Below are positions 1-64,000 of a stretch of DNA of 64,000 nt, in pieces. Below the pieces are notes generated by a model. The model saw only the letters and a list, made by a program, of their open reading frames with translations, was not told where the DNA came from and ran no database searches. The position numbers and the translations under genes were made by a program. The stretch covers positions 1 to 64,000 of the forward strand of contig JAFSAC010000061.1 of the NCBI GenBank assembly GCA_017442265.1, in the 5' to 3' direction. This DNA comes from Clostridia bacterium. GTDB lineage: Bacteria > Bacillota > Clostridia > Oscillospirales > Acutalibacteraceae. The stretch's first letter is position 1. The number at the start of each line of letters is the position of its first letter.

Positions 1-109
1 CGGCATCTTGCGATGCTGCTTCAAATTAACGGGTTGTTGTGTGTTCTGGTTCGTTTCGTTGTTTAATTTTCAAGGTCCTGCGCCGTCCCTTTTCGCGGAC
101 AGCTTTGTT
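1..109 (-). other. Leader region of an rRNA operon (gene lies outside the window)
   Basis: No protein-coding signal is credible here. Read on the minus strand, the stretch downstream of the promoter at 110-138 contains CCTTGAAAATTAAACAA, a phrase typical of 16S leaders and rRNA spacers in Firmicutes. Transcription runs left out of the window. That the downstream gene is 16S rRNA is inference from the leader phrase and the strong promoter. Confidence 0.55.
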
Positions 110-172
110 ATCATACCAAACGTTTTCCCTTTTGTCAACACCTTTTTTTAATTTTTTTCAGACTTTTTTTGC
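110..172 (-). promoter_or_regulatory. Strong sigma-A promoter with UP-like element, probably rrn P
   Basis: On the minus strand TTGACA (133-138) and TATGAT (110-115) are separated by exactly 17 bp. Immediately upstream (139-172) lies a run of A tracts (T tracts on the plus strand) that looks like an UP element. The combination of a near-consensus promoter, an A-rich upstream element and an rRNA-type leader supports an rRNA operon promoter firing leftward. Confidence 0.7.
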
Positions 173-245
173 GACCGATTTCGACCGGGAAAACAGGGAA
201 AACGGGGTATATACCAAGTATGCCCACCCATTGCCATTTATATCC

Positions 246-716
246 TTATATATTGTGGTGTCGGGGGTAAATCCCCTCCTCCGAAAGGGTCAAAATTCCA
301 TAATCGCCATTTTTGAGACTTCCGGGATTAAACAGCAGCATCCCGTTTCGCCATTCTTCAAACGGGCGGTGGGTATGCCCGAACAGCACCGCCTCCACCC
401 CGCGGGCAAGCCCCGCTTCCGCCAAACGGGTGAGATCCCCTTTCACCCCAAACATGTGCCCGTGGGTCAAAAACAGCCGTTTACCATAGATACACTCTTC
501 CCGCATCAGCGGCGGAGACATCATTGCAAAATCACAGTTGCCGGCCACCCAGAAAAACCGACGATGCGGATACACCGCCGCCATATCCTCCGCCTCCCGC
601 ATACCGTCCCCGAGATGACACACGGTATCAATCTCCGGGTGCCGCTCGCACAGCTCCCACAGACGGTCACTTTCTCCGTGAGAATCGGACACCACCAATA
701 TCTGAACATTCTTCAT
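246..716 (-). CDS. YfcE/MJ0936-type metallophosphoesterase
   Basis: A 156-residue calcineurin-like phosphoesterase. Metal-binding motifs are in order: DSHG (11-14), GDG (36-38), GN (59-60), THGH (84-87) and GHTH (113-116). Single-domain enzymes of this family are manganese-dependent phosphodiesterases acting on small phosphodiesters; the natural substrate here is unknown. The start at 716 is chosen because an AAAAGGAG site lies just upstream (721-730) and the N-terminus then aligns with the family; the open frame extends further without homology. It is divergent from the small-protein pair at 785-1408. Confidence 0.88.
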   Translation of the reverse strand: MKNVQILVVSDSHGESDRLWELCERHPEIDTVCHLGDGMREAEDMAAVYPHRRFFWVAGNCDFAMMSPPLMREECIYGKRLFLTHGHMFGVKGDLTRLAEAGLARGVEAVLFGHTHRPFEEWRNGMLLFNPGSLKNGDYGILTLSEEGIYPRHHNI

Positions 717-784
717 AATGAAAAGCTCCTTTTCATACACATTATATACCGACTTATATACACCGACAGAAAGGATGCGATCAG

Positions 785-1036
785 ATGAGCACAAACGGAT
801 TGACCCCCGGACAGCTGGAAGCGCTGCTTCAGTTTGCCGCCCAAAAACTCGGGGTATCCCCCGAACAGTTAGCAAAAACGGTGCAGACCGGGGACAGCAG
901 TGAATTGGGGTTGCCTCCCGACAAAGCCGACAAGCTCGCCGGCTTTTTGAACAACCGCAGTGCGCTGGAGCAGCTCTTACGCTCCCCGCAGGCACAGCAG
1001 CTGCTTCAACAACTGACCGGAAAGCAGGGGGAATAA
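785..1036 (+). CDS. Small conserved-looking protein of unknown function
   Basis: 83 residues, soluble, helix-rich, with Gln/Leu-rich segments and no cysteines. An AAAGGATG ribosome site lies 7 bases upstream. The stop codon is immediately followed by the ATG of the next gene, so the two are probably co-translated. It resembles small uncharacterised proteins of gut Clostridia, but no domain is recognised. Confidence 0.65.
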   Translation: MSTNGLTPGQLEALLQFAAQKLGVSPEQLAKTVQTGDSSELGLPPDKADKLAGFLNNRSALEQLLRSPQAQQLLQQLTGKQGE

Positions 1037-1408
1037 ATGGCGGATATCGCTGAAACCCTGCAGGAGCTGTTATCCTCCCCCGACGGCATGCAAAAATTAC
1101 AGGGGGCGGCCAGCCAACTGCAAAGTATCCTCGGGGAGGGAGATGCCGGCGACCTACTGTCCAAACTTATGGGGGAAGCCAAACCGGCTCTTGCCCCCAC
1201 CCCGCCCGCCGGCGGTATGGACCTGTCGTTGCTCGCCCGGGCGGCGCCCCTGTTACAGGCGATGCAGGCGGAGGACGACAGCACCAAATTGTTGCGGGCG
1301 CTTCGCCCCTACCTCCAGGAAAACCTGCAAAAGCGGCTAGACGAGGCGATCGAGATTATGAAATGGCTCCGGCTTTTGATGATGTTCAAAGACCAAGGGG
1401 GTATATAA
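1037..1408 (+). CDS. Small helical protein of unknown function, partner of the preceding gene
   Basis: 123 residues. The N-terminal third is amphipathic-helical, a Pro/Ala/Gly-rich linker follows near residues 50-62, and the C-terminal half is helical and charged. No signal peptide or membrane segment is seen. The ribosome site AGGGGG lies within the end of the upstream gene, indicating translational coupling. Both halves of the pair share a Leu/Gln-rich style, so they may form a complex; that is inference. A strong terminator follows. Confidence 0.6.
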   Translation: MADIAETLQELLSSPDGMQKLQGAASQLQSILGEGDAGDLLSKLMGEAKPALAPTPPAGGMDLSLLARAAPLLQAMQAEDDSTKLLRALRPYLQENLQKRLDEAIEIMKWLRLLMMFKDQGGI

Positions 1409-1413
1409 GCGTA

Positions 1414-1442
1414 AGAGCCGTCCGACGGACGGCTCTTTTTTA
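1414..1442 (+). terminator. Rho-independent terminator
   Basis: GAGCCGTCC-GA-GGACGGCTC stem followed by a T run, directly after the stop of the gene ending at 1408. Confidence 0.9.
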
Positions 1443-1449
1443 TAGCTGA

Positions 1450-2652
1450 TTAACCGCGCAGGCGGGCGGCGATCTCGTCCAAAAATTCCATCGAATTGAC
1501 CGCGCGTTTTTCCGGCAGGGTGGACAGCAGATAGAGGTCGCGGGTCATAATCCCACTCTCGATCGTGTCGATCGTCGCCTTTTCCAGCCGGTCGGCAAAC
1601 GCCGAAAGCTCCGGCAGGTTGTCCATCTCGGCACGCTTGCGAAGCGCTCCGCTCCAGGCGAAAATGGTCGCCACCGAGTTGGTGGAGGTCTCCTCGCCGT
1701 TCAGGTGCTTGTAGTAGTGGCGGGTGACGGTACCGTGCGCCGCCTCGTATTCGTAATTGCCGTCGGGAGAGACCAGCACACTGGTCATCATCGCAAGCGA
1801 TCCGAAGGCGGTCGCCACCATATCGCTCATCACGTCGCCGTCATAGTTCTTACACGCCCAGATGAAACCGCCCTCCGAACGGATGACACGGGCCACCGCA
1901 TCGTCGATCAGGGTGTAGAAATAGGTGATACCCGCTTTTTCAAACTTCTCTTTATATTCCGCATCATAGATCTCCTGGAAGATATCCTTGAAACGGTGAT
2001 CGTAGGTTTTGGAAATGGTGTCCTTGGTGGAGAACCACAGGTCCTGTTTAATGGAAAGCGCATAGTTAAAGCAGGCACGGGCGAAGCTTTCAATGGAAGC
2101 ATCGGTGTTGTGCATCCCCATAACGACCCCGTCCCCGGCAAACTGATGAATCGGGCGGCGGGTCTCCTTCCCGTTTTCATCGGTCACCACCAGCTCGGCC
2201 AGACCGCCCGCCGGCACCTTCAGTTCGGTGTTGCGGTAAATATCACCGTATGCGTGACGGGCCAGCACAATCGGCTGTTTCCAGGTGGACACGGTCGGGG
2301 TGATCCCCTTCACCACCACCGGCGCACGGAACACGGTGCCGTCCAACAGCGCACGAATGGTGCCGTTGGGACTTTTCCACATCTCTTTCAGGTGGTACTC
2401 CTCCACCCGCTGGGCATTCGGGGTAATGGTGGCGCATTTGACACCCACCCCGTATTTTTTGATCGCGTTAGCCGCGTCCACCGTCACCTGATCGTCCGTT
2501 TCGTCACGGTAGGGCAACCCGAGATCGTAATACTCACATTTCAGATCCACAAACGGCAGTAACAGTTTTTCTTTGATCGCCTGCCACAGGATACGGGTCA
2601 TTTCGTCTCCGTCCATTTCCACCAGCGGGGTGGTCATCTGAATCTTCTGCAT
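1450..2652 (-). CDS. icd: NADP-dependent isocitrate dehydrogenase, eukaryote-like homodimeric type
   Basis: About 400 residues; converts isocitrate to 2-oxoglutarate, giving the precursor for glutamate. It carries the isocitrate/isopropylmalate dehydrogenase signature [18 protein letters not shown] and the N-terminal [13 protein letters not shown] block typical of the eukaryote-like (IDH1/2-related) type rather than the E. coli Icd type. The ATG at 2652 gives the family-typical MQKIQM start; an in-frame ATG four codons upstream (2664) is the alternative. It lies 30 bases downstream of the binding-protein gene on the same strand and probably shares its transcript. Confidence 0.93.
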
Positions 2653-2682
2653 TGTTTTCACCATTCCTTTGCCTTTTTTATC

Positions 2683-4323
2683 TTACTCGTTCCGATCCGC
2701 CCGGCGGAAGGATAACCAGTCACCGTACTTGCCGCCGAAAAACGGGCGAACGGTCACCCCGGTCACCTCCGGCAGCATCCCGTAATACCGGGTCACAAAC
2801 CCCAGCGGCACCGCCGGGACCGTTTCATACAGTTCTCCCTCCAGTGCTTTCACCGAGGCGGGATGGTCGCCGGCGGCGTGATACCGCCGGTCAAAATCAA
2901 CCGAGGAAAACCGGGCAAAATTATTCGCCGGCGCCCCGGAGGTAAACATACTGAGATTTTCATACGCCGAAAGCCCCCGCGGGGTCACATCGGCGATCGC
3001 GAGCTGGTAGTTGCCTGCCGCCACCCGCGCGTTTAACGTTTCGGGGTCGGTCAATTCCAGCGTACACCGCACCCCGAGGTTTTTCGTAAAGGATTGCAGG
3101 ATATACCGGGCAAAATTGGCGCTGTTATCATCCTCCGCCGCAAGCAGGGTGACGGTCGGCATCTTTTCCAGCTCCAGCGCCTCAAGTCCCTTGGATAACG
3201 CCGCTGTGGCCGCCGTCGGGTCGGCGCTAAACGGCAAACGGTTTTGTTCTTCACGGAAAGATTTCCCGCCGGTCACCGTCGCCGCCGGCGGGATAAACCC
3301 GGTCGCCGGAATACATCCGTCCGGCAGGGCTTCCCACAAGCTCTCGTATTCGATCGCATCCCGCAGTGCCCGGCGGATATCCGGGTTGCCGAGCGTTTCC
3401 ACCTCGTTATTGATCCACAAAAACCGTACCGTGTCCTGCAATTCCACCAGCGTCAATCCCGCTTCTTTGGCATCCTCCAGTTGATCAACGGATACGGTGG
3501 CCAGGTCGAGATACTCTTTGGTTAACAACTCAAAATCGGTCTGTTCCGCCGTCGGAATGCGATACCGCACCGAAGCAGGCAGAACGTCTTTTGCCGCATG
3601 ATAATGCGGATTCTTAACAAGCGACACCGATTTGTCGTGCTCCCAGCCGGAGACCGAGAAGGCGCCGTTTGTCAGAATATATTTCGGTTCCAATCCATAC
3701 CGACCGGAGGTATACGCAAAAAACTCCCGACTGCACGGCATAAAACCGGGGCTTGCCAGCTTTTTCGGAAAATCCGGGTCGGGTGCCGACAACCGAATGA
3801 TAAGGGTGCTGTCATCGGTCGCCTGAACCCCCAGGGCGGTGCTGGGCTTTTGCCCGGCAAGCACCTCGGAAGCGTTCACAATGCCGGAAAGCAGGTCGGC
3901 ATACGGTGAGCCGGTGGTGGGGTCGGCGGTGCGGCGGAAACCAAACACAAAATCGTGAGCGGTCACCATGACCGGGTCTTCAAAGCCGGTCTCTTCCCCG
4001 CGCACCGTCACGGTGCTCCAGTAGCTTTCTCTTATATTAAAGGTATATATAAGGCGATCCTCCGACACCGTCCAGGTGGCGGCGGCGGGAACCGGTTCGC
4101 CGTTTTCATCCAGTGAGGTCAACCCCTCAAAAACGGCGGCGATGACGGTCAAAGAGGCGGTGTCCCGTGCGACCTGCGGATCGATCTGTTGCGGTTCGGC
4201 AGACAGCGAAAAGCCAAAGCTGTCCCCGCCGTCCGTTCGGCAACCGGTCGTAACCCCGACCAGCAGTAACAGCGCCAAGAGCCATGAAATTCCGCGTCCC
4301 AGCCACGAGCTTCGCACCCACAT
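2683..4323 (-). CDS. Oligopeptide/nickel-type ABC transporter substrate-binding lipoprotein
   Basis: 546 residues. A basic N-terminus and hydrophobic segment end in the lipobox VTTGC (Cys28). The mature part has the SBP_bac_5 (OppA/DppA) layout, with AEPQQIDPQ near its start and the 'TVSEDRLIYTFNIRES' block. No permease or ATPase genes are adjacent, so this is an orphan binding protein whose ligand cannot be told. The start is set by an AAAGGGGG site; the longer open frame lacks one. A 17-bp-spaced promoter lies at 4349-4377. Confidence 0.88.
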   Translation of the reverse strand: MWVRSSWLGRGISWLLALLLLVGVTTGCRTDGGDSFGFSLSAEPQQIDPQVARDTASLTVIAAVFEGLTSLDENGEPVPAAATWTVSEDRLIYTFNIRESYWSTVTVRGEETGFEDPVMVTAHDFVFGFRRTADPTTGSPYADLLSGIVNASEVLAGQKPSTALGVQATDDSTLIIRLSAPDPDFPKKLASPGFMPCSREFFAYTSGRYGLEPKYILTNGAFSVSGWEHDKSVSLVKNPHYHAAKDVLPASVRYRIPTAEQTDFELLTKEYLDLATVSVDQLEDAKEAGLTLVELQDTVRFLWINNEVETLGNPDIRRALRDAIEYESLWEALPDGCIPATGFIPPAATVTGGKSFREEQNRLPFSADPTAATAALSKGLEALELEKMPTVTLLAAEDDNSANFARYILQSFTKNLGVRCTLELTDPETLNARVAAGNYQLAIADVTPRGLSAYENLSMFTSGAPANNFARFSSVDFDRRYHAAGDHPASVKALEGELYETVPAVPLGFVTRYYGMLPEVTGVTVRPFFGGKYGDWLSFRRADRNE

Positions 4324-4348
4324 CGCCCCCTTTCTGTCAGCATGGTGT

Positions 4349-4377
4349 ATTATACAGGATTTTCCCGAGTTTGGCAA
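4349..4377 (-). promoter_or_regulatory. Sigma-A promoter of the binding-lipoprotein gene
   Basis: Minus strand TTGCCA (4372-4377), 17-bp spacer, TATAAT (4349-4354), 26 bases upstream of the chosen ATG. Confidence 0.75.
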
Positions 4378-4395
4378 GAAAAACCCAATAAATAT

Positions 4396-4420
4396 CCCGC
4401 AGAAAGCATTTTTCTGCGGG
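4396..4420 (-). terminator. Terminator-like hairpin after the S1-domain gene
   Basis: A perfect 10-bp stem CCCGCAGAAA/TTTCTGCGGG with a 5-base loop lies just past the stop at 4429. The following T tract on the minus strand is interrupted, so termination strength is uncertain. Confidence 0.6.
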
Positions 4421-4428
4421 ATTTCGGG

Positions 4429-5358
4429 TCAGTGGTCAAACACCGTTTCAATTTTTTTGAGAGAAACCGCCGGAGAATAGACCCACCGGGACAGATGCCC
4501 TTCGGTGATAAAATAGGATAACGGTGGCGGTGGCGCCGGGGCGCCCGCCGTGTCGATCACGATCAGCTTTACCTTCATTTTCTCCGGCAAAACACTTTTT
4601 ATGTATACGCTGACCGGCTGACCGGGGGTCAGGTCCTCTCTCGTTTCCGCCAGTCCCGCCAGATTGGGGGCCAATTCGATAAACACCCCATAGCTTTCCA
4701 CCGAACGGACGATCCCCATCACCGTTTCCCCTTGGGAAAACCGGGCGGCGTTCTCCTCCCAGGTGCCGAGCAATTCCCGCTGAGAAAGACAAATTCGTCC
4801 GTTTTCCAGCGAGGTGATCACCCCTAAAATATCCATACCCGGGGACAGGCGGTCGGACGGATGCGAAATGCGGCTCACCGACATCCCGGCGATCGGCATC
4901 AAAGCGGATAACCCGCACCCCACGTCACAAAACGCCCCGAAGGTTTCCAGGCGGGTGACCCGTGCCGGCAGAATATCCCCCGGTCGCAACTCGTTCAGAC
5001 AGTAGTAACGGCACCGCTCCTGCGCCCGGCGGCGGGACAGGATCGCCCGCATCCCGTTTTCGGTTTCCTCAAACCCGATCACCACGAAGGACACCGGCTT
5101 GCCCACCCGGGAGATGATCGCAATATCCCGGGTGGTGCCGTCCTCGATCCCCACCGCTCCCTCGTCGTGCGGAATGATGCCGGGCATACAGGGGAGCGGC
5201 ACGTGCAGATTATGTTCCGCGTCGCACATCACCGCTATCGCTTCCAGAATCTCCCCCGACAGCCGTGCATCCGCCAGCCCGGTATAGGTGCTGATATACT
5301 GCCGGTTTTTCGGGTGGGAAAGCCGGATACCCTCCGGGTAAAACTCTCTTTCTTCCAT
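4429..5358 (-). CDS. S1 RNA-binding-domain protein
   Basis: 309 residues. Two clear S1 (OB-fold) repeats occupy about residues 126-195 (LRPGDILPARVTRLETFGAF) and 209-268 (GETVMGIVRSVESYGVFIEL), and a weaker one about 60-110. The family is annotated as ribosomal-protein-S1-like and binds single-stranded RNA; it is not full-length RpsA with four to six repeats. An acidic N-terminus precedes the repeats. The role in translation or RNA handling is inferred only from the fold. Confidence 0.8.
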   Translation of the reverse strand: MEEREFYPEGIRLSHPKNRQYISTYTGLADARLSGEILEAIAVMCDAEHNLHVPLPCMPGIIPHDEGAVGIEDGTTRDIAIISRVGKPVSFVVIGFEETENGMRAILSRRRAQERCRYYCLNELRPGDILPARVTRLETFGAFCDVGCGLSALMPIAGMSVSRISHPSDRLSPGMDILGVITSLENGRICLSQRELLGTWEENAARFSQGETVMGIVRSVESYGVFIELAPNLAGLAETREDLTPGQPVSVYIKSVLPEKMKVKLIVIDTAGAPAPPPPLSYFITEGHLSRWVYSPAVSLKKIETVFDH

Positions 5359-5436
5359 TTTGTCGCTTCCTTTCCTTTTTTCGGTCGATGATATATATGC
5401 TTTTCCCTCAAAAAAGATGCCGGCGACAACTTTCTT

Positions 5437-5465
5437 TTTACTTTTTCGGAAATATATGGTATAGT
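5437..5465 (+). promoter_or_regulatory. Promoter of the YfhO gene
   Basis: TTTACT (5437-5442), 17-bp spacer, TATAGT (5460-5465), upstream of a GGGAGG ribosome site and the ATG at 5498. Confidence 0.6.
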
Positions 5466-5497
5466 GATAAAAATACTACCAATTCGGGAGGAAAATC

Positions 5498-8485
5498 ATG
5501 AGCCGTCAAAAACAGCACCGTTTAGAGCCGGGACTCCCGGTATCCAGTAAATTTTTGCTGGGCCTGGTCTTTCTGGCCCTTTCTGCGGTGAACAGCTTAT
5601 GCATCTTCAATGCCAGCGATATGAGCTCCCTGTTACAGCGGTGGAGCTACGCCGCCGGCTTCGGCGTGTTGCTTTCTGCGCTGTTGACCGGGGTTCTGTA
5701 TACCCTGCTCAGCTCCTATCGGCACACCGCCGAAAAAAATGCGGTTTACTATCCGCTGCTCGCCGGGGTGCTCGCCCTTGCCGGTATGTCGCTGTCCTAT
5801 CTGTGGCTCGGGGTATGGCCGTTTGGCGAAAAATCGGTGATGATCGTGGATATGCATCACCAGTACGCACCGATGCTGTCCGAACTGCGGGAGATGCTTC
5901 TCACCGGAGAACTCAATCCGCTTTACACCTTTAAAACCGGCATCGGCGCCAACTTTTTGTCGCTGTTTGGCTATTATCTCGCCAGTCCTTTCAACCTGTT
6001 GCTCACCCTTTTCCCCGAGCATCTGCTGACCGAAGGGATTTTGGTGATCACCCTACTGAAAAATGCGCTCTCCGCCGCCTTTTTCGCCGCCTGCGTGCAA
6101 TACGTTTTCGGACGGCGGGATCTGTCGGTGGTGATCCTGTCGCTGGGGTATTCCCTCTCGATGTATATGATCGCCTACTCCTGGAACATTATGTGGCTGG
6201 ACGGGGTGATGATGCTGCCGCTCATCGTTCTCGGCTTTGAACGGATGCAGCGCCGGGGACGGTTCGGGGTGTATATCCTGTCGCTGGCATACACCCTCTT
6301 TACCAACTACTACATCGGCTTTATGATCTGCGTATTTATGGTGCTGTACTACGCAGTGTACGCCCTGCGCCAACCCCGCTCCGGCAAGGAGCAGTGGCAC
6401 GGATTTCTCCGCTTTTCGCTCGGCTCGCTGATCGGCGGGGGGCTCTCTATGGTACTTCTTATCCCCGTCTTTCTCGCACTGCGGTACACCTCCGCCGCCG
6501 GGGAAGGATTGCCGGAGATCGCCTCTAATTTTGAGCTGTTTAAGGTGTTTGGGCAACAGCTGTTCGGGGTCACCCCCACCATTCGGTCGGGCAATCTCCC
6601 CAACGTTTACTGCGGCATCCTGCCGGTGGTATTACTGCCCATTTACCTCACCATGAAAACCATTCCGCTTCGCCGTCGGCTGGTATACGGCGGGCTGTTT
6701 GCGGTGGTAACGCTCAGCTTCACCGTCAACATTTTCGATCTTGTCTGGCACGGTCTGCACACCCCCAACGACCTGCCTTACCGGTTCTCCTTTATCTACG
6801 TGTTTGTCGCCCTTATGATCGCCTATATGGTGTTACCCCGCCTGCGGGAGATCACCCCTCGTCAGATCGGGACCTCTCTGCTCGCTCTCGTTGGGTATAT
6901 AGCGATATACGAGATGATGATGACCGAGGATGCCGAGGTGTTTGTACCGGTCTACGTCACCCTTCTGCTCGCCGTGATCTACGGCGGCATCCTCCTGCTT
7001 GCCACCTATAAAAAGGTGGTGCTTCGCACCGCGTATATGTTGCTCGTGTTAGTGATGACGGTGGAAATGACCCTGCACGGCGGGTTGGCGCTGGATACGC
7101 TGAACAGCAACGAATACTACACCTCCCACAACAGCTACGTGGACAACGAGGAGACCTCCGCCGCGGCCGCCGCTATGGACGCGTTAATCGAAAAAGCGGA
7201 CGAGAAGATGAACGGGGCTTTCTACCGGGCCGAGCTGTTGCCCCGCCGCACCATTGTGGATACCGCCCTGTTCCATTATCCGGGGCTGACCTCCTTCTCC
7301 TCCAGCAACTACTACCGCACCACCGTTCTGCTCGGCGGTCTCGGGTATGCCTGTAACGGGGTAAACAGCTATATGTATAACAGCTTTATCCCGCTTCCCG
7401 ACTCGTTGCTCGGCATTCGGTATCTCGCCTTAAACGTGGACGTCGGCAACCACGCTCAGCTTCAAAAGATCGGCGAATCCAAAACCGGGAACACCACCTA
7501 CTATCTCTACGAAAACAAGCTCGCTCTCCCGATCGCCTATCGGGTGGATTCGGAGATCGATCGGTTCGCTATCAAGCAGTACGATCCCTACGGCACCGAG
7601 GAAGCGCTCCTTTCGGCGATGACCCGGGATGAGCGTCCGGTGTATACCGCCCTCCCGGTATCGGTATCGGCCGGCTCGGAACAGCTTGCCAGCGCATACG
7701 ATTCCCGCATCAGCGTGAATTCAGACGGAGAAACCGCCTGGTTTACCGCCACCGTCACCCAAGAGGGTCCCTACACCCTCTACCTCGACTGTATGGCGGC
7801 CGATTCCGGCTCGGTGTCGGTGGCATTCCCCGACAAGGACGCCCCCGATTCCTACACCCCCTCGTTAGACGAGCCGTATATCATTGATCTCGGGGTACTG
7901 CCGGCGGGAACGGTGATCGATATGTCGCTGACCGCTAAACAGGCGGTGTCCGGCAACATCTATATCACCCGGCTGAATACCGCCCTGCTCGAAGAAAAAA
8001 TCGCCGCTCTGAACGACCAAGGGCTGAAGGTCACCCATTACAGCCAGAACGAGATCACCGGCACCGTGAACGTTAAAGAAAACGGGGCGATGTTCACCAG
8101 CATCCCGTACGACACCGGCTGGACGGTCACGGTGGACGGCAAAAAGGTGGACACCTACCCGGTCGGTAATCTGAACGAGGACGGAAGTCAGGGTGCGTTC
8201 CTCTGCTTTGATATCGGCTACGGCGAACACGAGGTGTCCATGCGGTTTATCCCGGCGGGTCTGTTCCCGGGACTGCTGCTGACCGGCATCAGTCTCCTGG
8301 CCTTTATCCTCTTGTTGATCGTCACCCACCGGAAAAAGGCGAGTGTTCCCGCTCCTCGTGTGAGCGCCGGCAACACCCCCTCCTTCCTGCCGCCGGAGCC
8401 GCCCAAAGGGGAGCTCACCGATGACGTGACCCTCACCGATCTGTTAGCGACAGACGAGCCGGAAGCCCCTCCGGAAAGTAAATAA
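5498..8485 (+). CDS. YfhO family multispanning membrane protein
   Basis: 995 residues with about a dozen membrane segments in the first 540, a large extracytoplasmic region (about 560-920), one last membrane segment near 925-945 and an acidic cytoplasmic tail. The block 'IVDMHHQYAPMLSELREMLL' and the overall layout are those of the bacterial YfhO family (GT-C-like fold). In Firmicutes, YfhO-type proteins are linked to glycosylation of lipoteichoic acid or other envelope glycopolymers; the acceptor here is inference. It stands alone between its own promoter and terminator. Confidence 0.88.
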   Translation: MSRQKQHRLEPGLPVSSKFLLGLVFLALSAVNSLCIFNASDMSSLLQRWSYAAGFGVLLSALLTGVLYTLLSSYRHTAEKNAVYYPLLAGVLALAGMSLSYLWLGVWPFGEKSVMIVDMHHQYAPMLSELREMLLTGELNPLYTFKTGIGANFLSLFGYYLASPFNLLLTLFPEHLLTEGILVITLLKNALSAAFFAACVQYVFGRRDLSVVILSLGYSLSMYMIAYSWNIMWLDGVMMLPLIVLGFERMQRRGRFGVYILSLAYTLFTNYYIGFMICVFMVLYYAVYALRQPRSGKEQWHGFLRFSLGSLIGGGLSMVLLIPVFLALRYTSAAGEGLPEIASNFELFKVFGQQLFGVTPTIRSGNLPNVYCGILPVVLLPIYLTMKTIPLRRRLVYGGLFAVVTLSFTVNIFDLVWHGLHTPNDLPYRFSFIYVFVALMIAYMVLPRLREITPRQIGTSLLALVGYIAIYEMMMTEDAEVFVPVYVTLLLAVIYGGILLLATYKKVVLRTAYMLLVLVMTVEMTLHGGLALDTLNSNEYYTSHNSYVDNEETSAAAAAMDALIEKADEKMNGAFYRAELLPRRTIVDTALFHYPGLTSFSSSNYYRTTVLLGGLGYACNGVNSYMYNSFIPLPDSLLGIRYLALNVDVGNHAQLQKIGESKTGNTTYYLYENKLALPIAYRVDSEIDRFAIKQYDPYGTEEALLSAMTRDERPVYTALPVSVSAGSEQLASAYDSRISVNSDGETAWFTATVTQEGPYTLYLDCMAADSGSVSVAFPDKDAPDSYTPSLDEPYIIDLGVLPAGTVIDMSLTAKQAVSGNIYITRLNTALLEEKIAALNDQGLKVTHYSQNEITGTVNVKENGAMFTSIPYDTGWTVTVDGKKVDTYPVGNLNEDGSQGAFLCFDIGYGEHEVSMRFIPAGLFPGLLLTGISLLAFILLLIVTHRKKASVPAPRVSAGNTPSFLPPEPPKGELTDDVTLTDLLATDEPEAPPESK

Positions 8486-8488
8486 TAA

Positions 8489-8522
8489 AAAACCGTGTAC
8501 CCGGTTGGGTACACGGTTTTTC
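8489..8522. terminator. Bidirectional terminator
   Basis: Stem AAAACCGTGTACCC/GGGTACACGGTTTT with A and T tracts on either side, placed between the convergent YfhO and AraC-family genes. Confidence 0.9.
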
Positions 8523-9446
8523 CTATTCCAGCAGCACCGGGCGGAAGATCGGCAGGGATACCGCCACTTCGCGTTGCCGTTGCCGGTATTGGTGCGGGGT
8601 GACCCCATAAAACTCCCGGAATTGACGGATAAAATAGGAGGCGGTGGAAAAGCCGGCCGTTTGAGCAATATCGGTCACCGTATCGTCGGTGAGCAGTAAC
8701 AGCCGTTCCGCTTCTTTGAGCCGCACCTGATTAACGTAATCCGAAAAGGATTGCTTCATGATCCGCTTGAACATCCGGGAAAAATAAGAGGAACTCACCC
8801 CGCAGGCGGCCGCCGCTTCCGACCCGCTGATCTCGGGAAAATGTTCCCGCACGTAGGACAGCGCCCGGCGAATGAGGGTCACCTGCCCACCCAGTTCAAT
8901 TCGGCGAAAAAGCGATCCGTGCTGTTCCCGCCAGCAACGGAGAATGTATAAAAAGATGCGGGTAACATCCGCGCGAAGCCCCAATTCAAAGCCGAAATAA
9001 TGAGACTCCCACTCGTTGAGAATGTTGGAAAAGAGCGCCGGAATATCGGTCGCCCTCATCTCCTCCGGCGGGAAAAAGATCTTTTTACCCGGCATCTCCT
9101 CCATTAACAATAGCATATAGCTGTATTCCGCCCAGGACCCTTCCCCGCTCTGTAAAATGTGCGGCAAAAATTTTACCACGTCAAACCGGCATTCTCCCTC
9201 GGCGCAGATCACCGCATGCGGTTCGTTGGTGTGCACAATAATCATACTGCCGGCAGGGAGTTCATACCGTCGGCTTCCGATCAGCACCTGCGCCGCCCCC
9301 GACCGCCCGTACAATAATTCGGTATATTCGTGATAATGCAATTGAGCGGTATGGCTGTTCTCCGGAGCGGTCAAATGCTGCCGTAAACAATGAAATGACA
9401 TCGGCACCCCGTTGTTACTTTTACGCCCCTCGTCGATAATCGGCAT
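8523..9446 (-). CDS. AraC/XylS-family transcriptional regulator
   Basis: 307 residues. The N-terminal cupin-type sensor (HYHEYTELLYG near 37) probably binds a sugar-like ligand. The C-terminal two helix-turn-helix motifs span about 195-295, including 'AAAACGVSSSYFSRMFK' and 'DIAQTAGFSTASYFIRQFR'. It is divergent from the ThuA/oxidoreductase pair and is the natural candidate to control it. A TGGAGGTGG ribosome site supports the ATG at 9446. Confidence 0.92.
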   Translation of the reverse strand: MPIIDEGRKSNNGVPMSFHCLRQHLTAPENSHTAQLHYHEYTELLYGRSGAAQVLIGSRRYELPAGSMIIVHTNEPHAVICAEGECRFDVVKFLPHILQSGEGSWAEYSYMLLLMEEMPGKKIFFPPEEMRATDIPALFSNILNEWESHYFGFELGLRADVTRIFLYILRCWREQHGSLFRRIELGGQVTLIRRALSYVREHFPEISGSEAAAACGVSSSYFSRMFKRIMKQSFSDYVNQVRLKEAERLLLLTDDTVTDIAQTAGFSTASYFIRQFREFYGVTPHQYRQRQREVAVSLPIFRPVLLE

Positions 9447-9569
9447 CCCGCCACCTCCACCATGACAAAATTTTGCTATTTTTTCACAAAATTAGTATAG
9501 CATATTTTTTCCGGGTGTTCTATACTTTTGTTAGAAAAACCTCATATTTTTTGAATGGAGGAAAATACT
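9447..9569. promoter_or_regulatory. Divergent control region between the AraC-type regulator and thuA-like gene
   Basis: AT-rich. TATACT boxes occur on the minus strand (9494-9499) and plus strand (9521-9526), neither with a good -35 at the right distance, which fits activator-dependent promoters. A palindromic ACAAAATTTTG lies near 9463-9475. Operator assignment is inference. Confidence 0.4.
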
Positions 9570-10316
9570 ATGATTCGTGTACTCGTATGGAATGAATTCC
9601 AGCACGAAAAGAAAAAGGAAAAGGTCGCCGCTATCTACCCGAACGGTATTCATCAGACCATTGCCGACTTTCTCGGCAAGGAAGAGGATATCGTGGTGAA
9701 AACCGCATGGCTGGATATGGAGACCAAGGACTGCGGGATCACCCAGGAAATGCTGGATGAGACCGACGTGCTGATCTGGTGGGGTCACGCTTACCACCAG
9801 TACGTTCCGGATGAGGTTGCCTTTATGATCCGGGATGCGGTGCTGGCCGGTATGGGCTTTATCGCCCTGCACTCGGCGCATCACTCTAAGCCGTTCCGGT
9901 ATCTGCTGGGCACCTCCTGCAACCTGACCTGGCGTGAGTCGGGCGATTCGGAGCTTTTGTGGGTGGTCGAGCCGGGTCATCCCATTACCCAGGGCATCGA
10001 CCGGTACTTCCGCCTGCCGGAAGTGGAGACCTACGGCGAGCCGTTTGTCATCCCCACCCCGGATAAACTGCTGTTCATCGGTTCCTATTCCGGCGGAGAG
10101 GTGTTCCGTTCCGGCTGTCTGTTCGAGCGCGGCAACGGTAAGATCTTCTACTTCCAGCCGGGTCACGAGTCGTTCCCGATTTTCCACGACGAGAACGTGC
10201 AGACGGTTATCCGCAACGCGGTGCGGTTTGTTGCTCCCACCTACCGCAGAATGACCAAATGCCCCCATATCCGCAAGCTCGGTGACGAGCGCGGTTATAT
10301 CATTGACGAAAAATAA
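9570..10316 (+). CDS. ThuA-domain protein (trehalose-utilisation family)
   Basis: 248 residues with the class I glutamine-amidotransferase-like fold of ThuA: IRVLVWNEFQHE at the start, VLIWWGHAYHQ near 70 and 'GMGFIALHSAHHSKPFRYLL' near 100. ThuA proteins take part in catabolism of trehalose-like disaccharides, often paired with Gfo/Idh/MocA oxidoreductases as here. The start at 9570 follows a GGAGG 8 bases upstream. The gene favours CGT and GGT codons more than its neighbours, a look of high expression. Confidence 0.9.
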   Translation: MIRVLVWNEFQHEKKKEKVAAIYPNGIHQTIADFLGKEEDIVVKTAWLDMETKDCGITQEMLDETDVLIWWGHAYHQYVPDEVAFMIRDAVLAGMGFIALHSAHHSKPFRYLLGTSCNLTWRESGDSELLWVVEPGHPITQGIDRYFRLPEVETYGEPFVIPTPDKLLFIGSYSGGEVFRSGCLFERGNGKIFYFQPGHESFPIFHDENVQTVIRNAVRFVAPTYRRMTKCPHIRKLGDERGYIIDEK

Positions 10317-10339
10317 ATAAAAGAAAGAGGTTGAACACT

Positions 10340-11422
10340 ATGGCACAGGTACTGAAGATTGGTATCATCGGTTGCGGCGGCATCGCCAAGGGCAAGCATA
10401 TGCCCGCCCTGCAGGAGATCGCCGACTGCGAAATGGTCGCATTCTGCGACATTATCCCCGAGCGTGCGGAAGAAGCCGCCGCGAAATTCGGCGTAGAAGG
10501 TGCGAAGACCTACACCGATTACAAAGAACTGCTCAAAGACCCGGCGATCGACGTGGTGCACGTTTGTACCCCCAACCGCTCTCACTGCTTCATCACGGTG
10601 GATGCGCTGGAAGCCGGCAAGCACGTAATGTGTGAGAAGCCGATGGCGATCAACACCGCCGAGGCGGAGAAGATGCTGGAAGCCGCGAAGCGCACCGGCA
10701 AGAAGCTCACCATCGGTTATCAGAACCGTTTCCGTGACGATTCCCAGTATATGAAGGCGGAAGCCGAAGCCGGCACCTTTGGTGAAATCTACTACGCCAA
10801 AGCCACCGCTCTTCGCCGCCGTGCGGTTCCGACCTGGGGCGTGTTCCTGAATGAGTATGAGCAGGGCGGCGGTCCGCTGATCGATATCGGCACCCACGCG
10901 CTGGACCTCACCCTCTGGACCATGAATAACTACAAGCCGAAGTACTGTGTCGGCACTACGTTCCACAAGCTCGCCAAAGACACCGACCAGGGCAATATGT
11001 GGGGCAACTGGGATCCCTCTCAGTTCACCGTGGAAGACTCCGCTTTCGGTTTTGTGGTTATGGAAAACGGCGCGACCATCGTGCTGGAATCCTCCTGGGC
11101 GCTCAACACCCTCGACGTCCGTGAAGCGGTGACCACCGTTTGCGGCACCAAAGCGGGCGGTGATATGTCGGAAGGCGGCCGTATTAACGGCATCCGCCAC
11201 AACCGTCAGTATGTGTTAAAGCCCAACTTCAAAGCGGGCGGTGTTGCGTTCAACGCGGGTGCCGCTTCCGAGAAGCCGGCTGTCCGTGAAGCCCGTCAGT
11301 GGCTGGATGCGGTTCGCAACGACACCGATCCGGTGACCCTGCCGGAGCAGGCGCTGTGTGTCACCCGGATTCTGGAAGGCATCTACGAATCCGCCAAGAC
11401 CGGCGACATCTATCGCTTCTGA
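10340..11422 (+). CDS. Gfo/Idh/MocA family NAD(P)-dependent oxidoreductase
   Basis: 360 residues. An N-terminal Rossmann fold (GIIGCGGIAKGKHMPAL) is followed by the EKPMAIN motif at about 98-104 and the C-terminal 'GGGPLIDIGTHALDLTLW' block carrying the catalytic His. The family oxidises or reduces sugars and cyclitols. It lies 23 bases after the ThuA gene in one operon, so the two probably work on the same sugar; the substrate is not readable. ATG 10340 is preferred over an upstream in-frame TTG. Codon choice is of the same highly expressed type as its partner. Confidence 0.93.
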   Translation: MAQVLKIGIIGCGGIAKGKHMPALQEIADCEMVAFCDIIPERAEEAAAKFGVEGAKTYTDYKELLKDPAIDVVHVCTPNRSHCFITVDALEAGKHVMCEKPMAINTAEAEKMLEAAKRTGKKLTIGYQNRFRDDSQYMKAEAEAGTFGEIYYAKATALRRRAVPTWGVFLNEYEQGGGPLIDIGTHALDLTLWTMNNYKPKYCVGTTFHKLAKDTDQGNMWGNWDPSQFTVEDSAFGFVVMENGATIVLESSWALNTLDVREAVTTVCGTKAGGDMSEGGRINGIRHNRQYVLKPNFKAGGVAFNAGAASEKPAVREARQWLDAVRNDTDPVTLPEQALCVTRILEGIYESAKTGDIYRF

Positions 11423-11433
11423 TCTCTCAAACA

Positions 11434-11475
11434 AAAAACCGGAACCGGTTTACTCGGTTCCGGTTTTCTTTTTTA
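11434..11475. terminator. Bidirectional terminator
   Basis: Stem AAAACCGGAACCG/CGGTTCCGGTTTT with T tracts on both strands between the convergent oxidoreductase and GtrA genes. Confidence 0.9.
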
Positions 11476-11892
11476 TTTTTTGAAAATAAACCATTTGCTA
11501 AAGAGGTAGTTGAGTAGCACCACCACTACGCTAACCGTGAGTTTGGCCAAAAACCCGGGGATGCCGAACAGCGGTTGGCTCAATCCTATCCCCATAAGCA
11601 GGGTCGGCCCGACCACCTCGATCATGCCGGACAACACCCGGGCGGCGAAAAAGGAGCCGATTTCCCGGATAAGCGCCTTTTTTTCGGTTTTTTCCGAGCG
11701 AAAGACGTACCGCTTATTGGTGACAAACGCGAAAAGAACCGCAATAACCCACGCGATCGCATTTGCCGCCGTGATGTCCACCGATAGTCCTGTCACCAGC
11801 AAAGCGTAGACCAGCCAATTTAAAAGGGTGGTCAGTCCTCCGAACAGGAGATATAAAATCCCCTCCCGGTATTTTTTCCATACCCCTTTCAC
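11473..11892 (-). CDS. GtrA-like membrane protein
   Basis: 139 residues with four predicted membrane helices and the GtrA family pattern (YLLFGGLTTLLNWLVY at the start, LNYLFSKWFIFKK at the end). GtrA proteins are small flippase-like partners of GtrB-type lipid-glucosyltransferases. It overlaps the GT2 gene by four bases (ATGA), so the two are translationally coupled and probably move an undecaprenyl-linked sugar across the membrane for envelope glycosylation. Confidence 0.9.
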   Translation of the reverse strand: MKGVWKKYREGILYLLFGGLTTLLNWLVYALLVTGLSVDITAANAIAWVIAVLFAFVTNKRYVFRSEKTEKKALIREIGSFFAARVLSGMIEVVGPTLLMGIGLSQPLFGIPGFLAKLTVSVVVVLLNYLFSKWFIFKK

Positions 11893-12845
11893 GGCGCTTC
11901 ATCCTCCGTGTCGTTGCCGAGATACCCTTTTAGGAGGTAGATCGGGCGGTGTTTCCCTTCAATATACACCCGGGCAAGATACTCGCCGATCACCCCGAGG
12001 ATCACCAACTGTAATCCGCCGAGCAACAGTATCAGCGCCACCACGGTAGCGTAACCGGGTATTTCAATCCCAAAGCACAGCTTCTGGATCACCACTATGA
12101 GCAGGTAGATAAGCGATCCCAGCGAGGACAGAATACCGAGAACCGAAGCGATCTTCAACGGGAAGGTGGTAAAGGACAAAAAGCCCTCAAAGGCGTATTT
12201 GAACAGTTTTTTGAAGGTCCAGGCAGACTTGCCGGCATTCCGCTTATTTGCCACGTACGGCATATAGTAGGTTTCAAACCCGACCCAAGAGAAAATGCCT
12301 TTGGAAAACCGATGATATTCCGGCATTTTCAAGATCGCATCCACCACCGACCGGCGCATGGTACGAAAATCACTCGCGCCGGCATAAAATTCCACCTCGC
12401 ACACCCGGTTGACCAGCTTATAAAAAATCTTTTTATACCAGCTCATCATCCGTCCCTCGATGCGCTCCTCCTGATAGGCGGCGACCACGTCGTAGGCGGG
12501 ATTTTTCTCTAAAAAGTCCACCATATTCGCGACCAGCGCCGGGTCCTGCTGCAGGTCGGCATCCAGTATGGCGGTATAGGTGCCACTCGCGTGCTTAAGT
12601 CCCGCAAACATCGCCGCTTCCTTCCCGAAATTGCGGGAAAAATTGAGCAGCTTCAGCGAAACCGAGTCCTTATACCGATCGAAAAGGTCAGAGAGCACCC
12701 CCCAGGTGTTATCCCGGCTGCCGTCGTTCACAAAAATCATCTCAAACCCGCCCGGCAGACCGGAAAAGGCCTCCCGGCAGGCACAAAGCAGCGGTTCTAC
12801 GTTTTTTTCTTCGTTGTAACAGGGGACGATCAGCGATAAGGTCAT
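11889..12845 (-). CDS. GT2 polyprenyl-phosphate glycosyltransferase (GtrB/DPM1-like)
   Basis: 318 residues. The N-terminal GT-A domain has 'SLIVPCYNEEKNVEPLL' and the metal/nucleotide-binding DADLQQDP near 96. Two C-terminal membrane helices lie about 230-295. This is the GtrB/CsbB layout, which loads a hexose onto undecaprenyl phosphate. An AAGGAGGG site precedes the ATG. It is paired with the GtrA gene directly downstream. Confidence 0.93.
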   Translation of the reverse strand: MTLSLIVPCYNEEKNVEPLLCACREAFSGLPGGFEMIFVNDGSRDNTWGVLSDLFDRYKDSVSLKLLNFSRNFGKEAAMFAGLKHASGTYTAILDADLQQDPALVANMVDFLEKNPAYDVVAAYQEERIEGRMMSWYKKIFYKLVNRVCEVEFYAGASDFRTMRRSVVDAILKMPEYHRFSKGIFSWVGFETYYMPYVANKRNAGKSAWTFKKLFKYAFEGFLSFTTFPLKIASVLGILSSLGSLIYLLIVVIQKLCFGIEIPGYATVVALILLLGGLQLVILGVIGEYLARVYIEGKHRPIYLLKGYLGNDTEDEAP

Positions 12846-12863
12846 CGAACACCCTCCTTTTTG

Positions 12864-13715
12864 TTATCGGTCGTAAGCATTGCTGAGATCGGCAAATTGC
12901 TGTAAGGTCAACTGCTCGGCGCGGGCGGTGACCGGGATGCCGGCCTTTTCCAGCGCCAAAAGGTTCTCTTCTTTACTGTATCCGGCGGTCATCAACGCAT
13001 TCGGCAGGGTCTTGCGCCGTTGTTCAAAGGCGGCACGGATGAGCGAAAACAACCGCTTTTCATCCCGCACCTCACACACCGGATTTTTCCGGATATTCAG
13101 CCGGATCACCGCACTGTCCACCTTCGGCGCCGGGAGAAAGCTCCCGCCGGACACCGAAAACAGCATTTCCGGTTCAGCGTAATACTGTACCGCCAGCGAC
13201 ACCGCTCCGCAGGCGCGGGTGCCCGGTTTGGCACACAGCCGCACCGCCGCCTCCCGTTGCACCATAACGGTGATGCTTTCTACCGGGAGCCGGCTTTCAA
13301 GCAACGCCATAATAATGGGAGAGGTGATATAATACGGCAGATTGGCGCACACCTGCACCGGCCGATCGGGAAACTGCTCTTTGATCAACGCATGCAGATC
13401 CAGTTTCAGCACGTCCCCCGGGATAACGGTGACGTTTTCTTGCTCGCCGAGCGTTTCGGCGAGCACCGGGAGTAGCCGCTCGTCCAATTCGATCGCAACC
13501 ACCTTCCCGGCGACCAGCGCCAGTTCCCGGGTGAGCACCCCGATGCCGGGACCGATTTCGAGCACTCCGCTCGTTTTATCCGCCCCGCTCAACTGCGCCA
13601 TACGCGGACAAACCGAAGGGTTTATGAGAAAATTCTGTCCCAGTTTTTTCTCAAAATGAAAGCCGTGCCGGGAAAGAAGGTCCCGGATATAGCCAATATC
13701 GGTCAGTTGCGGCAT
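12864..13715 (-). CDS. rsmA: 16S rRNA (adenine-N6,N6)-dimethyltransferase
   Basis: 283 residues. It dimethylates the two adjacent adenines in the 3' hairpin of 16S rRNA. The SAM motif LEIGPGIGVLTREL is near 46-60 and the catalytic NLPYYITSPI near 125-134; the KLGQNFLINP start is standard. Two adjacent ATGs occur (13718, 13715); the second has better spacing from GGAGG at 13721-13725. The stop of the upstream S11-like gene overlaps this start, so the genes are coupled. Confidence 0.95.
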   Translation of the reverse strand: MPQLTDIGYIRDLLSRHGFHFEKKLGQNFLINPSVCPRMAQLSGADKTSGVLEIGPGIGVLTRELALVAGKVVAIELDERLLPVLAETLGEQENVTVIPGDVLKLDLHALIKEQFPDRPVQVCANLPYYITSPIIMALLESRLPVESITVMVQREAAVRLCAKPGTRACGAVSLAVQYYAEPEMLFSVSGGSFLPAPKVDSAVIRLNIRKNPVCEVRDEKRLFSLIRAAFEQRRKTLPNALMTAGYSKEENLLALEKAGIPVTARAEQLTLQQFADLSNAYDR

Positions 13716-15088
13716 CATAACCTCCTATGGGACTTGTTCCGGCTTTTCAGCTTCCGACGGTGACGGCGGGCGGATACAACGAGCAGCGCCACGTACCCGC
13801 CAATAAGCAACACCAAAATGCCCACCACCAACCAGAACCAGCCGGAGGAGAATACGGCACCGATGCCGGAGAAGATCACCAAAAGAAAATTGCTGTTCAT
13901 CGATTCGGAGGCGATCAGTTCCACCTCGCCGATCTTCTCGTCCACGTTCACGATCAGCTCCACCTTGCCGTACACGGTGCCTTTCTCGATCGGTGCTTTG
14001 AGCACCTCGGCATTGGTGGTGATCTTTTTGATCACCTCGTCCACCTCGACGTCGTTATACACCACGGTGGCAAAGGGGGTTTTCGGCACCAGGTTCACCG
14101 AATCCCGCCCCCACACGTTTTTCACCTTGATGCTCCCCAAAATCTCATTTTCGGTGAGCAGGGTCTTATAGGTAAAACTGCGGAACGCCCACCGGTACAG
14201 ATCAATGCTGTCGGTGTAATGCAGTCCCACGTGTCCCTTGTCATTCTTGGGCGGACAGCCCATGACGATCACCATATAATCGTATCCGCTGTCGCTGGCG
14301 ACACTCGCCAGCCCCCAGCCCTCGTGTTCGGACAGACCGGTGCGCCCGAATTTCAACGGCGCATAATGGAAGGTGCTGGACTGACGGAGCATATCCACCC
14401 GGTTAACAATGATATACGGCTGACCGCCGGATAGCGGCTGAACCTTATGCTGAACGGTGGAGATCATCGGTTCAAAATCCGCAAAGGTCATACAATACCG
14501 CAGGATACGGTACACGTCCCGGGTGGTGGTATACTGGCTGAGCGAGTCAAGGCCGGTGACGTTGGCAAAATGGGTGCGCTCGCACCCGATCTCTTTGGCA
14601 AGCTCGTTCATGCCGTCCACGAAATCCTCCACACTGCCGGAAATGGTCACGGCGAGTGTGGTGGCGGCATCACTCGCCGTCTGAATAAGAGACACGGTCA
14701 AAAGGTCCCTCAGCGACCACACCTCGCCGAACTCCATACCGACGGCGGTCACCCCGGTGCCGGCGACATAGCGGTTGAAAATATCGAGGGTATAGGTGCC
14801 GGATGCGGTATCCATATTGAGATTTTTCTCTTGAACCTGTTTTAAGGTATACGCGCCGACCATAAGCCGCACCAGTGCCGCCGGTGCGTGCACCTCGTCG
14901 ACGTTATGCTCTAACAAAAAGACGTCCTCTTTTTCCGACCCGCCTAAAAACACCACCGCGGCGGCCTTAGCATTGAGCACCGTTCCTTCCGGCAGCTCAT
15001 ACGCTTTGACCGAGGGGGTCGCCGAAAAGACCACCCCGAACAGCAGGACGGCCGACAGTATAAAAGACATCCATTTTTTTAAGCGCAT
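13715..15088 (-). CDS. S11 (DacF-like) D-Ala-D-Ala carboxypeptidase homologue, likely inactive
   Basis: 457 residues with a signal peptide (cleavage near VKAYELP), an S11 penicillin-binding fold, a beta-rich PBP5-C-like domain and a C-terminal membrane helix plus basic tail. Active S11 enzymes carry SxxK, SxN and KTG. Here the positions read AALVR (in HAPAALVRLM), TASD in place of S(A/G)ND, and KFG in place of KTG, so all three motifs are lost. The fold and anchors are intact and there is no frameshift, so this looks like a maintained pseudoenzyme, perhaps a scaffold or binding protein for peptidoglycan. Start at 15088, with GGTAGGGA upstream; the ATG two codons earlier has no room for a ribosome site. 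Confidence 0.82.
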   Translation of the reverse strand: MRLKKWMSFILSAVLLFGVVFSATPSVKAYELPEGTVLNAKAAAVVFLGGSEKEDVFLLEHNVDEVHAPAALVRLMVGAYTLKQVQEKNLNMDTASGTYTLDIFNRYVAGTGVTAVGMEFGEVWSLRDLLTVSLIQTASDAATTLAVTISGSVEDFVDGMNELAKEIGCERTHFANVTGLDSLSQYTTTRDVYRILRYCMTFADFEPMISTVQHKVQPLSGGQPYIIVNRVDMLRQSSTFHYAPLKFGRTGLSEHEGWGLASVASDSGYDYMVIVMGCPPKNDKGHVGLHYTDSIDLYRWAFRSFTYKTLLTENEILGSIKVKNVWGRDSVNLVPKTPFATVVYNDVEVDEVIKKITTNAEVLKAPIEKGTVYGKVELIVNVDEKIGEVELIASESMNSNFLLVIFSGIGAVFSSGWFWLVVGILVLLIGGYVALLVVSARRHRRKLKSRNKSHRRL

Positions 15089-15205
15089 ACCCATTCCCTA
15101 CCTATGTTTATCGTTACTTTTTATTATACCATAGTTCCTCTTATTTGTGCAGACCTTTTTTATTGTATCATACCCGCAAAAAAACAGCAACTGCTTTATT
15201 CCCTC

Positions 15206-15234
15206 TTGCAAAAATACGACAATAGAGGTACAAT
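15206..15234 (+). promoter_or_regulatory. Promoter of pduL
   Basis: TTGCAA (15206-15211), 17-bp spacer, TACAAT (15229-15234). Confidence 0.7.
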
Positions 15235-15272
15235 AGGAATGTAAAAATACTCTTTTTAAGGATGTGTTCATT

Positions 15273-15845
15273 ATGGCAAAAGTTCTCGTTGAAACCTCCG
15301 CCCGTCACGTGCACCTGTCCCAGCAGGACCTTGACACCCTCTTCGGTGCCGGCTACCAGCTCACCAAGAAAAAGGACCTGTCCCAGCCGGGTCAGTATGC
15401 CTGTGCGGAGCGTGTGGACGTCGTTGGCCCGAAAAAGGTGCTGTCCGGTGTGTCTATCCTCGGTCCCACCCGTTCGGCGACCCAGGTGGAGATCTCCTTG
15501 ACCGACGCCCGTTCGATCGGGGTTGCCGCTCCCATTCGGGAGTCGGGCGACATCGCCGGCACCGGCGCCTGCAAACTGGTTGGCCCGGCGGGTGAAGTGG
15601 AGTTGACCGAAGGGGTCATCGCCGCGAAACGCCACATTCATATGACCACCGCGGATGCCGCCGAAATGGGACTGAAAGACAAGGACGTCGTTTCGGTCAA
15701 GATCGACGGCGAAGAGCGTGGCCTTGTGTTCGACCAGGTGGTGGTTCGGGTGAACGATGCGTTCGCTCTGGCGATGCACATTGATACCGACGAATCCAAC
15801 GCCGCCGGTGTAGCCCCCGGCACCATGGGCGAGGTTATCAAATAA
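15273..15845 (+). CDS. pduL: PduL-type phosphate acyltransferase
   Basis: 190 residues. Two copies of the zinc-binding PduL domain pattern are visible: SARHVHLS near 9-16 and AKRHIHM near 118-124, together with GPTRSATQVEISLTDA. PduL moves acyl groups between CoA and phosphate (acetyl-CoA or propionyl-CoA to the acyl phosphate). No microcompartment shell or diol dehydratase genes are nearby and no N-terminal encapsulation peptide is seen, so it is probably the cytosolic phosphotransacetylase for acetate formation. Start ATG 15273; an upstream GTG is in frame. Confidence 0.92.
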   Translation: MAKVLVETSARHVHLSQQDLDTLFGAGYQLTKKKDLSQPGQYACAERVDVVGPKKVLSGVSILGPTRSATQVEISLTDARSIGVAAPIRESGDIAGTGACKLVGPAGEVELTEGVIAAKRHIHMTTADAAEMGLKDKDVVSVKIDGEERGLVFDQVVVRVNDAFALAMHIDTDESNAAGVAPGTMGEVIK

Positions 15846-15860
15846 GATTTCCCGAAAAAG

Positions 15861-15899
15861 CAAAAAGCGAATGCAGGAAAACCTGCATTCGCTTTTTTA
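15861..15899. terminator. Bidirectional terminator
   Basis: Stem AAAGCGAATGCAGG/CCTGCATTCGCTTT flanked by A and T tracts, between pduL and the convergent XRE regulator. It marks the left edge of cassette 1. Confidence 0.9.
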
Positions 15900-16208
15900 T
15901 TATTTAGTAAGACCTTTTACTATCTCCGCTATGTTTTCTACCTGTTTCTCATCTAACTGCTTTAAATACCCGATGAGAGCATTCAACTTTTCCGGGTTCT
16001 TGTTTTCATCATCGAAAAATTCGGATGGAGTTATGTGAAGATACTCACAAATGAAGAAAAACGCCGACATTGACGGCAAGGATTTTCCGCTTTCGATATT
16101 GTTAATATATCCCGGATTTTGACCGATAGACAAACTCATATCACGAGCGGATACGCCCAATCGGTTACGCAACTGCGCTAAACGAATAGAAAATTTTTCT
16201 TCATACAT
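15900..16208 (-). CDS. XRE-family helix-turn-helix regulator A (cassette 1)
   Basis: 102 residues. A Cro/CI-type HTH covers about residues 7-60 (LAQLRNRLGVSARDMSLSIG, PGYINNIESGKSLPSM), followed by a short helical tail. It is a paralogue of the next gene: both share the 'ICEYL.(I/V)TP.EFFD' segment and a similar tail. Start ATG 16208 follows a GGTGG-type site. It lies 35 bases downstream of the second XRE gene on the same strand, convergent with pduL. Confidence 0.9.
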   Translation of the reverse strand: MYEEKFSIRLAQLRNRLGVSARDMSLSIGQNPGYINNIESGKSLPSMSAFFFICEYLHITPSEFFDDENKNPEKLNALIGYLKQLDEKQVENIAEIVKGLTK

Positions 16209-16243
16209 ATATCCCACCACCCTTTCTTATAGGGTGCATTCGC

Positions 16244-16555
16244 TTATTTTTTCGTCATTCTGTCAGCAACCGATAATAAGGCGGTCAAATCTTCTTGGGA
16301 CATCCCTTTGGCTTTTTCCACTAATTGATGCAACAAAGCCGGTTCTTCTATATCGGCATCAAAAAATTCTTTCGGCGTGACACCGAGATATTCACAAATG
16401 TATAAAAACTCGCTGAGTGACGGCAACGCTCTCCCGGAGGAAATGGATTGAATATAACTTTTACTATGCCCCAAAGCATAACTCATCTTATATTCTGATA
16501 CTCCTTTTTTGGTGCGCAGTACCGATATTCTGTCCCGGATAAACTGTTCATCCAT
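16244..16555 (-). CDS. XRE-family helix-turn-helix regulator B (cassette 1)
   Basis: 103 residues. The HTH spans about residues 6-60 (RISVLRTKKGVSEYKMSYAL, KSYIQSISSGRALPSLSEF), with a helical tail. It is divergent from the SLOG gene at 16698; the intervening 142 bases are AT-rich with matching half-sites at both promoters, so it probably represses itself and the SLOG gene. Start ATG 16555 has GAGGTG 7 bases upstream. Confidence 0.9.
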   Translation of the reverse strand: MDEQFIRDRISVLRTKKGVSEYKMSYALGHSKSYIQSISSGRALPSLSEFLYICEYLGVTPKEFFDADIEEPALLHQLVEKAKGMSQEDLTALLSVADRMTKK

Positions 16556-16578
16556 ACCAATCACCTCACACCCCATAG

Positions 16579-16656
16579 TTTATACTAATTAAATCGGTCA
16601 TAATCATAACTAAACTACCGATTAAACTTGATTTATACTAATTTAATTAGTATAAT
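16579..16656. promoter_or_regulatory. Divergent promoter/operator region of cassette 1
   Basis: The SLOG promoter is TTGATT (16628-16633), 17-bp spacer, TATAAT (16651-16656). Its spacer and -10 are covered by a 21-bp palindrome (16634-16654) with arms TATACTAATT and AATTAGTATA around one base. The half-site TATACTAATT recurs at 16581-16590 in front of the XRE genes. A second inverted pair, TTAAATCGGT and ACCGATTAAA, lies between them. This is the layout expected for repressor operators; which protein binds is inference. Confidence 0.72.
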
Positions 16657-16697
16657 TTGATAAAATCGGCTTATTAAAACTGTAGTAGGGGTTAGAT

Positions 16698-17174
16698 ATG
16701 AATAAAATCTGCTGTGGGTTTGGTCATCGGGAACTTTTGATCGATATAAAAAACGAACTCGAGGAAACCGTCGAGGAACTAATCGTCTATCACGGAATTA
16801 ACCACTTTATGACCGGCGGTATGGGGGATTTTGATAATCTGTTTGCCTCCGCGGTACGGGGAGCGAAAGGGCGACACCCGGAAATTCGCTTATTGTTAGT
16901 AAAACCGTATTTCACCGCCGATCTGAATACGAACAAATTCTATTTTGAAAAGATGTACGATACCGTTCTCGTTCCGGACGAACTATCCACCGCTCACTAC
17001 AAAACCGCTATTCCTCAGCGAAACCGGTGGATGATCGATCATAGCGACCTGGTCATCACCTGTGTATATCGGAATTTCGGCGGTGCTTATACAGCTATGC
17101 AATACGCCGAAAAACAACAAAAATTATACAGAAATTTGGCAAGAGAATCTTTTGCCACAACCTTTCTTGTGTGA
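16698..17174 (+). CDS. SLOG-superfamily (DUF1273-like) protein, cassette 1
   Basis: 158 residues. Features of the DUF1273-type SLOG Rossmann-like fold are in order: CCGFGHRE (5-12), the GGMGDFDNLFASAVR glycine block (40-54), the PQRNRWMIDHSDLVI segment (about 110-124) and GGAYTAMQYA. SLOG proteins are thought to bind nucleotide-derived ligands, several of them in conflict or stress signalling; the ligand and role here are unknown. It is more AT-rich than the neighbouring core genes and shares its layout with the genes at 42916 and 60877. No catalytic function can be read. Confidence 0.85.
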   Translation: MNKICCGFGHRELLIDIKNELEETVEELIVYHGINHFMTGGMGDFDNLFASAVRGAKGRHPEIRLLLVKPYFTADLNTNKFYFEKMYDTVLVPDELSTAHYKTAIPQRNRWMIDHSDLVITCVYRNFGGAYTAMQYAEKQQKLYRNLARESFATTFLV

Positions 17175-17197
17175 AGGAGTTTTATCCGGTTTTCGGC

Positions 17198-17229
17198 GAT
17201 ACGGGCGATTCGTGAATCGCTCCTACGAC
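17198..17229. repeat. Partial copy of the GTAGGGGCGA-type intergenic repeat
   Basis: CGGGCGATTCGTGAATCGC followed by TCCTACGA closely matches the right half of the palindrome at 62019-62071 (GGGCATTTCGCAAATCGCC, then CCTACAA). It sits just past the cassette 1 SLOG gene. A degraded remnant of a dispersed repeat is the likely reading. Confidence 0.5.
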
Positions 17230-17233
17230 ATAA

Positions 17234-17270
17234 TAAAAACACGGCAGTCGGTTGACTGCCGTGTTTTTCA
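17234..17270. terminator. Bidirectional terminator
   Basis: Stem AAAACACGGCAGTC/GACTGCCGTGTTTT with flanking A and T tracts, between the SLOG gene and convergent ddl. Confidence 0.9.
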
Positions 17271-17276
17271 TTCTTT

Positions 17277-18473
17277 TTACCGCTTTGCGCCTTTCGTACC
17301 TTTGGCGCCGCCAAAGCCGGCTAAAATGTTGCTGTCGTAGGTGAAGGTGAGGTCGGCTTTCGCCCGCTGGCGCTTAAACGCAAGCTTCACCAGCCGATCC
17401 ATAAGTTCAGAGAACGGCACCCCCGCCGCTTCCCACAGATAGAAGGAGAGCGATCCCGGAATGGTGTTGATCTCGTTCACCCACAGCTCCCCGGTCTCCC
17501 GGTCGTTAAGAAAATCGATGCGGGACACCCCGGCACAGCCGAGCGCTTTAAAGGTTTTTACCGCAAGCTCTTGCACCGTTTCGGTCATTCCGTCCGGAAG
17601 CTCCGCCGGGCAACGGCGTTTTAAACTGGACATACCGCCGGATTTTCCACCGGTTTTGCCGTTATCCTGCAGATATTTATCCCCGAAGCTTAAAATCTCA
17701 TCCGCGCCGATCGGCTCCTCGCAAACGGAGGCGATCGCCTCGTCTGCATCCCCGAGCACCGCACAGTTGATCTCTCTCAAATTCGGTACCGCCCGTTCCA
17801 CCAACACCCGGTCGGCAAAGCTGAAAGCCGTATCCATTGCCTCTATCAGCTTCTCCCGGTTATCCGCTTTGGAGATGCCGACCGAAGAACCGAGGTTCAC
17901 CGGCTTTACGATCACCGGGTAGCCGATCTCGCTTTCAATTTCCTCCAGCACCGGATCGGGATTTGTCATATACCCTTTTCCCCGGTAGGTTTTCGCCGAC
18001 AGCACCGGCACCCCCGCCTGCGAAAGCGCCGCTTTCATCAGGTATTTATCCATACCGACCGCCGACGAGGTGACGTCACACCCCGCATACGGTACGCCCA
18101 GCATTTCCAGATACCCCATTAAGGTGCCGTCCTCCACGTTGGTGCCGTGCACCACCGGGATCGCCACCTCAAAACTGCCGACAACCTGGCGCCCAAACTT
18201 CGGCGCCGGGTAGCGAACCAGCTCCACCACCCCGTCACCGGCCGGCACCAAGGTCACCCGGGTGGCGGCTTTCAGGCAGGCGGTCATATCCCGGAAATTC
18301 TCCACCTTTTTGAGAATGTCACCGGTATACAGCCGATTGTCCTTAGAAATATACAGGGGGAACGCTTCGTATTTGTTTTCATCCAACGCCCACAGCGCCT
18401 GCAACCCCGAGATGATAGACACCTCGTGCTCCACACTGCGACCGCCAAACAACACCGCTACCCGTGTTTTCAT
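17277..18473 (-). CDS. ddl: D-alanine--D-alanine ligase
   Basis: 398 residues. It makes the D-Ala-D-Ala dipeptide for peptidoglycan. Ddl signatures are present: VAVLFGGRSVEHEVSIIS at the N-terminus, 'PVVHGTNVEDGTLMGYLEML' near 129, KPVNLGSSVGISKA near 193 and the metal-binding VNEINTIPGSL near 343. A Gly/Lys/Ser-rich insert (KTGGKSGGMSS, about 275-285) and a charged C-terminal extension are unusual but look like family variation. It is the last gene of a cluster with murF immediately upstream, whose enzyme consumes its product. Confidence 0.95.
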   Translation of the reverse strand: MKTRVAVLFGGRSVEHEVSIISGLQALWALDENKYEAFPLYISKDNRLYTGDILKKVENFRDMTACLKAATRVTLVPAGDGVVELVRYPAPKFGRQVVGSFEVAIPVVHGTNVEDGTLMGYLEMLGVPYAGCDVTSSAVGMDKYLMKAALSQAGVPVLSAKTYRGKGYMTNPDPVLEEIESEIGYPVIVKPVNLGSSVGISKADNREKLIEAMDTAFSFADRVLVERAVPNLREINCAVLGDADEAIASVCEEPIGADEILSFGDKYLQDNGKTGGKSGGMSSLKRRCPAELPDGMTETVQELAVKTFKALGCAGVSRIDFLNDRETGELWVNEINTIPGSLSFYLWEAAGVPFSELMDRLVKLAFKRQRAKADLTFTYDSNILAGFGGAKGTKGAKR

Positions 18474-18488
18474 ACAAAATCTCTCCTA

Positions 18489-20048
18489 TCAGAAATTATC
18501 CGGCAGATCGTTTTCCAGTAACACGATCTGTTTCTCCACCGGCGGCAACCCCTGTACCAGGGAAAGTGCCTCCTTAAGATCCCGCGCCACAAACAATTTT
18601 TCCTCCGGGAACCCGGCGGACAGCAGTCCTTCTTTCAAGGGCGGCGCCTGTTTTTCGCCGACCAGTACCGCTATATCACATTTATCGGCGGCGTAAGCCC
18701 CCAACTCCCGGTTAAGCTCCTCCTGCCGTTCCCCGAGCTCTACCATACCGGGGGTAACGAGTACCCGCCGTGCTTCAAACTTCGATAAGGTGTCCAGCGC
18801 ACTGCGGAAACCCGCAGGATTGGAATTGTACGCATCGTCAATATAGCCGTTGGGAAGTAACTGCAACCGGTGTTCCACCGGCTTTAACCGCCGAATGGGA
18901 TACACCATTTCCTCCAGCGACACCCCGAGCTTGTGCGCCACCGCCATACACCCGGCGAGATTCTGAATGGTATGTTCCCCGAGCAGGCGGGTGGAAAACC
19001 GCCGGCTTTCCCCGTCGGGGGTGATAAAGGTAAATTCCGATCCGCTGACCGACACGGTAATATCGGTCGCACGGTAATCGGCATCACTGTCGCTTTTCAC
19101 CCCGTAGGTCACCGCCGGCACCGACACCTCCCGCTCCCGAATATACGGATTGTCGGTATTTAAAAAGGCACAGCCGTTTTGAGGCAGACTGTCTGCCAGT
19201 TCGAATTTCGTCGCAATGATATTATCGAGGGTCAAAAAGGTTTCCAGATGCTGTTCCCCAATAGCAGAAATAATGCCGTACTGCGGATGCACCAGATCGC
19301 AGATTTCTTGAATGTCCCCCACCTGTTTTGCGCCCATTTCCACCAAAAAGATCTCGTGGGAGGGAAGCAGCATCTCCCGAATGGTGCGCACCACCCCCAT
19401 GGTGGTGTTGTAGCTGCCGGGGGTCATTAAGGTGTTATATTTCACCGACAACAGCGCATGCAAGAAGGTTTTGACACTGGTTTTGCCATAGCTCCCGGTG
19501 ATACCTATCACGGTAAGCTCCGGTTGCGCCTCCATTCTCGCCTTCGCCTTTTTCACGTACCCGTCCCCGATCGCTTTTTCGAGCGGTTGCAGGGCGCCGT
19601 TTACCAGCCCTACCCACAGCCACACGATGATCGAGAAAAGACCGATAAACCCGACCGCCCGCTGTGCCGATACAAAGAAGCACAAGGTGGCGACCAACAA
19701 AAACAGCACCGCTTCGGCGACGATCAACCGCCACACCCGGTGGGTGAACACCAGCGGTTTTTTCGCTTTTTTCGGCAGATGCAACAGCGCGGTTAAGAGC
19801 AGGATGCCTGCCGCCACCGCATAAAACACCGTGTCGGATACCCGCCCGTTCAACCACATTGCCGGAATACAGAGCGCCGGCGCCATGCGCCGAACGTTCA
19901 CCAGCCGGTCATCATGATCCCGGCACCATTTGCGGTATCGCTCGGAACGATAGGAATTGAGCTGTACCATATGAGTAAAGTACAGCGCCTGAAAAATATA
20001 GTTGAGGGCGGCGGCCGCCAGCATCCCCACCTTCACAATCAGTTCCAT
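18489..20048 (-). CDS. murF: MurF-type Mur ligase with an N-terminal membrane domain
   Basis: 519 residues. The Mur ligase central domain (P-loop GITGSYGKTSVKTFLHALL near 183; VEMGAKQVGDI near 240) and C-terminal domain (DDAYNSNPAGFRSALD, VTPGMVELG) match MurF, which adds D-Ala-D-Ala to UDP-MurNAc-tripeptide. Instead of the usual soluble N-terminal substrate-binding domain there are about 155 residues with four hydrophobic helices (about 5-25, 69-90, 104-127, 129-150). The enzyme is therefore predicted to be anchored at the membrane. It is adjacent to ddl. Alternative: another amide ligase of the Mur family. Confidence 0.85.
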   Translation of the reverse strand: MELIVKVGMLAAAALNYIFQALYFTHMVQLNSYRSERYRKWCRDHDDRLVNVRRMAPALCIPAMWLNGRVSDTVFYAVAAGILLLTALLHLPKKAKKPLVFTHRVWRLIVAEAVLFLLVATLCFFVSAQRAVGFIGLFSIIVWLWVGLVNGALQPLEKAIGDGYVKKAKARMEAQPELTVIGITGSYGKTSVKTFLHALLSVKYNTLMTPGSYNTTMGVVRTIREMLLPSHEIFLVEMGAKQVGDIQEICDLVHPQYGIISAIGEQHLETFLTLDNIIATKFELADSLPQNGCAFLNTDNPYIREREVSVPAVTYGVKSDSDADYRATDITVSVSGSEFTFITPDGESRRFSTRLLGEHTIQNLAGCMAVAHKLGVSLEEMVYPIRRLKPVEHRLQLLPNGYIDDAYNSNPAGFRSALDTLSKFEARRVLVTPGMVELGERQEELNRELGAYAADKCDIAVLVGEKQAPPLKEGLLSAGFPEEKLFVARDLKEALSLVQGLPPVEKQIVLLENDLPDNF

Positions 20049-20063
20049 ATCGCCCCTCCTTTC

Positions 20064-20834
20064 TTAAGATAGAAAACTATCCAGTACCCGCTGACACTGC
20101 GGCCAGCGTTCCAAAAATCCGAAATGTCCGGCACCGTGTAAGGTCACCAGCCCGGCATCCGGGATCAGCGCTTCCATTTTTTGTCCGTCCGACAGCGGGG
20201 TGGCGGTATCATTCTCCCCCCAGATGAGCAGGGTGGAGGCATGGATCTTCGGCAGATACGCCGTCAGATCCTCTTCAATACACCGCACCATAACCGCCCG
20301 CATCCGTGGGGAGGCGTTGCGGTAATCGGCAGAGCCGGAACGCTTTTTCACCTTTTCCACCAAACCCGGACACAGCCGGGCAATCAGCGGTACACTCGCA
20401 AGTTTTTTGCCGAGCTTGTAGGTATACACCCGGAAATAATATTTCATCCCGCGCCGGGGACGAATGCCCGCCGCATCCAAAAACACCGCTTTTTTGACGG
20501 TGAGCGGCTGTTCCGGACGGGATAACAGCTTAATGCTGATCCGCCCGCCGAACGAATGGCACATAAGGATCACTTCGGAAAGCCCGAGTGATTTAGTAAA
20601 CTCCAGCACAAAATCGGTATAATCGTCCACCGTCCAATCGGTTTTCGGCTCGTCACTGCCGCCAAAACCGGGCAGATTGGGAGCGATCACCCGAAAGCTT
20701 TGGGATAAATAATCGGTGAGCAGGGCGTAGGTGGATACCGGCGCGCCCCAGCCGTGCAAAAACAGCACCACCGGGCGGGCGGTATCCCCGCTATCGAGAT
20801 AGTTTATTTTCAGTCCCTGAACCTCTATCTCCAC
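20064..20834 (-). CDS. Alpha/beta-hydrolase
   Basis: About 256 residues. The catalytic triad is visible: nucleophile in MCHSFGGR, Asp in IWGENDTATP, and His in HGAGHFGFLERWP. The oxyanion segment is FLHGWGAPVSTY. The fold covers esterases, lipases and haloperoxidase-like enzymes, and the substrate cannot be assigned. It lies 15 bases upstream of murF on the same strand, so a link to cell-wall metabolism is suggested only by position. GTG 20834 is preferred because GAGGTG is spaced before it; a GTG at 20843 is the alternative. Confidence 0.85.
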   Translation of the reverse strand: MEIEVQGLKINYLDSGDTARPVVLFLHGWGAPVSTYALLTDYLSQSFRVIAPNLPGFGGSDEPKTDWTVDDYTDFVLEFTKSLGLSEVILMCHSFGGRISIKLLSRPEQPLTVKKAVFLDAAGIRPRRGMKYYFRVYTYKLGKKLASVPLIARLCPGLVEKVKKRSGSADYRNASPRMRAVMVRCIEEDLTAYLPKIHASTLLIWGENDTATPLSDGQKMEALIPDAGLVTLHGAGHFGFLERWPQCQRVLDSFLS

Positions 20835-20875
20835 CCTTGTCACCTCGTTTCATTCATACGAATTTCTGTTACGGA

Positions 20876-21742
20876 TTATTCAGCCGGCACCATATCCGCC
20901 TTGAAAACGGTCACCTCAATGCTGTTGATGATGACCTCCTCCACCGGCTTATCGTTGTCGTCGGTTTCCACCGCGGCGATCTTATCCACCACGTCCATGC
21001 CGCGGAACACCTGTCCAAAAACGGTATGCCCGCCGGACTTCCGCCAGGCGCCGTCTAAAGAAATGTTCCCGCCGACCTTTTCATACAGGTCCCATACTTC
21101 CTCCGGGACCCAGTCGTACACGTAGGTTTCCTGGTAGTTGGCTTCCATAAACGCTTCCCAGTTGCCGTAGATAGCGGTAAAGGATTCGCCGTAGTAATTG
21201 GCATACTGCTGATACGCCTGCTGGTACACGGTGTTCATATTCTCTTTGCTATAGCTTTCCCGTTTACCGAAATTCTCTGCATCCATTTGGTTGATGAAAA
21301 ACTGGCTGCCGTTGGTGTTCACCCCGCTATTCGCCATACTTAAAGCGCCGCGGATATTTAAGAGCTTTTCATCAAATTCGTCTTCAAAGGCGGTACCCCA
21401 CACGCTCTGTCCGCCGGTGCCGTCCCCTTTGGGATCGCCACCCTGGATCATAAACTGATCCATCACCCGGTGGAAGGTCAGCCCGTCATAATAGCCGTTT
21501 TTCGCATGGGTTAAGAAATTCTCCACCGCTTTGGGGGCGGCTTCGGGGAAAAGACGCAGATAGATATCCCCCTGGGAGGTATGCATAATCGCAACCGTTT
21601 CGCCCTCTTGGGGCAATTCGGTCTGGAAACCAACCTCTTTATCGGCATACGCCGTACCGACCTTCTGACGGCAACCGGCAAAGCTCGCGCAAAGCAGAAC
21701 GGCGAGCAAACATAAGGCAATCCCTCTGACAGTTTTTTTCAT
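20876..21742 (-). CDS. Cyclophilin-type peptidyl-prolyl isomerase lipoprotein
   Basis: 288 residues. The signal peptide ends in lipobox SFAGC (Cys24), so it is tethered outside the membrane. The cyclophilin domain starts near 50, with [17 protein letters not shown] (catalytic Arg in FHR), ALSMAN and NGSQFFI. A Tyr-rich insert (about residues 165-215) extends the domain compared with its cytoplasmic neighbour. It probably assists folding of exported proteins. Paralogue of the next gene, 12 bases away. Confidence 0.93.
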   Translation of the reverse strand: MKKTVRGIALCLLAVLLCASFAGCRQKVGTAYADKEVGFQTELPQEGETVAIMHTSQGDIYLRLFPEAAPKAVENFLTHAKNGYYDGLTFHRVMDQFMIQGGDPKGDGTGGQSVWGTAFEDEFDEKLLNIRGALSMANSGVNTNGSQFFINQMDAENFGKRESYSKENMNTVYQQAYQQYANYYGESFTAIYGNWEAFMEANYQETYVYDWVPEEVWDLYEKVGGNISLDGAWRKSGGHTVFGQVFRGMDVVDKIAAVETDDNDKPVEEVIINSIEVTVFKADMVPAE

Positions 21743-21754
21743 CGTGATTTCTCC

Positions 21755-22348
21755 TTAATCCTGAGTTTTCACCGTAATGGAATTGATCTTCACCGGCTCG
21801 ATCGGGGCATCCCGATGATCGGTGGGCACAGCGGCGATCGCATCCACCACGTCCATGCCCTCTACCACCTGACCGAATACGGTATGCCGGTAATCAAGAT
21901 GCGGGGTGCCGCCTACCTTTTCGTAGTTCTCCACCGCATCTGCCGGATAGCTGTCCGGAATCTGTTTCATCTGCTGGATCAGTTGCGGGGCTACCGACTT
22001 TGCCTGCACGATAAAGAACTGACTGCCGTTGGTGTGCGGGCCGGCGTTGGCCATGCTGAGCGCACCACGCAGGTTGTGAAGGTCCGGGTCGAACTCGTCC
22101 TGGAAGCTTCCGCCCCAGATGCTCTCTCCCCCGGTACCGTTGCCCAAGGGATCGCCGCCCTGGATCATAAAATCGTTGATGACCCGGTGAAAGGTCACCC
22201 CGTCGTAATAGCCGTTTTTCGCGTGGGTCACAAAATTCTCCACCGTCTTCGGGGTCTTATCCGGGAACAGCCGAATGGTGATATCCCCCATCGTGGTATG
22301 CATCACGGCAATAAGATCGCCGGCCGCAGGTCTTGCTAACTGATTCAT
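21755..22348 (-). CDS. Cyclophilin-type peptidyl-prolyl isomerase, cytoplasmic
   Basis: 197 residues, no signal peptide. Cyclophilin motifs [36 protein letters not shown] and [15 protein letters not shown] are intact. The start at 22348 follows a perfect TAAGGAGGT; the open frame runs further upstream into proS without a ribosome site. Tandem arrangement with the lipoprotein paralogue suggests a local duplication followed by relocalisation of one copy. Confidence 0.93.
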
Positions 22349-22361
22349 TGACGTTACCTCC

Positions 22362-23801
22362 TTAATAGGCCTTGCCCCAATACACCAGGTGTTTGGCCGG
22401 TTTACCACAGCAAACACAGGTGTCCGACAGGGTCTTCTGTTCAAACGGGATACAGCGGGAGCTGACCCCGGTCACTTCCTTCACCTTATCCTCACACGCT
22501 TCCTCGCCGCACCACATCGCTTCGATAAAGCCGTCCCCCTTCTCGCTCAGCACCTGAACGATCTCCTCAAGCGAGGTGCAGGGATAGGTACGGTTAGCAC
22601 GGTTTTCGAGCGCCTTTTGATACAAGCTGTCGTGGATCTCCTGCAGCAGCTGCGGGATCACCTCGTTGAGTTTATCCAGCGACACCACCTGTTTTTCACG
22701 GTTGTCACGGCGAACCAGCACACAGCTGTTGTTCTCAATATCCCGCGGACCGATCTCCAGTCGGAGCGGCACGCCCTTCATTTCGTATTCGGCGAACTTC
22801 CAGCCGGCCGACTGCTCGCTGTCGTCCAGCTTCACCCGGGCGATCTCAGCGATCTTCTCTTTCAGCTCGTTGGCTTTTTCCAAAACGCCCGGCTTATGAG
22901 CGGCGATCGGCAGGATCACCACCTGCACCGGTGCGATCGCCGGCGGCAGAACCAGACCGTTGTTGTCCCCGTGGGTCATGATCACCGCACCGATAAGCCG
23001 GGTGGTGACCCCCCAGGAGGTCTGGTGGGGATACGCTTTCTTATTTTCCTTATCCGCAAACTGGATATCAAACGCTCTGGCAAACCCGTCACCGAAATAG
23101 TGGGAGGTACCCGCCTGCAGCGCCTTGCCGTCGTGCATCAACGCTTCGATCGCGTAGGTCGCCTCCGCCCCGGCGAACTTGTCGCTTTCGGTCTTGCGAC
23201 CCTCCACCACCGGGATCGCCAGCGCATCTCGGCAGAAATCGGCGTACACGTGAAGCATCCGCTCGGTCTCTTCGATCGCTTCCTTCGCGGTGGCGTGAAT
23301 GGTATGACCCTCCTGCCACAGGAATTCACGGGAGCGCAGGAACGGACGGGTGGTCTTTTCCCAGCGTACCACGCTCACCCACTGATTATACAGTTTCGGC
23401 AGATCACGGTAAGACTGGATGATATTCGCATAATGCTCGCAGAACAGCGTTTCGGAAGTAGGACGGACGCACAGCCGCTCCTCCAGCTTCTCGTTGCCGC
23501 CGTGGGTGATCCACGCCACCTCCGGCGCAAACCCTTCTACGTGATCCTTTTCCTTCTGCAAAAGACTTTCCGGAATGAACATCGGCATACACACGTTCTC
23601 GTGCCCGGTCTTTTTAAACGCCGTATCCAGAATTTTCTGCATATTCTCCCAGATCGCGTAGCCGTACGGACGGATGACCATACACCCTTTGACACTGGTG
23701 TAGGAAATAAGCTCCGCTTTCCGCACGATATCGGTATACCACTGGGCAAAATCCTCCTCCATCGAGGTGATCTCGTCTACCATTTTTTTCGTATCCGCCA
23801 T
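22362..23801 (-). CDS. proS: Prolyl-tRNA synthetase, archaeal/eukaryote-like (type 3) form
   Basis: 479 residues. It charges tRNA-Pro. Class II motifs are seen ([17 protein letters not shown] near 112; [17 protein letters not shown] near 155; [20 protein letters not shown] near 264). The inserted editing domain of the bacterial form is absent, and the C-terminus has the zinc-site cysteines ([14 protein letters not shown]) and ends in Tyr, as in the short type 3 enzymes common in Clostridia. No T-box leader was recognised upstream. Confidence 0.96.
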
Positions 23802-23867
23802 GGGTATCTATTCCTTCCTTTCGGCTAAATTGCCTATCGCTTACGGCTGTAAAGCCCATACATAATT

Positions 23868-23896
23868 ATTATAGCGAATTCCCCTTCATTTTGCAA
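23868..23896 (-). promoter_or_regulatory. Promoter of proS and the downstream cyclophilin cluster
   Basis: Minus strand TTGCAA (23891-23896), 17-bp spacer, TATAAT (23868-23873). The 5' leader is about 60 bases. Confidence 0.8.
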
Positions 23897-24143
23897 CCCA
23901 TTTACCATTTTTTTGAATTGTCAAGGTCAATTAACCCTTTGTAACAATTTATTCGACAAAAACCCCTACCGAAATTTCCGAAATTGGTCGAAAAATGCTT
24001 GATAACGCTACCTTTTTTCACAGTTTCAACAAAGTTTTCAACAATTTTTCTCATTTGTCCACTTTACAGAGAGTATTTTTTTGAATAAACGACTTGTCTT
24101 GCTCCATACTATGGATAACTATCTTTCAAAGGAGCGAGCGGTC
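23897..24143. other. AT-rich intergenic stretch
   Basis: Between the proS promoter and the small membrane-protein gene. It is AT-rich with several TTGACA/TTGTCA-like strings but no convincing gene, repeat or structured RNA. It probably holds the promoter of the gene at 24144. Confidence 0.4.
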
Positions 24144-24419
24144 GTGATCAAAGGCATCAACCGGCAGATGATTGAAATTGTGGACACCGGAAACCCGTAT
24201 TTTGAAAGGGCGTTTCTCGTGGTACAGCCCGGCATCAGCCAGCCGGACAGCGAGCTTTTACACCGGCAGGCGCAGGATTTATTGCAAAATACCGGCAGCT
24301 GCAGTCTTCTGCGGCGGCAGCGTGCCCGCGAGCTTGTCGGGCGGATCGGCCTTTGCCTGCTCTCCGCCCTCGGCGGCGCGGCGCTCGCCCTGTTCATTCC
24401 ATGGATTTTGACCCGATAA
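24144..24419 (+). CDS. Small membrane protein of unknown function
   Basis: 91 residues. A soluble N-terminal part (IKGINRQMIEIVDTGNPYFE) resembles short conserved proteins of Clostridia; a Gln/Arg-rich middle follows, and one membrane helix spans about residues 70-88 with a very short exterior tail. The GTG at 24144 is chosen because AAAGGAG lies 9 bases upstream; earlier in-frame TTG starts lack a ribosome site. No function is recognised. Confidence 0.65.
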   Translation: MIKGINRQMIEIVDTGNPYFERAFLVVQPGISQPDSELLHRQAQDLLQNTGSCSLLRRQRARELVGRIGLCLLSALGGAALALFIPWILTR

Positions 24420-24437
24420 ATCGGGTCTTTTTCTTTT
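24410..24437 (+). terminator. Terminator overlapping the stop codon
   Basis: Stem GACCCGAT/ATCGGGTC with loop AA followed by TTTTTCTTTTTT. The TAA of the upstream gene (24417-24419) lies inside the hairpin. Confidence 0.9.
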
Positions 24438-24506
24438 TTGTCAAATTGGCTCTTCCCCTTCTCCGATTTCCGTGCTATACTTTTGAAGAAAACGGAGGTG
24501 ACCGGC

Positions 24507-25574
24507 GTGACCGTATTTAAAAATGCAAAGATCGGGGACAAGATCACCGACTTCGGGGTAGAAGAGGGAAAATTCTCCTTTGTGGGAAGTACCGCCCTTC
24601 CCGGCATCGATCTTGCCGGTCAGGAGGTCATCCCGGGACTGATTGATATCCACACCCACGGCTGTGCCGGGTTTGACACCATGGACGGGGCTGACCCTCT
24701 GCGGGAGATGAGCCGGTTTCACCTGCAAAACGGGGTGACCGCCTTTTGTCCCACCACCATGTCCGCCGACCGGGAAACGCTGAAAGCGGTGACGGCGACC
24801 CTCCCCGCTACCGACGGCGCCCGGATACTCGGATTTCATTTGGAAGGACCCTGCCTCTCCCTTTCCCACAAAGGGGCGCAGGCGGCCGAGCCGATTCAAA
24901 ACGCCCGGCTGTCGGATATGGATACCCTTGAAAACGTGAAGCTTATCACCTTAGCCCCGGAATTTCCCGGCGCTTTGGAGTACATAGAAAAATCCGCCGT
25001 TCCGATCTGTCTCGGACACACCGCCGCTGATTTTGCGCTATCACAACAAGCGTTCCGAAAAGGGGCGTGCGGTGTCACCCACGCCATGAACGGGATGCCG
25101 CCGTTTCACCACCGCGACCCCGGTCTTATCGGGGCGGCGCTCACCGCCGACCGGTATATTCAGGTGATCGCCGACGGGGTGCATCTGCATCCGGCCACCG
25201 TGCTGTTATTATACCGGGCGTTTGGCGCCAAACGGATGATACTCATCAGCGATTCGATGCGGGCAACCGGGCTTTCGGACGGTACGTACGATCTCGGCGG
25301 ACAAGCAGTATCGGTTTATAAGGGGGAGGCCCGTCTTTCGGACGGAACCCTTGCCGGCTCCGCCTGCCCTCTCCTCACCTGTGTGAAACGCGCGATCTCG
25401 TTTGGCATCCCGAAGAAGGATGCGATCAACATGGCAAGTAAAACCCCGGCTACTATGCTGGGGCTGAACAAAGGACGTATTGCCCCCGGCTTTGACGCCG
25501 ATTTCGTGGTGGTAAATGAAGATTTTATCCCGCTTTCCGCTATGGTGGAAGGGGAATTTCATCCCTCGCTGTAA
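24507..25574 (+). CDS. nagA: N-acetylglucosamine-6-phosphate deacetylase
   Basis: 355 residues of the amidohydrolase superfamily. Metal and catalytic motifs are present: IDIHTHGCAGFD, FHLEGPCLS (metal Glu), LGHTAAD, GVTHAMNGMPPFHHRDPG and the catalytic Asp in LISDSMRATG. It removes acetate from GlcNAc-6-P, feeding amino-sugar recycling or use. No nagB or sugar transporter is adjacent. GTG 24507 follows GGAGG by 8 bases; the upstream TTG-initiated extension is unlikely. Confidence 0.94.
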   Translation: MTVFKNAKIGDKITDFGVEEGKFSFVGSTALPGIDLAGQEVIPGLIDIHTHGCAGFDTMDGADPLREMSRFHLQNGVTAFCPTTMSADRETLKAVTATLPATDGARILGFHLEGPCLSLSHKGAQAAEPIQNARLSDMDTLENVKLITLAPEFPGALEYIEKSAVPICLGHTAADFALSQQAFRKGACGVTHAMNGMPPFHHRDPGLIGAALTADRYIQVIADGVHLHPATVLLLYRAFGAKRMILISDSMRATGLSDGTYDLGGQAVSVYKGEARLSDGTLAGSACPLLTCVKRAISFGIPKKDAINMASKTPATMLGLNKGRIAPGFDADFVVVNEDFIPLSAMVEGEFHPSL

Positions 25575-25578
25575 AAGA

Positions 25579-25613
25579 AAAACCGCCCGAACCGATTGGT
25601 TCGGGCGGTTTTA
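25579..25613. terminator. Bidirectional terminator
   Basis: Stem AAACCGCCCGAACC/GGTTCGGGCGGTTT with A and T tracts, between convergent nagA and lysA. Confidence 0.9.
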
Positions 25614-25623
25614 TTTGATTGAT

Positions 25624-26922
25624 TTATCGATCGAATCGGGCAACGTCCTCCACCGTTTCCCGGGCGACAACCACCCGCTCGCCGGTTTTCCCCAACATCA
25701 CCACCGGAAGTTTCGGAATCCGGTTGTAATGGGAGGCCATAGAATAATTATACGCTCCGGTGGTCAGCACCGCTACAATATCCCCCCGGCAAACCGAGTC
25801 GGGGAGCATCACCTTTTCTTGTAAAACGTCACCGCTTTCACAGCATTTTCCCACAACGCTGGTAAGAAGGGTAGCATCCTCTTTCATCTTATCGGCACAC
25901 ACCACCGTGTACGGCGCTTCGTACAGCGCATACCGGGGGTTGTCCGACATACCGCCGTCCACCGACACGTAGGTCTTATACCCGGGAATGCGTTTAACAC
26001 TTCCCACCGTATAAAGGGTCATACCGGCATCCGCCACGATACTGCGCCCCGGCTCCATACGAATGGCCGGAACCTTCAAGGACAGTTCCCGGCATTTATC
26101 AAATACCTTTTGACCCACTTCAGCGATGTTCGCTTTGATATCGAGGGTCGGATCGCTTTCAAGATACCGCACCCCGTAGCCGCCGCCGAGGTCCAATTCC
26201 TCCGCTTCATACCCGTATTTCTCCCGGATATCAGCGATATAGGTGAGCAGAATATCCGCCGCTCGGATGAAGGTGTCCGAATCAAACACCTGGGAGCCCA
26301 CGTGACAGTGAAAGCCGGAAAGCCGGACGTTGGGGAGATTTAGCGCCTCTTTGGTGATCTCCTCCGCAAGCCCGGTTTCGATCGCGTTACCGAATTTCGA
26401 ATCCACCTGCCCGGTCGCCACCGCCTCGTATGTATGGGTATCGATCCCGGGGGTGATGCGAAGCAGGATTTTCTGAGAAACACCTTGCTTGCCGGCAAAC
26501 TCGTTTATCACCCGAAGCTCTTCCCGGGAGTCCACCACAAAATACCCGACCCCGTGATCTAAGGCGAAAGCGATCTCGTCGTCGGTTTTATTATTTCCGT
26601 GGAAATACACCTTGTCCATAGGGAACCCGGCAGATACCGCCGTGTAGATCTCCCCGGCAGACACCACGTCCACCCCGGCGTTTTCTTCCTTCATGATCCG
26701 GTACATTTCCTTGAAAGAACACGCCTTGCTGGCATACAGCATCATCGCCGACTCCCCGAAGGTTTCTTTGAGCGCCGACACGTACTGTCTTACGTTATAG
26801 CGAATTCGCTCTTCATCCATAAGATAAAGCGGCGATCCGTATTGTCGAATAAGGTCGGTGACCGGACGGTCGGCCATCTGAAGCCGCCCGGTATCGCTTA
26901 CCGACAGATTATCGCAGATCAT
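25624..26922 (-). CDS. lysA: Diaminopimelate decarboxylase
   Basis: 432 residues; last step of lysine synthesis (meso-DAP to lysine). PLP-binding Lys is in MLYASKACSF; the HVGSQ block, 'LGGGYGVRY' and the C-terminal active-site CESGD motif are all present. ATG 26922 is preferred over the in-frame GTG 26934, which leaves no space for a ribosome site. It lies 23 bases downstream of dapA under the same lysine riboswitch. Confidence 0.95.
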   Translation of the reverse strand: MICDNLSVSDTGRLQMADRPVTDLIRQYGSPLYLMDEERIRYNVRQYVSALKETFGESAMMLYASKACSFKEMYRIMKEENAGVDVVSAGEIYTAVSAGFPMDKVYFHGNNKTDDEIAFALDHGVGYFVVDSREELRVINEFAGKQGVSQKILLRITPGIDTHTYEAVATGQVDSKFGNAIETGLAEEITKEALNLPNVRLSGFHCHVGSQVFDSDTFIRAADILLTYIADIREKYGYEAEELDLGGGYGVRYLESDPTLDIKANIAEVGQKVFDKCRELSLKVPAIRMEPGRSIVADAGMTLYTVGSVKRIPGYKTYVSVDGGMSDNPRYALYEAPYTVVCADKMKEDATLLTSVVGKCCESGDVLQEKVMLPDSVCRGDIVAVLTTGAYNYSMASHYNRIPKLPVVMLGKTGERVVVARETVEDVARFDR

Positions 26923-26945
26923 AGTCTTTTTCACCCTTTGTTCTA

Positions 26946-27833
26946 TCAGACGTCAATGCCGGCGGCACGCATTTCTTGAAGCAGAACCGCTTCGTGCGCC
27001 TCCTCCATGGGGGTCATCGGCAGTCGCAGGGTATTCTCCACAAAGCCCATACGGGCGAGCGCCGCTTTCACCGGAATGGGGTTCACTTCGCTGAACAGCG
27101 CATGAACCAGCGGCAATAATTTCAGTTGTTCGTCCCGGCTTCCGGCGACATCTCCCGCCAAAAACCGTTCGCACATCGCCTGGGTACGGCGAGGAAGCAC
27201 GTTGGACAGCACCGAGATGACACCCTTGCCGCCCAGCGCCATAACCGGGATGATCTGATCGTCATTTCCCGAATAAATATCCATTTTCCCTTCCACCAAC
27301 CGGGCGGTTTCAGCAATCTGGCTGATGTCGCCGCTGGCTTCCTTGATGCCGACGATCATCGGATGCTCCGCAAGCACCCGGCAGGTCTCCGGCAGAATGT
27401 TACAGCCGGTGCGGGACGGCACGTTGTACAGAATGATCGGTTTGGTGGACGCATCCGCCATGGCGGTGTAATTAGCAATCAGACCCTTCTGGGTCGCTTT
27501 ATTGTAATACGGCGTGACCGCCAAAAGCGCATCCGCTCCGGCTTCACAGGCATGTTTCGCGAGATCCACCCCGTAAGCGGTATCGTTCGACCCGGCGCCG
27601 GCGATCACCGGCACCCGACCGGCCACGTGTTTCACCGCAAAAGAGATCACCTCGCGATGCTCCTTGTCGTTCAAGGTCGCACTTTCCCCGGTGGTTCCGG
27701 CGACCACGATCGCGGCAATGCCCTCCGCGATCTGCCAGTCGATCAGACGGGCAAACGCTTCATAATCCACCCCGTCACGGGTCAAAGGGGTCACAATGGC
27801 GGTCGCCGCACCTGTAAATACCGTGTTTTTCAT
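26946..27833 (-). CDS. dapA: 4-hydroxy-tetrahydrodipicolinate synthase
   Basis: 295 residues; condenses pyruvate with aspartate semialdehyde, the first committed step to DAP and lysine. The TIM-barrel motifs VAGTTGESATLNDKEH and the Schiff-base Lys in IVGIKEASGD are intact, as is YNVPSRTG. First gene of the dapA-lysA operon, directly behind a lysine riboswitch and its terminator. AAAGGAAG site upstream. Confidence 0.96.
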   Translation of the reverse strand: MKNTVFTGAATAIVTPLTRDGVDYEAFARLIDWQIAEGIAAIVVAGTTGESATLNDKEHREVISFAVKHVAGRVPVIAGAGSNDTAYGVDLAKHACEAGADALLAVTPYYNKATQKGLIANYTAMADASTKPIILYNVPSRTGCNILPETCRVLAEHPMIVGIKEASGDISQIAETARLVEGKMDIYSGNDDQIIPVMALGGKGVISVLSNVLPRRTQAMCERFLAGDVAGSRDEQLKLLPLVHALFSEVNPIPVKAALARMGFVENTLRLPMTPMEEAHEAVLLQEMRAAGIDV

Positions 27834-27851
27834 CGTTTCGTCTTCCTTTCA

Positions 27852-27880
27852 TAAAAAAAGCAGCTGCCGGGAGCAGCCAC
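27852..27880 (-). terminator. Riboswitch-controlled terminator of dapA-lysA
   Basis: Minus strand stem GTGGCTGC/GCAGCTGC (with G-U pairs) followed by seven T. It lies between the lysine aptamer and the dapA start and is the obvious expression platform. Confidence 0.8.
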
Positions 27881-27907
27881 CTCAAAGCATACAAAAAATT
27901 CGCTTTT

Positions 27908-28079
27908 GGTGATAGCTCTCCGCGTTGATGCGACAACAACAGAGCTGTTAATCCCTGCTGCCAGCCCGGGTCGGTGGCTGTCCCCGACCCGTCTTCGGCA
28001 CCCACGCCTTTCCTCCGCTTCCGTCGCAGCCGACGTTTTCAAAACGGTCTACTCATCGTGCAATGCACCTCTATCTGTC
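27908..28079 (-). ncRNA. Lysine riboswitch (L-box)
   Basis: On the minus strand the leader has the conserved AGAGGTGC near its 5' end, GGAAAGG...GCCGAAG in the core, and GGAGAGCTATC at the 3' end. GATAG (28072-28076) pairs with CTATC (27911-27915) to close P1. It sits directly upstream of dapA-lysA with a terminator between, as in known lysine-repressed transcription attenuators. Confidence 0.92.
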
Positions 28080-28082
28080 GTT

Positions 28083-28111
28083 ACCATATCATAGTTTTAT
28101 TCATTTGTCAA
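28083..28111 (-). promoter_or_regulatory. Promoter of the lysine riboswitch operon
   Basis: Minus strand TTGACA (28106-28111), 17-bp spacer, TATGGT (28083-28088). The -35 box overlaps the stop codon end of tatD. Confidence 0.82.
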
Positions 28112-28884
28112 CGATTTATGCCGAACAATAACGTGGCATTTTCCACCGTTTTTTGAAGCAGGTCCTCCGCTTTCATCCCCCGCAGCTCGGCGATCCGCTC
28201 GGCGGTATAGGAAATCATGGAGGAATCGCACCGGTGTCCCCTCAGCGGCACCGGCGCCATATACGGCGCATCGGTTTCCAAGAGCAGCCGGTCAAGCGGC
28301 ACCGCTTCAGCGACCGCAACCGGGTGTTTTGCATTTTTGAAGGTGACAACCCCGCCCAGACCAATGAACATTCCGAGCGACACCACCTCCCGCATCATTT
28401 CCACACTGCCGGAAAAACAATGCACCACCCCGCGCGGTCGATACTTTTTCAAAAGGGCGAGGGTATCAGCGTGTGCCTCCCGGTCGTGCACCACCACCGG
28501 GAAATCCTTCTCCACCGCGATCGCCAGTTGTTTTTCAAACACCTTTTGCTGCTGTTCCCGGGGACAGGCATCCTCGTAGTGATAATCAAGTCCGATCTCC
28601 CCGACCGCCACCGCCTTCGGGTGGGAAAGGTACGGGAGCATCCAGTCGCAAATCCGCTCAGGGTCAACTCCACCTGCCGCCTGCGGATGCACCCCGACAG
28701 CGGTATACAGAAAGGGGAACCGTTCGCTTAACCGAATACCGACAGCGGCGCTTTGCTCATCCACCGCCGCATTGATGATCCCGCATACCCCTTTATCCGG
28801 CAACGAACAAAGCAACGCCTCCCGGTCGCTATCAAACTGTTCATCGTCGTAATGTGCGTGGGAATCAAAAATCAATCCGCTCAC
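28108..28884 (-). CDS. TatD-family metal-dependent DNase/hydrolase
   Basis: 258 residues. Metal ligands are seen in FDSHAHYDDEQF (HxH), GEIGLDYHY (Glu), VHDREAH, VHCFSG and ETDAPYMAP (Asp). TatD proteins are 3'-5' DNases/phosphodiesterases linked to DNA repair and quality control. Start GTG 28884 has GGAGG 8 bases upstream. Its 3' end overlaps the promoter of the lysine operon. Confidence 0.93.
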   Translation of the reverse strand: MSGLIFDSHAHYDDEQFDSDREALLCSLPDKGVCGIINAAVDEQSAAVGIRLSERFPFLYTAVGVHPQAAGGVDPERICDWMLPYLSHPKAVAVGEIGLDYHYEDACPREQQQKVFEKQLAIAVEKDFPVVVHDREAHADTLALLKKYRPRGVVHCFSGSVEMMREVVSLGMFIGLGGVVTFKNAKHPVAVAEAVPLDRLLLETDAPYMAPVPLRGHRCDSSMISYTAERIAELRGMKAEDLLQKTVENATLLFGINR

Positions 28885-28905
28885 CGTCAGTCCTCCCTAA
28901 TAACC

Positions 28906-28938
28906 AAAAAAGGGCGCAGCAATAGCTGCGCCCTTTTG
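28906..28938 (-). terminator. Terminator after the HPr gene
   Basis: Minus strand stem AAGGGCGCAGC/GCTGCGCCCTT followed by six T. Confidence 0.9.
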
Positions 28939-28945
28939 AAAAAGC

Positions 28946-29209
28946 TTATTCTTCGAAGCCGGATTCGACCAGCTCCACCAGTCCCTGAACGGCTTCTTCT
29001 TCATCCGCTCCGTCCGCAATGATACGGATGTTCGCGCCGCCGACAATCCCAAGCGACAGCACGCCGAGCAAACTCTTCGCATTCACACGACGGTCCTCTT
29101 TTTCCACCCAAATGGACGACTTGTAGCCGTTCGCCTTCTGAATAAAGAAGGTAGCCGGGCGGGCATGCAGGCCAACCTGGTTCTGAACCAGAACATCTTT
29201 CACGCACAT
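28946..29209 (-). CDS. ptsH: HPr phosphocarrier protein
   Basis: 87 residues. The phosphorylatable His15 (VGLHARPATFF) and the regulatory Ser46 (AKSLLGVLSLG) fall at the canonical numbers when translation starts at 29209. His15 distinguishes it from Crh, which has Gln. It carries phosphate from enzyme I to PTS permeases and, when phosphorylated on Ser46, co-represses with CcpA. No other PTS gene is in the window. Single-gene unit with its own promoter and terminator. Confidence 0.93.
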   Translation of the reverse strand: MCVKDVLVQNQVGLHARPATFFIQKANGYKSSIWVEKEDRRVNAKSLLGVLSLGIVGGANIRIIADGADEEEAVQGLVELVESGFEE

Positions 29210-29327
29210 AAAAATCAGCCGCTCCTTTTCGTATATAGGCACTCAATTTACCTTGATTTCATCGGGCATTTCACCACGTCTTGTCCCAAACCTCTGGTAA
29301 AAACCGACAAAAACTCTTCTGTTTGCT

Positions 29328-29355
29328 ATTATATCACAAAACTATGTTTCGTCAA
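29328..29355 (-). promoter_or_regulatory. Promoter of the HPr gene
   Basis: Minus strand TTGACG (29350-29355), 16-bp spacer, TATAAT (29328-29333). The remaining 29210-29467 gap shows nothing else. Confidence 0.75.
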
Positions 29356-29467
29356 TCGCTTTGGTTCGGCAAAAATGCAATTTTATTCATTTTCGGACGA
29401 GTGACCTATTTTTACCGAAAATCACAAATGCGATTTGTTGTTTTTGCCAAAAAATGTGGAAAACTTT

Positions 29468-30211
29468 TTATTCTTTGGGGTCGGAAAAGCCATTTTCCAC
29501 AAGAAAACGGCGATCCTCCTCCAAAAGCTCGGCGGTTTTCAGCATATCCGGGCGCAGTTTTGCGGTGCGAAGCAATGCCTGTTCCCGCCGCCAGCGGCGA
29601 ATGTTCTCGTGATGCCCGGTAAGCAAAACGTCGGGAATCTCCCGACCTTCCCATTCCGCCGGACGGGTGTACTGCGGATATTCAAGCAGACCGCTGTAAT
29701 GACTTTCGTCGGTATAGCAGGTTTCCTCCGACAGCACCCCCGGCACCAGCCGGGATACGCAGTCAATGAGCGCCAGCGCCGGCAGTTCTCCCCCGGTCAG
29801 CACGTAATCGCCGATCGAGATCTGCTCGTCCACCAGCGCTTCCAGCACCCGCTCGTCCACCCCTTCGTAGTGACCGCACAAAACGCAAAGTGCCGGCATT
29901 TCGGAGAGTTCTTTTGCACGTTTTTGGGTGAGCACCGCCCCTTGCGGCGACATATACACGAGATGCGGGCGGGTCCCCGCCTGCTCACACACCGCCCGAA
30001 AGCAGTCGGCGATCGGTTGGGCGTACATCACCAGCCCCTGCCCGCCGCCGTAGGGGTAATCGTCCACCTGCATCTGGCGGTTTTTGGTGTATTCCCGGAT
30101 CTGGTGGCAATGCACCTCCAGTACCCCTTTTTTCTGTGCGCGCCCTAAAATGCTTTCATCCAGCACCGCACGGCACATATCGGGAAACAGGGTCATCAGG
30201 TCAATTCTCAT
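29468..30211 (-). CDS. trmD: tRNA (guanine37-N1)-methyltransferase
   Basis: 247 residues; methylates G37 next to the anticodon to prevent frameshifting. The SPOUT trefoil-knot segment 'SIGDYVLTGGELPALALID' and GGGQGLVMYAQP are present. It overlaps the end of rimM by four bases. Last gene of the ylxM-ffh-rpsP-khpA-rimM-trmD cluster, a standard Firmicutes order. Confidence 0.95.
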   Translation of the reverse strand: MRIDLMTLFPDMCRAVLDESILGRAQKKGVLEVHCHQIREYTKNRQMQVDDYPYGGGQGLVMYAQPIADCFRAVCEQAGTRPHLVYMSPQGAVLTQKRAKELSEMPALCVLCGHYEGVDERVLEALVDEQISIGDYVLTGGELPALALIDCVSRLVPGVLSEETCYTDESHYSGLLEYPQYTRPAEWEGREIPDVLLTGHHENIRRWRREQALLRTAKLRPDMLKTAELLEEDRRFLVENGFSDPKE

Positions 30212-30717
30212 TCGAACAAGCCCTCCATAGGACGGATAACGATGCGCCCGTTTTCCGGCTCCACCGCCAGCACGATCGCCGGAATGACCGGGATCAGCAC
30301 CTCGCGACCGTCGGGGGTACGCATGGTATAAATATCGTTAGCGCCGGTGTTGCTCACCGCCTGCAATTTTCCGTATTCTTCCTCGGTATCCACGTCCACG
30401 ATCGAAAGCCCTAACAGGTCCTGGATAAAATGACGGCCGGCCGGCAGTTTGATGTCCCGGCGGTCGGCGTACAGCACCCGACCCCGCCACAAAGCGGCAT
30501 CCTGCACCGTCACTATCCCGTCCACCTTCATAAGCGCGATCCGTTTATGCGGACGGCTTTTTACCTTCAGCTTTTCCCGGCCGTCCGGGTCGCCGTACAG
30601 GGTGGAAAGGGCGCAAAAAGCCGCCGGGGTATCGCTCCACGGCTGTACCCGCATCTCGCCGACCACCCCGTGGGTGCCGACCACCTCGCCGATCTGAAGA
30701 TACTGTTGTTTTTCCAA
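30208..30717 (-). CDS. rimM: 16S rRNA processing protein RimM
   Basis: 169 residues; assists 30S subunit maturation through binding S19. The N-terminal domain (YLQIGEVVGTHGVVGEMRVQ) and the C-terminal PRC-barrel (LLGLSIVDVDTEEEYGKL) are seen. Start codon is TTG at 30717, supported by TAGGAGG 8 bases upstream, and an ATG start is not available in the right place. It begins just after a strong hairpin that follows khpA. Confidence 0.94.
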   Translation of the reverse strand: MEKQQYLQIGEVVGTHGVVGEMRVQPWSDTPAAFCALSTLYGDPDGREKLKVKSRPHKRIALMKVDGIVTVQDAALWRGRVLYADRRDIKLPAGRHFIQDLLGLSIVDVDTEEEYGKLQAVSNTGANDIYTMRTPDGREVLIPVIPAIVLAVEPENGRIVIRPMEGLFE

Positions 30718-30732
30718 GCGTGTCTCCTCCTA

Positions 30733-30767
30733 ATAAAAACAGGGGTAGCCAAATAGCTACCCCTGTC
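30733..30767 (-). terminator. Terminator-like hairpin between khpA and rimM
   Basis: Minus strand stem ACAGGGGTAGC/GCTACCCCTGT followed by TTTTATT. Located inside an otherwise co-directional operon, it may reduce expression of rimM-trmD relative to ffh-rpsP-khpA. Confidence 0.85.
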
Positions 30768-30787
30768 CACCTTTTGCGGGTGTGGGA

Positions 30788-31021
30788 TCAGTCGATCTCC
30801 ACCGCGACCTTCACGTCACGGCGGGTCGCCGCGGCGCGCATCACGGTCCGCATCGCTTTCGCAATACGACCCTGCTTGCCGATAACACGACCCATATCGT
30901 CCGCCGCCACATGCAGATGATAGACAACGGTGCCGTCCTCGGCAGGCGCGTCCTCCTCTACCACGACCGCGCCCGGGTCTTCTACCAGTCCCTGCGCGAT
31001 AGTCTTTAACAGCTCTTTCAT
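30788..31021 (-). CDS. khpA: KH-domain RNA-binding protein KhpA
   Basis: 77 residues consisting of one KH domain with the GxxG loop (MGRVIGKQGRIAKA). KhpA (YlqC) forms an RNA-binding complex with KhpB/Jag in Firmicutes and affects cell elongation and division. Between rpsP and rimM, its usual place. AAAGGAG upstream. Confidence 0.93.
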   Translation of the reverse strand: MKELLKTIAQGLVEDPGAVVVEEDAPAEDGTVVYHLHVAADDMGRVIGKQGRIAKAMRTVMRAAATRRDVKVAVEID

Positions 31022-31049
31022 AGGGTTTCTCCTTTGCTCGGCGGCGCCG

Positions 31050-31295
31050 TTATTTCTCCACGCCGGCCTTCTTGAGCAGCGCCTTCACGGTATCGGTCGG
31101 CTGAGCGCCGTTAGCGATCCACTTCTGCGCCTTCTCCACGTCGATGTCGATAGTCGCCGGATCGGTAGACGGATCATAGGTGCCGATCTTTTCGATAAAA
31201 CGGCCGTCCCGCGGGAAACGGGAATCCGCAACCACTACACGATAAAAGGGTGCTTTCTTCGCGCCCATGCGGCGCAGACGAATTTTTACTGCCAT
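31050..31295 (-). CDS. rpsP: 30S ribosomal protein S16
   Basis: 81 residues, the standard S16 length, with [20 protein letters not shown] at the N-terminus and GTYDP near 40. The start at 31295 has GGAGGTC upstream; the frame upstream of it is non-homologous. Confidence 0.97.
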
Positions 31296-31377
31296 GATGA
31301 GACCTCCAAAATTTCTAAAACTGTATTTACCAGCAGCAAAACGCTGCAAAGGGTAGCATAAATCATGTAAACCCGGC

Positions 31378-32745
31378 TCAAAAACCAAACCGTCCGGGCA
31401 TTCCCGGCATACCGGGCATTCCGGGGAAGCCGAAGCCGCCTTTTTTCCCGCCACGGGCGTTTTTCTTCAACTGTTTCATCAGCTGACGCATCGTTTCGTA
31501 CTGCTTGAGCAGACGGTTGACGTCCTCCACCTTACAGCCGCAGCCGGCCGCCACCCGCCGTTTGCGGGAGGGGTTGATGATCGAGGGGGTTTCCCGCTCC
31601 TTCGGGGTCATACTGAGTAAGATCGCTTCCAGGCGTTTGAACTGGCGGGGATCGATCTCCACGTCTTTTAACTGTTTTCCCATACCGGGGAGCATCCCCA
31701 GCATCTCTTTCAGATCCCCCATTTTCTGGATCTGACGGAACTGCTCTAACATATCGTTGAGATCAAAGCGATCCTCCCGCAGTTTCCGGGCAAGCTCTTC
31801 GGCTTCCTTCTCGTTCACCTGCTGTTCGGCTTTTTCGATGAAGGAAAGCACGTCGCCCATACCGAGAATACGGGACGCCATACGGTCGGGGTGAAACACC
31901 TCAAGATCCTCGAGCTTTTCCCCCACACCGGCAAACTTGATCGGCTTTCCGGTCACCGCCCGCACCGACAGCGCCGCACCGCCACGGGTGTCGCCGTCCA
32001 GTTTGGTGAGCATCACACCGTCGATTCCGAGCGCCTCGTCAAAGGCGGAGGCGACGTTCACGGCATCCTGACCGGTCATCGCGTCCACCACCAGAAGAAT
32101 TTCCTGGGGTTTGACCGCTTCCTTGACCGCCTTCAGTTCGTCCATAAGCTGGGTATCGATGTGCAGCCGTCCGGCCGTATCCAGTAACACGTAATCGTTG
32201 CCGTGATCCTTCGCGTGAGCGACCGCGGCTTTGGCGATCTTCACCGGATCCTCGGTGCCGCGTTCAAACACCCGCACCCCGGCACGTTCCCCGACCGATT
32301 GCAGCTGTTGTATCGCCGCCGGCCGGTAAATATCACAAGCGACCAGAAGCGGTCGATGTCCTGCATTTTTCAGCATTTTCGCAAGCTTGCCGGCGTGGGT
32401 GGTTTTACCCGAGCCCTGCAAACCGCACAAAAGAATCACACACGGCGGACGGTTAGCACGCGCAAGCTGTGCCGTCTGTCCACCCATAAGAGCGGTCATC
32501 TCTTCGTTGACGATTTTGATGACCATTTGCGCCGGGGTTAAGCTCTCCATTACCTTCGCGCCGATCGCCCGTTCGGCAACCTTCGCGGTAAATTCCTTGG
32601 CAACCTTAAAACTGACGTCCGCTTCTAACAGCGCCAGCCGCACTTCCCGCATGGCATCCTTGACGTCCGCTTCGCTCAGCTTGCCGCGTGCGCGCAATTT
32701 TTTAAACGCCGCGCCTAACTTTTCCGAAAGCCCTTCAAACGCCAT
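31378..32745 (-). CDS. ffh: Signal recognition particle protein Ffh
   Basis: 455 residues. N domain (1-85), G domain with P-loop [15 protein letters not shown] near 109, DTAGRLH and TKLDGD, and M domain from about 300 ending in a Gly/Met/Pro-rich tail (MPGMPGMPG). It binds SRP RNA and signal sequences to direct membrane-protein insertion. Follows ylxM, as usual. Confidence 0.97.
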
Positions 32746-32783
32746 GGAAGTGTCCCCTTTCTATATGATTCAATCTGTCCCGA

Positions 32784-33149
32784 TCAGGTTTCCGCCATAC
32801 GCTCGGCAGATGCCAGAATCCGGGTGGCGTAATCCTCGATTTCCGGAATACGGCCGCCGCGATCGTTGGCCTGCTTTAAAAGCTTGGCACATTCCTGCAC
32901 CGTTTCCAGTTCTTCCTGCATCCGGCGGAACCGGGAGGCAAGCGAAAGCCGCTCCTCCATTTCCAGCAACTGTCCTTCGGCACGCTTGATCGCGTCCCGC
33001 ACCCCCTGCCGGGTGATGCCTTCGTTCTCGGCGATCTCGGACAGCGACAGGTCGTCGTTATAGTAATACTCCACCATGCTGCGCTGTTTTTCGGTCAGCA
33101 TATCTCCATAGAAGTCCAGAAGAAAGGAAATTTCCAGATTTTTCGGCAT
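32784..33149 (-). CDS. ylxM: YlxM/p13-like helix-turn-helix protein (UPF0122)
   Basis: 121 residues with a sigma-70 region-4-like HTH: MLTEKQRSMVEYYYNDDLSL, then SEIAENEGITRQGVRDAIKR. It is a regulator or partner of the SRP operon in Firmicutes. The start at 33149 gives the family-typical MPKNLEIS; a longer frame upstream crosses the promoter and is rejected. First gene of the operon. Confidence 0.93.
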   Translation of the reverse strand: MPKNLEISFLLDFYGDMLTEKQRSMVEYYYNDDLSLSEIAENEGITRQGVRDAIKRAEGQLLEMEERLSLASRFRRMQEELETVQECAKLLKQANDRGGRIPEIEDYATRILASAERMAET

Positions 33150-33195
33150 GGTTTCGTCCCCTCTCGTTTTGTCTGTAAAGAAAATTACTTTACAC

Positions 33196-33224
33196 ATTAT
33201 ACCCGATACCTTCGATTTTGTCAA
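33196..33224 (-). promoter_or_regulatory. Promoter of the ylxM-ffh-rpsP operon
   Basis: Minus strand TTGACA (33219-33224), 17-bp spacer, TATAAT (33196-33201): a full consensus promoter. Confidence 0.88.
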
Positions 33225-33257
33225 GCGAATTTCCAAATTTCCTATTTTATCCACAAC

Positions 33258-33292
33258 AAAAGCGCCGCCGGTTTTCGCCGGCGGCGCTTTGG
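33258..33292 (-). terminator. Terminator after the M23 peptidase gene
   Basis: Stem AAAGCGCCGCCGG/CCGGCGGCGCTTT with a following T-rich tract on the minus strand, just past the stop at 33297. Confidence 0.85.
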
Positions 33293-33296
33293 AAAA

Positions 33297-35057
33297 TCAA
33301 TTTTGGGGCTTCACGTACAGCAGCGGGTTCACCCGGCGGCCGTTCTTCCACACCTCAAAGTGCAGGTGAGGACCGGTACTCCGTCCGGTGTTACCGACAA
33401 GACCGATGATCTGTCCGCGGGTAACCTTCTGACCGACCACCACCCGGATAGAATGGCAGTGTGCGTACAGGGTTTCCAAACCGTTGGCGTGCCGGATACG
33501 GATCATATTGCCGTAGCCGCCGTTCCAGCCGGTGGAAGCCACCACGACGGTACCGCCGTCGGCGGCGATAAACGGCTTGCGGTTGACCGTCACCGGACCG
33601 TTGGCGATATCCAGCGCATAGTGACCGCTTCGCCAGCCGCGGGACATATTGTGACAGATCGGCACCGGCCACAGCATACTGCCGGTGGAAACACCGTCAC
33701 CCACCACGATCGGGCCGGAGGAGGTGACCACCTTCTTGGTGCCCACCACCACCACCTTGGTGACCGGTTGTTTCGTGACCTCAATGGACAGGATGCTACG
33801 GCTCTGCTCCACCCCGTCGATGAGTACCGCTTCCGCCACCACGTTCTGGCTGCCCTTCTTGCCGGCGACCTTCACCTTTTCATAGGTGACGTATTTGGTG
33901 TTGTCCTTTTCCTTTTCGGTACCAAACGGAATTTCCTCGGTATACCGCAGGGTGCGGACCACCTTCACCCGCAAGAACGGTTGCGGACGGCGGACGATGA
34001 GCACGTTGCCGGGGTAGATCAGATCATTTTTCACCGACGGGTTCATCGACCGCAGTTCGGAAAGGGTCATATTGATCTTTCGGGCGATACTGCTCATGGT
34101 GTCGCCCGCCTGCACCGTATATTCCTTCTTGACCACCGCTTCGGAGGTCAGCTTTTCCTTCATTTTATCGGCGGAGAGCACCGAATCGGATAAAAACAGT
34201 CCGTCCACCAGCTCCACCTTCTGGATAAACTCGGCGCGGTCCTCCTGTCCTTCGACACAGTAGGATTTTTTAATCTCCTCCAGCACCGTTTCCAGTTCAC
34301 TGCGGGATTGCATCGACCCGACCAGGGTGCCGTCTACGTACAGACCGCTCCCTTCGGCGATCGCATCCCCCTTGGTGCGAAGAATCTCATCGCACAGCAG
34401 ATCGGTGGTGAGCATCGACTCGGCACGAAGCAGGGTGACGGTCATTTTGGGGGTATCGCTGATCTCAAAAGAGCCGTCGTCGGTGTGTACCCGCTCCCGC
34501 GCCATAGCGGCGGCGGCACGGTAGGTGGTTTCGTCCGAAATGCATCCGACGTCCACCCCTTCATACTCCACCTGAATACCGAAGGTGGCCGAGGTCCAAT
34601 AGGTAATGGTCAAAATCAGTACCGCGGCGGCCGCCACCGGAGCGGCAATACGACCGGCGGTGCGGGTCGCCACCGGGTACCGGCGGCAGAGCGCCCCAAT
34701 ACAGCCAAACCATTCTTTGATAGCGGCAAACGGGCTTTTTTTAAAAGAGATCTCCCGGGCGGAAAACACCACCCGGCAGGACTGAATAAACTCCACCGCG
34801 ATCTCGTAAAGACGGCGCGGCACACCCGAAAACAGACGGCGCGCCTGCATCATAAACCACGCCTTCATCGGTTTGAGTTCTTTTTTCAGCCAGCGGAAGA
34901 ACCGTCCCAACGCCAACAGCGTATACATACCAAAGCCGTAATTCCATTTATACAGACGGTAGCCCACTTGCGACCACCGGCTGATACGCGGTTTTTCGGT
35001 TTTCTTTTCCGGTTTCTTTTTTCCCGATTTCACAGCGAAACGGTCCCTCCTTTTCAT
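33297..35057 (-). CDS. LysM + G5 + M23 family cell-wall endopeptidase
   Basis: 586 residues. A long basic cytoplasmic N-terminus (Lys/Arg-rich, about 1-135) leads to one membrane helix near 140-160. Outside are a LysM repeat (YTVQAGDTMSSIARKINM, about 323-368), a G5 domain (about 372-450) and a C-terminal M23 (LytM) domain with zinc ligands in GHYALDIAN and HLHFEVW, so it appears active. It should cut peptidoglycan cross-bridges. The ATG at 35057 has no good ribosome site; GTG 35033, behind AAGGAGGG, is a possible start. Confidence 0.9.
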   Translation of the reverse strand: MKRRDRFAVKSGKKKPEKKTEKPRISRWSQVGYRLYKWNYGFGMYTLLALGRFFRWLKKELKPMKAWFMMQARRLFSGVPRRLYEIAVEFIQSCRVVFSAREISFKKSPFAAIKEWFGCIGALCRRYPVATRTAGRIAAPVAAAAVLILTITYWTSATFGIQVEYEGVDVGCISDETTYRAAAAMARERVHTDDGSFEISDTPKMTVTLLRAESMLTTDLLCDEILRTKGDAIAEGSGLYVDGTLVGSMQSRSELETVLEEIKKSYCVEGQEDRAEFIQKVELVDGLFLSDSVLSADKMKEKLTSEAVVKKEYTVQAGDTMSSIARKINMTLSELRSMNPSVKNDLIYPGNVLIVRRPQPFLRVKVVRTLRYTEEIPFGTEKEKDNTKYVTYEKVKVAGKKGSQNVVAEAVLIDGVEQSRSILSIEVTKQPVTKVVVVGTKKVVTSSGPIVVGDGVSTGSMLWPVPICHNMSRGWRSGHYALDIANGPVTVNRKPFIAADGGTVVVASTGWNGGYGNMIRIRHANGLETLYAHCHSIRVVVGQKVTRGQIIGLVGNTGRSTGPHLHFEVWKNGRRVNPLLYVKPQN

Positions 35058-35103
35058 CAAATTTCGGCGTCAAAGTCACGCCGATGCAACCTCATACGCA
35101 TCT

Positions 35104-35132
35104 ACTATATCACTTTTTTTCAAAAAAGGCAA
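35104..35132 (-). promoter_or_regulatory. Promoter of the M23 peptidase gene
   Basis: Minus strand TTGCCT (35127-35132), 17-bp spacer, TATAGT (35104-35109). Confidence 0.65.
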
Positions 35133-35275
35133 GAAACCGCCCCCATTTTCGTCACCTTTGCACAAAACCCCGGGGACAGATTTGTCACCCGCCTCTACCG
35201 GTTGTTGGTGAAACAGGGAAAAAAGAGCAGATATTGTAAAATGTGGAAGTTTTCCTGTGAAATCTGCCAAGGGCA

Positions 35276-35305
35276 TTGCAGAACCGCATCAAGATATGTT
35301 ATACT
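35276..35305 (+). promoter_or_regulatory. Promoter of the DUF951-prfA operon
   Basis: TTGCAG (35276-35281), 18-bp spacer, TATACT (35300-35305). Confidence 0.65.
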
Positions 35306-35336
35306 AATATGTATATATGGGACGGGAGGGGTTTTT

Positions 35337-35522
35337 ATGGATATACAGATCGGCGATCGCCTGGAGATGAAAAAAGCGCATCCCTGCGGCAACCGCACCT
35401 TTGAGGTGTTGCGGATCGGTATGGATTTTCGTCTGCGCTGTACCGGCTGCGGCCGGGAATTCCTCTCCCCCCGCCACAACATTGAAAAACACGTCCGACA
35501 GATCAAGCGGGAGGAATTATAG
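35337..35522 (+). CDS. DUF951 (YyzM-like) small zinc-ribbon-like protein
   Basis: 61 residues matching the DUF951 family of Firmicutes: KKAHPCGNRTFEVLRIGMDF, then RLRCTGCGREF. Conserved cysteines (Cys17 and the CTGC pair at 35 and 38) suggest a metal site. Function unknown. The ATG at 35337 follows GGGAGGGG; the much longer frame on this strand that includes it is spurious. It precedes prfA by 44 bases. Confidence 0.88.
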   Translation: MDIQIGDRLEMKKAHPCGNRTFEVLRIGMDFRLRCTGCGREFLSPRHNIEKHVRQIKREEL

Positions 35523-35566
35523 CGGAAAGCGGTTCCCTATCACCCGTTTGAAGAAAGGAAATCGGT

Positions 35567-36625
35567 ATGTCGGATAATTTCAGTCAACTGAAAGATCGGT
35601 TTGACGAACTGTCAATGCGGCTGTGCGACCCTACGGTAATTGCCGACCCGGTCGCCTATCAAAACCTGTTAAAAGAATCGGCGGCGTTACAGCCGATCGT
35701 GGACACTATCACCGCTTTGGAGCGGTCCCGGGAAGCCGAAGCGGAAGCTTCCGCTCTCTTGAACGACAGCGAAAGCGACCAGGAGCTTCGCACCCTTGCC
35801 CGGGAGGAGCTCTCCGCCGCCCGGGCTCAAACCGAACGGCTACAGCAACAGCTGTCCCGCCTGCTTATTCCCAAAGATCCGCTGGATGACCGGGATATTA
35901 TCGTGGAGATCCGTGCCGGCGCCGGCGGAGAAGAATCCGCCCTTTTTGCCGGATCGCTGTATCGGATGTACAGTATGTACGCCGAAAAATGCGGCCTGAA
36001 GGTGGAGCCGGTCAGTATGAACGAAACCGAGCTGGGCGGTTTTAAAGAGGTCTGTTTTTCGGTCAGCGGTGTCGAGCCCTACCGCCGTTTTAAATACGAA
36101 AGCGGGGTACATCGGGTACAGCGGGTGCCCGAAACCGAGACCGGCGGGCGCATCCACACCTCCACCGCCACCGTGGCGGTACTGCCCGAAAGCGACGAGG
36201 TGGAGATTGAAATCCGTCCGCAGGACCTGCAGATCGATACCTACCGTGCCAGCGGTGCCGGCGGTCAGCACGTCAACAAAACCGATTCCGCGATCCGCAT
36301 CACCCACCTGCCCACCGGTATGGTGGTGGAATGTCAGGACGAGCGGAGCCAATATAAAAACAGGGATAAGGCGATGAAGGTGCTTCGCGCCCGCCTGTTT
36401 GAACAAAAACAGCGGGAGCAACAATCGGAAATCGCCGCCGACCGCCGGGCGCAGGTAGGAACCGGCGACCGCAGTGAACGAATCCGCACCTACAACTTCC
36501 CGCAAGGGCGGGTGACCGATCACCGCATCGGGCTCACCCTCTACCGGATCGACAGTATTTTGGACGGCGATCTTTCGGAGATCATCGATGCGCTGGCGAC
36601 AGCCGCGCAAAGCCAAAGCATTTAA
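35567..36625 (+). CDS. prfA: Peptide chain release factor 1
   Basis: 352 residues. Reads UAA/UAG stop codons and triggers peptide release. The GGQ motif is in [16 protein letters not shown] near 226, and the codon-recognition PxT tripeptide is PET in [14 protein letters not shown], a variant of the common PAT/PVT form. AAAGGAAA precedes the ATG. Its TAA stop (36623-36625) lies inside the left arm of the 36611-36885 inverted repeat. Confidence 0.96.
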
Positions 36626-36885
36626 ACCCGAACCAGCCTGAAAGGGCGATTTTTCGGTGTCTTTTGGCTCATTGTCGCACATAGGCAATCGCCTTATGTG
36701 CTCCACTTCACCAAAATCTACACAAAAAAGCGTGCCTTTCAGGTCGCAGAATTTTGTGATAAACGGATTTTTTGGTGAGCAAGGCAAAAACACAGCGAAT
36801 ACTTTGTGTATTCGCGAGTATTTTAACGACGACTCAGCGGAAAATCCGTATCACAAAATCTGATTCGGGTTTGAATGCTTTGGCT
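36611..36885. repeat. 275-bp nested inverted-repeat element (possible MITE or structured RNA)
   Basis: A 22-bp terminal inverted repeat (36611-36632 and 36864-36885) is perfect except one position that becomes a G-U pair in RNA. Inside are two arms. Arm 1: CCTGAAAGG (36637) pairs with CCTTTCAGG (36735), then GATTTT..GGTG with CACCAAAATC (36709), then GCACATAGGC with GCCTTATGTGC (36677-36701). Arm 2: 36747-36771 pairs with 36840-36862 (TTTTGTGATA..CGGATTTT), capped by GCGAATAC/GTATTCGC (36795-36815). The fold is a three-way junction. It contains the prfA stop and ends 22 bases before the sua5 start; no ORF is credible. Confidence 0.85.
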
Positions 36886-36907
36886 AGGAAAAGGAGATAA
36901 AATAACT

Positions 36908-37951
36908 ATGACCGACCATTCGGCGGCACAACTGAACACCCTGCGGCTGGCCGCCGACGAGATCGGCATTGATGCCGCCGGCGATCTTCTCTCTCGGGGA
37001 GAACTGGTGGCGATCCCGACCGAAACGGTGTACGGTCTTGCCGCCGATGCGTTAAACGGCGAGGCGGTATCCCGCATCTTTGAAGCCAAGGGCCGTCCGT
37101 CGGACAACCCGCTCATCGTCCACATCGCCGACCGGGCGGATTGGGCGAAGCTGGTAAAAGAAATTCCCGAAAATGCGAACAAGCTGGCCGATAAATTCTG
37201 GCCGGGACCGCTTACCATCATTCTGCCCGCCTCCGATCTCATCCCCCCGCAGGTAACAGCGGGACTAAAAACGGTGGCGGTGCGATTCCCCGCTCACCCG
37301 GTCACGATTGAGGTGATCAAAGCGGAGGGCTGTTCGCTTGCCGCCCCCTCCGCTAACCGCTCCGGCGCACCGAGTCCGACCAACGCCGCCCGGGTGCTGG
37401 AGGATATGGACGGACGGATCGCCGGGGTTTTAGACGGCGGCGACTGTGCTGTGGGGGTGGAATCCACCGTGGTGGACCTCTCTTTGCCCCGCCCCCGGCT
37501 CTTACGTCCCGGTGGCATCACCCCCGAAATGCTGAGAGAGGTGCTTTTCGAACTGGATATTGATCCGGCGGTGACCGCCGCCCCGAAAGCGGGGACGGTA
37601 GTGGCCTCTCCCGGGATGAAGTATACCCATTACAGCCCCCGGGCACGGGTCACCCTCATCCAGAGCACCCCCGAAAAATTCACCGAATTTGTGAACGCTC
37701 AACAGCACCAACACCCCACCGCCCTCTGCTTTGACGGCGAGGAACAGGGGCTTTTGGTTCCGTTTTTAACCTACGGCCGCCGGGACGACCCCGAAACCCA
37801 GGCCAAACTGCTGTTTGACAAACTGCGACAACTGGACGATGCCGGTGCTACCTTGGTGTATGCCGCCTGCCCGACCCCCGACGGGGTGGGACTTGCGGTG
37901 TATAACCGCCTGATTCGCGCCGCAGGATTTGAGGTGATTAAGCTTGATTAA
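36908..37951 (+). CDS. tsaC: L-threonylcarbamoyladenylate synthase (Sua5 type)
   Basis: 347 residues, two-domain Sua5: YrdC domain about 15-210 (PTETVYGLAADALN, KGRPSDNPLIVHI, SANRSGAPSPTNA) and a C-terminal Sua5 domain (SPGMKYTHYSPRA). It makes threonylcarbamoyl-AMP for t6A37 of tRNAs; its partner TsaD is encoded at 49958. Start ATG 36908 follows AGGAG. Its end overlaps coaE. Confidence 0.94.
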   Translation: MTDHSAAQLNTLRLAADEIGIDAAGDLLSRGELVAIPTETVYGLAADALNGEAVSRIFEAKGRPSDNPLIVHIADRADWAKLVKEIPENANKLADKFWPGPLTIILPASDLIPPQVTAGLKTVAVRFPAHPVTIEVIKAEGCSLAAPSANRSGAPSPTNAARVLEDMDGRIAGVLDGGDCAVGVESTVVDLSLPRPRLLRPGGITPEMLREVLFELDIDPAVTAAPKAGTVVASPGMKYTHYSPRARVTLIQSTPEKFTEFVNAQQHQHPTALCFDGEEQGLLVPFLTYGRRDDPETQAKLLFDKLRQLDDAGATLVYAACPTPDGVGLAVYNRLIRAAGFEVIKLD

Positions 37952-38546
37952 GATCGGACTGACCGGCCCGACCGGTGCCGGAAAATCGACGGTGGCCGAG
38001 TGGTTGCTTTGCGCCGGTGTGCCGGTAATCGATTCGGACAAGGTTGCCCGGGAGATCACCCTGCCGGGACAACCCACCCTATCGGTGCTGGCAGAGGCGT
38101 TCGGTAAAGATATTCTGCTCCCCGACGGGTCGCTGGATCGAAAAAAACTCGCCGAGCGTGCCTTTTCCGACCCGGACAGCACCGCGCGGCTCAACGCGAT
38201 CACCCACCCGGCGATCACCGAAAGAGTTAAAACCGCCTTTGCCACGTATGAAGCCGCCGGCGAAAAGGCGGTGGTGCTGGATGCCCCGCTGCTCTTTGAA
38301 TCCACCCTTGATCGGGTGTGCGACCATACGGTGGCGGTGCTGGCGCCGGAAAGCGTTCGTCTTGCCCGCATCCGGGCGCGCGACTCTCTGTCGGAGGATG
38401 CCGCCAAAACCCGGATGAACGCCCAGCCGGGGGACGACTTTTATACCGCCCGAGCGGAAATCATCCTGCATAACGACGGCGACCCGGACGCCCTCAAACG
38501 GCAAACCGAAGAGTTGCTGTCCCGGATCGCGGGGTGGACCGTATGA
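37944..38546 (+). CDS. coaE: Dephospho-CoA kinase
   Basis: 200 residues; final step of CoA synthesis. P-loop LTGPTGAGKSTVAEWL at the N-terminus (the usual GIT/GLTGGIGSGKS form with Pro-Thr), DSDKVAREI, and DAPLLFES. The start is TTG 37944, supported by GAGGTG 7 bases upstream and overlapping the end of tsaC by 8 bases. Confidence 0.94.
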   Translation: MIKIGLTGPTGAGKSTVAEWLLCAGVPVIDSDKVAREITLPGQPTLSVLAEAFGKDILLPDGSLDRKKLAERAFSDPDSTARLNAITHPAITERVKTAFATYEAAGEKAVVLDAPLLFESTLDRVCDHTVAVLAPESVRLARIRARDSLSEDAAKTRMNAQPGDDFYTARAEIILHNDGDPDALKRQTEELLSRIAGWTV

Positions 38547-39124
38547 CCGTAAAGCGCCCGCGGCATCTTCTTCTCATTATCCTGCTTATTATCGCCATTG
38601 TAGCGGGTATGGTCACCCTGCTGATTCATAGCTACCGGCAGTATCTTTTTGCCGCCTATCCGCTGGAATACGAAGAACTGATTGAAAAGTACAGTCAAGA
38701 ATACGGTATCACCCCTTCGCTGATTGCGGCGATCATCTGCACCGAAAGTCATTTTCGCCCGGAGGCGGTATCCTCCGCCGGGGCGGTCGGACTGATGCAG
38801 CTCACCCCCGAAACCTTTCATTGGGCGCAAAGCCGTGCCGGCATCAAAGACCGGCAGGATCAGACCGCCCTCACCGATCCCGAAACCAGTATTCGGTTCG
38901 GCACCTACACCCTTTTGCTGTTATACCAACAGTTCGAGCATCACGATACCGCGCTTGCCGCATATAATGCGGGGCAGGGTCGGGTGCACGGGTGGCTCAA
39001 AGACCCCTCCTATTCCGCCGACGGGGTGACCTTACAGCATATTCCGTATAAGGAAACGGAACAATACGTAAAGCGGGTCAAAAAAGCGCAAACTATCTAC
39101 CGTACGTTATATAATTTAGATTAG
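38543..39124 (+). CDS. Membrane-anchored lytic transglycosylase (GH23/SLT)
   Basis: 193 residues. One N-terminal membrane helix (about 9-30) and an SLT domain with catalytic Glu in IICTESHFRPEAVSSAGAVG, then LMQLTPET and AAYNAGQGRV. It cleaves the glycan strand of peptidoglycan, giving 1,6-anhydro ends. ATGA overlap with the coaE stop sets the start at 38543. Confidence 0.92.
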   Translation: MTVKRPRHLLLIILLIIAIVAGMVTLLIHSYRQYLFAAYPLEYEELIEKYSQEYGITPSLIAAIICTESHFRPEAVSSAGAVGLMQLTPETFHWAQSRAGIKDRQDQTALTDPETSIRFGTYTLLLLYQQFEHHDTALAAYNAGQGRVHGWLKDPSYSADGVTLQHIPYKETEQYVKRVKKAQTIYRTLYNLD

Positions 39125-39136
39125 GAGATGAACGGT

Positions 39137-40534
39137 ATGTCGGATAACAAGGTGAAAGAATTACAGGAAACGCTCGGCTTTTGCACTAAAAACGGGGGCA
39201 AGACCCTCAAAATCGAGGAAATTCATGCCGCGGATACCTACTGCGAGGGGTATAAAGCGTTTTTGGACGATGCCAAGACCGAGCGGGAGGCGGTGAAAGC
39301 CGCCGTTGTTTTAGCAGAAAAAAACGGATTTATCCCGTTTGTGCCGGGCAAAAAGGTCGCGCCGGGGGATAAAATCTATCTGAACAACCGGGATAAAGCG
39401 CTCATCTTGGCGGTGATCGGTGAAAAACCGCTGGCGGAGGGAGCTTCCATTGCGGTGGCACATATCGACTCCCCCCGGCTGGATCTAAAACCCAACCCGC
39501 TGTACGAGGACAGCGAGCTTGCGTATTTTGACACCCATTATTACGGCGGGATCAAAAAATACCAGTGGACTGCGACCCCCATGGCATTACACGGGGTGGT
39601 GGTGAAAAAGGACGGCACCAAGGTGGAGGTGAAGATCGGCGAGGATAACACCGACCCGGTTTTCTGTATCACCGACCTGCTTCCCCACCTCGGACAGGAG
39701 CAGATGAAACGCACCGCGAGTGACGTGGTGAAAGGCGAGGACCTCAACCTGCTCATCGGCTCCCGCCCCCTGCCGGACACCGACGGGGATAATCTCACCA
39801 AACTGCATATTTTACAGTTATTGAACGAAAAATACGGCATCACCGAAGCGGATTTCCTGTCGGCGGAACTGCAGATCGTTCCGGCGTTTGGCGCCCGCGA
39901 TCTCGGTCTTGACCGCAGTATGATCGGTGCGTACGGACACGACGACCGGGTGTGCGCCTATCCGGCGCTCACCGCCCTTCTTGAAAACCCGCATCCGACC
40001 TATACCGCTATCACCGTGCTGGCCGATAAAGAAGAGATCGGTTCGGACGGTAACACCGGGATGCAGTCGGCGTTCCTCCCCTACTTCTTTGAAGATTTAG
40101 CGGCGGTGTCCGGCACCACCGGACGGCAGATACTCTCCCGCTCGCTTTGTCTGTCGGCAGACGTGAACGCCGCTTTTGATCCGATCTACCCCGAAGTGAT
40201 GGTGAAAGCCAACAGCTGTCAGTTCAACCGTGGGGTGTGTATCACCAAATACACCGGCGCCCGCGGTAAATCCGGCACCAGCGACGCTTCCGCCGAATAT
40301 ATGGCGCTCATCCGTCGGCTGCTGGACCAAAACGAGGTGCTGTGGCAGATCGGCGAGCTTGGTCGGGTGGATGCCGGCGGCGGCGGAACGGTCGCCAAAT
40401 ATATCGCCAACCTCAACGTGGATACGGTGGACCTCGGGGTGCCGGTGCTGTCGATGCACGCGCCGTTTGAGGTGGTATCCAAAATCGACGTGTATATGGC
40501 GCACCGCGCGTTTTCCGCGCTATTCTCTCGCTGA
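39137..40534 (+). CDS. M18-family zinc aminopeptidase
   Basis: 465 residues. Metal-site motifs of M18 (aspartyl aminopeptidase-like): [16 protein letters not shown] (His ligand), [15 protein letters not shown] (Asp bridge), [17 protein letters not shown] (Glu pair) and the C-terminal [13 protein letters not shown] (His). It trims N-terminal residues from peptides in the cytoplasm. The ATG at 39137 is chosen over 39128, because GGAG abuts the latter. Confidence 0.93.
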
Positions 40535-40548
40535 AAGGAAGACCTGCT

Positions 40549-41022
40549 ATGCGTATCGGACACGGTTACGACGTACATCGGCTGGTGGAGGACCGCCGCT
40601 TAATTTTAGGCGGCGTCACCATTCCGTTTGAAAAGGGATTGCTCGGTCATTCGGATGCCGACGTGCTCACTCACGCGGTAGCGGATGCCCTGCTCGGGGC
40701 GGCGGCGCTCGGGGACATCGGAAAGCTGTTCCCGGATAACGACCAGAAATTTAAGGATGCCGACAGCATTCAGTTGTTGCGGCAGGTGGTCGCCCGCTTG
40801 AAAGAGGCCGGCTTCTCGGTCACAAACGTGGATGCCACCGTTTTGGCTCAGCGCCCGAAACTTGCCCCCTTCATCCCCGAAATGCGGGCAATGTTAGCGA
40901 ATGCTTTATCGGTGCCGGTCGACCGGGTCAGTGTGAAAGCCACCACCGAGGAAGGGCTCGGCTTTACCGGGAGCGGCGAGGGAATCGCCGCCCACGCCGT
41001 TTGTTTGATTGAAAACGACTGA
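40549..41022 (+). CDS. ispF: 2-C-methyl-D-erythritol 2,4-cyclodiphosphate synthase
   Basis: 157 residues, the full family length. Signature [13 protein letters not shown] (zinc ligands Asp8 and His10), [20 protein letters not shown] and [19 protein letters not shown]. Fifth step of the non-mevalonate isoprenoid pathway; no other isp gene is in the window. Confidence 0.96.
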
Positions 41023-41083
41023 TCTCGTCGGATTTTTCCTTAACAACCCATAACCCGACGACAGTATTTTCCGGCATTTTTTC

Positions 41084-41124
41084 AAAGAAATCCTTATTCT
41101 TATGAATAAGGATTTCTTTTTTTA
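41084..41124 (+). terminator. Terminator after ispF
   Basis: Stem AAAGAAATCCTTATTC/GAATAAGGATTTCTTT followed by a T run. A second, weaker CGTCGG/CCGACG pair precedes it at about 41028-41060. Confidence 0.9.
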
Positions 41125-41157
41125 TGCCTATTTTTCGGTAAAGGAAGTGTAAATTCA

Positions 41158-41496
41158 ATGGAAGTCAACATACAAACCGAACCCGGTCGGGTGATCGCCC
41201 GGCTACGTGGGGAGATCGACCACCATGCGGCGATCCGGCTCCGGGAAAAACTGGATCGGGTGATCGAAGGGGGCGAATACTCCCTCCTGATCCTGGATTT
41301 TTCCGAAATCTCCTTTATGGACAGCTCGGGGATCGGGCTGGTGCTCGGACGGTACAAGCTGATGAAACGGCTGGGCGGCCACCTGCTGGTGCGCGGCGCT
41401 TGCTCACGCATTTTGTGGATGATGCAGATGGCCGGTCTTGAAAAACTGCAAATTTTTGAAACCGAAAGGACGAAAAAACATGAAACCGATGAATGA
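41158..41496 (+). CDS. spoIIAA: Anti-sigma F factor antagonist SpoIIAA
   Basis: 112 residues, STAS domain. The phospho-acceptor Ser is in SFMDSSGIGLVLGRYK (Ser57). Unphosphorylated SpoIIAA binds SpoIIAB and frees sigma F in the forespore. First gene of the spoIIA operon, overlapping spoIIAB by 17 bases. The genome is therefore from an endospore former or a recent descendant. Confidence 0.95.
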   Translation: MEVNIQTEPGRVIARLRGEIDHHAAIRLREKLDRVIEGGEYSLLILDFSEISFMDSSGIGLVLGRYKLMKRLGGHLLVRGACSRILWMMQMAGLEKLQIFETERTKKHETDE

Positions 41497-41926
41497 ATCC
41501 CGCATCACCTTTTTAAGCCGGTCGATGAACGAAGGGTTTGCCCGGGCGGTCACCGCCGCCTTTATCAGTCAGCTTGACCCTGCGGTGGACGAGCTGGCGG
41601 ATATCCGTACCGCCGTTTCTGAAGCGGTCACCAACTGTATCGTTCACGCCTACCCCGACCGGTTAGGGCCGGTGTTTCTCACCCTGCGGTTGTATGAAAA
41701 CGGCAAAATTCAGATTCGGGTGCGGGATCGCGGTTGCGGTATCCCGGACGTCTCCAAAGCTATGGAGCCGCTGTTCACCACCGGCGGCGAGGACCGCTCG
41801 GGACTCGGTTTTTCGGTGATGCAGAGCTTCACCGATCGGGTGCGGGTGCTGTCCCGCCCCGGCAAAGGCACCACCGTCACCCTGGAAAAATACATAAACC
41901 GCCGGCGCGGGGAGGGAACGGATTGA
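41480..41926 (+). CDS. spoIIAB: Anti-sigma F factor SpoIIAB
   Basis: 148 residues, GHKL kinase. N box TAVSEAVTNCIVHAYP, G1 box VRDRGCGIPD and G2 box RSGLGFSVMQSF are intact. It holds sigma F inactive and phosphorylates SpoIIAA. The start at 41480 overlaps spoIIAA, and its TGA overlaps the TTG start of sigF. Confidence 0.95.
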   Translation: MKPMNESRITFLSRSMNEGFARAVTAAFISQLDPAVDELADIRTAVSEAVTNCIVHAYPDRLGPVFLTLRLYENGKIQIRVRDRGCGIPDVSKAMEPLFTTGGEDRSGLGFSVMQSFTDRVRVLSRPGKGTTVTLEKYINRRRGEGTD

Positions 41927-42579
41927 CCCGGGAGGAACAGATCTGCGGAAATATTGGGCTGGTGCATAGCTGTGCCAAACGGTTTCGGGATCGTGGGTTG
42001 GAATACGACGACCTATTTCAGGCCGGTTGTGTCGGACTTGCCAAAGCGGTAGACGGCTTTGAAAGTGAGCGGGGACTTCAGTTTTCCACCTATGCCGTGC
42101 CGGTCATTTTAGGGGAGATCCGCCGGCTTTTCCGGGAGGGCGGCACCGTGAAGGTCAGTCGCTCGCTCAAGGAACTGGGAATGAAGGTGCAAAAGACCCG
42201 CACCGCTCTCGCCCTCGAACTGGATCGGGAACCGACCGTATCGGAGATTGCCGTCCGGCTTCAGCGTTCCCCGGAGGAGGTAGCGGAAGCGATCGGGGCC
42301 TCCCTGCCGCCGATCTCACTCACCCGGGAGCGGGAGGACGATCACGAGGAAACCTTCGACCTGCCGGTCCCCGCCCCCGAAGCGCAGATCACCGACCGCT
42401 TAGCGCTCCAACAGGTGCTGGGAGAACTCGACCCCCGCGACCGGGCGCTGATTCTTTTGCGGTATATGGGCAACCACACCCAACAGGTCACCGCCGACCG
42501 CCTGGGGATGACCCAGGTGCAGGTGTCCCGTCGGGAACACCGCATCTTAGAACAACTGCGGCAAAAATTAACCGGATAA
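41923..42579 (+). CDS. sigF: Forespore sigma factor sigma-F
   Basis: 218 residues. Regions 2 (ICGNIGLVHSCAKRF, YDDLFQAGCVGLAKAVDGFE), 3 and 4 (LGMTQVQVSRREHRILEQL) are present. The N-terminus starts directly at the region 2 helix and is shorter than the roughly 250-residue Bacillus SigF. TTG start 41923 overlaps the spoIIAB stop and has GGAGGG upstream, so its synthesis is coupled. The acidic linker near residues 130-145 looks atypical. Operon context fixes the identity. Confidence 0.93.
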   Translation: MTREEQICGNIGLVHSCAKRFRDRGLEYDDLFQAGCVGLAKAVDGFESERGLQFSTYAVPVILGEIRRLFREGGTVKVSRSLKELGMKVQKTRTALALELDREPTVSEIAVRLQRSPEEVAEAIGASLPPISLTREREDDHEETFDLPVPAPEAQITDRLALQQVLGELDPRDRALILLRYMGNHTQQVTADRLGMTQVQVSRREHRILEQLRQKLTG

Positions 42580-42581
42580 TA

Positions 42582-42610
42582 AAAACCCCCTCGTCACGAG
42601 GGGGTTTTCT
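42582..42610. terminator. Bidirectional terminator
   Basis: Stem AAAACCCCCTCGT/ACGAGGGGGTTTT between sigF and the convergent RHH gene; left edge of cassette 2. Confidence 0.9.
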
Positions 42611-42810
42611 CACTTGCGAGTCGGTTTTACGTTTGATGCCGGGGTAATATGACCGTCAATCGCCCCATTGACATCTTCAAAATCTTTAATGCTTTCTCTT
42701 ATTAAAACCAACACTTGGCTGTTTACGCTTCTTCCTTCGTAATCAGCGATGTACGCAATTTTGTTCAACATTTCTTCTTCAATTCTGATCGAAACACTCT
42801 TGACAGCCAT
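42610..42810 (-). CDS. Arc/CopG-type ribbon-helix-helix regulator (cassette 2)
   Basis: 66 residues. The RHH fold is clear: beta strand KSVSIRIEEEMLNKIAYIAD followed by GRSVNSQVLVLIRESIKDF, as in Arc-like proteins. A short Pro/Thr tail follows. Divergent from the cassette 2 SLOG gene, with two palindromes between, so it is likely an autorepressor that also controls the SLOG gene. GAGGTG precedes the ATG. Confidence 0.88.
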   Translation of the reverse strand: MAVKSVSIRIEEEMLNKIAYIADYEGRSVNSQVLVLIRESIKDFEDVNGAIDGHITPASNVKPTRK

Positions 42811-42822
42811 AAATTCACCTCT

Positions 42823-42893
42823 AATAAATATATTGTATATTTATTTTAGATGTATTATGTGTTATAATGTGAAAAACAGATATACTGTATATC
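42823..42893. promoter_or_regulatory. Divergent promoter/operator region of cassette 2
   Basis: Two palindromes. 42823-42845 has 10-bp arms AATAAATATA and TATATTTATT around TTG. 42879-42893 reads GATATAC-T-GTATATC. A SLOG-directed promoter TTTATT (42840-42845), 17-bp spacer, TATAAT (42863-42868) lies between them. The pattern suits RHH binding, but binding is inferred. Confidence 0.65.
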
Positions 42894-42915
42894 CACTATA
42901 TTTTGGGGGACGATT

Positions 42916-43386
42916 ATGAGCAGAAACGCCTGTTGCTTTTTCGGTCATAGAACGATAAACGAAACAGAACAACTAAAATCAAAACTGGTTGAAACAATTG
43001 AAAAGCTGATTATTGATGAAAAGGTGGATACGTTCCTTTTCGGGAGCAAGAGCCGGTTTAACGACCTGTGTCTGGAAGTGGTAACCGAAATAAAAGAAAA
43101 ACACCCGCACATAAAGCGGGTCTATGTGCGGGCGGAATATCCGTATATAAGTGAGCATTATAAAAATTATTTGCTCCAAAAGTATGAGGAAACCTATTAC
43201 CCTGAAACCATAATAAATTCAGGCAAAGCATCTTATGTAGAGCGCAATTATGAAATAATAGACAACAGCCACTTTTGCATCGTCTACTACGATGAGCAAA
43301 ATCTCCCCACTACCCGCAAAAGCGGCACCAAAATCGCCCTGGATTACGCTATAAAACAAGGCAAAAAGGTTATTCGAATATTATAA
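42916..43386 (+). CDS. SLOG-superfamily (DUF1273-like) protein, cassette 2
   Basis: 156 residues. CCFFGHRTI (6-14), a short FLFGSKSRFNDLCLEVV segment in place of the glycine block, YVERNYEIIDNSHFCIVYYD and KSGTKIALDYAIKQGKKV follow the same order as the other two SLOG genes. Gly positions in the second motif are reduced, so its ligand may differ. The gene is visibly more AT-rich than sigF and the lipoprotein genes around it, suggesting transfer. Function unknown. Confidence 0.85.
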   Translation: MSRNACCFFGHRTINETEQLKSKLVETIEKLIIDEKVDTFLFGSKSRFNDLCLEVVTEIKEKHPHIKRVYVRAEYPYISEHYKNYLLQKYEETYYPETIINSGKASYVERNYEIIDNSHFCIVYYDEQNLPTTRKSGTKIALDYAIKQGKKVIRIL

Positions 43387-43420
43387 AAAAAGAAGCACGA
43401 AATTTCGTGCTTCTTTTTTC
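43386..43420. terminator. Bidirectional terminator
   Basis: Stem AAAGAAGCACGAAA/TTTCGTGCTTCTTT with flanking A and T runs; right edge of cassette 2. Confidence 0.9.
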
Positions 43421-43423
43421 ATC

Positions 43424-43867
43424 TTATTCTTCCTTCGGTTTGGCGAGTTTATTGAAGAGGGTCATCAGCGCTTCTTCACTCTCGTTATTCACCAGGGCGA
43501 TCGAGTCGTCCCGGATCTCCTGGCTCACCGTCGCGGCAATAAGCGTTTCGCCGTCCGCCAGCACGCTGATCGTTTTCCCGATATTCGACCGGGTGGCTTC
43601 GGCAAACAGCTCCTCCCCCTCATCGGTCAGTTCCAACTGAATAAAGTAGCCGTTCTGTTGGTTGTGCATCGCATACACCCGAATAAAATGCTCGTTAGAA
43701 AGCCACACCTTTCCCGCTTCGTCCTTCAGTTCAATGGCGGTCAAAACCGAGATGGTCCCCTGCTTTAACAGGGTGGTGTCCTTTTGCTCCACCACCTCTT
43801 TTTCGCCGCACCCGGCAAATAAAAACACCATAACCAGACACAAAATCACACTCACTATCCGTTTCAT
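43424..43867 (-). CDS. Lipoprotein with a SecD P1-head-like domain
   Basis: 147 residues. The signal peptide ends in LFAGC (Cys20). The segment FIQLELTDEGEELFAEATRS, then IGKTISVLADGETLIAATV, matches the SecD/F P1 head pattern, but there are no membrane helices of a real SecD. It may bind exported chains or another ligand at the outer face; the role is unknown. It lies 21 bases downstream of the CAP-domain lipoprotein on the same strand. Confidence 0.75.
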   Translation of the reverse strand: MKRIVSVILCLVMVFLFAGCGEKEVVEQKDTTLLKQGTISVLTAIELKDEAGKVWLSNEHFIRVYAMHNQQNGYFIQLELTDEGEELFAEATRSNIGKTISVLADGETLIAATVSQEIRDDSIALVNNESEEALMTLFNKLAKPKEE

Positions 43868-43888
43868 ACCGTCACCTCTTACCGTAAT

Positions 43889-44578
43889 TTAAAGAATAAA
43901 CAACTGCACCCAATAATGCACCCCGTTGTGCTCGGCGTGGCCGACCGCAATGCCGGTGAACTCCGGCCGCAGGATGTTCTCTTTATGCCCCGGCGAATCG
44001 ATCCAGCCGGTCATCACTTCCTCTGCCGACCGATGACCGCAGGCGATATTCTCCCCGGCGCCCCGGTAGGATATCCCCGCTTCATCCAGCACCGTAAAGC
44101 ATTCGCTGCCATTGGGGCGGGTGTGCTCAAACAACTGGATAATTTCCTGCGCCCGCAGATCGGCGCACCCTTGCGCGTCCTCCCGGTAGATAAGCGCCGG
44201 TTTCCCGTTTTGCGCCCGGTATTGGTTCACCAGATCAAACACCTGTTTTTGAACCCCTTCCGGGTTGCCGGCCGCCGGCGGGACGGTGGGTTTTACCGTG
44301 GGTTTGGCGGTTACTTTTACGGTCGTAACCGGTTTAGCGGTGGTTTTGTTTTCCGTCTTTTTGATCACCGGATGAGAGGTGGTGTTCCGGGTAGTGTTGA
44401 CGGTGGTAACCACCGTTGTCGCGGCGGTCTCCTCTCCCGTCGTCGCGGTGACGGCCTCCGCCGTCGTTTGGGTCGAAATCCCCTCTGCCGAGGACGGGGT
44501 GGGCGCCAATTCCCGACAGCCGCACACCGACAAAAGGCACAAAAGGACCGCTATCAATACAATCAATAATCTTTTCAT
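43889..44578 (-). CDS. CAP (SCP/PR1) domain lipoprotein, YkwD-like
   Basis: 229 residues. Lipobox VCGC (Cys21), then a Thr/Val/Lys-rich low-complexity linker (about 30-105) that could span the wall, then the CAP domain: VFDLVNQYRAQNGKPALIY, SYRGAGENIACGH and WIDSPGHKENILRPEF. Similar to the spore and surface YkwD proteins of Firmicutes, whose biochemical role is unsettled. Confidence 0.88.
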   Translation of the reverse strand: MKRLLIVLIAVLLCLLSVCGCRELAPTPSSAEGISTQTTAEAVTATTGEETAATTVVTTVNTTRNTTSHPVIKKTENKTTAKPVTTVKVTAKPTVKPTVPPAAGNPEGVQKQVFDLVNQYRAQNGKPALIYREDAQGCADLRAQEIIQLFEHTRPNGSECFTVLDEAGISYRGAGENIACGHRSAEEVMTGWIDSPGHKENILRPEFTGIAVGHAEHNGVHYWVQLFIL

Positions 44579-44607
44579 AGTAAAAACTCCTTTCTCAGGA
44601 TAGTTCT

Positions 44608-44636
44608 ATTCTACCATAAAAAGCCGTCCGGGGCAA
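44608..44636 (-). promoter_or_regulatory. Promoter of the two lipoprotein genes
   Basis: Minus strand TTGCCC (44631-44636), 17-bp spacer, TAGAAT (44608-44613). Confidence 0.6.
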
Positions 44637-44662
44637 CTCACAATATTAATGAAAAATCCCGC

Positions 44663-44690
44663 TTGCATTTTCTGTTTATAAGAGTATAAT
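44663..44690 (+). promoter_or_regulatory. Promoter of the antiporter gene
   Basis: TTGCAT (44663-44668), 16-bp spacer, TATAAT (44685-44690). Confidence 0.75.
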
Positions 44691-44724
44691 AAACAAGGAT
44701 TTTATAAGAAAGGTCGTCCTACTT

Positions 44725-46026
44725 ATGCAAACTTTGTTATCGGTTTCGGTCGCGATGCTGACCGGACTGTTGATGACCCGGGTGTTTAAACCGTTAAAAC
44801 TGCCGGCGGTGACCGCCTATCTGGTTGCCGGTATTTTGATCGGTCCTTACTGTCTCGGGGCGCTTCATATTCCCGGCTTTGGCTTCACTTCGGCAGAAGC
44901 GGTCGCCCGCATGGACCTCGTATCCGAGATCGCGCTCGGCTTTATCGCCTTTTCGATCGGCAACGAATTTCGTATGAAAGATTTAAAAGCCACCGGCAAG
45001 CAGGCGGCGATCATCGGTACCGCCCAGGCGCTGGTCACCGCCCTTTTCGTGGTGTTCGCCCTGTTTGGTGCGCATCTGTTGATGCCGGACATTCTGTCCT
45101 GGCAGCAGGCGCTGGTGCTGGGCGCGATCGCGACCGCCACCGCTCCGGCCGCCACCTTAATGGTGGTGCGGCAGTATAAAGCGAAAGGTCCGCTCACAAA
45201 ACTCCTGCTCCCGATCGTCGCTCTCGACGATGCGGTAGGTCTTATCGTGTTTGCGGTGCTGTTCGGCATTGCAAAAGCCACCACCTCCGCCGGTGCGGAT
45301 ATCCTGTCCATTCTGCTCAATCCTTTGATCGAGATCGCCGCTTCGTTGTTGCTCGGAGCGATCATGGGGTGGCTGCTCACCCTTCTCGAACGCTTTTTCA
45401 ACTCCAACACCAACCGTCTGAATATGACGATCGCGTTCGTGTTCCTCACCGCCTCCCTCTCGATGCTGGAATTTTCAATCGGCCCGGTGACGGTGAGCTT
45501 TTCCTCTCTGCTCGTTTGTATGATGCTCGGCACCGTGTTCTGCAACATCTGTCCGCTATCCGAAAACCTAATGGGCGCGGCGGACAAGTGGACCTCCCCT
45601 CTGTTTGCGCTGTTCTTTGTGGTGAGCGGCGCGAGTTTGGAGCTCGGGGTGTTCACCGATTGGGCGATCGTGGTGGTCGGCGTGCTGTACATTCTGTTCC
45701 GCTCGATCGGAAAATACGTCGGCACCTATTACAGCAGTAAGGCGGTCGGCTGTTCCCGTCCGATCCGTCGGTATCTCGGCATCACCCTTTTTCCGCAGGC
45801 GGGCGTGGCGCTCGGTATGAGTGCGATCGCCATGCAACTCGGCGAGCCGGGACATCTCATCCGCAACATCACCCTGTTTTCCATTTTGATCTACGAGCTG
45901 TTCGGTCCTCTGCTCACCAAGTGGGCGCTCACCCGCGCCGGGGAAATCACCCCGATGCCGGAGGAGGTCAAAAACCGCCGCTCCCTCGCCCTTCACGCCG
46001 CCAAAAACAAACAAAACGAACCATAA
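44725..46026 (+). CDS. CPA-type cation/proton antiporter
   Basis: 433 residues with about 12 membrane helices and the Na+/H+ exchanger fold (Kef-like): PAVTAYLVAGILIGPYCLG near 27, ATATAPAATLMVV near 135, and the Asp pair region LLLPIVALDDAVGLIVFAV near 165. No C-terminal TrkA-N or USP domain is fused, unlike many KefB/C proteins; the tail is 25 charged residues. It exchanges Na+ or K+ for H+; the ion is not readable. Confidence 0.9.
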   Translation: MQTLLSVSVAMLTGLLMTRVFKPLKLPAVTAYLVAGILIGPYCLGALHIPGFGFTSAEAVARMDLVSEIALGFIAFSIGNEFRMKDLKATGKQAAIIGTAQALVTALFVVFALFGAHLLMPDILSWQQALVLGAIATATAPAATLMVVRQYKAKGPLTKLLLPIVALDDAVGLIVFAVLFGIAKATTSAGADILSILLNPLIEIAASLLLGAIMGWLLTLLERFFNSNTNRLNMTIAFVFLTASLSMLEFSIGPVTVSFSSLLVCMMLGTVFCNICPLSENLMGAADKWTSPLFALFFVVSGASLELGVFTDWAIVVVGVLYILFRSIGKYVGTYYSSKAVGCSRPIRRYLGITLFPQAGVALGMSAIAMQLGEPGHLIRNITLFSILIYELFGPLLTKWALTRAGEITPMPEEVKNRRSLALHAAKNKQNEP

Positions 46027-46028
46027 GA

Positions 46029-46062
46029 AAAACACCCGAACGATTTCGTTCGGGTGTTTTTT
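46029..46062. terminator. Bidirectional terminator
   Basis: Stem AAAACACCCGAACG/CGTTCGGGTGTTTT with A and T runs, between the antiporter and GH13 genes. Confidence 0.92.
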
Positions 46063-47937
46063 TTATAACGTAGAATTTCCGACCGCAAACACCGCACCGG
46101 ACAACGGCGGGAGGGTCAGCATTCCGTTTTTGATGCTCCCTTCTCCCAATACCGGTTCCCCGCTCATAAAGGGGGCCGGCACCGCCACCCCGGTAAATTC
46201 CCGGCTGCGGTTGACAGCACACAAAAGACTTTCTTTACCGTGCGAACGGATAAAGCAAACGATATCATCGTTCCCGCGTACCGCTTTAAAATCCCCTTCT
46301 TTTAAAGGGGTCAGTTTTTTCCGAAGGCGACCGAGCGCCTGATACCAACGAAGTAAGAGGGTATCCTCCTGCCCCCACGGGAAACAAGCGCGGTTAAACG
46401 GATCACGGTACCCTTCCATACCCGCCTCGTCGCCGTAATAGATGCACGGTACCCCCGGCAAGCAGAACTGCAGTAAACTTGCCAGCCGCAACCGACGGAG
46501 TCCGAGCGTTCTCTCCGCCTCGGTCAGCTTCTGGGTCGCCTGCCAACTCCGGCGACGGCCGGCCGCCGGCGGACCGCCGAGTACGGTAAGCGCCCGCTCG
46601 GTGTCGTGGGTGCCGATATGGTTCATCAGCAGCCGCACCACCTGCGGCGGATAATTTTCCACGATCCCTTCCACCGTGTTATAAAATGCGGTGGAATCCC
46701 CGCCACACAGGTACTGCAAAATGGCGTTGCAGAAGGGGTAGTTCATCACGCTATCCAATTGACGGCCGAGCAGATACCGCCGGAGGTGTCCGTAGCTTTC
46801 CTTATGACTGGCATCCTCCCACACCTCGCCGAGCAACAGCCCGTCGGGGTTTTCGGCCTTCACCGCCTGGCGCAGTTTTTCAAGAAACGCATCCGGCAGT
46901 TCGTCGGCAACGTCCAGCCGCCAACCCGAAGCGCCCGCCGACATCCAGCGGCGCACCACCCCTTTTTTGCCGGTGATAAACTCCGAAAATCCGCCGGACA
47001 GCTCTTCGGTTTCCGGCAGGGTCACAAAGCCCCACCAACTGGCGTAATCCTCCGGCCAACAGCGGAAATGGTACCAATCATAGTAAGGGGAACCGAGTTC
47101 CCGATAGGCACCGCCCTCCCCGTACCGCCCGTAGCGGTTAAAGTACCGACTATCCGCCCCGGTGTGGCTGAACACCCCGTCGAGCAGCACCCGGATGCCC
47201 CGCTTTTTGGCGGCTTTCATCAACGAGCGAAAATCCTTTTCGTTCCCAAGCAGGGGATCGATCTTTTCGTAATCGGCGGTATCATACCGATGATTGGAAT
47301 GGGCTTCAAAAATGGGGTTGAGATACAGACAGGTGACCCCTAAGGAAGCGAGATAATCCAGTTTTTGTTCGATGCCCTTCAAATCACCGCCGAAATAATC
47401 GTTATTGCGGATTTCCCCGGTCTCGTCCGGTTGCCAGTTGGGCTGTCCTCCCCAATCCTGCCGCAAGATCCGGTCGGACGGCACCTTTTCTTTTTCTTTG
47501 CCGGAACAATGAAACCGGTCGGGAAAAATCTGATAAAACACCCCGCCGACCAGCCAGTCGGGGGTTTTGAAATTCTTTTCATAACAGGTAAGCTGCCACC
47601 GGGGACCGGGCGCGCCCCACAAAGCGGCGGTGCCGTCGGGACAGGCGGTCAGGTACGCTTGCCCCATACCCCAGGCGATTTTAAAGCCGTACCGATACAC
47701 CCCGGCGGTGTCGGGGGTGAAATGACATTCCCACCATTCGTGACTATGATCCGGCTGTCCCGCCCAGAACATATCCTCCTGCCGATCGGGTTTCCCGGCA
47801 CAGGATATGAGAATTTCCGCGCGACAGCATCGCCATTCCCGCGGCAGGCAAAGCCGAAAATGCACAGCCGTACCCTCTTCCACCGCGCCAAACGGCGACC
47901 GGTAGGCAGTATCCCGGGAAGAAAAATACGGTGTCAT
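46063..47937 (-). CDS. GH13 alpha-glucan hydrolase (neopullulanase/cyclomaltodextrinase-like)
   Basis: 624 residues, no signal peptide, so cytoplasmic. An N-terminal CBM34-like beta domain (about 1-125) is followed by the TIM barrel: LYLNPIFEAHSNHRYDTADY, LLDGVFSHTGADSRYFN, the nucleophile Asp in GWRLDVADELPDAF, the acid Glu in LLGEVWEDASH and IGTHDTERAL. A C-terminal beta domain ends the protein. It splits malto-oligosaccharides or pullulan-type linkages. ATG 47937 has AAGGAG upstream; the frame extends far upstream into the pckG antisense and is not coding there. Confidence 0.93.
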   Translation of the reverse strand: MTPYFSSRDTAYRSPFGAVEEGTAVHFRLCLPREWRCCRAEILISCAGKPDRQEDMFWAGQPDHSHEWWECHFTPDTAGVYRYGFKIAWGMGQAYLTACPDGTAALWGAPGPRWQLTCYEKNFKTPDWLVGGVFYQIFPDRFHCSGKEKEKVPSDRILRQDWGGQPNWQPDETGEIRNNDYFGGDLKGIEQKLDYLASLGVTCLYLNPIFEAHSNHRYDTADYEKIDPLLGNEKDFRSLMKAAKKRGIRVLLDGVFSHTGADSRYFNRYGRYGEGGAYRELGSPYYDWYHFRCWPEDYASWWGFVTLPETEELSGGFSEFITGKKGVVRRWMSAGASGWRLDVADELPDAFLEKLRQAVKAENPDGLLLGEVWEDASHKESYGHLRRYLLGRQLDSVMNYPFCNAILQYLCGGDSTAFYNTVEGIVENYPPQVVRLLMNHIGTHDTERALTVLGGPPAAGRRRSWQATQKLTEAERTLGLRRLRLASLLQFCLPGVPCIYYGDEAGMEGYRDPFNRACFPWGQEDTLLLRWYQALGRLRKKLTPLKEGDFKAVRGNDDIVCFIRSHGKESLLCAVNRSREFTGVAVPAPFMSGEPVLGEGSIKNGMLTLPPLSGAVFAVGNSTL

Positions 47938-48035
47938 CCTTTTCAGCTCCTTTTTCACCTTTCTATAAGACAGTATACCATTTTCTCCAAAGGTTACACA
48001 AGTATTTTTCACAATTTGTCCCCGGAAATCCACAT

Positions 48036-48071
48036 AAAAAACGGCACGATCAAATGATCGTGCCGTTTTTT
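48036..48071. terminator. Terminator after pckG
   Basis: Stem AAAACGGCACGATCA/TGATCGTGCCGTTTT with A and T runs on both strands. Confidence 0.92.
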
Positions 48072-48085
48072 GGTCGCTTTTTCGA

Positions 48086-49849
48086 TTAGCCGAGTTTCTC
48101 GGTGAGGATACCCAGCTGCTTTTTGAGTTCTTCCGGCAGCTTCTCGCCGAATTTGCCGTAAAACTCGTTGATGCCGGCAAGCTCGCTCTTCCACAGATCG
48201 CGATCCACCTCGAGAATGCTCTTGAGGGTCTCGAAATCAAAGTCGGCAAGCTCGTCGATGTTGATATCCTCCGCGTTCGGCACGTAACCGATCGCGGTCT
48301 CCTTCGCATCCACCTTGCCCTCGCAACGCTTGAGGATCCACTCCAGCACACGCAGGTTGTCACCGAAGCCCGGCCATACGAAGTGGCCCTCGTCATCGGT
48401 GCGGAACCAGTTGACGTTGAAGATCTTCGGCGCTTTGTCGCCGAGCTTCTTGCCCATTTCCAGCCAGTGCGCCCAGTAGTCGGCCATGTGGTAGCCGCAG
48501 AACGGCAGCATCGCCATCGGGTCACGGCGGACAACACCCACAGCGCCGGTAGCGGCGGCGGTGGTTTCGGAAGCCATAATGGAGCCGACAAACACGCCGT
48601 GGTTCCAATCTCTCGACTGGTACACCAGCGGAGCGGTCTTGGCGCGACGGCCACCGAACACGATCGCCGAGATCGGCACGCCGGCGGCGGAATCAAATTC
48701 GGAGGACACGCAGGGGCAGTTCTTCGCCGGAGCGGTGAAGCGGGAGTTCGGATGAGCGCCCTTGGAACCGTCGGTGCAATCCCACTTCTCGCCCTTCCAG
48801 TTTTCCGCATTCTTCGGCGGGTTCTTATCCATGCTCTCCCACCACACGGTGTTGTCATCCAGATTATGCGCCACGTTGGTGAAGATGGTGTTCTTCTGGG
48901 TGGAGATGAGCGCATTGGGGTTGGACTTCATATTGGTGCCCGGCGCCACACCGAAGAAACCGTTCTCCGGGTTGACCGCCCACAGGCGACCGTCCGGACC
49001 GATACGCATCCAGGCGATATCGTCGCCCACACACCAGACCTTAAAGCCCTTCTTCTGGTACAGTTCCGGCGGAATGAGCATCGCAAGATTGGTCTTACCG
49101 CAGGCAGACGGGAACGCCGCCGCGATGTATTTAATCTCGCCGTCCGGGTACTCGACACCCAGGATCAGCATATGCTCAGCCAGCCACCCTTCCTGACGAC
49201 CCAGGTTGGAAGCGATACGCAACGCAAAGCATTTTTTGCCCAGCAGCACGTTTCCGCCGTAACCGGAGTTGACCGAAATAATGGTGTTATCCTGCGGGAA
49301 GTGGCAGATATACCGCTTCTCCTCGTCAATGTCACATTTGCAGTGCAGACCGCGGATCCAGTCCTCGCTGTCCCCCAGCGCATCGTACACCTTGGCGCTC
49401 ATACGGGTCATGATCGCCATGCTGATAACCACGTAGATCGAGTCGGTGATCTCCACGCCGTATTTCGCAAACGGAGAACCGATCGGACCCATGGAATAGG
49501 GGATGATATACATGGTACGGCCCTTGTAAGCGCCCTTGGAAATTTCATCCAGCAGAGCGTACGCCTCTTTGGGCGCCATCCAGTTGTTGGTCGGGCCGGC
49601 ATCCTCTTCCTTTTCGGAGCAGATGAAGGTACGTCCCTCCACACGTGCCACGTCGTTGAGCGCGGAACGGTGCAGATAGCAACCCGGCAGTTTTTCTTCG
49701 TTCAGCTTAATGAGTTCGCCGGTCCGGCAACCCTCGGCGCGGAGCGCCTCCAGCTGTGCCTCACTGCCGTCGATCCACATAACCTGGTCCGGCTGCAGCC
49801 AAGCTTTTTTCTCTTCTACCCATTTCAGAATGGAAGGGTTCTTGGTCAT
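48086..49849 (-). CDS. pckG: Phosphoenolpyruvate carboxykinase (GTP)
   Basis: 587 residues, full length for the GTP-dependent family. The active-site loop AAAFPSACGKTNLAML (reactive Cys and P-loop Lys), SVNSGYGGNVLLGKK and RDWNHGVFVGS are intact. It interconverts oxaloacetate and PEP; in fermenting Clostridia it can run in the carboxylating direction. Codon use looks highly expressed. ATG 49849 has GGAG 9 bases upstream; the ATG at 49855 is only 3 bases from it. Confidence 0.96.
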   Translation of the reverse strand: MTKNPSILKWVEEKKAWLQPDQVMWIDGSEAQLEALRAEGCRTGELIKLNEEKLPGCYLHRSALNDVARVEGRTFICSEKEEDAGPTNNWMAPKEAYALLDEISKGAYKGRTMYIIPYSMGPIGSPFAKYGVEITDSIYVVISMAIMTRMSAKVYDALGDSEDWIRGLHCKCDIDEEKRYICHFPQDNTIISVNSGYGGNVLLGKKCFALRIASNLGRQEGWLAEHMLILGVEYPDGEIKYIAAAFPSACGKTNLAMLIPPELYQKKGFKVWCVGDDIAWMRIGPDGRLWAVNPENGFFGVAPGTNMKSNPNALISTQKNTIFTNVAHNLDDNTVWWESMDKNPPKNAENWKGEKWDCTDGSKGAHPNSRFTAPAKNCPCVSSEFDSAAGVPISAIVFGGRRAKTAPLVYQSRDWNHGVFVGSIMASETTAAATGAVGVVRRDPMAMLPFCGYHMADYWAHWLEMGKKLGDKAPKIFNVNWFRTDDEGHFVWPGFGDNLRVLEWILKRCEGKVDAKETAIGYVPNAEDINIDELADFDFETLKSILEVDRDLWKSELAGINEFYGKFGEKLPEELKKQLGILTEKLG

Positions 49850-49902
49850 TCTCATTTACTCCTTTTCACCGTTGGAAACAAGCCCAACTTTCTTCAAATA
49901 TC

Positions 49903-49930
49903 ATTATACCGAAAACGACGAAAAATGCAA
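49903..49930 (-). promoter_or_regulatory. Promoter of pckG
   Basis: Minus strand TTGCAT (49925-49930), 16-bp spacer, TATAAT (49903-49908). Confidence 0.78.
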
Positions 49931-49957
49931 GGGAAAACGAAAAAATTGATGATTTCT

Positions 49958-50968
49958 TCACAATTTATCAATCGGGAGAGAAGCGATCGCATTAAGATCG
50001 GGACCGGCGGTGTGACCGGCGAGAAGTTCGTAATACCCCTGAGCCGCCACCATGGCGCCGTTATCCCCACAAAGGGACAATGGCGGCGCATATAACGTCA
50101 GTCCCTTTTTCTCACATTCGGCGGTCAGCCGGGTGCGAAGCCCCTTGTTCGCCGACACGCCGCCGGCGAGCACCAGCGTTTTCATGCCGGTGTCCTGTGC
50201 CGCCTTGAGAAAATTCTCGGTGAGCATATCCACCACCGCCGCCCGGAAGGAAGCGCACACGTCGGCGCGGTTCAACATCTCCCCTTTTTGTTCGGCGTTA
50301 TGAAGGAGGTTCAGCACCGCCGTTTTCAGTCCCGAAAAACTGAAATCGTACCGACTGCCCTCCACGTGCGGGCGGGGGAAGGAAAAAGCGGCAGGGTCTC
50401 CCTTTTCCGCCTCGTTATCCAGCGCCACCCCACCCGGGTACGGCATCCCCATAGCACGGGCGGCTTTATCAAAGCATTCGCCGGCGGCATCGTCCCGGGT
50501 ACGGCCGATCACCGAAAACCGGGTATAATCCTCGGCGAGCACGATATGACTGTGTCCTCCCGACACCACCAGACACAAAAACGGCGGTTTTAACTCCGGG
50601 TGCGCGAGAAAATTCGCGGCAATATGGGAGCGCAGGTGGTGGGTGGGGATCAGCGGTTTATTAGCCGCTATGGCAAGCCCCTTAGCAAAATTCACCCCCA
50701 CCAGCAGTGCGCCGATCAGTCCCGGTGCGTGGGTAACGGCGATGCCGTCCATATCCTCAACGGCAAGTCCCGCTTCTCTTAACGCTTTAGCTACCACCCC
50801 GCTGATCGCTTCGGCGTGCCGCCGGGAAGCGATCTCCGGCACCACCCCGCCGTACAGACGGTGTTCCTCGATCTGGGAAGCAACGACATTCGACAGCACC
50901 TGCCGTCCGTCCTTCACCACCGCGGCGGCGGTCTCGTCGCAGGAGGTTTCAATTCCTAATATGTACAT
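49958..50968 (-). CDS. tsaD: tRNA N6-adenosine threonylcarbamoyltransferase
   Basis: 336 residues of the Kae1/TsaD ASKHA family. ILGIETSCDETAAAVV at the start, the metal-binding His pair in THHLRSHIAANFL, and LVLAGGVSANKGLRTRL are present. It transfers the threonylcarbamoyl group to A37 of ANN-decoding tRNAs. tsaB and tsaE, its usual partners in bacteria, are not next to it. AAGGAGG precedes the ATG. Confidence 0.96.
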   Translation of the reverse strand: MYILGIETSCDETAAAVVKDGRQVLSNVVASQIEEHRLYGGVVPEIASRRHAEAISGVVAKALREAGLAVEDMDGIAVTHAPGLIGALLVGVNFAKGLAIAANKPLIPTHHLRSHIAANFLAHPELKPPFLCLVVSGGHSHIVLAEDYTRFSVIGRTRDDAAGECFDKAARAMGMPYPGGVALDNEAEKGDPAAFSFPRPHVEGSRYDFSFSGLKTAVLNLLHNAEQKGEMLNRADVCASFRAAVVDMLTENFLKAAQDTGMKTLVLAGGVSANKGLRTRLTAECEKKGLTLYAPPLSLCGDNGAMVAAQGYYELLAGHTAGPDLNAIASLPIDKL

Positions 50969-50980
50969 TTTCAGTCCTCC

Positions 50981-51424
50981 TTACAGCGCTAACGAATAGA
51001 TCGCCGCGTCCTCGGTGGGGGTACGGTAAAAACCGGGGCGAATGCCGTCCCGCTTGTACCCGTGTTTTTCATACAGAGCGATCGCCGGGGCGTTAGATAC
51101 CCGCACCTCCAAAGAAAGGCGGGAAAGTCCTCGTGCCGTCCCTTCTTTTGCCAACGCGGACAACAGCCGGTCGGCCACCCCTTGCCGGCGAAATTCAGGG
51201 GACACCGCCACGTTGGTAAAATACCCTTCTCCGGCGGCGATCAACATCCCGACGTAGCCCGCCACCCGGTTATCCCCGGTCACCGCCACCAAAAAGGTAG
51301 CGGCGGGGTTACTGAGCTCGTCTATCAGCGCCTTTTCCGACCACGGATTCGCAAAGCACCCTTTTTCGATCTCATACAGCGCCGGAATATGTTCTTTTGT
51401 CATCGGTACAATAGTCACGTCCAC
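50981..51424 (-). CDS. rimI: Ribosomal-protein-S18-alanine N-acetyltransferase-like GNAT
   Basis: 147 residues, GNAT fold with the acetyl-CoA loop RRQGVADRLLSAL and LEVRVSNAPAIALYEKHGYK. RimI acetylates the N-terminus of S18 and commonly neighbours tsaB/tsaD, which supports the assignment over other GNATs. GTG start 51424 with GAGGTG upstream. 12 bases before tsaD. Confidence 0.9.
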   Translation of the reverse strand: MDVTIVPMTKEHIPALYEIEKGCFANPWSEKALIDELSNPAATFLVAVTGDNRVAGYVGMLIAAGEGYFTNVAVSPEFRRQGVADRLLSALAKEGTARGLSRLSLEVRVSNAPAIALYEKHGYKRDGIRPGFYRTPTEDAAIYSLAL

Positions 51425-51437
51425 TCGGTCACCTCTA

Positions 51438-51470
51438 CAAAAAGAAGGCAGAGAATTTTCTCTGCCTTCC
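51438..51470 (-). terminator. Terminator after acpP
   Basis: Minus strand stem AAGGCAGAGAA/TTCTCTGCCTT followed by a CTTTTTG tract. Confidence 0.85.
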
Positions 51471-51485
51471 GCGTTCGTTCAACGA

Positions 51486-51713
51486 TTACATATGCTCTTC
51501 GATGAAGGCAACCAGGTCGCCGACCGTGTGGATATTTTCGATCTCCTCGTCCGGGATCTCCACGTCAAATTCATCTTCCAGCGACATCAGCATATCTACC
51601 ACGTCCAAAGAATCCGCATTCAGATCCTCGACGAAATCGGTATCCGCCGTAACGGTTTCTGCATCCACTTCGAACTGCGCGGCCAAGATCGCCGCAATCT
51701 TCTCTAATACCAT
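51486..51713 (-). CDS. acpP: Acyl carrier protein
   Basis: 75 residues, strongly acidic, with the phosphopantetheine Ser35 in LNADSLDVVDMLM. Carries acyl chains in fatty-acid synthesis. It stands alone with its own promoter and terminator rather than within a fab cluster. Confidence 0.96.
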   Translation of the reverse strand: MVLEKIAAILAAQFEVDAETVTADTDFVEDLNADSLDVVDMLMSLEDEFDVEIPDEEIENIHTVGDLVAFIEEHM

Positions 51714-51775
51714 ACTTCATTCATCCTTCCGATTTTTTCATAGCGCCGGTCGACCGTGCACTACGTTACTTCAAA

Positions 51776-51804
51776 ATATTATGCGGTATTTTCGATTTTG
51801 TCAA
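51776..51804 (-). promoter_or_regulatory. Promoter of acpP
   Basis: Minus strand TTGACA (51799-51804), 17-bp spacer, TAATAT (51776-51781). Confidence 0.8.
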
Positions 51805-51846
51805 TCACCTTTTGCAATTTTTTCAATTTTATTCCCAAAAAAAGAC

Positions 51847-51893
51847 CGAAAAAACCCTCTTTTTTCCAGCAATAGCAGGGTTTTTCAGTCTTT
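51847..51893 (-). terminator. Terminator overlapping the end of the YitT gene
   Basis: Minus strand GAAAAACCCT pairs with AGGGTTTTTTC across a longer loop (about 18 bases), ending in T-rich sequence; the stop codon at 51885 lies in the 5' side. Confidence 0.6.
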
Positions 51894-52793
51894 TGAACTT
51901 TTTATGAAATTCTGCGGCTCTCCCTCCCGAAAGCCGACCCCCTGCACCTCCTCCGCCGTCAAAAACAGCACGAAAGCGGAAGGGTCGATCTCCCGGATGA
52001 GCTCCCACAAGCGGTACCCTTCGCTTCGGGTAACCGCACAAAGAAGCACCCGTCCCTCCTCCCCGGTGTACCCGCCGGCGGAGGAAAGCTGGGTCACCCC
52101 ACGGTGAAGACGGGTCAGTATCCGCTCGGTAATGATTGGCCATTTGCGGCTGATGATCAGCGCCACCTTCGCCGTTTGGGCGCCGTACACCAGCCGATCC
52201 ATGACCTGCGCCGACAAAAACACCGTCACGGCGGCATACAGGGCGCTGTTTATCTCCCGGAACACCACCGCTGACAGCAAAATGACCGCCGCATCCAAAA
52301 ACAGCATCACCCGCCCGATCGAAAGCTCAGGGGTATGACGGCGCCACAGGGTCGCCACGATCTCTGCCCCGCCGGTGGAACCGCCCCGACGATAAATCAG
52401 TCCCAGCCCTACGCCGGTCAGCACCCCGCCAAACGCCGCCGCCAGCAGGCGATCTTCAAAAAATCCCGATAAAAACAAGGGGGTAACGTCTATTGCCACC
52501 GAGGACAGCACCAGTCCCGCCGCCGTGCGCCAAAAAAAGTCCCGCCCCACACGTCGGTAAGCAAGGATAAGAAGCGGCAAATTGAGTAAAACGCTGACAA
52601 GACCGGTCGGAAGCCCGCTCAAAAACCCAATCAGAACCGCCAGTCCGGTTACCCCGCCCGGCACGATGTGGTTCGGTTCGGTGAATACCGACACCGCTAC
52701 CCCAAAACACAGACTCCCCAAAAGATAACACGCGCCGTCCCCTAAAAGACGGCGCGTGCGAAGTGAATTTTTGATTTTTGTTGCCTTTTCCAC
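51885..52793 (-). CDS. YitT family membrane protein
   Basis: 302 residues: five to six membrane helices in the first 190 (GSLCFGVAVSVFTEPNHIVP and GGVTGLAVLIG early, GLIYRRGGSTGGAEIVA near 130), then the soluble C-terminal DUF2179-type domain (YTGEEGRVLLCAVTRSEGYR). The family is widespread in Firmicutes and its transport role is unproven. Confidence 0.92.
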   Translation of the reverse strand: MEKATKIKNSLRTRRLLGDGACYLLGSLCFGVAVSVFTEPNHIVPGGVTGLAVLIGFLSGLPTGLVSVLLNLPLLILAYRRVGRDFFWRTAAGLVLSSVAIDVTPLFLSGFFEDRLLAAAFGGVLTGVGLGLIYRRGGSTGGAEIVATLWRRHTPELSIGRVMLFLDAAVILLSAVVFREINSALYAAVTVFLSAQVMDRLVYGAQTAKVALIISRKWPIITERILTRLHRGVTQLSSAGGYTGEEGRVLLCAVTRSEGYRLWELIREIDPSAFVLFLTAEEVQGVGFREGEPQNFIKSSKD

Positions 52794-52847
52794 ACCCTCG
52801 CCGCCTTCCGCTGTCGGTCGGCAGTAGTATGTGTAAAAAGCGCCCGA

Positions 52848-53228
52848 TTATTCCGCCTGCATACACGCAGAAAAGAGGGCTTGCACCCGGTCACTGTCCC
52901 CTTTGAGGTACAGGTAACCGAACAGGGTCTCCAGCCCGGTCGCCCGGTGGTAATCCGACCCGGTCCGGGAGGTGTGGGCGTTACGCCCCCGACGGTACAC
53001 CGCCGATTCCTCTTCGGTGAGCAGCGGTTCGATTTTTTGCATCGCTTTCGCCTGCGCTTCGGCACGCACCAGCGACACCGCCAACCGGTGGAGTTCTCCG
53101 GACGAACGGTTGGCTTCACATAAAAGCCGCTCCCGCACCATAAGCTCATACACCCCGTCCCCTACCAGCGCCAGCGCCAAGGGACTTAAGGTGTGCAGAT
53201 CCACCGGGTTTTTTAACAACCGATCCAT
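52848..53228 (-). CDS. mrnC: Mini-ribonuclease III
   Basis: 126 residues, RNase III catalytic domain without a dsRNA-binding domain: LALALVGDGVYELMVRERLL, RGRNAHTSRTGSDYHRATGL and ETLFGYLYL. It trims 23S rRNA precursor ends. Start ATG 53228 with AAGGGG upstream; the longer frame overlaps obgE without a ribosome site. Confidence 0.93.
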   Translation of the reverse strand: MDRLLKNPVDLHTLSPLALALVGDGVYELMVRERLLCEANRSSGELHRLAVSLVRAEAQAKAMQKIEPLLTEEESAVYRRGRNAHTSRTGSDYHRATGLETLFGYLYLKGDSDRVQALFSACMQAE

Positions 53229-53257
53229 AGTATCCCCTTTAATACACGAAATCAAAT

Positions 53258-54508
53258 TCAAAGTCGTAGATTGACCGTATCCCCTTCCTGCACCCCGGCG
53301 TTTTCCAACGCGGCAATTACCCCCGCATCGATCAACACCCGTTCAAAATAGTGCAGCGACTCGTAATCGTCAAAATTGATGCTCCGCATCACCTGTAACA
53401 GCCACGGGGCTTCCACAAAGAACACCCCGTCCTCCTGCCGGATCTGTACCGTGCGGTCACGGAACTGCTCGGTGTCGGGCAAAATAACCGGTTCCGGCTC
53501 AAACCGTTCGACCGGCGGCAGGGTGGAAAGCAGGCCGGCGCAATGCTTCATCAGCGGTTCGGTGCCGTGAGCGATCGCCGCCATCATCGGGAAGTAATCA
53601 TACCCCCGCTCCTTCATCGCCTTTTCAAAGGTTTCCAGCTGCTGAGGGGTGGCAAGATCGCATTTGTTCCCCGCCACCACCATAGGCCGGGCGGCCAGCT
53701 CCTTATCAAATTCTTTCAGTTCCCGGTTAATGGCATCAAAATCCGAAAGCGGGTCCCGTCCTTCACTGCCGGACACGTCCACCACGTGAATGAGCAGGCG
53801 GCAACGCTCCACGTGCCGCAGAAAATCGTGACCGAGTCCCACCCCGTCGGCGGCGCCCTCGATCAGTCCCGGAATATCCGCCATAACAAAGGAATTGCGC
53901 TCCCCGAGGCGCACCACCCCCAAAACCGGGGTAATGGTAGTGAAATGATAGTTGGCGATCGCCGGTTTTGCTTCGCTCACCACCGAGATCAGTGAGGATT
54001 TTCCCACGTTCGGAAATCCCACCAATCCGACGTCGGCGAGTAGCTTCAGTTCCAGCCGTAAGCGATAACTTTCTCCCGGCACACCGGGTTTGGAAAACCG
54101 CGGCACCTGCCGGGTGGGGGTGGCAAAATGCGCATTCCCCCAACCGCCCCTGCCGCCTTTGGCGGCGATAAAGGGGGTGCCTTCGGTCATATCCGCCATT
54201 AAACGACCGGTTTCATCATCATAGATCAGCGTTCCCTCCGGCACCGGAATGATGAGGTCCTCCCCCATACGACCGGAACACCGTTTTTTTCCGCCGGGCG
54301 CACCGCTTGATGCCGCATATTTCCGCTGGTACCGGAAATCGGACAGGGTACTCATCCCGGTATCCACCTGGAACACGATATTTCCTCCGCGACCGCCGTC
54401 TCCGCCGTCCGGACCGCCGGCCGCCACGTATTTTTCACGATGAAAGGACACAGCCCCATTCCCGCCGTCGCCGGCGCGAACCTGTATGACTGCTTTATCT
54501 ACAAACAT
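53258..54508 (-). CDS. obgE: Obg/CgtA GTPase
   Basis: 416 residues. The glycine-rich Obg fold (about 1-158; GGPDGGDGGRGGNIVFQ), GTPase domain (GFPNVGKSSLISV, DIPGLIEGA, GNKCD), and a C-terminal OCT domain (about 340-416). It acts in ribosome assembly, stress control and, in Bacillus, entry into sporulation. Start ATG 54508 with GGAGAAAG upstream. mrnC follows it. Confidence 0.96.
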   Translation of the reverse strand: MFVDKAVIQVRAGDGGNGAVSFHREKYVAAGGPDGGDGGRGGNIVFQVDTGMSTLSDFRYQRKYAASSGAPGGKKRCSGRMGEDLIIPVPEGTLIYDDETGRLMADMTEGTPFIAAKGGRGGWGNAHFATPTRQVPRFSKPGVPGESYRLRLELKLLADVGLVGFPNVGKSSLISVVSEAKPAIANYHFTTITPVLGVVRLGERNSFVMADIPGLIEGAADGVGLGHDFLRHVERCRLLIHVVDVSGSEGRDPLSDFDAINRELKEFDKELAARPMVVAGNKCDLATPQQLETFEKAMKERGYDYFPMMAAIAHGTEPLMKHCAGLLSTLPPVERFEPEPVILPDTEQFRDRTVQIRQEDGVFFVEAPWLLQVMRSINFDDYESLHYFERVLIDAGVIAALENAGVQEGDTVNLRL

Positions 54509-54543
54509 ACCGCTTTCTCCTTTCTCCAAAAACCTTTTTTGTT

Positions 54544-54571
54544 ATTATACACCATTTTCGGCGCTTTGCAA
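54544..54571 (-). promoter_or_regulatory. Promoter of obgE-mrnC
   Basis: Minus strand TTGCAA (54566-54571), 16-bp spacer, TATAAT (54544-54549), just past the rpmA terminator. Confidence 0.75.
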
Positions 54572-54572
54572 A

Positions 54573-54612
54573 TAAAAAACCTTTGACAGCCAATCGGTCG
54601 TCAAAGGTTTTT
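54573..54612 (-). terminator. Terminator after rpmA
   Basis: Stem AAAACCTTTGAC/GTCAAAGGTTTT with a T tract on the minus strand. Confidence 0.88.
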
Positions 54613-54630
54613 GTTGCTTGTTCGCGAAGC

Positions 54631-54915
54631 TTACTGCTCCACAGCGTAGACGCTAACCTGCTTGCGATCCTTGCCGCGGCGCTCAAAACGCACCACGCCG
54701 TCCACGGTCGCATACAGCGTGTCGTCCGAACCGATACCGACATTGTTGCCGGGATGGATATGGGTGCCACGCTGACGAACCAGGATGTTGCCGGCCAGCA
54801 CAAACTGCCCGTCGGCGCGCTTGACGCCCAGGCGTTTGGACTCGGAATCACGGCCGTTCTTGGTAGAACCGACACCTTTTTTATGAGCAAACAGCTGCAG
54901 ATTTATCTTTAACAT
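54631..54915 (-). CDS. rpmA: 50S ribosomal protein L27 with cleavable N-terminal extension
   Basis: 94 residues. The N-terminus [14 protein letters not shown] carries the Firmicutes extension that ends in ...LQLF and is removed by Prp before AHKKG, exposing the functional L27 end that reaches the peptidyl-transferase centre. The processing protease is encoded four bases upstream. The rest is standard L27 ([16 protein letters not shown]). Confidence 0.97.
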
Positions 54916-54918
54916 CTC

Positions 54919-55239
54919 TTACACCTCCATATTTTGTACCCGTATTTGAATACGGTCGGGATAATCGTCCCTCAGGTTCTGCATTTGCAGGAAAAACCCT
55001 TTGAGCACCGCCTGTACCGCATCGTTTGACGATTTCACAGTAAGCGCCAGATTGCCGTCCTTTTCCCGGATGTCCGCTTTTACGTTGCAGACGTCGGTTA
55101 AGGTGTTGGCGGTCATATACGCCGCGGAAGACACTCCCGCACAGACGATATCCTCTCCGGCGGCACCGGCTCCTGCGTGCCCGCGGAGTTCAAACCCCAC
55201 TGCCGCGCCGGATCGATAATAAAAAACCGCCCGGATCAT
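54919..55239 (-). CDS. prp: Ribosomal-processing cysteine protease Prp
   Basis: 106 residues. Catalytic His in ELRGHAGAG and Cys in DIVCAGVSSAAYM match the Prp (YsxB) family, which cleaves the L27 extension. Between rplU and rpmA, its fixed position in Firmicutes. Confidence 0.95.
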   Translation of the reverse strand: MIRAVFYYRSGAAVGFELRGHAGAGAAGEDIVCAGVSSAAYMTANTLTDVCNVKADIREKDGNLALTVKSSNDAVQAVLKGFFLQMQNLRDDYPDRIQIRVQNMEV

Positions 55240-55243
55240 ACTC

Positions 55244-55591
55244 TTATTCTTCGGCGGGCTTCGCCGCTTTGACCGGTTTTACGATCTCCATGCTATCGAT
55301 CTGCACCTTGGTGTAGGGCTGACGATGGCCGAGCTTCCGGCTGCTGCCTTTCTTCGGCTTGTAGGTGAAGACGGTGAGCTTCTTGCCCTTGCCGTTCTTC
55401 AGCACGTGAGCGGTAACTACCGCGTTTTTCACGTACGGGGTACCAACCTTCAGGGTCTTTCCGTCGTGCAGAGCAATCACCTGCTCGAACGAAACGGAGG
55501 CGTCTTCGGCCGCATCCAGCTTTTCGATGAACAGCACATCGCCGTTTTCCACCTTATACTGCTTGCCGCCGGTTTCAATAATTGCGTACAT
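55244..55591 (-). CDS. rplU: 50S ribosomal protein L21
   Basis: 115 residues: [20 protein letters not shown] at the start, the [19 protein letters not shown] signature near the end, and a short Lys/Ala tail. Start ATG 55591; the frame upstream is the L21 leader RNA, not coding. Confidence 0.97.
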
Positions 55592-55680
55592 AGGCGTACC
55601 TGCCTTTTCTTTAGACTCGCTGCGCCGGGCGGGAAAGCTCCTCTTTTCATGACCCGGAACATGCGGCATCCCACAGTTTA
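55592..55680 (-). ncRNA. L21 leader RNA (ribosomal-protein autoregulatory leader)
   Basis: The minus-strand leader starts near GTGGGATGCCGC and ends in GCGAGTCTAAAGAAAAGGC, then AGGTACGCC, wording typical of the Firmicutes L21 leader. It is positioned between the promoter and rplU. It is thought to bind L21 and regulate the operon. Assignment by recalled consensus; an Infernal search would settle it. Confidence 0.75.
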
Positions 55681-55703
55681 TCACAAATAAAATCGCTTGT
55701 CAA
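55675..55703 (-). promoter_or_regulatory. Promoter of rplU-prp-rpmA
   Basis: Minus strand TTGACA (55698-55703), 17-bp spacer, TAAACT (55675-55680). Confidence 0.75.
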
Positions 55704-55711
55704 CCTTTTTC

Positions 55712-56245
55712 TTATTCCCAATAATTCTTGAGGGTCGGGACCCGTTTTAACACCGTAAATAACAACAGTCCCCCGATAACACAGGCGATCACCTGCCCGA
55801 TCCCTACCGACAGCATATTGATGAGAAAGAGGGCAGGGGTTCGTTCGGGGAACAGCACTACTGTGAGTTCCGCCCCGATGATAATCGCATTCAAAAGCAC
55901 CGGCGGCAGGGTGGACAGCACCGGCAGTCCCTTTAGACGGTACCGCCGCCACGCCCGTGAAAGTATGGCCGCGAGAGCGGTCGCAAACGTCCCGAGTAAA
56001 ATATCCACCGCACCGGCGACGTTAGCGCCCATAGCAAGGCCGATAGAATTGGAGATCAGACACCCGACGACAAGCCCCGGCACCGCCGCCGGGGTGAGCA
56101 CCGGCAGGATGGTCAGCGCTTCGGACAACCGGCATTGCACCGTCCCGAAGGTCATAAACGGTAAGGCGACCGACAGCGCACAGTAAAGCGCCGCAATCAA
56201 CCCCGCCTGTACTAAAAAAGACAACGATTTCTTTTGATTTTTCAT
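55712..56245 (-). CDS. queT: QueT-type queuosine-precursor transporter (ECF S component)
   Basis: 177 residues with five to six membrane helices, the QueT family pattern (QAGLIAALYCALSVALPFMT, TVQCRLSEALTILPVLTP, AGAVDILLGTFATALAA). It imports preQ1 or a related precursor together with a shared ECF module not seen here. A preQ1-like riboswitch lies directly in front of it, which independently supports the substrate. Confidence 0.93.
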   Translation of the reverse strand: MKNQKKSLSFLVQAGLIAALYCALSVALPFMTFGTVQCRLSEALTILPVLTPAAVPGLVVGCLISNSIGLAMGANVAGAVDILLGTFATALAAILSRAWRRYRLKGLPVLSTLPPVLLNAIIIGAELTVVLFPERTPALFLINMLSVGIGQVIACVIGGLLLFTVLKRVPTLKNYWE

Positions 56246-56252
56246 GCTTTTT

Positions 56253-56296
56253 CTCCCGTAGTTTTATTTTATGTCAGGATGGTTTCGAACTGACAG
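56253..56296 (-). ncRNA. preQ1-I riboswitch
   Basis: Minus strand: stem TGTCAG (56290-56295) with CTGACA (56272-56277), loop TTCGAAACCATC, then an A-rich tail AAAATAAAACTACGG leading straight into the ribosome site GGGAG and the queT ATG. The small size, TTC...ACC loop and ACTA-containing tail fit class I preQ1 aptamers; position before queT fits too. Control is probably of translation by pseudoknot closure over the ribosome site. Confidence 0.8.
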
Positions 56297-56318
56297 GAGG
56301 GTTCTCCTCCAAAAAGAC

Positions 56319-57056
56319 CTATTTATTATCGGTATATAAATACCGCCGTCCGTCCTGCCCGCATCGGGTAATGACCCCGGCGTGTTGCAGGAGTTTGAGC
56401 GCCGCTGTAAGCCGCCGCCCGGTCATACGGGTGCGTTTGCCGTACTGCGCCGAGGTAAAGGGGCGGGGAAGGTCGTCCGGCAACAGCGCCCGCAGGTGCT
56501 CCGGCCTTCTGATCTCCACCGTTTCCCCGAGCGCCACCGGAAGCCGCTCCAACCGGTGAGCCCCCCGGCGACCGCCGTTGCCCCAACCGTCCAAGAGGCG
56601 GATTTCCTCCATATCCAACAGCATCAGCCGGACGGTGAGCCCGGGGTGAAACAACTGCTCTTTAATAAAAATCAGTTCAGGGGCGGCATCCCAGAACGCC
56701 CCCACCTTCGGGGATTTCCGCGGGGCGGACCGCTCCCCCGTTTGAGGGTCGACCCAACACACCGTTTTATGAAAGGGAAGCGGCAGTACCACCGTCACCG
56801 GGTAGTCCTCCAGCAACCGGATCAGCTTCGGGCGAAAGCCGGAAAAATTACCGGTCTGGATCTCGGTGACCGTTTTTCCGTCAAAAATATCCGCCACCGG
56901 ACCGGCGGCAAGCTTCACCTCGTGATGAGTTTCGTCCGGGTCAAAGAAAAATTTAAGTGTTGCGTGCAGTTCCTTTTCGTTCAGCCGTCCGATCGACTCC
57001 CGGGTGGTCATCCGTTCCCGGGCGGTCGCTTTCGCCCGCTCAAAATCGCCGTTCAT
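56319..57056 (-). CDS. Protein of unknown function with a PD-(D/E)XK-nuclease-like core
   Basis: 245 residues. The segment GPVADIFDGKTVTEIQTGNF, then RPKLIRLLEDYPVTVVLPLP, has the spacing of a restriction-endonuclease-like core: Asp, then E-I-Q in place of E-x-K, then a Lys-bearing helix. The C-terminal part (about 195-245: RMTGRRLTAALKLLQHAGVI) looks like a winged helix. It overlaps the thioesterase start region by 17 bases and must be co-translated with it. No family name is assigned with certainty; the nuclease reading is inference from spacing. Confidence 0.75.
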   Translation of the reverse strand: MNGDFERAKATARERMTTRESIGRLNEKELHATLKFFFDPDETHHEVKLAAGPVADIFDGKTVTEIQTGNFSGFRPKLIRLLEDYPVTVVLPLPFHKTVCWVDPQTGERSAPRKSPKVGAFWDAAPELIFIKEQLFHPGLTVRLMLLDMEEIRLLDGWGNGGRRGAHRLERLPVALGETVEIRRPEHLRALLPDDLPRPFTSAQYGKRTRMTGRRLTAALKLLQHAGVITRCGQDGRRYLYTDNK

Positions 57057-57804
57057 ATTCGTCCTCGTAACCGAGCTTCGCTACAAACGCAGTACCACGG
57101 GCGTGGCTCCCGGCCACCCAGGCAACCCCGCCGGTCTGCCCGTCCTGCTCAAACCGCTCCTCGGCGGCAGACAGGGTCAGCCGGTCGTCCGGGCGCACCT
57201 CCCGCTCAAAACGGATGTAAAGTTCTCTCACCCGCTTTTTCTCCATACCGCTGGGCAGATGATCGCAAAGATAATCGGCATACCGGGTGTTGTTCACGTG
57301 ACCGTTGGGGTCCAGTTCGCTCCACCTCGGACGGATCGACGCCACCTCTATCAGCGCCGGCGGCTCCTCCCGACCGGGGTCGGGACAACCGTTTGGCTCC
57401 GAGCAGGGGGACAGCGCCGACAGGTCCAGTGCGGTGGGGCGCAATAATTTATGGGTGCTCGTATCGGTCAGCGCAAAGGCGCTGACACTGTCCACTAACC
57501 TTTCGCCCTGTTCGGTCACAAGGGTATAACACCGAAAAAACTGCACCCCGCGGATCTCCCGCTGCCAGGTTTTCAGCACCACCGTTTCCCCCATTTGCGG
57601 CAGGCGGAAAATCTTACTTTTCAGCCGGGTCACCAAAAAGGCGACCCCTTTTTCCTTTAATTCTCCGTAACTCAGTCCGATTTCGGACAGTTCCCGTTCG
57701 CCCGCCTCCTGTTGCAACTGCAAAAGAGCAGAGAGGCGCAGACGGTTGTCTGCGCCTACGGCATAGGACGGAATAATGAGTTTTTGGGTAAACACACCGT
57801 CCAT
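57040..57804 (-). CDS. Acyl-ACP thioesterase (FatA/FatB family)
   Basis: 254 residues with two hotdog halves. The second half has the catalytic-site segment DPNGHVNNTRYADYLCDHL (Asn/His) typical of bacterial and plant acyl-ACP thioesterases; FTQKLIIPSYAVGADNRLRL is at the start. It releases free fatty acids from ACP. Placed between serS and the unknown gene it overlaps. Confidence 0.93.
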   Translation of the reverse strand: MDGVFTQKLIIPSYAVGADNRLRLSALLQLQQEAGERELSEIGLSYGELKEKGVAFLVTRLKSKIFRLPQMGETVVLKTWQREIRGVQFFRCYTLVTEQGERLVDSVSAFALTDTSTHKLLRPTALDLSALSPCSEPNGCPDPGREEPPALIEVASIRPRWSELDPNGHVNNTRYADYLCDHLPSGMEKKRVRELYIRFEREVRPDDRLTLSAAEERFEQDGQTGGVAWVAGSHARGTAFVAKLGYEDEYERRF

Positions 57805-57805
57805 A

Positions 57806-59086
57806 TTAACGAATAACCTCCAGCCCGCCGAGGAACGGACGCAGAACCTCCGGCACGGTCACCGAGCCGTCGGCGTTCTGATACTGTTCCACCAGCGCCG
57901 GCAGTACCCGGCTGGTCGCCAGTCCCGAGGCGTTGAGGGTATGGGCAAAATGCAGTTTGCCGTCCTCACCACGGTACTTGATGTTGCCGCGCCGTGCCTG
58001 GTAGTCCCGGGCGTTGGAAGCGGAGCTGACCTCTTTGTAGATGCCCATGGAGGGGATCCACACCTCAATGTCGTAGGTGCGTGCCATAGAGAAGGAGCAG
58101 TCGCCGGCGGCGAGCTTGCTCAAGCGGTAATGCAGACCCAGTTTATGCACCAGCCGTTCGGCTTTGGCAACCAGTTCTTCAAACGCCGCATCCGAACCCT
58201 CTTCGGTGGTGTACTGCACCATTTCCACCTTATTGAACTGGTGACCGCGGATCATACCGCGCTCCTCGGTGCGGTAGCTGCCCGCCTCCCGGCGATAGCA
58301 GGGGGTGTAGGCGATATATTTTTTCGGCAGTTCATCGGGGGTCAAAATCTCGTCCCGATGCAGGTTCACCAGCGCCGTTTCGGCGGTGGGAAGCATAAAT
58401 TTGTCGTCACTGCTGGTGGGATTTTTGATCCAATACACCTCGTCGGTGAATTTCGGGAACTGACCCGCCACGTAGCCACAGGTGTAGCCCAGCATGTGCG
58501 GCGGCAGAATGAGTTCATAGCCGTCGGCGATATGCTCGCTGATGAAGAAATTAAGAAGCGCCCATTCCAGCTGAGAACCCATACCACGGTATATCCAGGA
58601 ACCGTTACCGGCGATCTTGGCGCCCCGCTCGTAGTCGATAAGACCTAAGGATTCGCACAGCTCCACGTGGTTTTTCGGGGTGAAATCGAATTCCGGCTTT
58701 TTGCCGTCCTCATGCACCATGACGTTCTGCTCTTTTCCGCCGGCGCAAACGTCCGGGTCGGGCATATTCGGCAGACTTAAAAGGCGATCCTGCTGTTTTG
58801 CTTCAATTTCAGACAAAGCCGCATTTCTCTCCTTGATGTCGGCAGACAACGCTTTCATCTCGGCGAGCAGGGCGTTCACGTCCCCGCCCTCCTTTTTGAT
58901 CTGCGGCATTTGTTTTGATACCGCATTCTGGCGGGCTTTCATCGCCTCGGTCTCGGCGGTCATCTTGCGGCGCTGTTCGTCCAGCTCCAGAATCTCGTCC
59001 ACCACCGCATCGAGATCCATTTCACGCTTTTTGATCGCGGCTTTTACCTCATCCGGGTTGCTCCGGATCATTTTCAAATCTAACAT
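57806..59086 (-). CDS. serS: Seryl-tRNA synthetase
   Basis: 426 residues. N-terminal coiled-coil arm (about 30-100), then class II motifs (GDCSFSMARTYDIEVWIPSM, SSASNARDYQARRGNIKYR, TLNASGLATSRVLPALVEQY). Charges tRNA-Ser. Lies 20 bases after parB on the same strand. No T-box was seen. Confidence 0.96.
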   Translation of the reverse strand: MLDLKMIRSNPDEVKAAIKKREMDLDAVVDEILELDEQRRKMTAETEAMKARQNAVSKQMPQIKKEGGDVNALLAEMKALSADIKERNAALSEIEAKQQDRLLSLPNMPDPDVCAGGKEQNVMVHEDGKKPEFDFTPKNHVELCESLGLIDYERGAKIAGNGSWIYRGMGSQLEWALLNFFISEHIADGYELILPPHMLGYTCGYVAGQFPKFTDEVYWIKNPTSSDDKFMLPTAETALVNLHRDEILTPDELPKKYIAYTPCYRREAGSYRTEERGMIRGHQFNKVEMVQYTTEEGSDAAFEELVAKAERLVHKLGLHYRLSKLAAGDCSFSMARTYDIEVWIPSMGIYKEVSSASNARDYQARRGNIKYRGEDGKLHFAHTLNASGLATSRVLPALVEQYQNADGSVTVPEVLRPFLGGLEVIR

Positions 59087-59106
59087 GGTGCAAAAACTTC
59101 CTTTCT

Positions 59107-59964
59107 TTATTCAGCCGGGGCCAGCTTGTTGGCCAGCTCCCGCAGATCGTCCTGTCCGTAAAATTCGAGCGAGAGGGTGCCGCCCATATTGCCGACAACC
59201 ACCCGGACCCGGCGCCCTAACTGTTCACTGAGCGCCAATTCCACCTCGTCGTAAAAACTATCCCGCCGGGGAGGAGCGGTGGTGATCGGCTTGGTCCCGC
59301 TGGTGCGGACCGCTTTGGCCTGCCGTTCCAGTTCCCGGACCGAAGCGCCGGTCTTTACCGCCTGTTCGGCGACCTCCACCTGCAGTTCCGGCGCGAAGGA
59401 CAGCACCGCGCGGGCGTGTCCGGCAGAAAGGGTGCCGGCGGCGACCATTTCGGCCACCGGTTGCGGCAACCGGAGAAGCCGCAGGGTGTTCGCCACCGCT
59501 TCCCGGGATTTGTTCACGATTTTGGCGGTTTCTTCCTGGGTGAGCTCGTAGCTCTGCATCAGGGTCTGATACCCGAGCGCCTCTTCCATGGGATTTAGGT
59601 CTTCCCGCTGGAGATTTTCGATGAGGGCGAGTTCGGCGGCTTCCCGGTCGGCCATTTCCCGCACCACCACCGGCACTTCGGTGAGCCCCGCCATGCGGGA
59701 GGCGCGCCACCGCCGTTCACCGGCGACGATCTGGTAGGTGCCGCCGGTCATCGGGCGGACTAAAATGGGTTGCAACACCCCGTGTTGAGCAATGGATGCG
59801 GACAATTCCGCCAACGCCGCATCGTCAAACTGCCGGCGCGGCTGTTCCCGGTTGGGTTGAAGTTCGTTGATCGGTAAGGAGACCGTTTTGGCGGAATCCT
59901 CCAATGCGTTTTCCGCAAACAGCAGTTCCAGCCCTTTGCCGAGCCCGCCTTTTTTCTGTGCCAT
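59107..59964 (-). CDS. parB: ParB/Spo0J chromosome-partition protein
   Basis: 285 residues. N-terminal CTP-binding ParB domain (QPNREQPRRQFDDAALAEL; GERRWRASRMAGL), central HTH (LTQEETAKIVNKSREAVANT) and C-terminal dimer domain. It loads on parS and spreads as a clamp for origin segregation; in spore formers it also affects sporulation. No consensus parS (TGTTTCACGTGAAACA) was spotted in the window. Confidence 0.95.
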   Translation of the reverse strand: MAQKKGGLGKGLELLFAENALEDSAKTVSLPINELQPNREQPRRQFDDAALAELSASIAQHGVLQPILVRPMTGGTYQIVAGERRWRASRMAGLTEVPVVVREMADREAAELALIENLQREDLNPMEEALGYQTLMQSYELTQEETAKIVNKSREAVANTLRLLRLPQPVAEMVAAGTLSAGHARAVLSFAPELQVEVAEQAVKTGASVRELERQAKAVRTSGTKPITTAPPRRDSFYDEVELALSEQLGRRVRVVVGNMGGTLSLEFYGQDDLRELANKLAPAE

Positions 59965-59979
59965 ACTGAGTCATCTCCT

Positions 59980-60744
59980 TTAAGAGTTGAGTTGAATCAC
60001 CTCGGCGGCAAGCGCTTCGTAAGCGAGCGCCCCTTTGCCGCCCCGGTCGTAGTACCCGATCGGTTTGCCGAAGCTCGGCGCCTCGGACAGCCGGACGGTA
60101 CGCGGAATAACCGAAGAAAATACCTTCCGCGGGAAAAAGCGTTTTACTTCCTGCAACACCTGTTGGGTGAGGTTCAGCCGCCCGTCAAACATGGTGAGCA
60201 GCACCCCTTCAATGTCGAGGTTGGGGTTATACAGCCGTTTGATCTGCCGGACGGTCGCCATTAACTGGGACAACCCTTCCAGCGCGTAGTATTCACATTG
60301 GATCGGCACCAAAAAGGTGTCGGCGGCGCACAGACCGTTTAAGGTCAGAAGCCCCAGCGACGGCGGACAGTCGATAAGAATGAAATCGTACCGATCCCTG
60401 AGCACCGCCAAGGTGGCTTTCAGCCGGCTTTCCCGCCGGGTCATCTCCACCATTTCGATCTCCGCACCCGCCAACTGAATGCTGGAGGGCAATAGATCGA
60501 GGTTTTTATATTCGGTATGGATGAGCGCCGCGTCCGGCTCGGCATCGCCGACCACCAGTTCATAGGTGGAGGCAGAAAGCGCCCGCTTGTCCACCCCGAC
60601 ACCACTGGTCGCATTCCCCTGCGGGTCGATGTCCACAAGCAACGTCCGTTTGCCGGCCGCGCCGAGGGAGGCCGCTAAGTTCACCGAGGTGGTGGTTTTC
60701 CCCACCCCGCCTTTTTGATTCACAACCGCTATGACCTTTGCCAT
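59980..60744 (-). CDS. parA: ParA/Soj partition ATPase
   Basis: 254 residues. Deviant Walker A AVVNQKGGVGKTTTSVNLA and Walker B FILIDCPPSLGLLTLN. Partner of ParB, 15 bases upstream of it. Its place next to serS resembles origin-proximal order in some Firmicutes. ATG 60744 with AGGGGTG upstream; an in-frame GTG at 60753 is the alternative. Confidence 0.95.
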   Translation of the reverse strand: MAKVIAVVNQKGGVGKTTTSVNLAASLGAAGKRTLLVDIDPQGNATSGVGVDKRALSASTYELVVGDAEPDAALIHTEYKNLDLLPSSIQLAGAEIEMVEMTRRESRLKATLAVLRDRYDFILIDCPPSLGLLTLNGLCAADTFLVPIQCEYYALEGLSQLMATVRQIKRLYNPNLDIEGVLLTMFDGRLNLTQQVLQEVKRFFPRKVFSSVIPRTVRLSEAPSFGKPIGYYDRGGKGALAYEALAAEVIQLNS

Positions 60745-60774
60745 CCGTTTCACCCCTATACTAATACATAATAC

Positions 60775-60802
60775 ACTATATCACAATTTTTCGACAGTGA
60801 AA
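60775..60802 (-). promoter_or_regulatory. Possible promoter of parA
   Basis: Minus strand TTTCAC (60797-60802), 16-bp spacer, TATAGT (60775-60780); weak -35. Confidence 0.45.
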
Positions 60803-60834
60803 AGAGGTTTTTCAAATTTTCCGCACGGAAAAAG

Positions 60835-60867
60835 CAGATAAGAAAACCCTCGCAGTACCGCGAGGGT
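60835..60867 (-). terminator. Terminator after the cassette 3 SLOG gene
   Basis: Minus strand stem ACCCTCGC/GCGAGGGT followed by TTTCTT. It separates the cassette from parA. Confidence 0.8.
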
Positions 60868-60876
60868 AAATAGTAT

Positions 60877-61353
60877 TTATCTGTTCGTTTCTTCGGCAAG
60901 GTTGATCGTCGGCTTTCCTTGCCGTATGGCATACTGCATCGCCTCATACGCCCCGCCGTTTTGTCGGTCAACATAGCAAATAATCAGATCCGCCCGATCA
61001 ACCATTTCCCGGTTGCGTATCCCAATAGCCGCTTTAGGATGCACCCGGGATGCACCCTCGGAAATTTCGATCTCACTGTAATAGTTCTCGTAGTATTCAC
61101 GATTATTTCTATATGCCGCCGTGATATACGGTAGCACCAATATAAGCGCGCTGTTGTCGTCGCGATATTGGCTTCTCACCCGCCGCACCGCCGAACAACA
61201 GAACTGGTCAAAAACACCGTTACGCCCCACTAAAAACTCTACATACCTCCCCCCGGAAAGCAGACGACGTATGTGTTGTTCCAATCGCCCCTCAATACCA
61301 GCGGAATTGTCAATATATCTGTGTCCGAAAAAAGCAACCGTGTATATCTCCAT
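60877..61353 (-). CDS. SLOG-superfamily (DUF1273-like) protein, cassette 3
   Basis: 158 residues. YTVAFFGHRYID (4-15), GRNGVFDQFCCSAVRRV (about 49-65), IGIRNREMVDRADLIICYV and NGGAYEAMQYAIRQGKPTI follow the same order as in cassettes 1 and 2; it is closest in style to the canonical DUF1273 C-terminal block. Divergent from the XRE gene at 61497. The start at 61353 is chosen so the protein begins at the first strand; GGGGGAG is close upstream. Function unknown. Confidence 0.85.
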   Translation of the reverse strand: MEIYTVAFFGHRYIDNSAGIEGRLEQHIRRLLSGGRYVEFLVGRNGVFDQFCCSAVRRVRSQYRDDNSALILVLPYITAAYRNNREYYENYYSEIEISEGASRVHPKAAIGIRNREMVDRADLIICYVDRQNGGAYEAMQYAIRQGKPTINLAEETNR

Positions 61354-61362
61354 ATCTCCCCC

Positions 61363-61475
61363 GATAAATACTATAAACACTAAACAGTTGATGTTTGATA
61401 TTTATAGTATATAACAACCGAGAAATAATATCAATAGTCTATAGAACGAAATCTTTAATATTTATAGACTATATT
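61363..61475. promoter_or_regulatory. Divergent promoter/operator region of cassette 3
   Basis: Four related half-sites: ATACTATAAACA (about 61368), its inverted partner TATTTATAGTAT (about 61400), AATAGTCTATAG (about 61433) and TATTTATAGACTAT (about 61459). TATAGT and TATATT boxes overlap them. Multiple operators for the XRE protein are likely; this is inferred from position and symmetry. Confidence 0.62.
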
Positions 61476-61496
61476 TTGTAAGGGGATGAATCGATA

Positions 61497-61835
61497 ATGA
61501 GCGATATTGCAAAATCGGTTGGACAGAGAATAAGAAATTACCGAATCAAACTCGGTTTAAGTCAGGAAAAGCTGGCAGAACTATCCGGCTGTCACCCGAC
61601 TTATATCGGTCAATTGGAGCGCGGCGAAAAGAACGCCACCCTTGAGAGTGTCGAAAGAATTACGAACGCTTTGGGCGTTTCTCTGGCGGACCTTTTTGAA
61701 AAACTGGGTGATCGGCAGGATCACAAGCAGAGCGTTCCGCTTCTCTGTTACGAATTTCTTTCCGCCAAATCCGAAGAAGAGCAGGAACAGCTTTACAAAA
61801 TCCTTCTCGAAATGGACAAATACAAAGAAAATTAA
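61497..61835 (+). CDS. XRE-family helix-turn-helix regulator (cassette 3)
   Basis: 112 residues. Classical HTH_3 domain (about 8-66): RNYRIKLGLSQEKLAELSG, TYIGQLERGEKNATLESVER and ALGVSLADLFEKL, very close to the SinR/R-M-controller type, followed by a helical tail. It is not closely related to the two cassette 1 regulators. AAGGGG lies upstream of the ATG. Confidence 0.92.
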   Translation: MSDIAKSVGQRIRNYRIKLGLSQEKLAELSGCHPTYIGQLERGEKNATLESVERITNALGVSLADLFEKLGDRQDHKQSVPLLCYEFLSAKSEEEQEQLYKILLEMDKYKEN

Positions 61836-61846
61836 ATTAAAATGCA

Positions 61847-61882
61847 AAGAAACAGCCACACCGTTGTGTGGCTGTTTCTTGT
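61847..61882. terminator. Terminator between the XRE gene and tRNA-Arg
   Basis: Stem AAGAAACAGCCACA/TGTGTGGCTGTTTCTT with short T/A tracts, usable in both directions. Confidence 0.82.
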
Positions 61883-61957
61883 TGGCGCCCCCTGCGCGAA
61901 TCGAACGCACAACTAACCCTTAGGAGGGGTTTATTATATCCATTTAACTAAGGGGGC
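61883..61957 (-). tRNA. tRNA-Arg (anticodon CCU)
   Basis: Minus strand cloverleaf: acceptor GCCCCCT/AGGGGGC, anticodon stem AACCC/GGGTT with loop CTCCTAA (anticodon CCU, reads AGG), T arm GTGCG-TTCGATT-CGCGC, and an encoded CCA. The gene flanks cassette 3, a common kind of insertion neighbourhood. Confidence 0.93.
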
Positions 61958-62018
61958 GTTTATAGAATTTTACGGCAAATAAGATGTATTTGTCAACTGC
62001 CTTTCTCACACAAAAGCG

Positions 62019-62071
62019 TTGTAGGGGCGACCGGTGGTCGCCCGCGGGCATTTCGCAAATCGCCCCTACAA
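62019..62071. repeat. GTAGGGGCGA-type intergenic palindrome
   Basis: TTGTAGGGGCGA (62019-62030) and TCGCCCCTACAA (62060-62071) are exact inverted repeats around GACCGGTGGTC and GCCCGCGGGC. Similar short palindromes are scattered in many gut Clostridia. A partial copy is at 17198-17229. Confidence 0.75.
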
Positions 62072-62083
62072 TATCGCCGGAAA

Positions 62084-62596
62084 CTATTTCTGCAAAAAGG
62101 ATTTCAGCCGGGGATGACTATTCAGCACCGACAGGAGAAGGATACCGAGCGCCGCCCCGACAAGCCCCTGCATTCCGTTGCCAACGAGGTCCGGCACCGC
62201 AACGGTCGGCCCGTACAGTGCCAGTTCAAACAGAAAATACCCGCCGATCATCACCGCTTCGGAAGCGATCGCCGCAAGCGGGATCCTGAGCCACGCCGGA
62301 GCGGGAAGCTTACGGAAAAGAAGGTAAACGACCAACGCCATTCCCCCTTTGATCACAAAGGTCGCCGGCGCATACACGCTGTATCCCAAGAAAAGGTCGC
62401 CGAGCGCCGCACCGACCGCCGCGGCTGCCGCACCCCACCAGGAACCGAGCACCGCCCCGCACAGGATCACCGCCCCGTCCCCGAAATTGGCAAACCCGTT
62501 TCCCGGCAACGGGACTGCCAGCACCACCGTGGCAACACACACCACCGCCGCGAGCAGCGCCGAGAGGACCAGTTTCACCGTTTTTTGATTTTTCAT
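62084..62596 (-). CDS. ECF transporter S component (riboflavin-transporter-like fold)
   Basis: 170 residues with five to six membrane helices. NGFANFGDGAVILCGAVLG and YSVYAPATFVIKGGMAL match the ECF_trS (PF07155-type) family, which covers vitamin importers including pantothenate- and pyrimidine-type. The substrate is not readable; no riboswitch is visible in the 40-base leader. The energising EcfA/T genes are not nearby. ATG 62596 is preferred over GTG 62602. Confidence 0.88.
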   Translation of the reverse strand: MKNQKTVKLVLSALLAAVVCVATVVLAVPLPGNGFANFGDGAVILCGAVLGSWWGAAAAAVGAALGDLFLGYSVYAPATFVIKGGMALVVYLLFRKLPAPAWLRIPLAAIASEAVMIGGYFLFELALYGPTVAVPDLVGNGMQGLVGAALGILLLSVLNSHPRLKSFLQK

Positions 62597-62635
62597 ATAC
62601 ACCGCCTCGGTTCTTCAAACAAAACTCTTGCGAAA

Positions 62636-62664
62636 AGTATACCACTTGTAGTATGCTATTACAA
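62636..62664 (-). promoter_or_regulatory. Promoter of the ECF S component gene
   Basis: Minus strand TTGTAA (62659-62664), 17-bp spacer, TATACT (62636-62641). Confidence 0.7.
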
Positions 62665-62700
62665 GAGAACATTTCATTTTTTCACAAAGGAGATACCGGC

Positions 62701-63246
62701 ATGTTTGATGCGTTATATAAAGCGGCGGCGGATGCCGCCAACGAATTATGCGAGGTCGCCCGCCTGCAAGCGGGGGCGATCGTGGTGGTCGGCTGTTCCA
62801 CCAGCGAGGTGATCGGCGATAAGATCGGCACCCATTCGGACGTAGAGGTCGCAGGGGCGGTTTTCCGTGGCATTTACGACGTCCTCACCGAAAAGGGCAT
62901 CTTTTTGGCGGCGCAATGCTGTGAACACCTCAACCGCGCGCTCATCGTAGAGCGGAAAGCGGTACCGGGCGCCGACCCGGTGAACGTCGTTCCGAAGCCC
63001 AAAGCCGGCGGCGCTTTCGCCACCACCGCTTATCAGACCTTCAAAAACCCGGTGGCGCTGGAGGAGATCCGTGCGGATGCCGGGCTGGATATCGGCGGCA
63101 CCCTCATTGGTATGCACCTGAAAAAGGTGGCGGTCCCGGTACGGCTCTCTACCGACCGCATCGGCAAAGCCCCGCTCACCGCCGCCCGCACCCGGTTAAA
63201 AACCATCGGCGGCAGTCGGGCGGTATACGACGAAACCCTGCTGTAA
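62701..63246 (+). CDS. ywlG: YwlG/UPF0340 (TIGR01440) family protein
   Basis: 181 residues, full family length. Conserved blocks IVVVGCSTSEVIGDKIGTHS, AAQCCEHLNRALIVE and DIGGTLIGMHLKKVAVPVR. Widespread in Firmicutes with no proven function. AAAGGAG lies 9 bases upstream of the ATG. A terminator follows, itself inside the hairpin element. Confidence 0.93.
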   Translation: MFDALYKAAADAANELCEVARLQAGAIVVVGCSTSEVIGDKIGTHSDVEVAGAVFRGIYDVLTEKGIFLAAQCCEHLNRALIVERKAVPGADPVNVVPKPKAGGAFATTAYQTFKNPVALEEIRADAGLDIGGTLIGMHLKKVAVPVRLSTDRIGKAPLTAARTRLKTIGGSRAVYDETLL

Positions 63247-63248
63247 TT

Positions 63249-63629
63249 AAAAACACCCGCCAAGGGAGACACTTCATAAAGAAGTAGTCTCCTTTTTTCT
63301 ATACAAAGAGAAAATGACACTTTCGGTTTTTGAAAGTGTCATAGTAGGTTACATACTTTGAGGAAGGTAAATACTTGCCGAAAATAAAGAATATCTTTCT
63401 CGGCGGGTAAAGTGATATTGCAAACTATCGTTTGCAGTGATATTTGACCTGCGGTCAAGTTATATGAAAGCCTTGCGGCTTTCGTTATATTATATCCGCT
63501 CATAAACTGTCCGAAGGACAATATAACTTGGCGAAAGCCAAATATAACTGCGAAGCAATATAACTCGCCGTTAGGCGAATATAACTGAGGCACCTTCCTT
63601 GCGGAGGGTGCCTCAAGGCGGGTGTTTTT
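63249..63629. repeat. Hairpin array with alternating GTKATAT / ATATAAC linkers
   Basis: A 381-bp non-coding element closed by a perfect 13-bp inverted repeat (63249-63261 AAAAACACCCGCC and 63617-63629). Left half: linkers GTGATAT at 63412 and 63437 and GTTATAT at 63459 and 63484, separated by hairpins TGCAAAC/GTTTGCA, TTGACC/GGTCAA and GAAAGCC/GGCTTTC. Right half: linkers ATATAAC at 63521, 63542, 63558 and 63579, the reverse complement of the left linkers, separated by TTGGC/GCCAA, TGC/GCA and TCGCC/GGCGA. Other hairpins (63315-63341 and 63586-63614) sit inside. The left linkers can pair with the right ones, stacking hairpins on a central stem. Confidence 0.88.
63263..63299 (+). terminator. 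Terminator after ywlG
   Basis: Stem GGAGACACTTC/GAAGTaGTCTCC followed by six T; nested just inside the left end of the hairpin array. Confidence 0.88.
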
Positions 63630-63630
63630 C

Positions 63631-63729
63631 ATTTTCTTCTCAACAATTCGTTGTTCCTGAGAAAATTCGCTCTGCGAATTTTGATGAGTAGGTAACGCCG
63701 CTAATAAACGGAAATAACCATATTCCCAC
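63631..63729. other. Intergenic stretch with two further hairpins
   Basis: TTCTCA...TGAGAA (about 63636-63664) and AAAATTCGC/GCGAATTTT (about 63662-63682) lie between the array and the YerC-like gene. They may be part of the same element or its terminator; no gene is seen. Confidence 0.5.
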
Positions 63730-64000
63730 TCAGTCGATCTTTTTCGGGAATCCCATTTTTGTCAAAACCGTTTCATAACCGCCGTTTCCGTATATCACAC
63801 AGCGGTTCACCCGGCTAATGGTGGCAGAGGAGGCCCCCACCTTGTCCGAAATGTCGTTGTAATTCACCCCGGAGAGCAGCTGTTTTGCCACCTCCAACCG
63901 TTGGGCGGCACCCTCCAGCTCTTTATTGGTGAGCAGATCCTCTAAAAACAGACGGCATTCCTGCTCGTCCTCGATCGTCAGTATCGCCTGAACCAAAAAA
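63730..64000 (-). CDS. YerC/TrpR-like DNA-binding protein, 5'-truncated by the window edge
   Basis: About 90 residues visible, TrpR-type HTH: DLLTNKELEGAAQRLEVAKQ, NYNDISDKVGASSATISRVN and GNGGYETVLTKM, matching the YerC/YecD family of Firmicutes regulators (related to TrpR but without tryptophan-operon context). The start is beyond 64000; family members are about 10 residues longer at the N-terminus. Confidence 0.9.
   Translation of the reverse strand, partial: FLVQAILTIEDEQECRLFLEDLLTNKELEGAAQRLEVAKQLLSGVNYNDISDKVGASSATISRVNRCVIYGNGGYETVLTKMGFPKKID

Follow-up and report, generated by a model that had tools for sequence, protein, structure and literature searches.

What is a short array of hairpins, mirrored about its own center, doing just downstream of a bacterial gene? 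The question is raised by the hairpin array at positions 63249-63629 (381 bp) of a 64-kb stretch of DNA from a gut Clostridia genome, analyzed here in full and called the window. A sequence-only reading had given these coordinates and this length, which proved correct when the sequence was re-read, and had counted eight 7-bp linkers. All eight were located, four on the left (at 63412, 63437, 63459, and 63484) and four on the right (at 63521, 63542, 63558, and 63579). The outer inverted repeat of 13 bp, described there as perfect, pairs AAAAACACCCGCC with GGCGGGTGTTTTT with no mismatch. The left linkers had been called the reverse complement of the right ones; all four right linkers are ATATAAC, and the statement is exact for two of the four on the left (GTTATAT), while the other two (GTGATAT) are one base off. 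The center between the half-arrays, ATATCCGCTC, pairs with the right end, GGCGAATATAA, with one mismatch, and the variable base of this pairing covaries in relatives (A:T, C:G, T:A). The right outer sequence GAGGCAC resembles the left end GAGACAC, which makes a partial terminal inverted repeat. Table 1 gives the positions of all features. Two further features of the window may be recorded: a Trp-repressor-like (YerC-type) gene adjoins the element at 63730-63996 on the minus strand, and a lysine riboswitch (RF00168, 74 bits) lies at 27905-28081, also on the minus strand.

Table 1. Features of the hairpin array and its host locus, in window positions; IVP, 23S_rRNA_IVP protein.
Feature	Position	Strand	Basis
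DUF436 (PF04260) host gene, its terminator the landing site	62701-63246	+	Translation; Pfam E 1.1e-73
Host intrinsic terminator, 5' arm AAAAACACCCGCC	63249-63261	+	Perfect complement of 63617-63629
Short direct repeat AAGG, left copy, possible target duplication	63262-63265		Sequence
Left-end hairpin GGAGACACTTC..GAAGTAGTCTCC with T-run, internal, terminator-like	63265-63298	+	Sequence; common to L150, L181, and L087
Inserted element, IVP-less, about 349 bp	63266-63614		Full-length 90% copy in L087; flanks beyond dissimilar
Left-module hairpin ATGACACTTTC..GAAAGTGTCAT	63314-63342		Occupies the IVP gene position of IVP-encoding copies
Half-array A: linkers GTGATAT, GTGATAT, GTTATAT, GTTATAT and three hairpins	63412-63490	-	Sequence; weak Gut-1 match
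Center ATATCCGCTC..., including hairpin TGTCC..GGACA	63491-63520		Comparison of copies
Half-array B: four ATATAAC linkers and three hairpins, loops GAAA, GAA, GTTA	63521-63585	+	Sequence; Gut-1 match
Right-end hairpin TGAGGCACCTTCC..GGAGGGTGCCTCA	63586-63615		Sequence
Short direct repeat AAGG, right copy, overlapping the 3' terminator arm	63615-63618		Sequence
Host terminator, 3' arm and T-run GGCGGGTGTTTTT	63617-63629	+	Perfect complement of the 5' arm

The folding of the array is far from that of random sequence, with z = -11.4 as DNA and -12.5 as RNA, and none of 100 shuffled versions is as stable. In related arrays, 80-86% of the spacers form hairpins from end to end, compared with 0.3-1.1% of shuffled spacers. 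The outer pair of the stem is T-A in most of these hairpins, and the pair that closes the loop is C-G in 129 of 153. Read outward from the center, 41 of 64 triloops are GNA and 46 of 73 tetraloops are GNNA, with GNYA making up 22 of those 46; the complementary classes TNC and TNNC have zero occurrences in the related arrays. The C(GNA)G and C(GNNA)G loops take opposite polarity in the two halves, so that each strand holds one well-formed half. Loops of both classes are exceptionally stable in single-stranded DNA; in RNA, the preferred class is GNRA. The loop classes, together with the mirrored polarity, suggest that the hairpins form on single-stranded DNA.

The proposal that selection acts on structure and not on sequence holds for the hairpins, whose stems change sequence and yet remain paired across related arrays, as had been anticipated; it fails for the linkers, which are conserved in sequence. 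Nor did the suggested branched fold, with left linkers pairing to right ones, withstand comparison. The variable linker base matches in 73 of 137 nested pairs against 71.4 expected from within-element shuffles, and its correlation between halves is 0.19 (p = 0.12). A linker-linker paired fold was rejected on this lack of compensatory change. Because the linkers do not covary between halves, they are more likely a sequence that is bound than one that is paired.

Copies of the element occur elsewhere. Another gut Clostridia genome (L087) has a full-length copy, 90% identical to that in the window, at an unrelated locus, where its neighbors are a DeoR-type regulator gene and an acetyltransferase-like gene, and similarity to the window ends at the element ends. 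A BLAST search with the whole 391-bp stretch found no second copy in the element's own genome. The expectation that gut Clostridia would hold other copies was confirmed, with arrays in 21 of 60 relatives and Gut-1 matches in 29 of 60; so was the expectation that copies would occupy variable sites, the L087 locus being one case. Genome G059 has four copies of one subfamily, each with 352-354 bp between arms and the arms different; the best of these copies are 95-96% identical to one another. Comparison of such loci shows, at the level of sequence, an element that has moved. A cross-phylum search for an ATATAAC-array pattern returned true arrays along with AT-rich chance matches, with L087, L150, and L168 among the matches listed. 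At one locus (L187, G010:C60:10450-10900), two array elements stand in tandem and their modules are similar.

The outer 13-bp repeat had been taken as the closing stem of the array. It consists instead of the arms of a host terminator, driven apart by the insertion. The repeat starts directly after the DUF436 stop codon, and AAAAACACCCGCC...GGCGGGTGTTTTT has the A-run, GC-stem, and T-run of a bidirectional intrinsic terminator; similar terminators occur elsewhere in the window, for example at 46014-46066. Because related copies sit between differing terminator arms, and because similarity with the L087 copy stops at the element ends, we conclude by comparison of copies that the element of about 349 bp is an insertion in the loop of the intrinsic terminator 3' of the DUF436 gene. 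Split terminator arms surround 14 of 41 related IVP-less copies, as against 3 of 200 mismatched flank pairs in which the flanks were drawn from different copies, and among these insertions the arm sequence differs from copy to copy. In a sister species (the one other genome of the genus of G059), uninterrupted terminators follow the same two genes at both tested sites; these genes, named from their translated ends only, encode a Cys/Met-metabolism-type enzyme and a jag-like protein. An orthologous empty site was also sought among DUF436 orthologues in relatives, most of which have no simple downstream terminator. The flanking direct repeats differ by copy, being AAGG in the window, AACGC in L087, and AA, GA, or none in others (0-5 bp). 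The strict split-arm test finds no clear arms in 27 of the 41 IVP-less copies, and the local terminator is intact at tRNA-linked copies that encode IVP; not every insertion, therefore, fits the loop model simply.

The two half-arrays resemble a known family. In 2010, Gut-1 was published as a noncoding RNA without a function that occurred in human gut sequence only (PMC2864571). At a relaxed threshold, half-array B matches the Rfam Gut-1 model (RF01706) on the minus strand at 63516-63587, with 48.8 bits (E 3.5e-9), which falls below the gathering score of 50 bits; half-array A matches weakly on the plus strand at 63410-63475 (25 bits, E 0.013). Half-array B aligns to all 77 positions of the model, with three hairpins parted by conserved 7-nt linkers. 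Gut-1 matches in relatives reach 89 bits, many of them above the gathering score, and a control set of 14 genomes gave one match, in Escherichia coli, below the cut-off. The consensus of Gut-1 corresponds to one half-array, and its linkers read GUGAAAU. By this alignment, the half-arrays of the window are diverged Gut-1, closely related to RF01706 but not formally part of it. The layout of linkers and hairpins is common to both, but the Gut-1 model describes one half as a standalone noncoding RNA, whereas in the window the insertion is built of two halves that mirror each other, and the linkers are GTKATAT. Neighboring Gut-1 matches often form opposite pairs, as at C5:86265-86449 of the same genome, which implies that Gut-1 is one half of a mirrored element. 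That pair and another locus at C5:80736 (L333 and L332) are Gut-1 arrays with GTGAAAT linkers and no IVP gene seen alongside; each follows a terminator hairpin after similar sequence that ends in CACACCCTCTCCCACCA (a tRNA-like 3' end).

In several array copies, a gene for a 23S_rRNA_IVP protein (PF05635, a four-helix-bundle family, here IVP) directly adjoins the array; the 64-kb window has no IVP gene. Of the 60 relatives, 28 have IVP, 29 have Gut-1, and 22 have both (odds ratio 13, p = 2e-5), so that comparison ties the two phylogenetically as well as physically. The presence of Gut-1 does not track reverse transcriptase (RT) or Y1 transposase, the two enzyme types taken in by this survey, from which DDE and serine enzymes stand apart. 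Neither RT nor Y1 transposase is found in 12 genomes with both Gut-1 and IVP, of which G059 is the most copy-rich, and Y1 transposase is missing from the element's own genome and from G003, G004, G039, G047, G051, G054, G055, and G059. Three IVP-encoding copies between split terminator arms (L324, L323, and L168, of 1236, 1710, and 1323 bp) carry as cargo beside IVP, respectively, an unknown protein, an AraC/Cass2 regulator, and a SAM methyltransferase; no recognized transposase was seen in these three complete copies as read. In IVP-encoding copies, the half-arrays lie together to one side of the gene rather than one at each end. The IVP-less copy L183 and the IVP-encoding L324 share the end sequence with which they begin, and IVP-less copies therefore look like deletion derivatives. 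The window copy, whose ORF was lost or never present, is probably one of these.

Most of about 70 IVP loci have a mirrored array upstream. The linkers vary (GTTATAT, GTTATGA, GTGATGT, GTGAAAT, ACTTCAC, AATTCA), and some loci have plain heptamer repeats (TTCATTA and similar) without hairpins. An inverted 6-mer score of at least 3 is reached in 35% of regions upstream of IVP, 3% of those downstream, and 0% of shuffles or random windows. A tRNA gene lies within 420 nt upstream at 31 of 69 IVP loci, and downstream at 0 of 67. The protein matches the solved structure 2rld (E 3e-29) and, weakly, 2gsc. The genome to which the window belongs (84% complete) has two IVP genes, with linker types unlike those of the window copy. 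Each of the two, at G000:C5:65368-65676 (L308) and C49:46775-47083 (L285), directly follows a tRNA gene and terminator; their arrays consist of TTATTCA heptamers and GATAT hairpins, respectively. Upstream of IVP at eight loci (L252, L249, L263, L271, L281, L284, L301, and L303), the terminators share a tip of approximately TTTTGTC-TACC-GACAAAA on host stems that differ, as if the loop at these tRNA-linked sites came from the element. In L308, L265, and L278, all of the heptamer type, the center between the half-arrays contains one more terminator-arm copy, which is complementary to the 5' arm.

We consider it probable that the array of the window is an IVP-less, likely non-autonomous member of a family of mobile elements whose target is the loop of an intrinsic terminator and whose complete copies carry IVP. 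A complete element comprises two inverted half-arrays and an adjoining IVP gene, in most cases with a single cargo gene; its ends match in part, and the whole lies inside a split terminator. IVP would be the element's own mobility protein, acting with host enzymes, a role favored because RT and Y1 transposase are absent from the 12 genomes above. It would bind the repeated linkers or the hairpins, and its substrate would be the hairpins that single-stranded DNA forms when replication exposes it; the element would then be joined to a terminator hairpin that is likewise extruded. After insertion in the loop, the terminator should still be able to form around the compact folded element, and insertion is for that reason predicted to be nearly harmless. 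IVP, a small helical protein with no known catalytic site, may instead be an accessory or cargo.

Other explanations account for part of the evidence. An ordinary MITE, mobilized in trans by some conventional enzyme (DDE, HUH, or RT) while IVP hitch-hikes, would agree with the partly matching terminal inverted repeats, the short direct repeats, and the greater number of IVP-less than IVP-encoding copies among the arrays collected. We think this unlikely, given the 12 genomes free of RT and Y1 transposase, G059 included (the survey covered these two enzyme types), the complete copies with no recognized transposase, and a target duplication that is not constant. Two particular routes were set aside: movement driven by RT, of a group II intron or DGR-like kind, is disfavored by the RT survey of genomes, and movement by Y1/RAYT is disfavored by the Y1 survey.

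In the original view of Gut-1, the array would be a stand-alone structured noncoding RNA that acts in trans and whose dispersal is incidental. Half-array B does match a covariance model built for a noncoding RNA family (PMC2864571), and folding is strong on both strands. Gut-1, however, corresponds to just one half of the mirrored element, and the opposite polarity of the halves means that in any single transcript the two halves would have different loops. Of the GNNA loops, nearly half are GNYA rather than the RNA-stable GNRA, copies with common ends recur at multiple loci in split terminators, and the array is linked to a protein gene; all of this makes a trans-acting RNA quite improbable. 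The array and the outer stem could also be one regulatory 3' UTR that controls termination or stability of the DUF436 mRNA, and an RNA model does still pair the terminator arms around the folded element. We give this very little credence, since the 90%-identical copy and many relatives lie downstream of unrelated genes, tRNAs included, and a comparable array is present at 0 of 24 orthologous DUF436 loci.

Several known repeat systems invite comparison with the mobile element favored here. MITEs such as Correia, RUP, and bcr are short, multi-copy, intergenic, and strongly folding, with imperfect inverted ends, and the window element is like them in each respect; its family differs in being tied to IVP and not to an IS family, in its terminator-loop target, and in its internal mirrored array. 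REP/BIME sequences with RAYT (Y1) consist of hairpins grouped in inverted sets, with a short stretch of conserved sequence at the base, again as in this family, but here Y1 transposase is absent from many carrier genomes and stem sequence is not conserved. The family is closest to known intervening sequences, from which it differs in target, hairpin-bearing arrays, and cargo. In Coxiella burnetii, the 23S rRNA intervening sequence has heptameric repeats just upstream of an IVP-family ORF, has inverted terminal repeats, and lies within an rRNA helix; 23S rRNA intervening sequences with an S23p/IVP ORF have been proposed to be mobile (PMC4990558). Relatives of the window element likewise carry a gene of the same IVP family with heptameric repeats beside the ORF, have terminal inverted repeats, and insert into a hairpin of a transcribed region. 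Their target, however, is a terminator loop or tRNA-terminator flank rather than an rRNA helix (the window element lies downstream of the DUF436 gene, not inside a 23S rRNA helix), their units bear hairpins, complete copies bear cargo, and the window copy has no ORF. IVP is also homologous to the accessory protein Avd of diversity-generating retroelements (DGR; PMC10053308), but most carrier genomes have no RT.

From 2010 onward Gut-1 has stood as an orphan "RNA," and for decades it has been an open matter what IVP, a widespread four-helix-bundle protein, does. The comparison unites them as parts of a single mobile element, one whose landing site is defined and whose complete copies bear cargo, and so provides a first working hypothesis for both orphans; how intervening sequences move, and what IVP does, become directly testable questions. 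No link of intervening-sequence or IVP repeats with Gut-1 was found in PMC4990558 or the other texts searched, a body of literature apart from subscription journals and preprints, and an earlier description is possible.

Ten IVP loci in annotated records extend the comparison beyond the order. The records, from several phyla, are nine plasmids (cyanobacterial, Bernardetia, Treponema, Monoglobus, and Chlorohelix) and one from a phage collection. Mirrored repeats with a score of at least 3 occur at eight of the ten loci, compared with 2.4% of random flanks, which suggests that the same logic applies outside gut Clostridia. At several of the loci, those of Nostoc and Dolichospermum among them, heptamers on one side of IVP face their reverse complements on the other. 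A broader reading, tentative and somewhat on the doubtful side, is that IVP genes across bacterial phyla belong to transposase-free elements that would travel in the form of hairpin or heptamer arrays of single-stranded DNA and insert into hairpin loops (terminators, rRNA helices), with Gut-1, the 23S intervening sequences, and many unexplained intergenic heptamer repeats as their parts or relics. No IVP was confirmed in IMG/VR. In two phage-labeled records, MT835815 and MT835590, an array or mirrored repeat adjoins IVP; MT835815 was dismissed as a case of phage carriage, as it contains a tRNA and ordinary chromosomal-looking genes, and is unannotated and marked UNVERIFIED. Among the plasmids L376, L379, and L375, IVP lies between hsdS and hsdR, between a helicase and an N6 methylase gene, or beside a short DNA methyltransferase fragment. 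In Akkermansia, a member of a different phylum, several GTTATAT/ATATAAC hairpin arrays flank an IVP gene on both sides (L054, 5745-7030).
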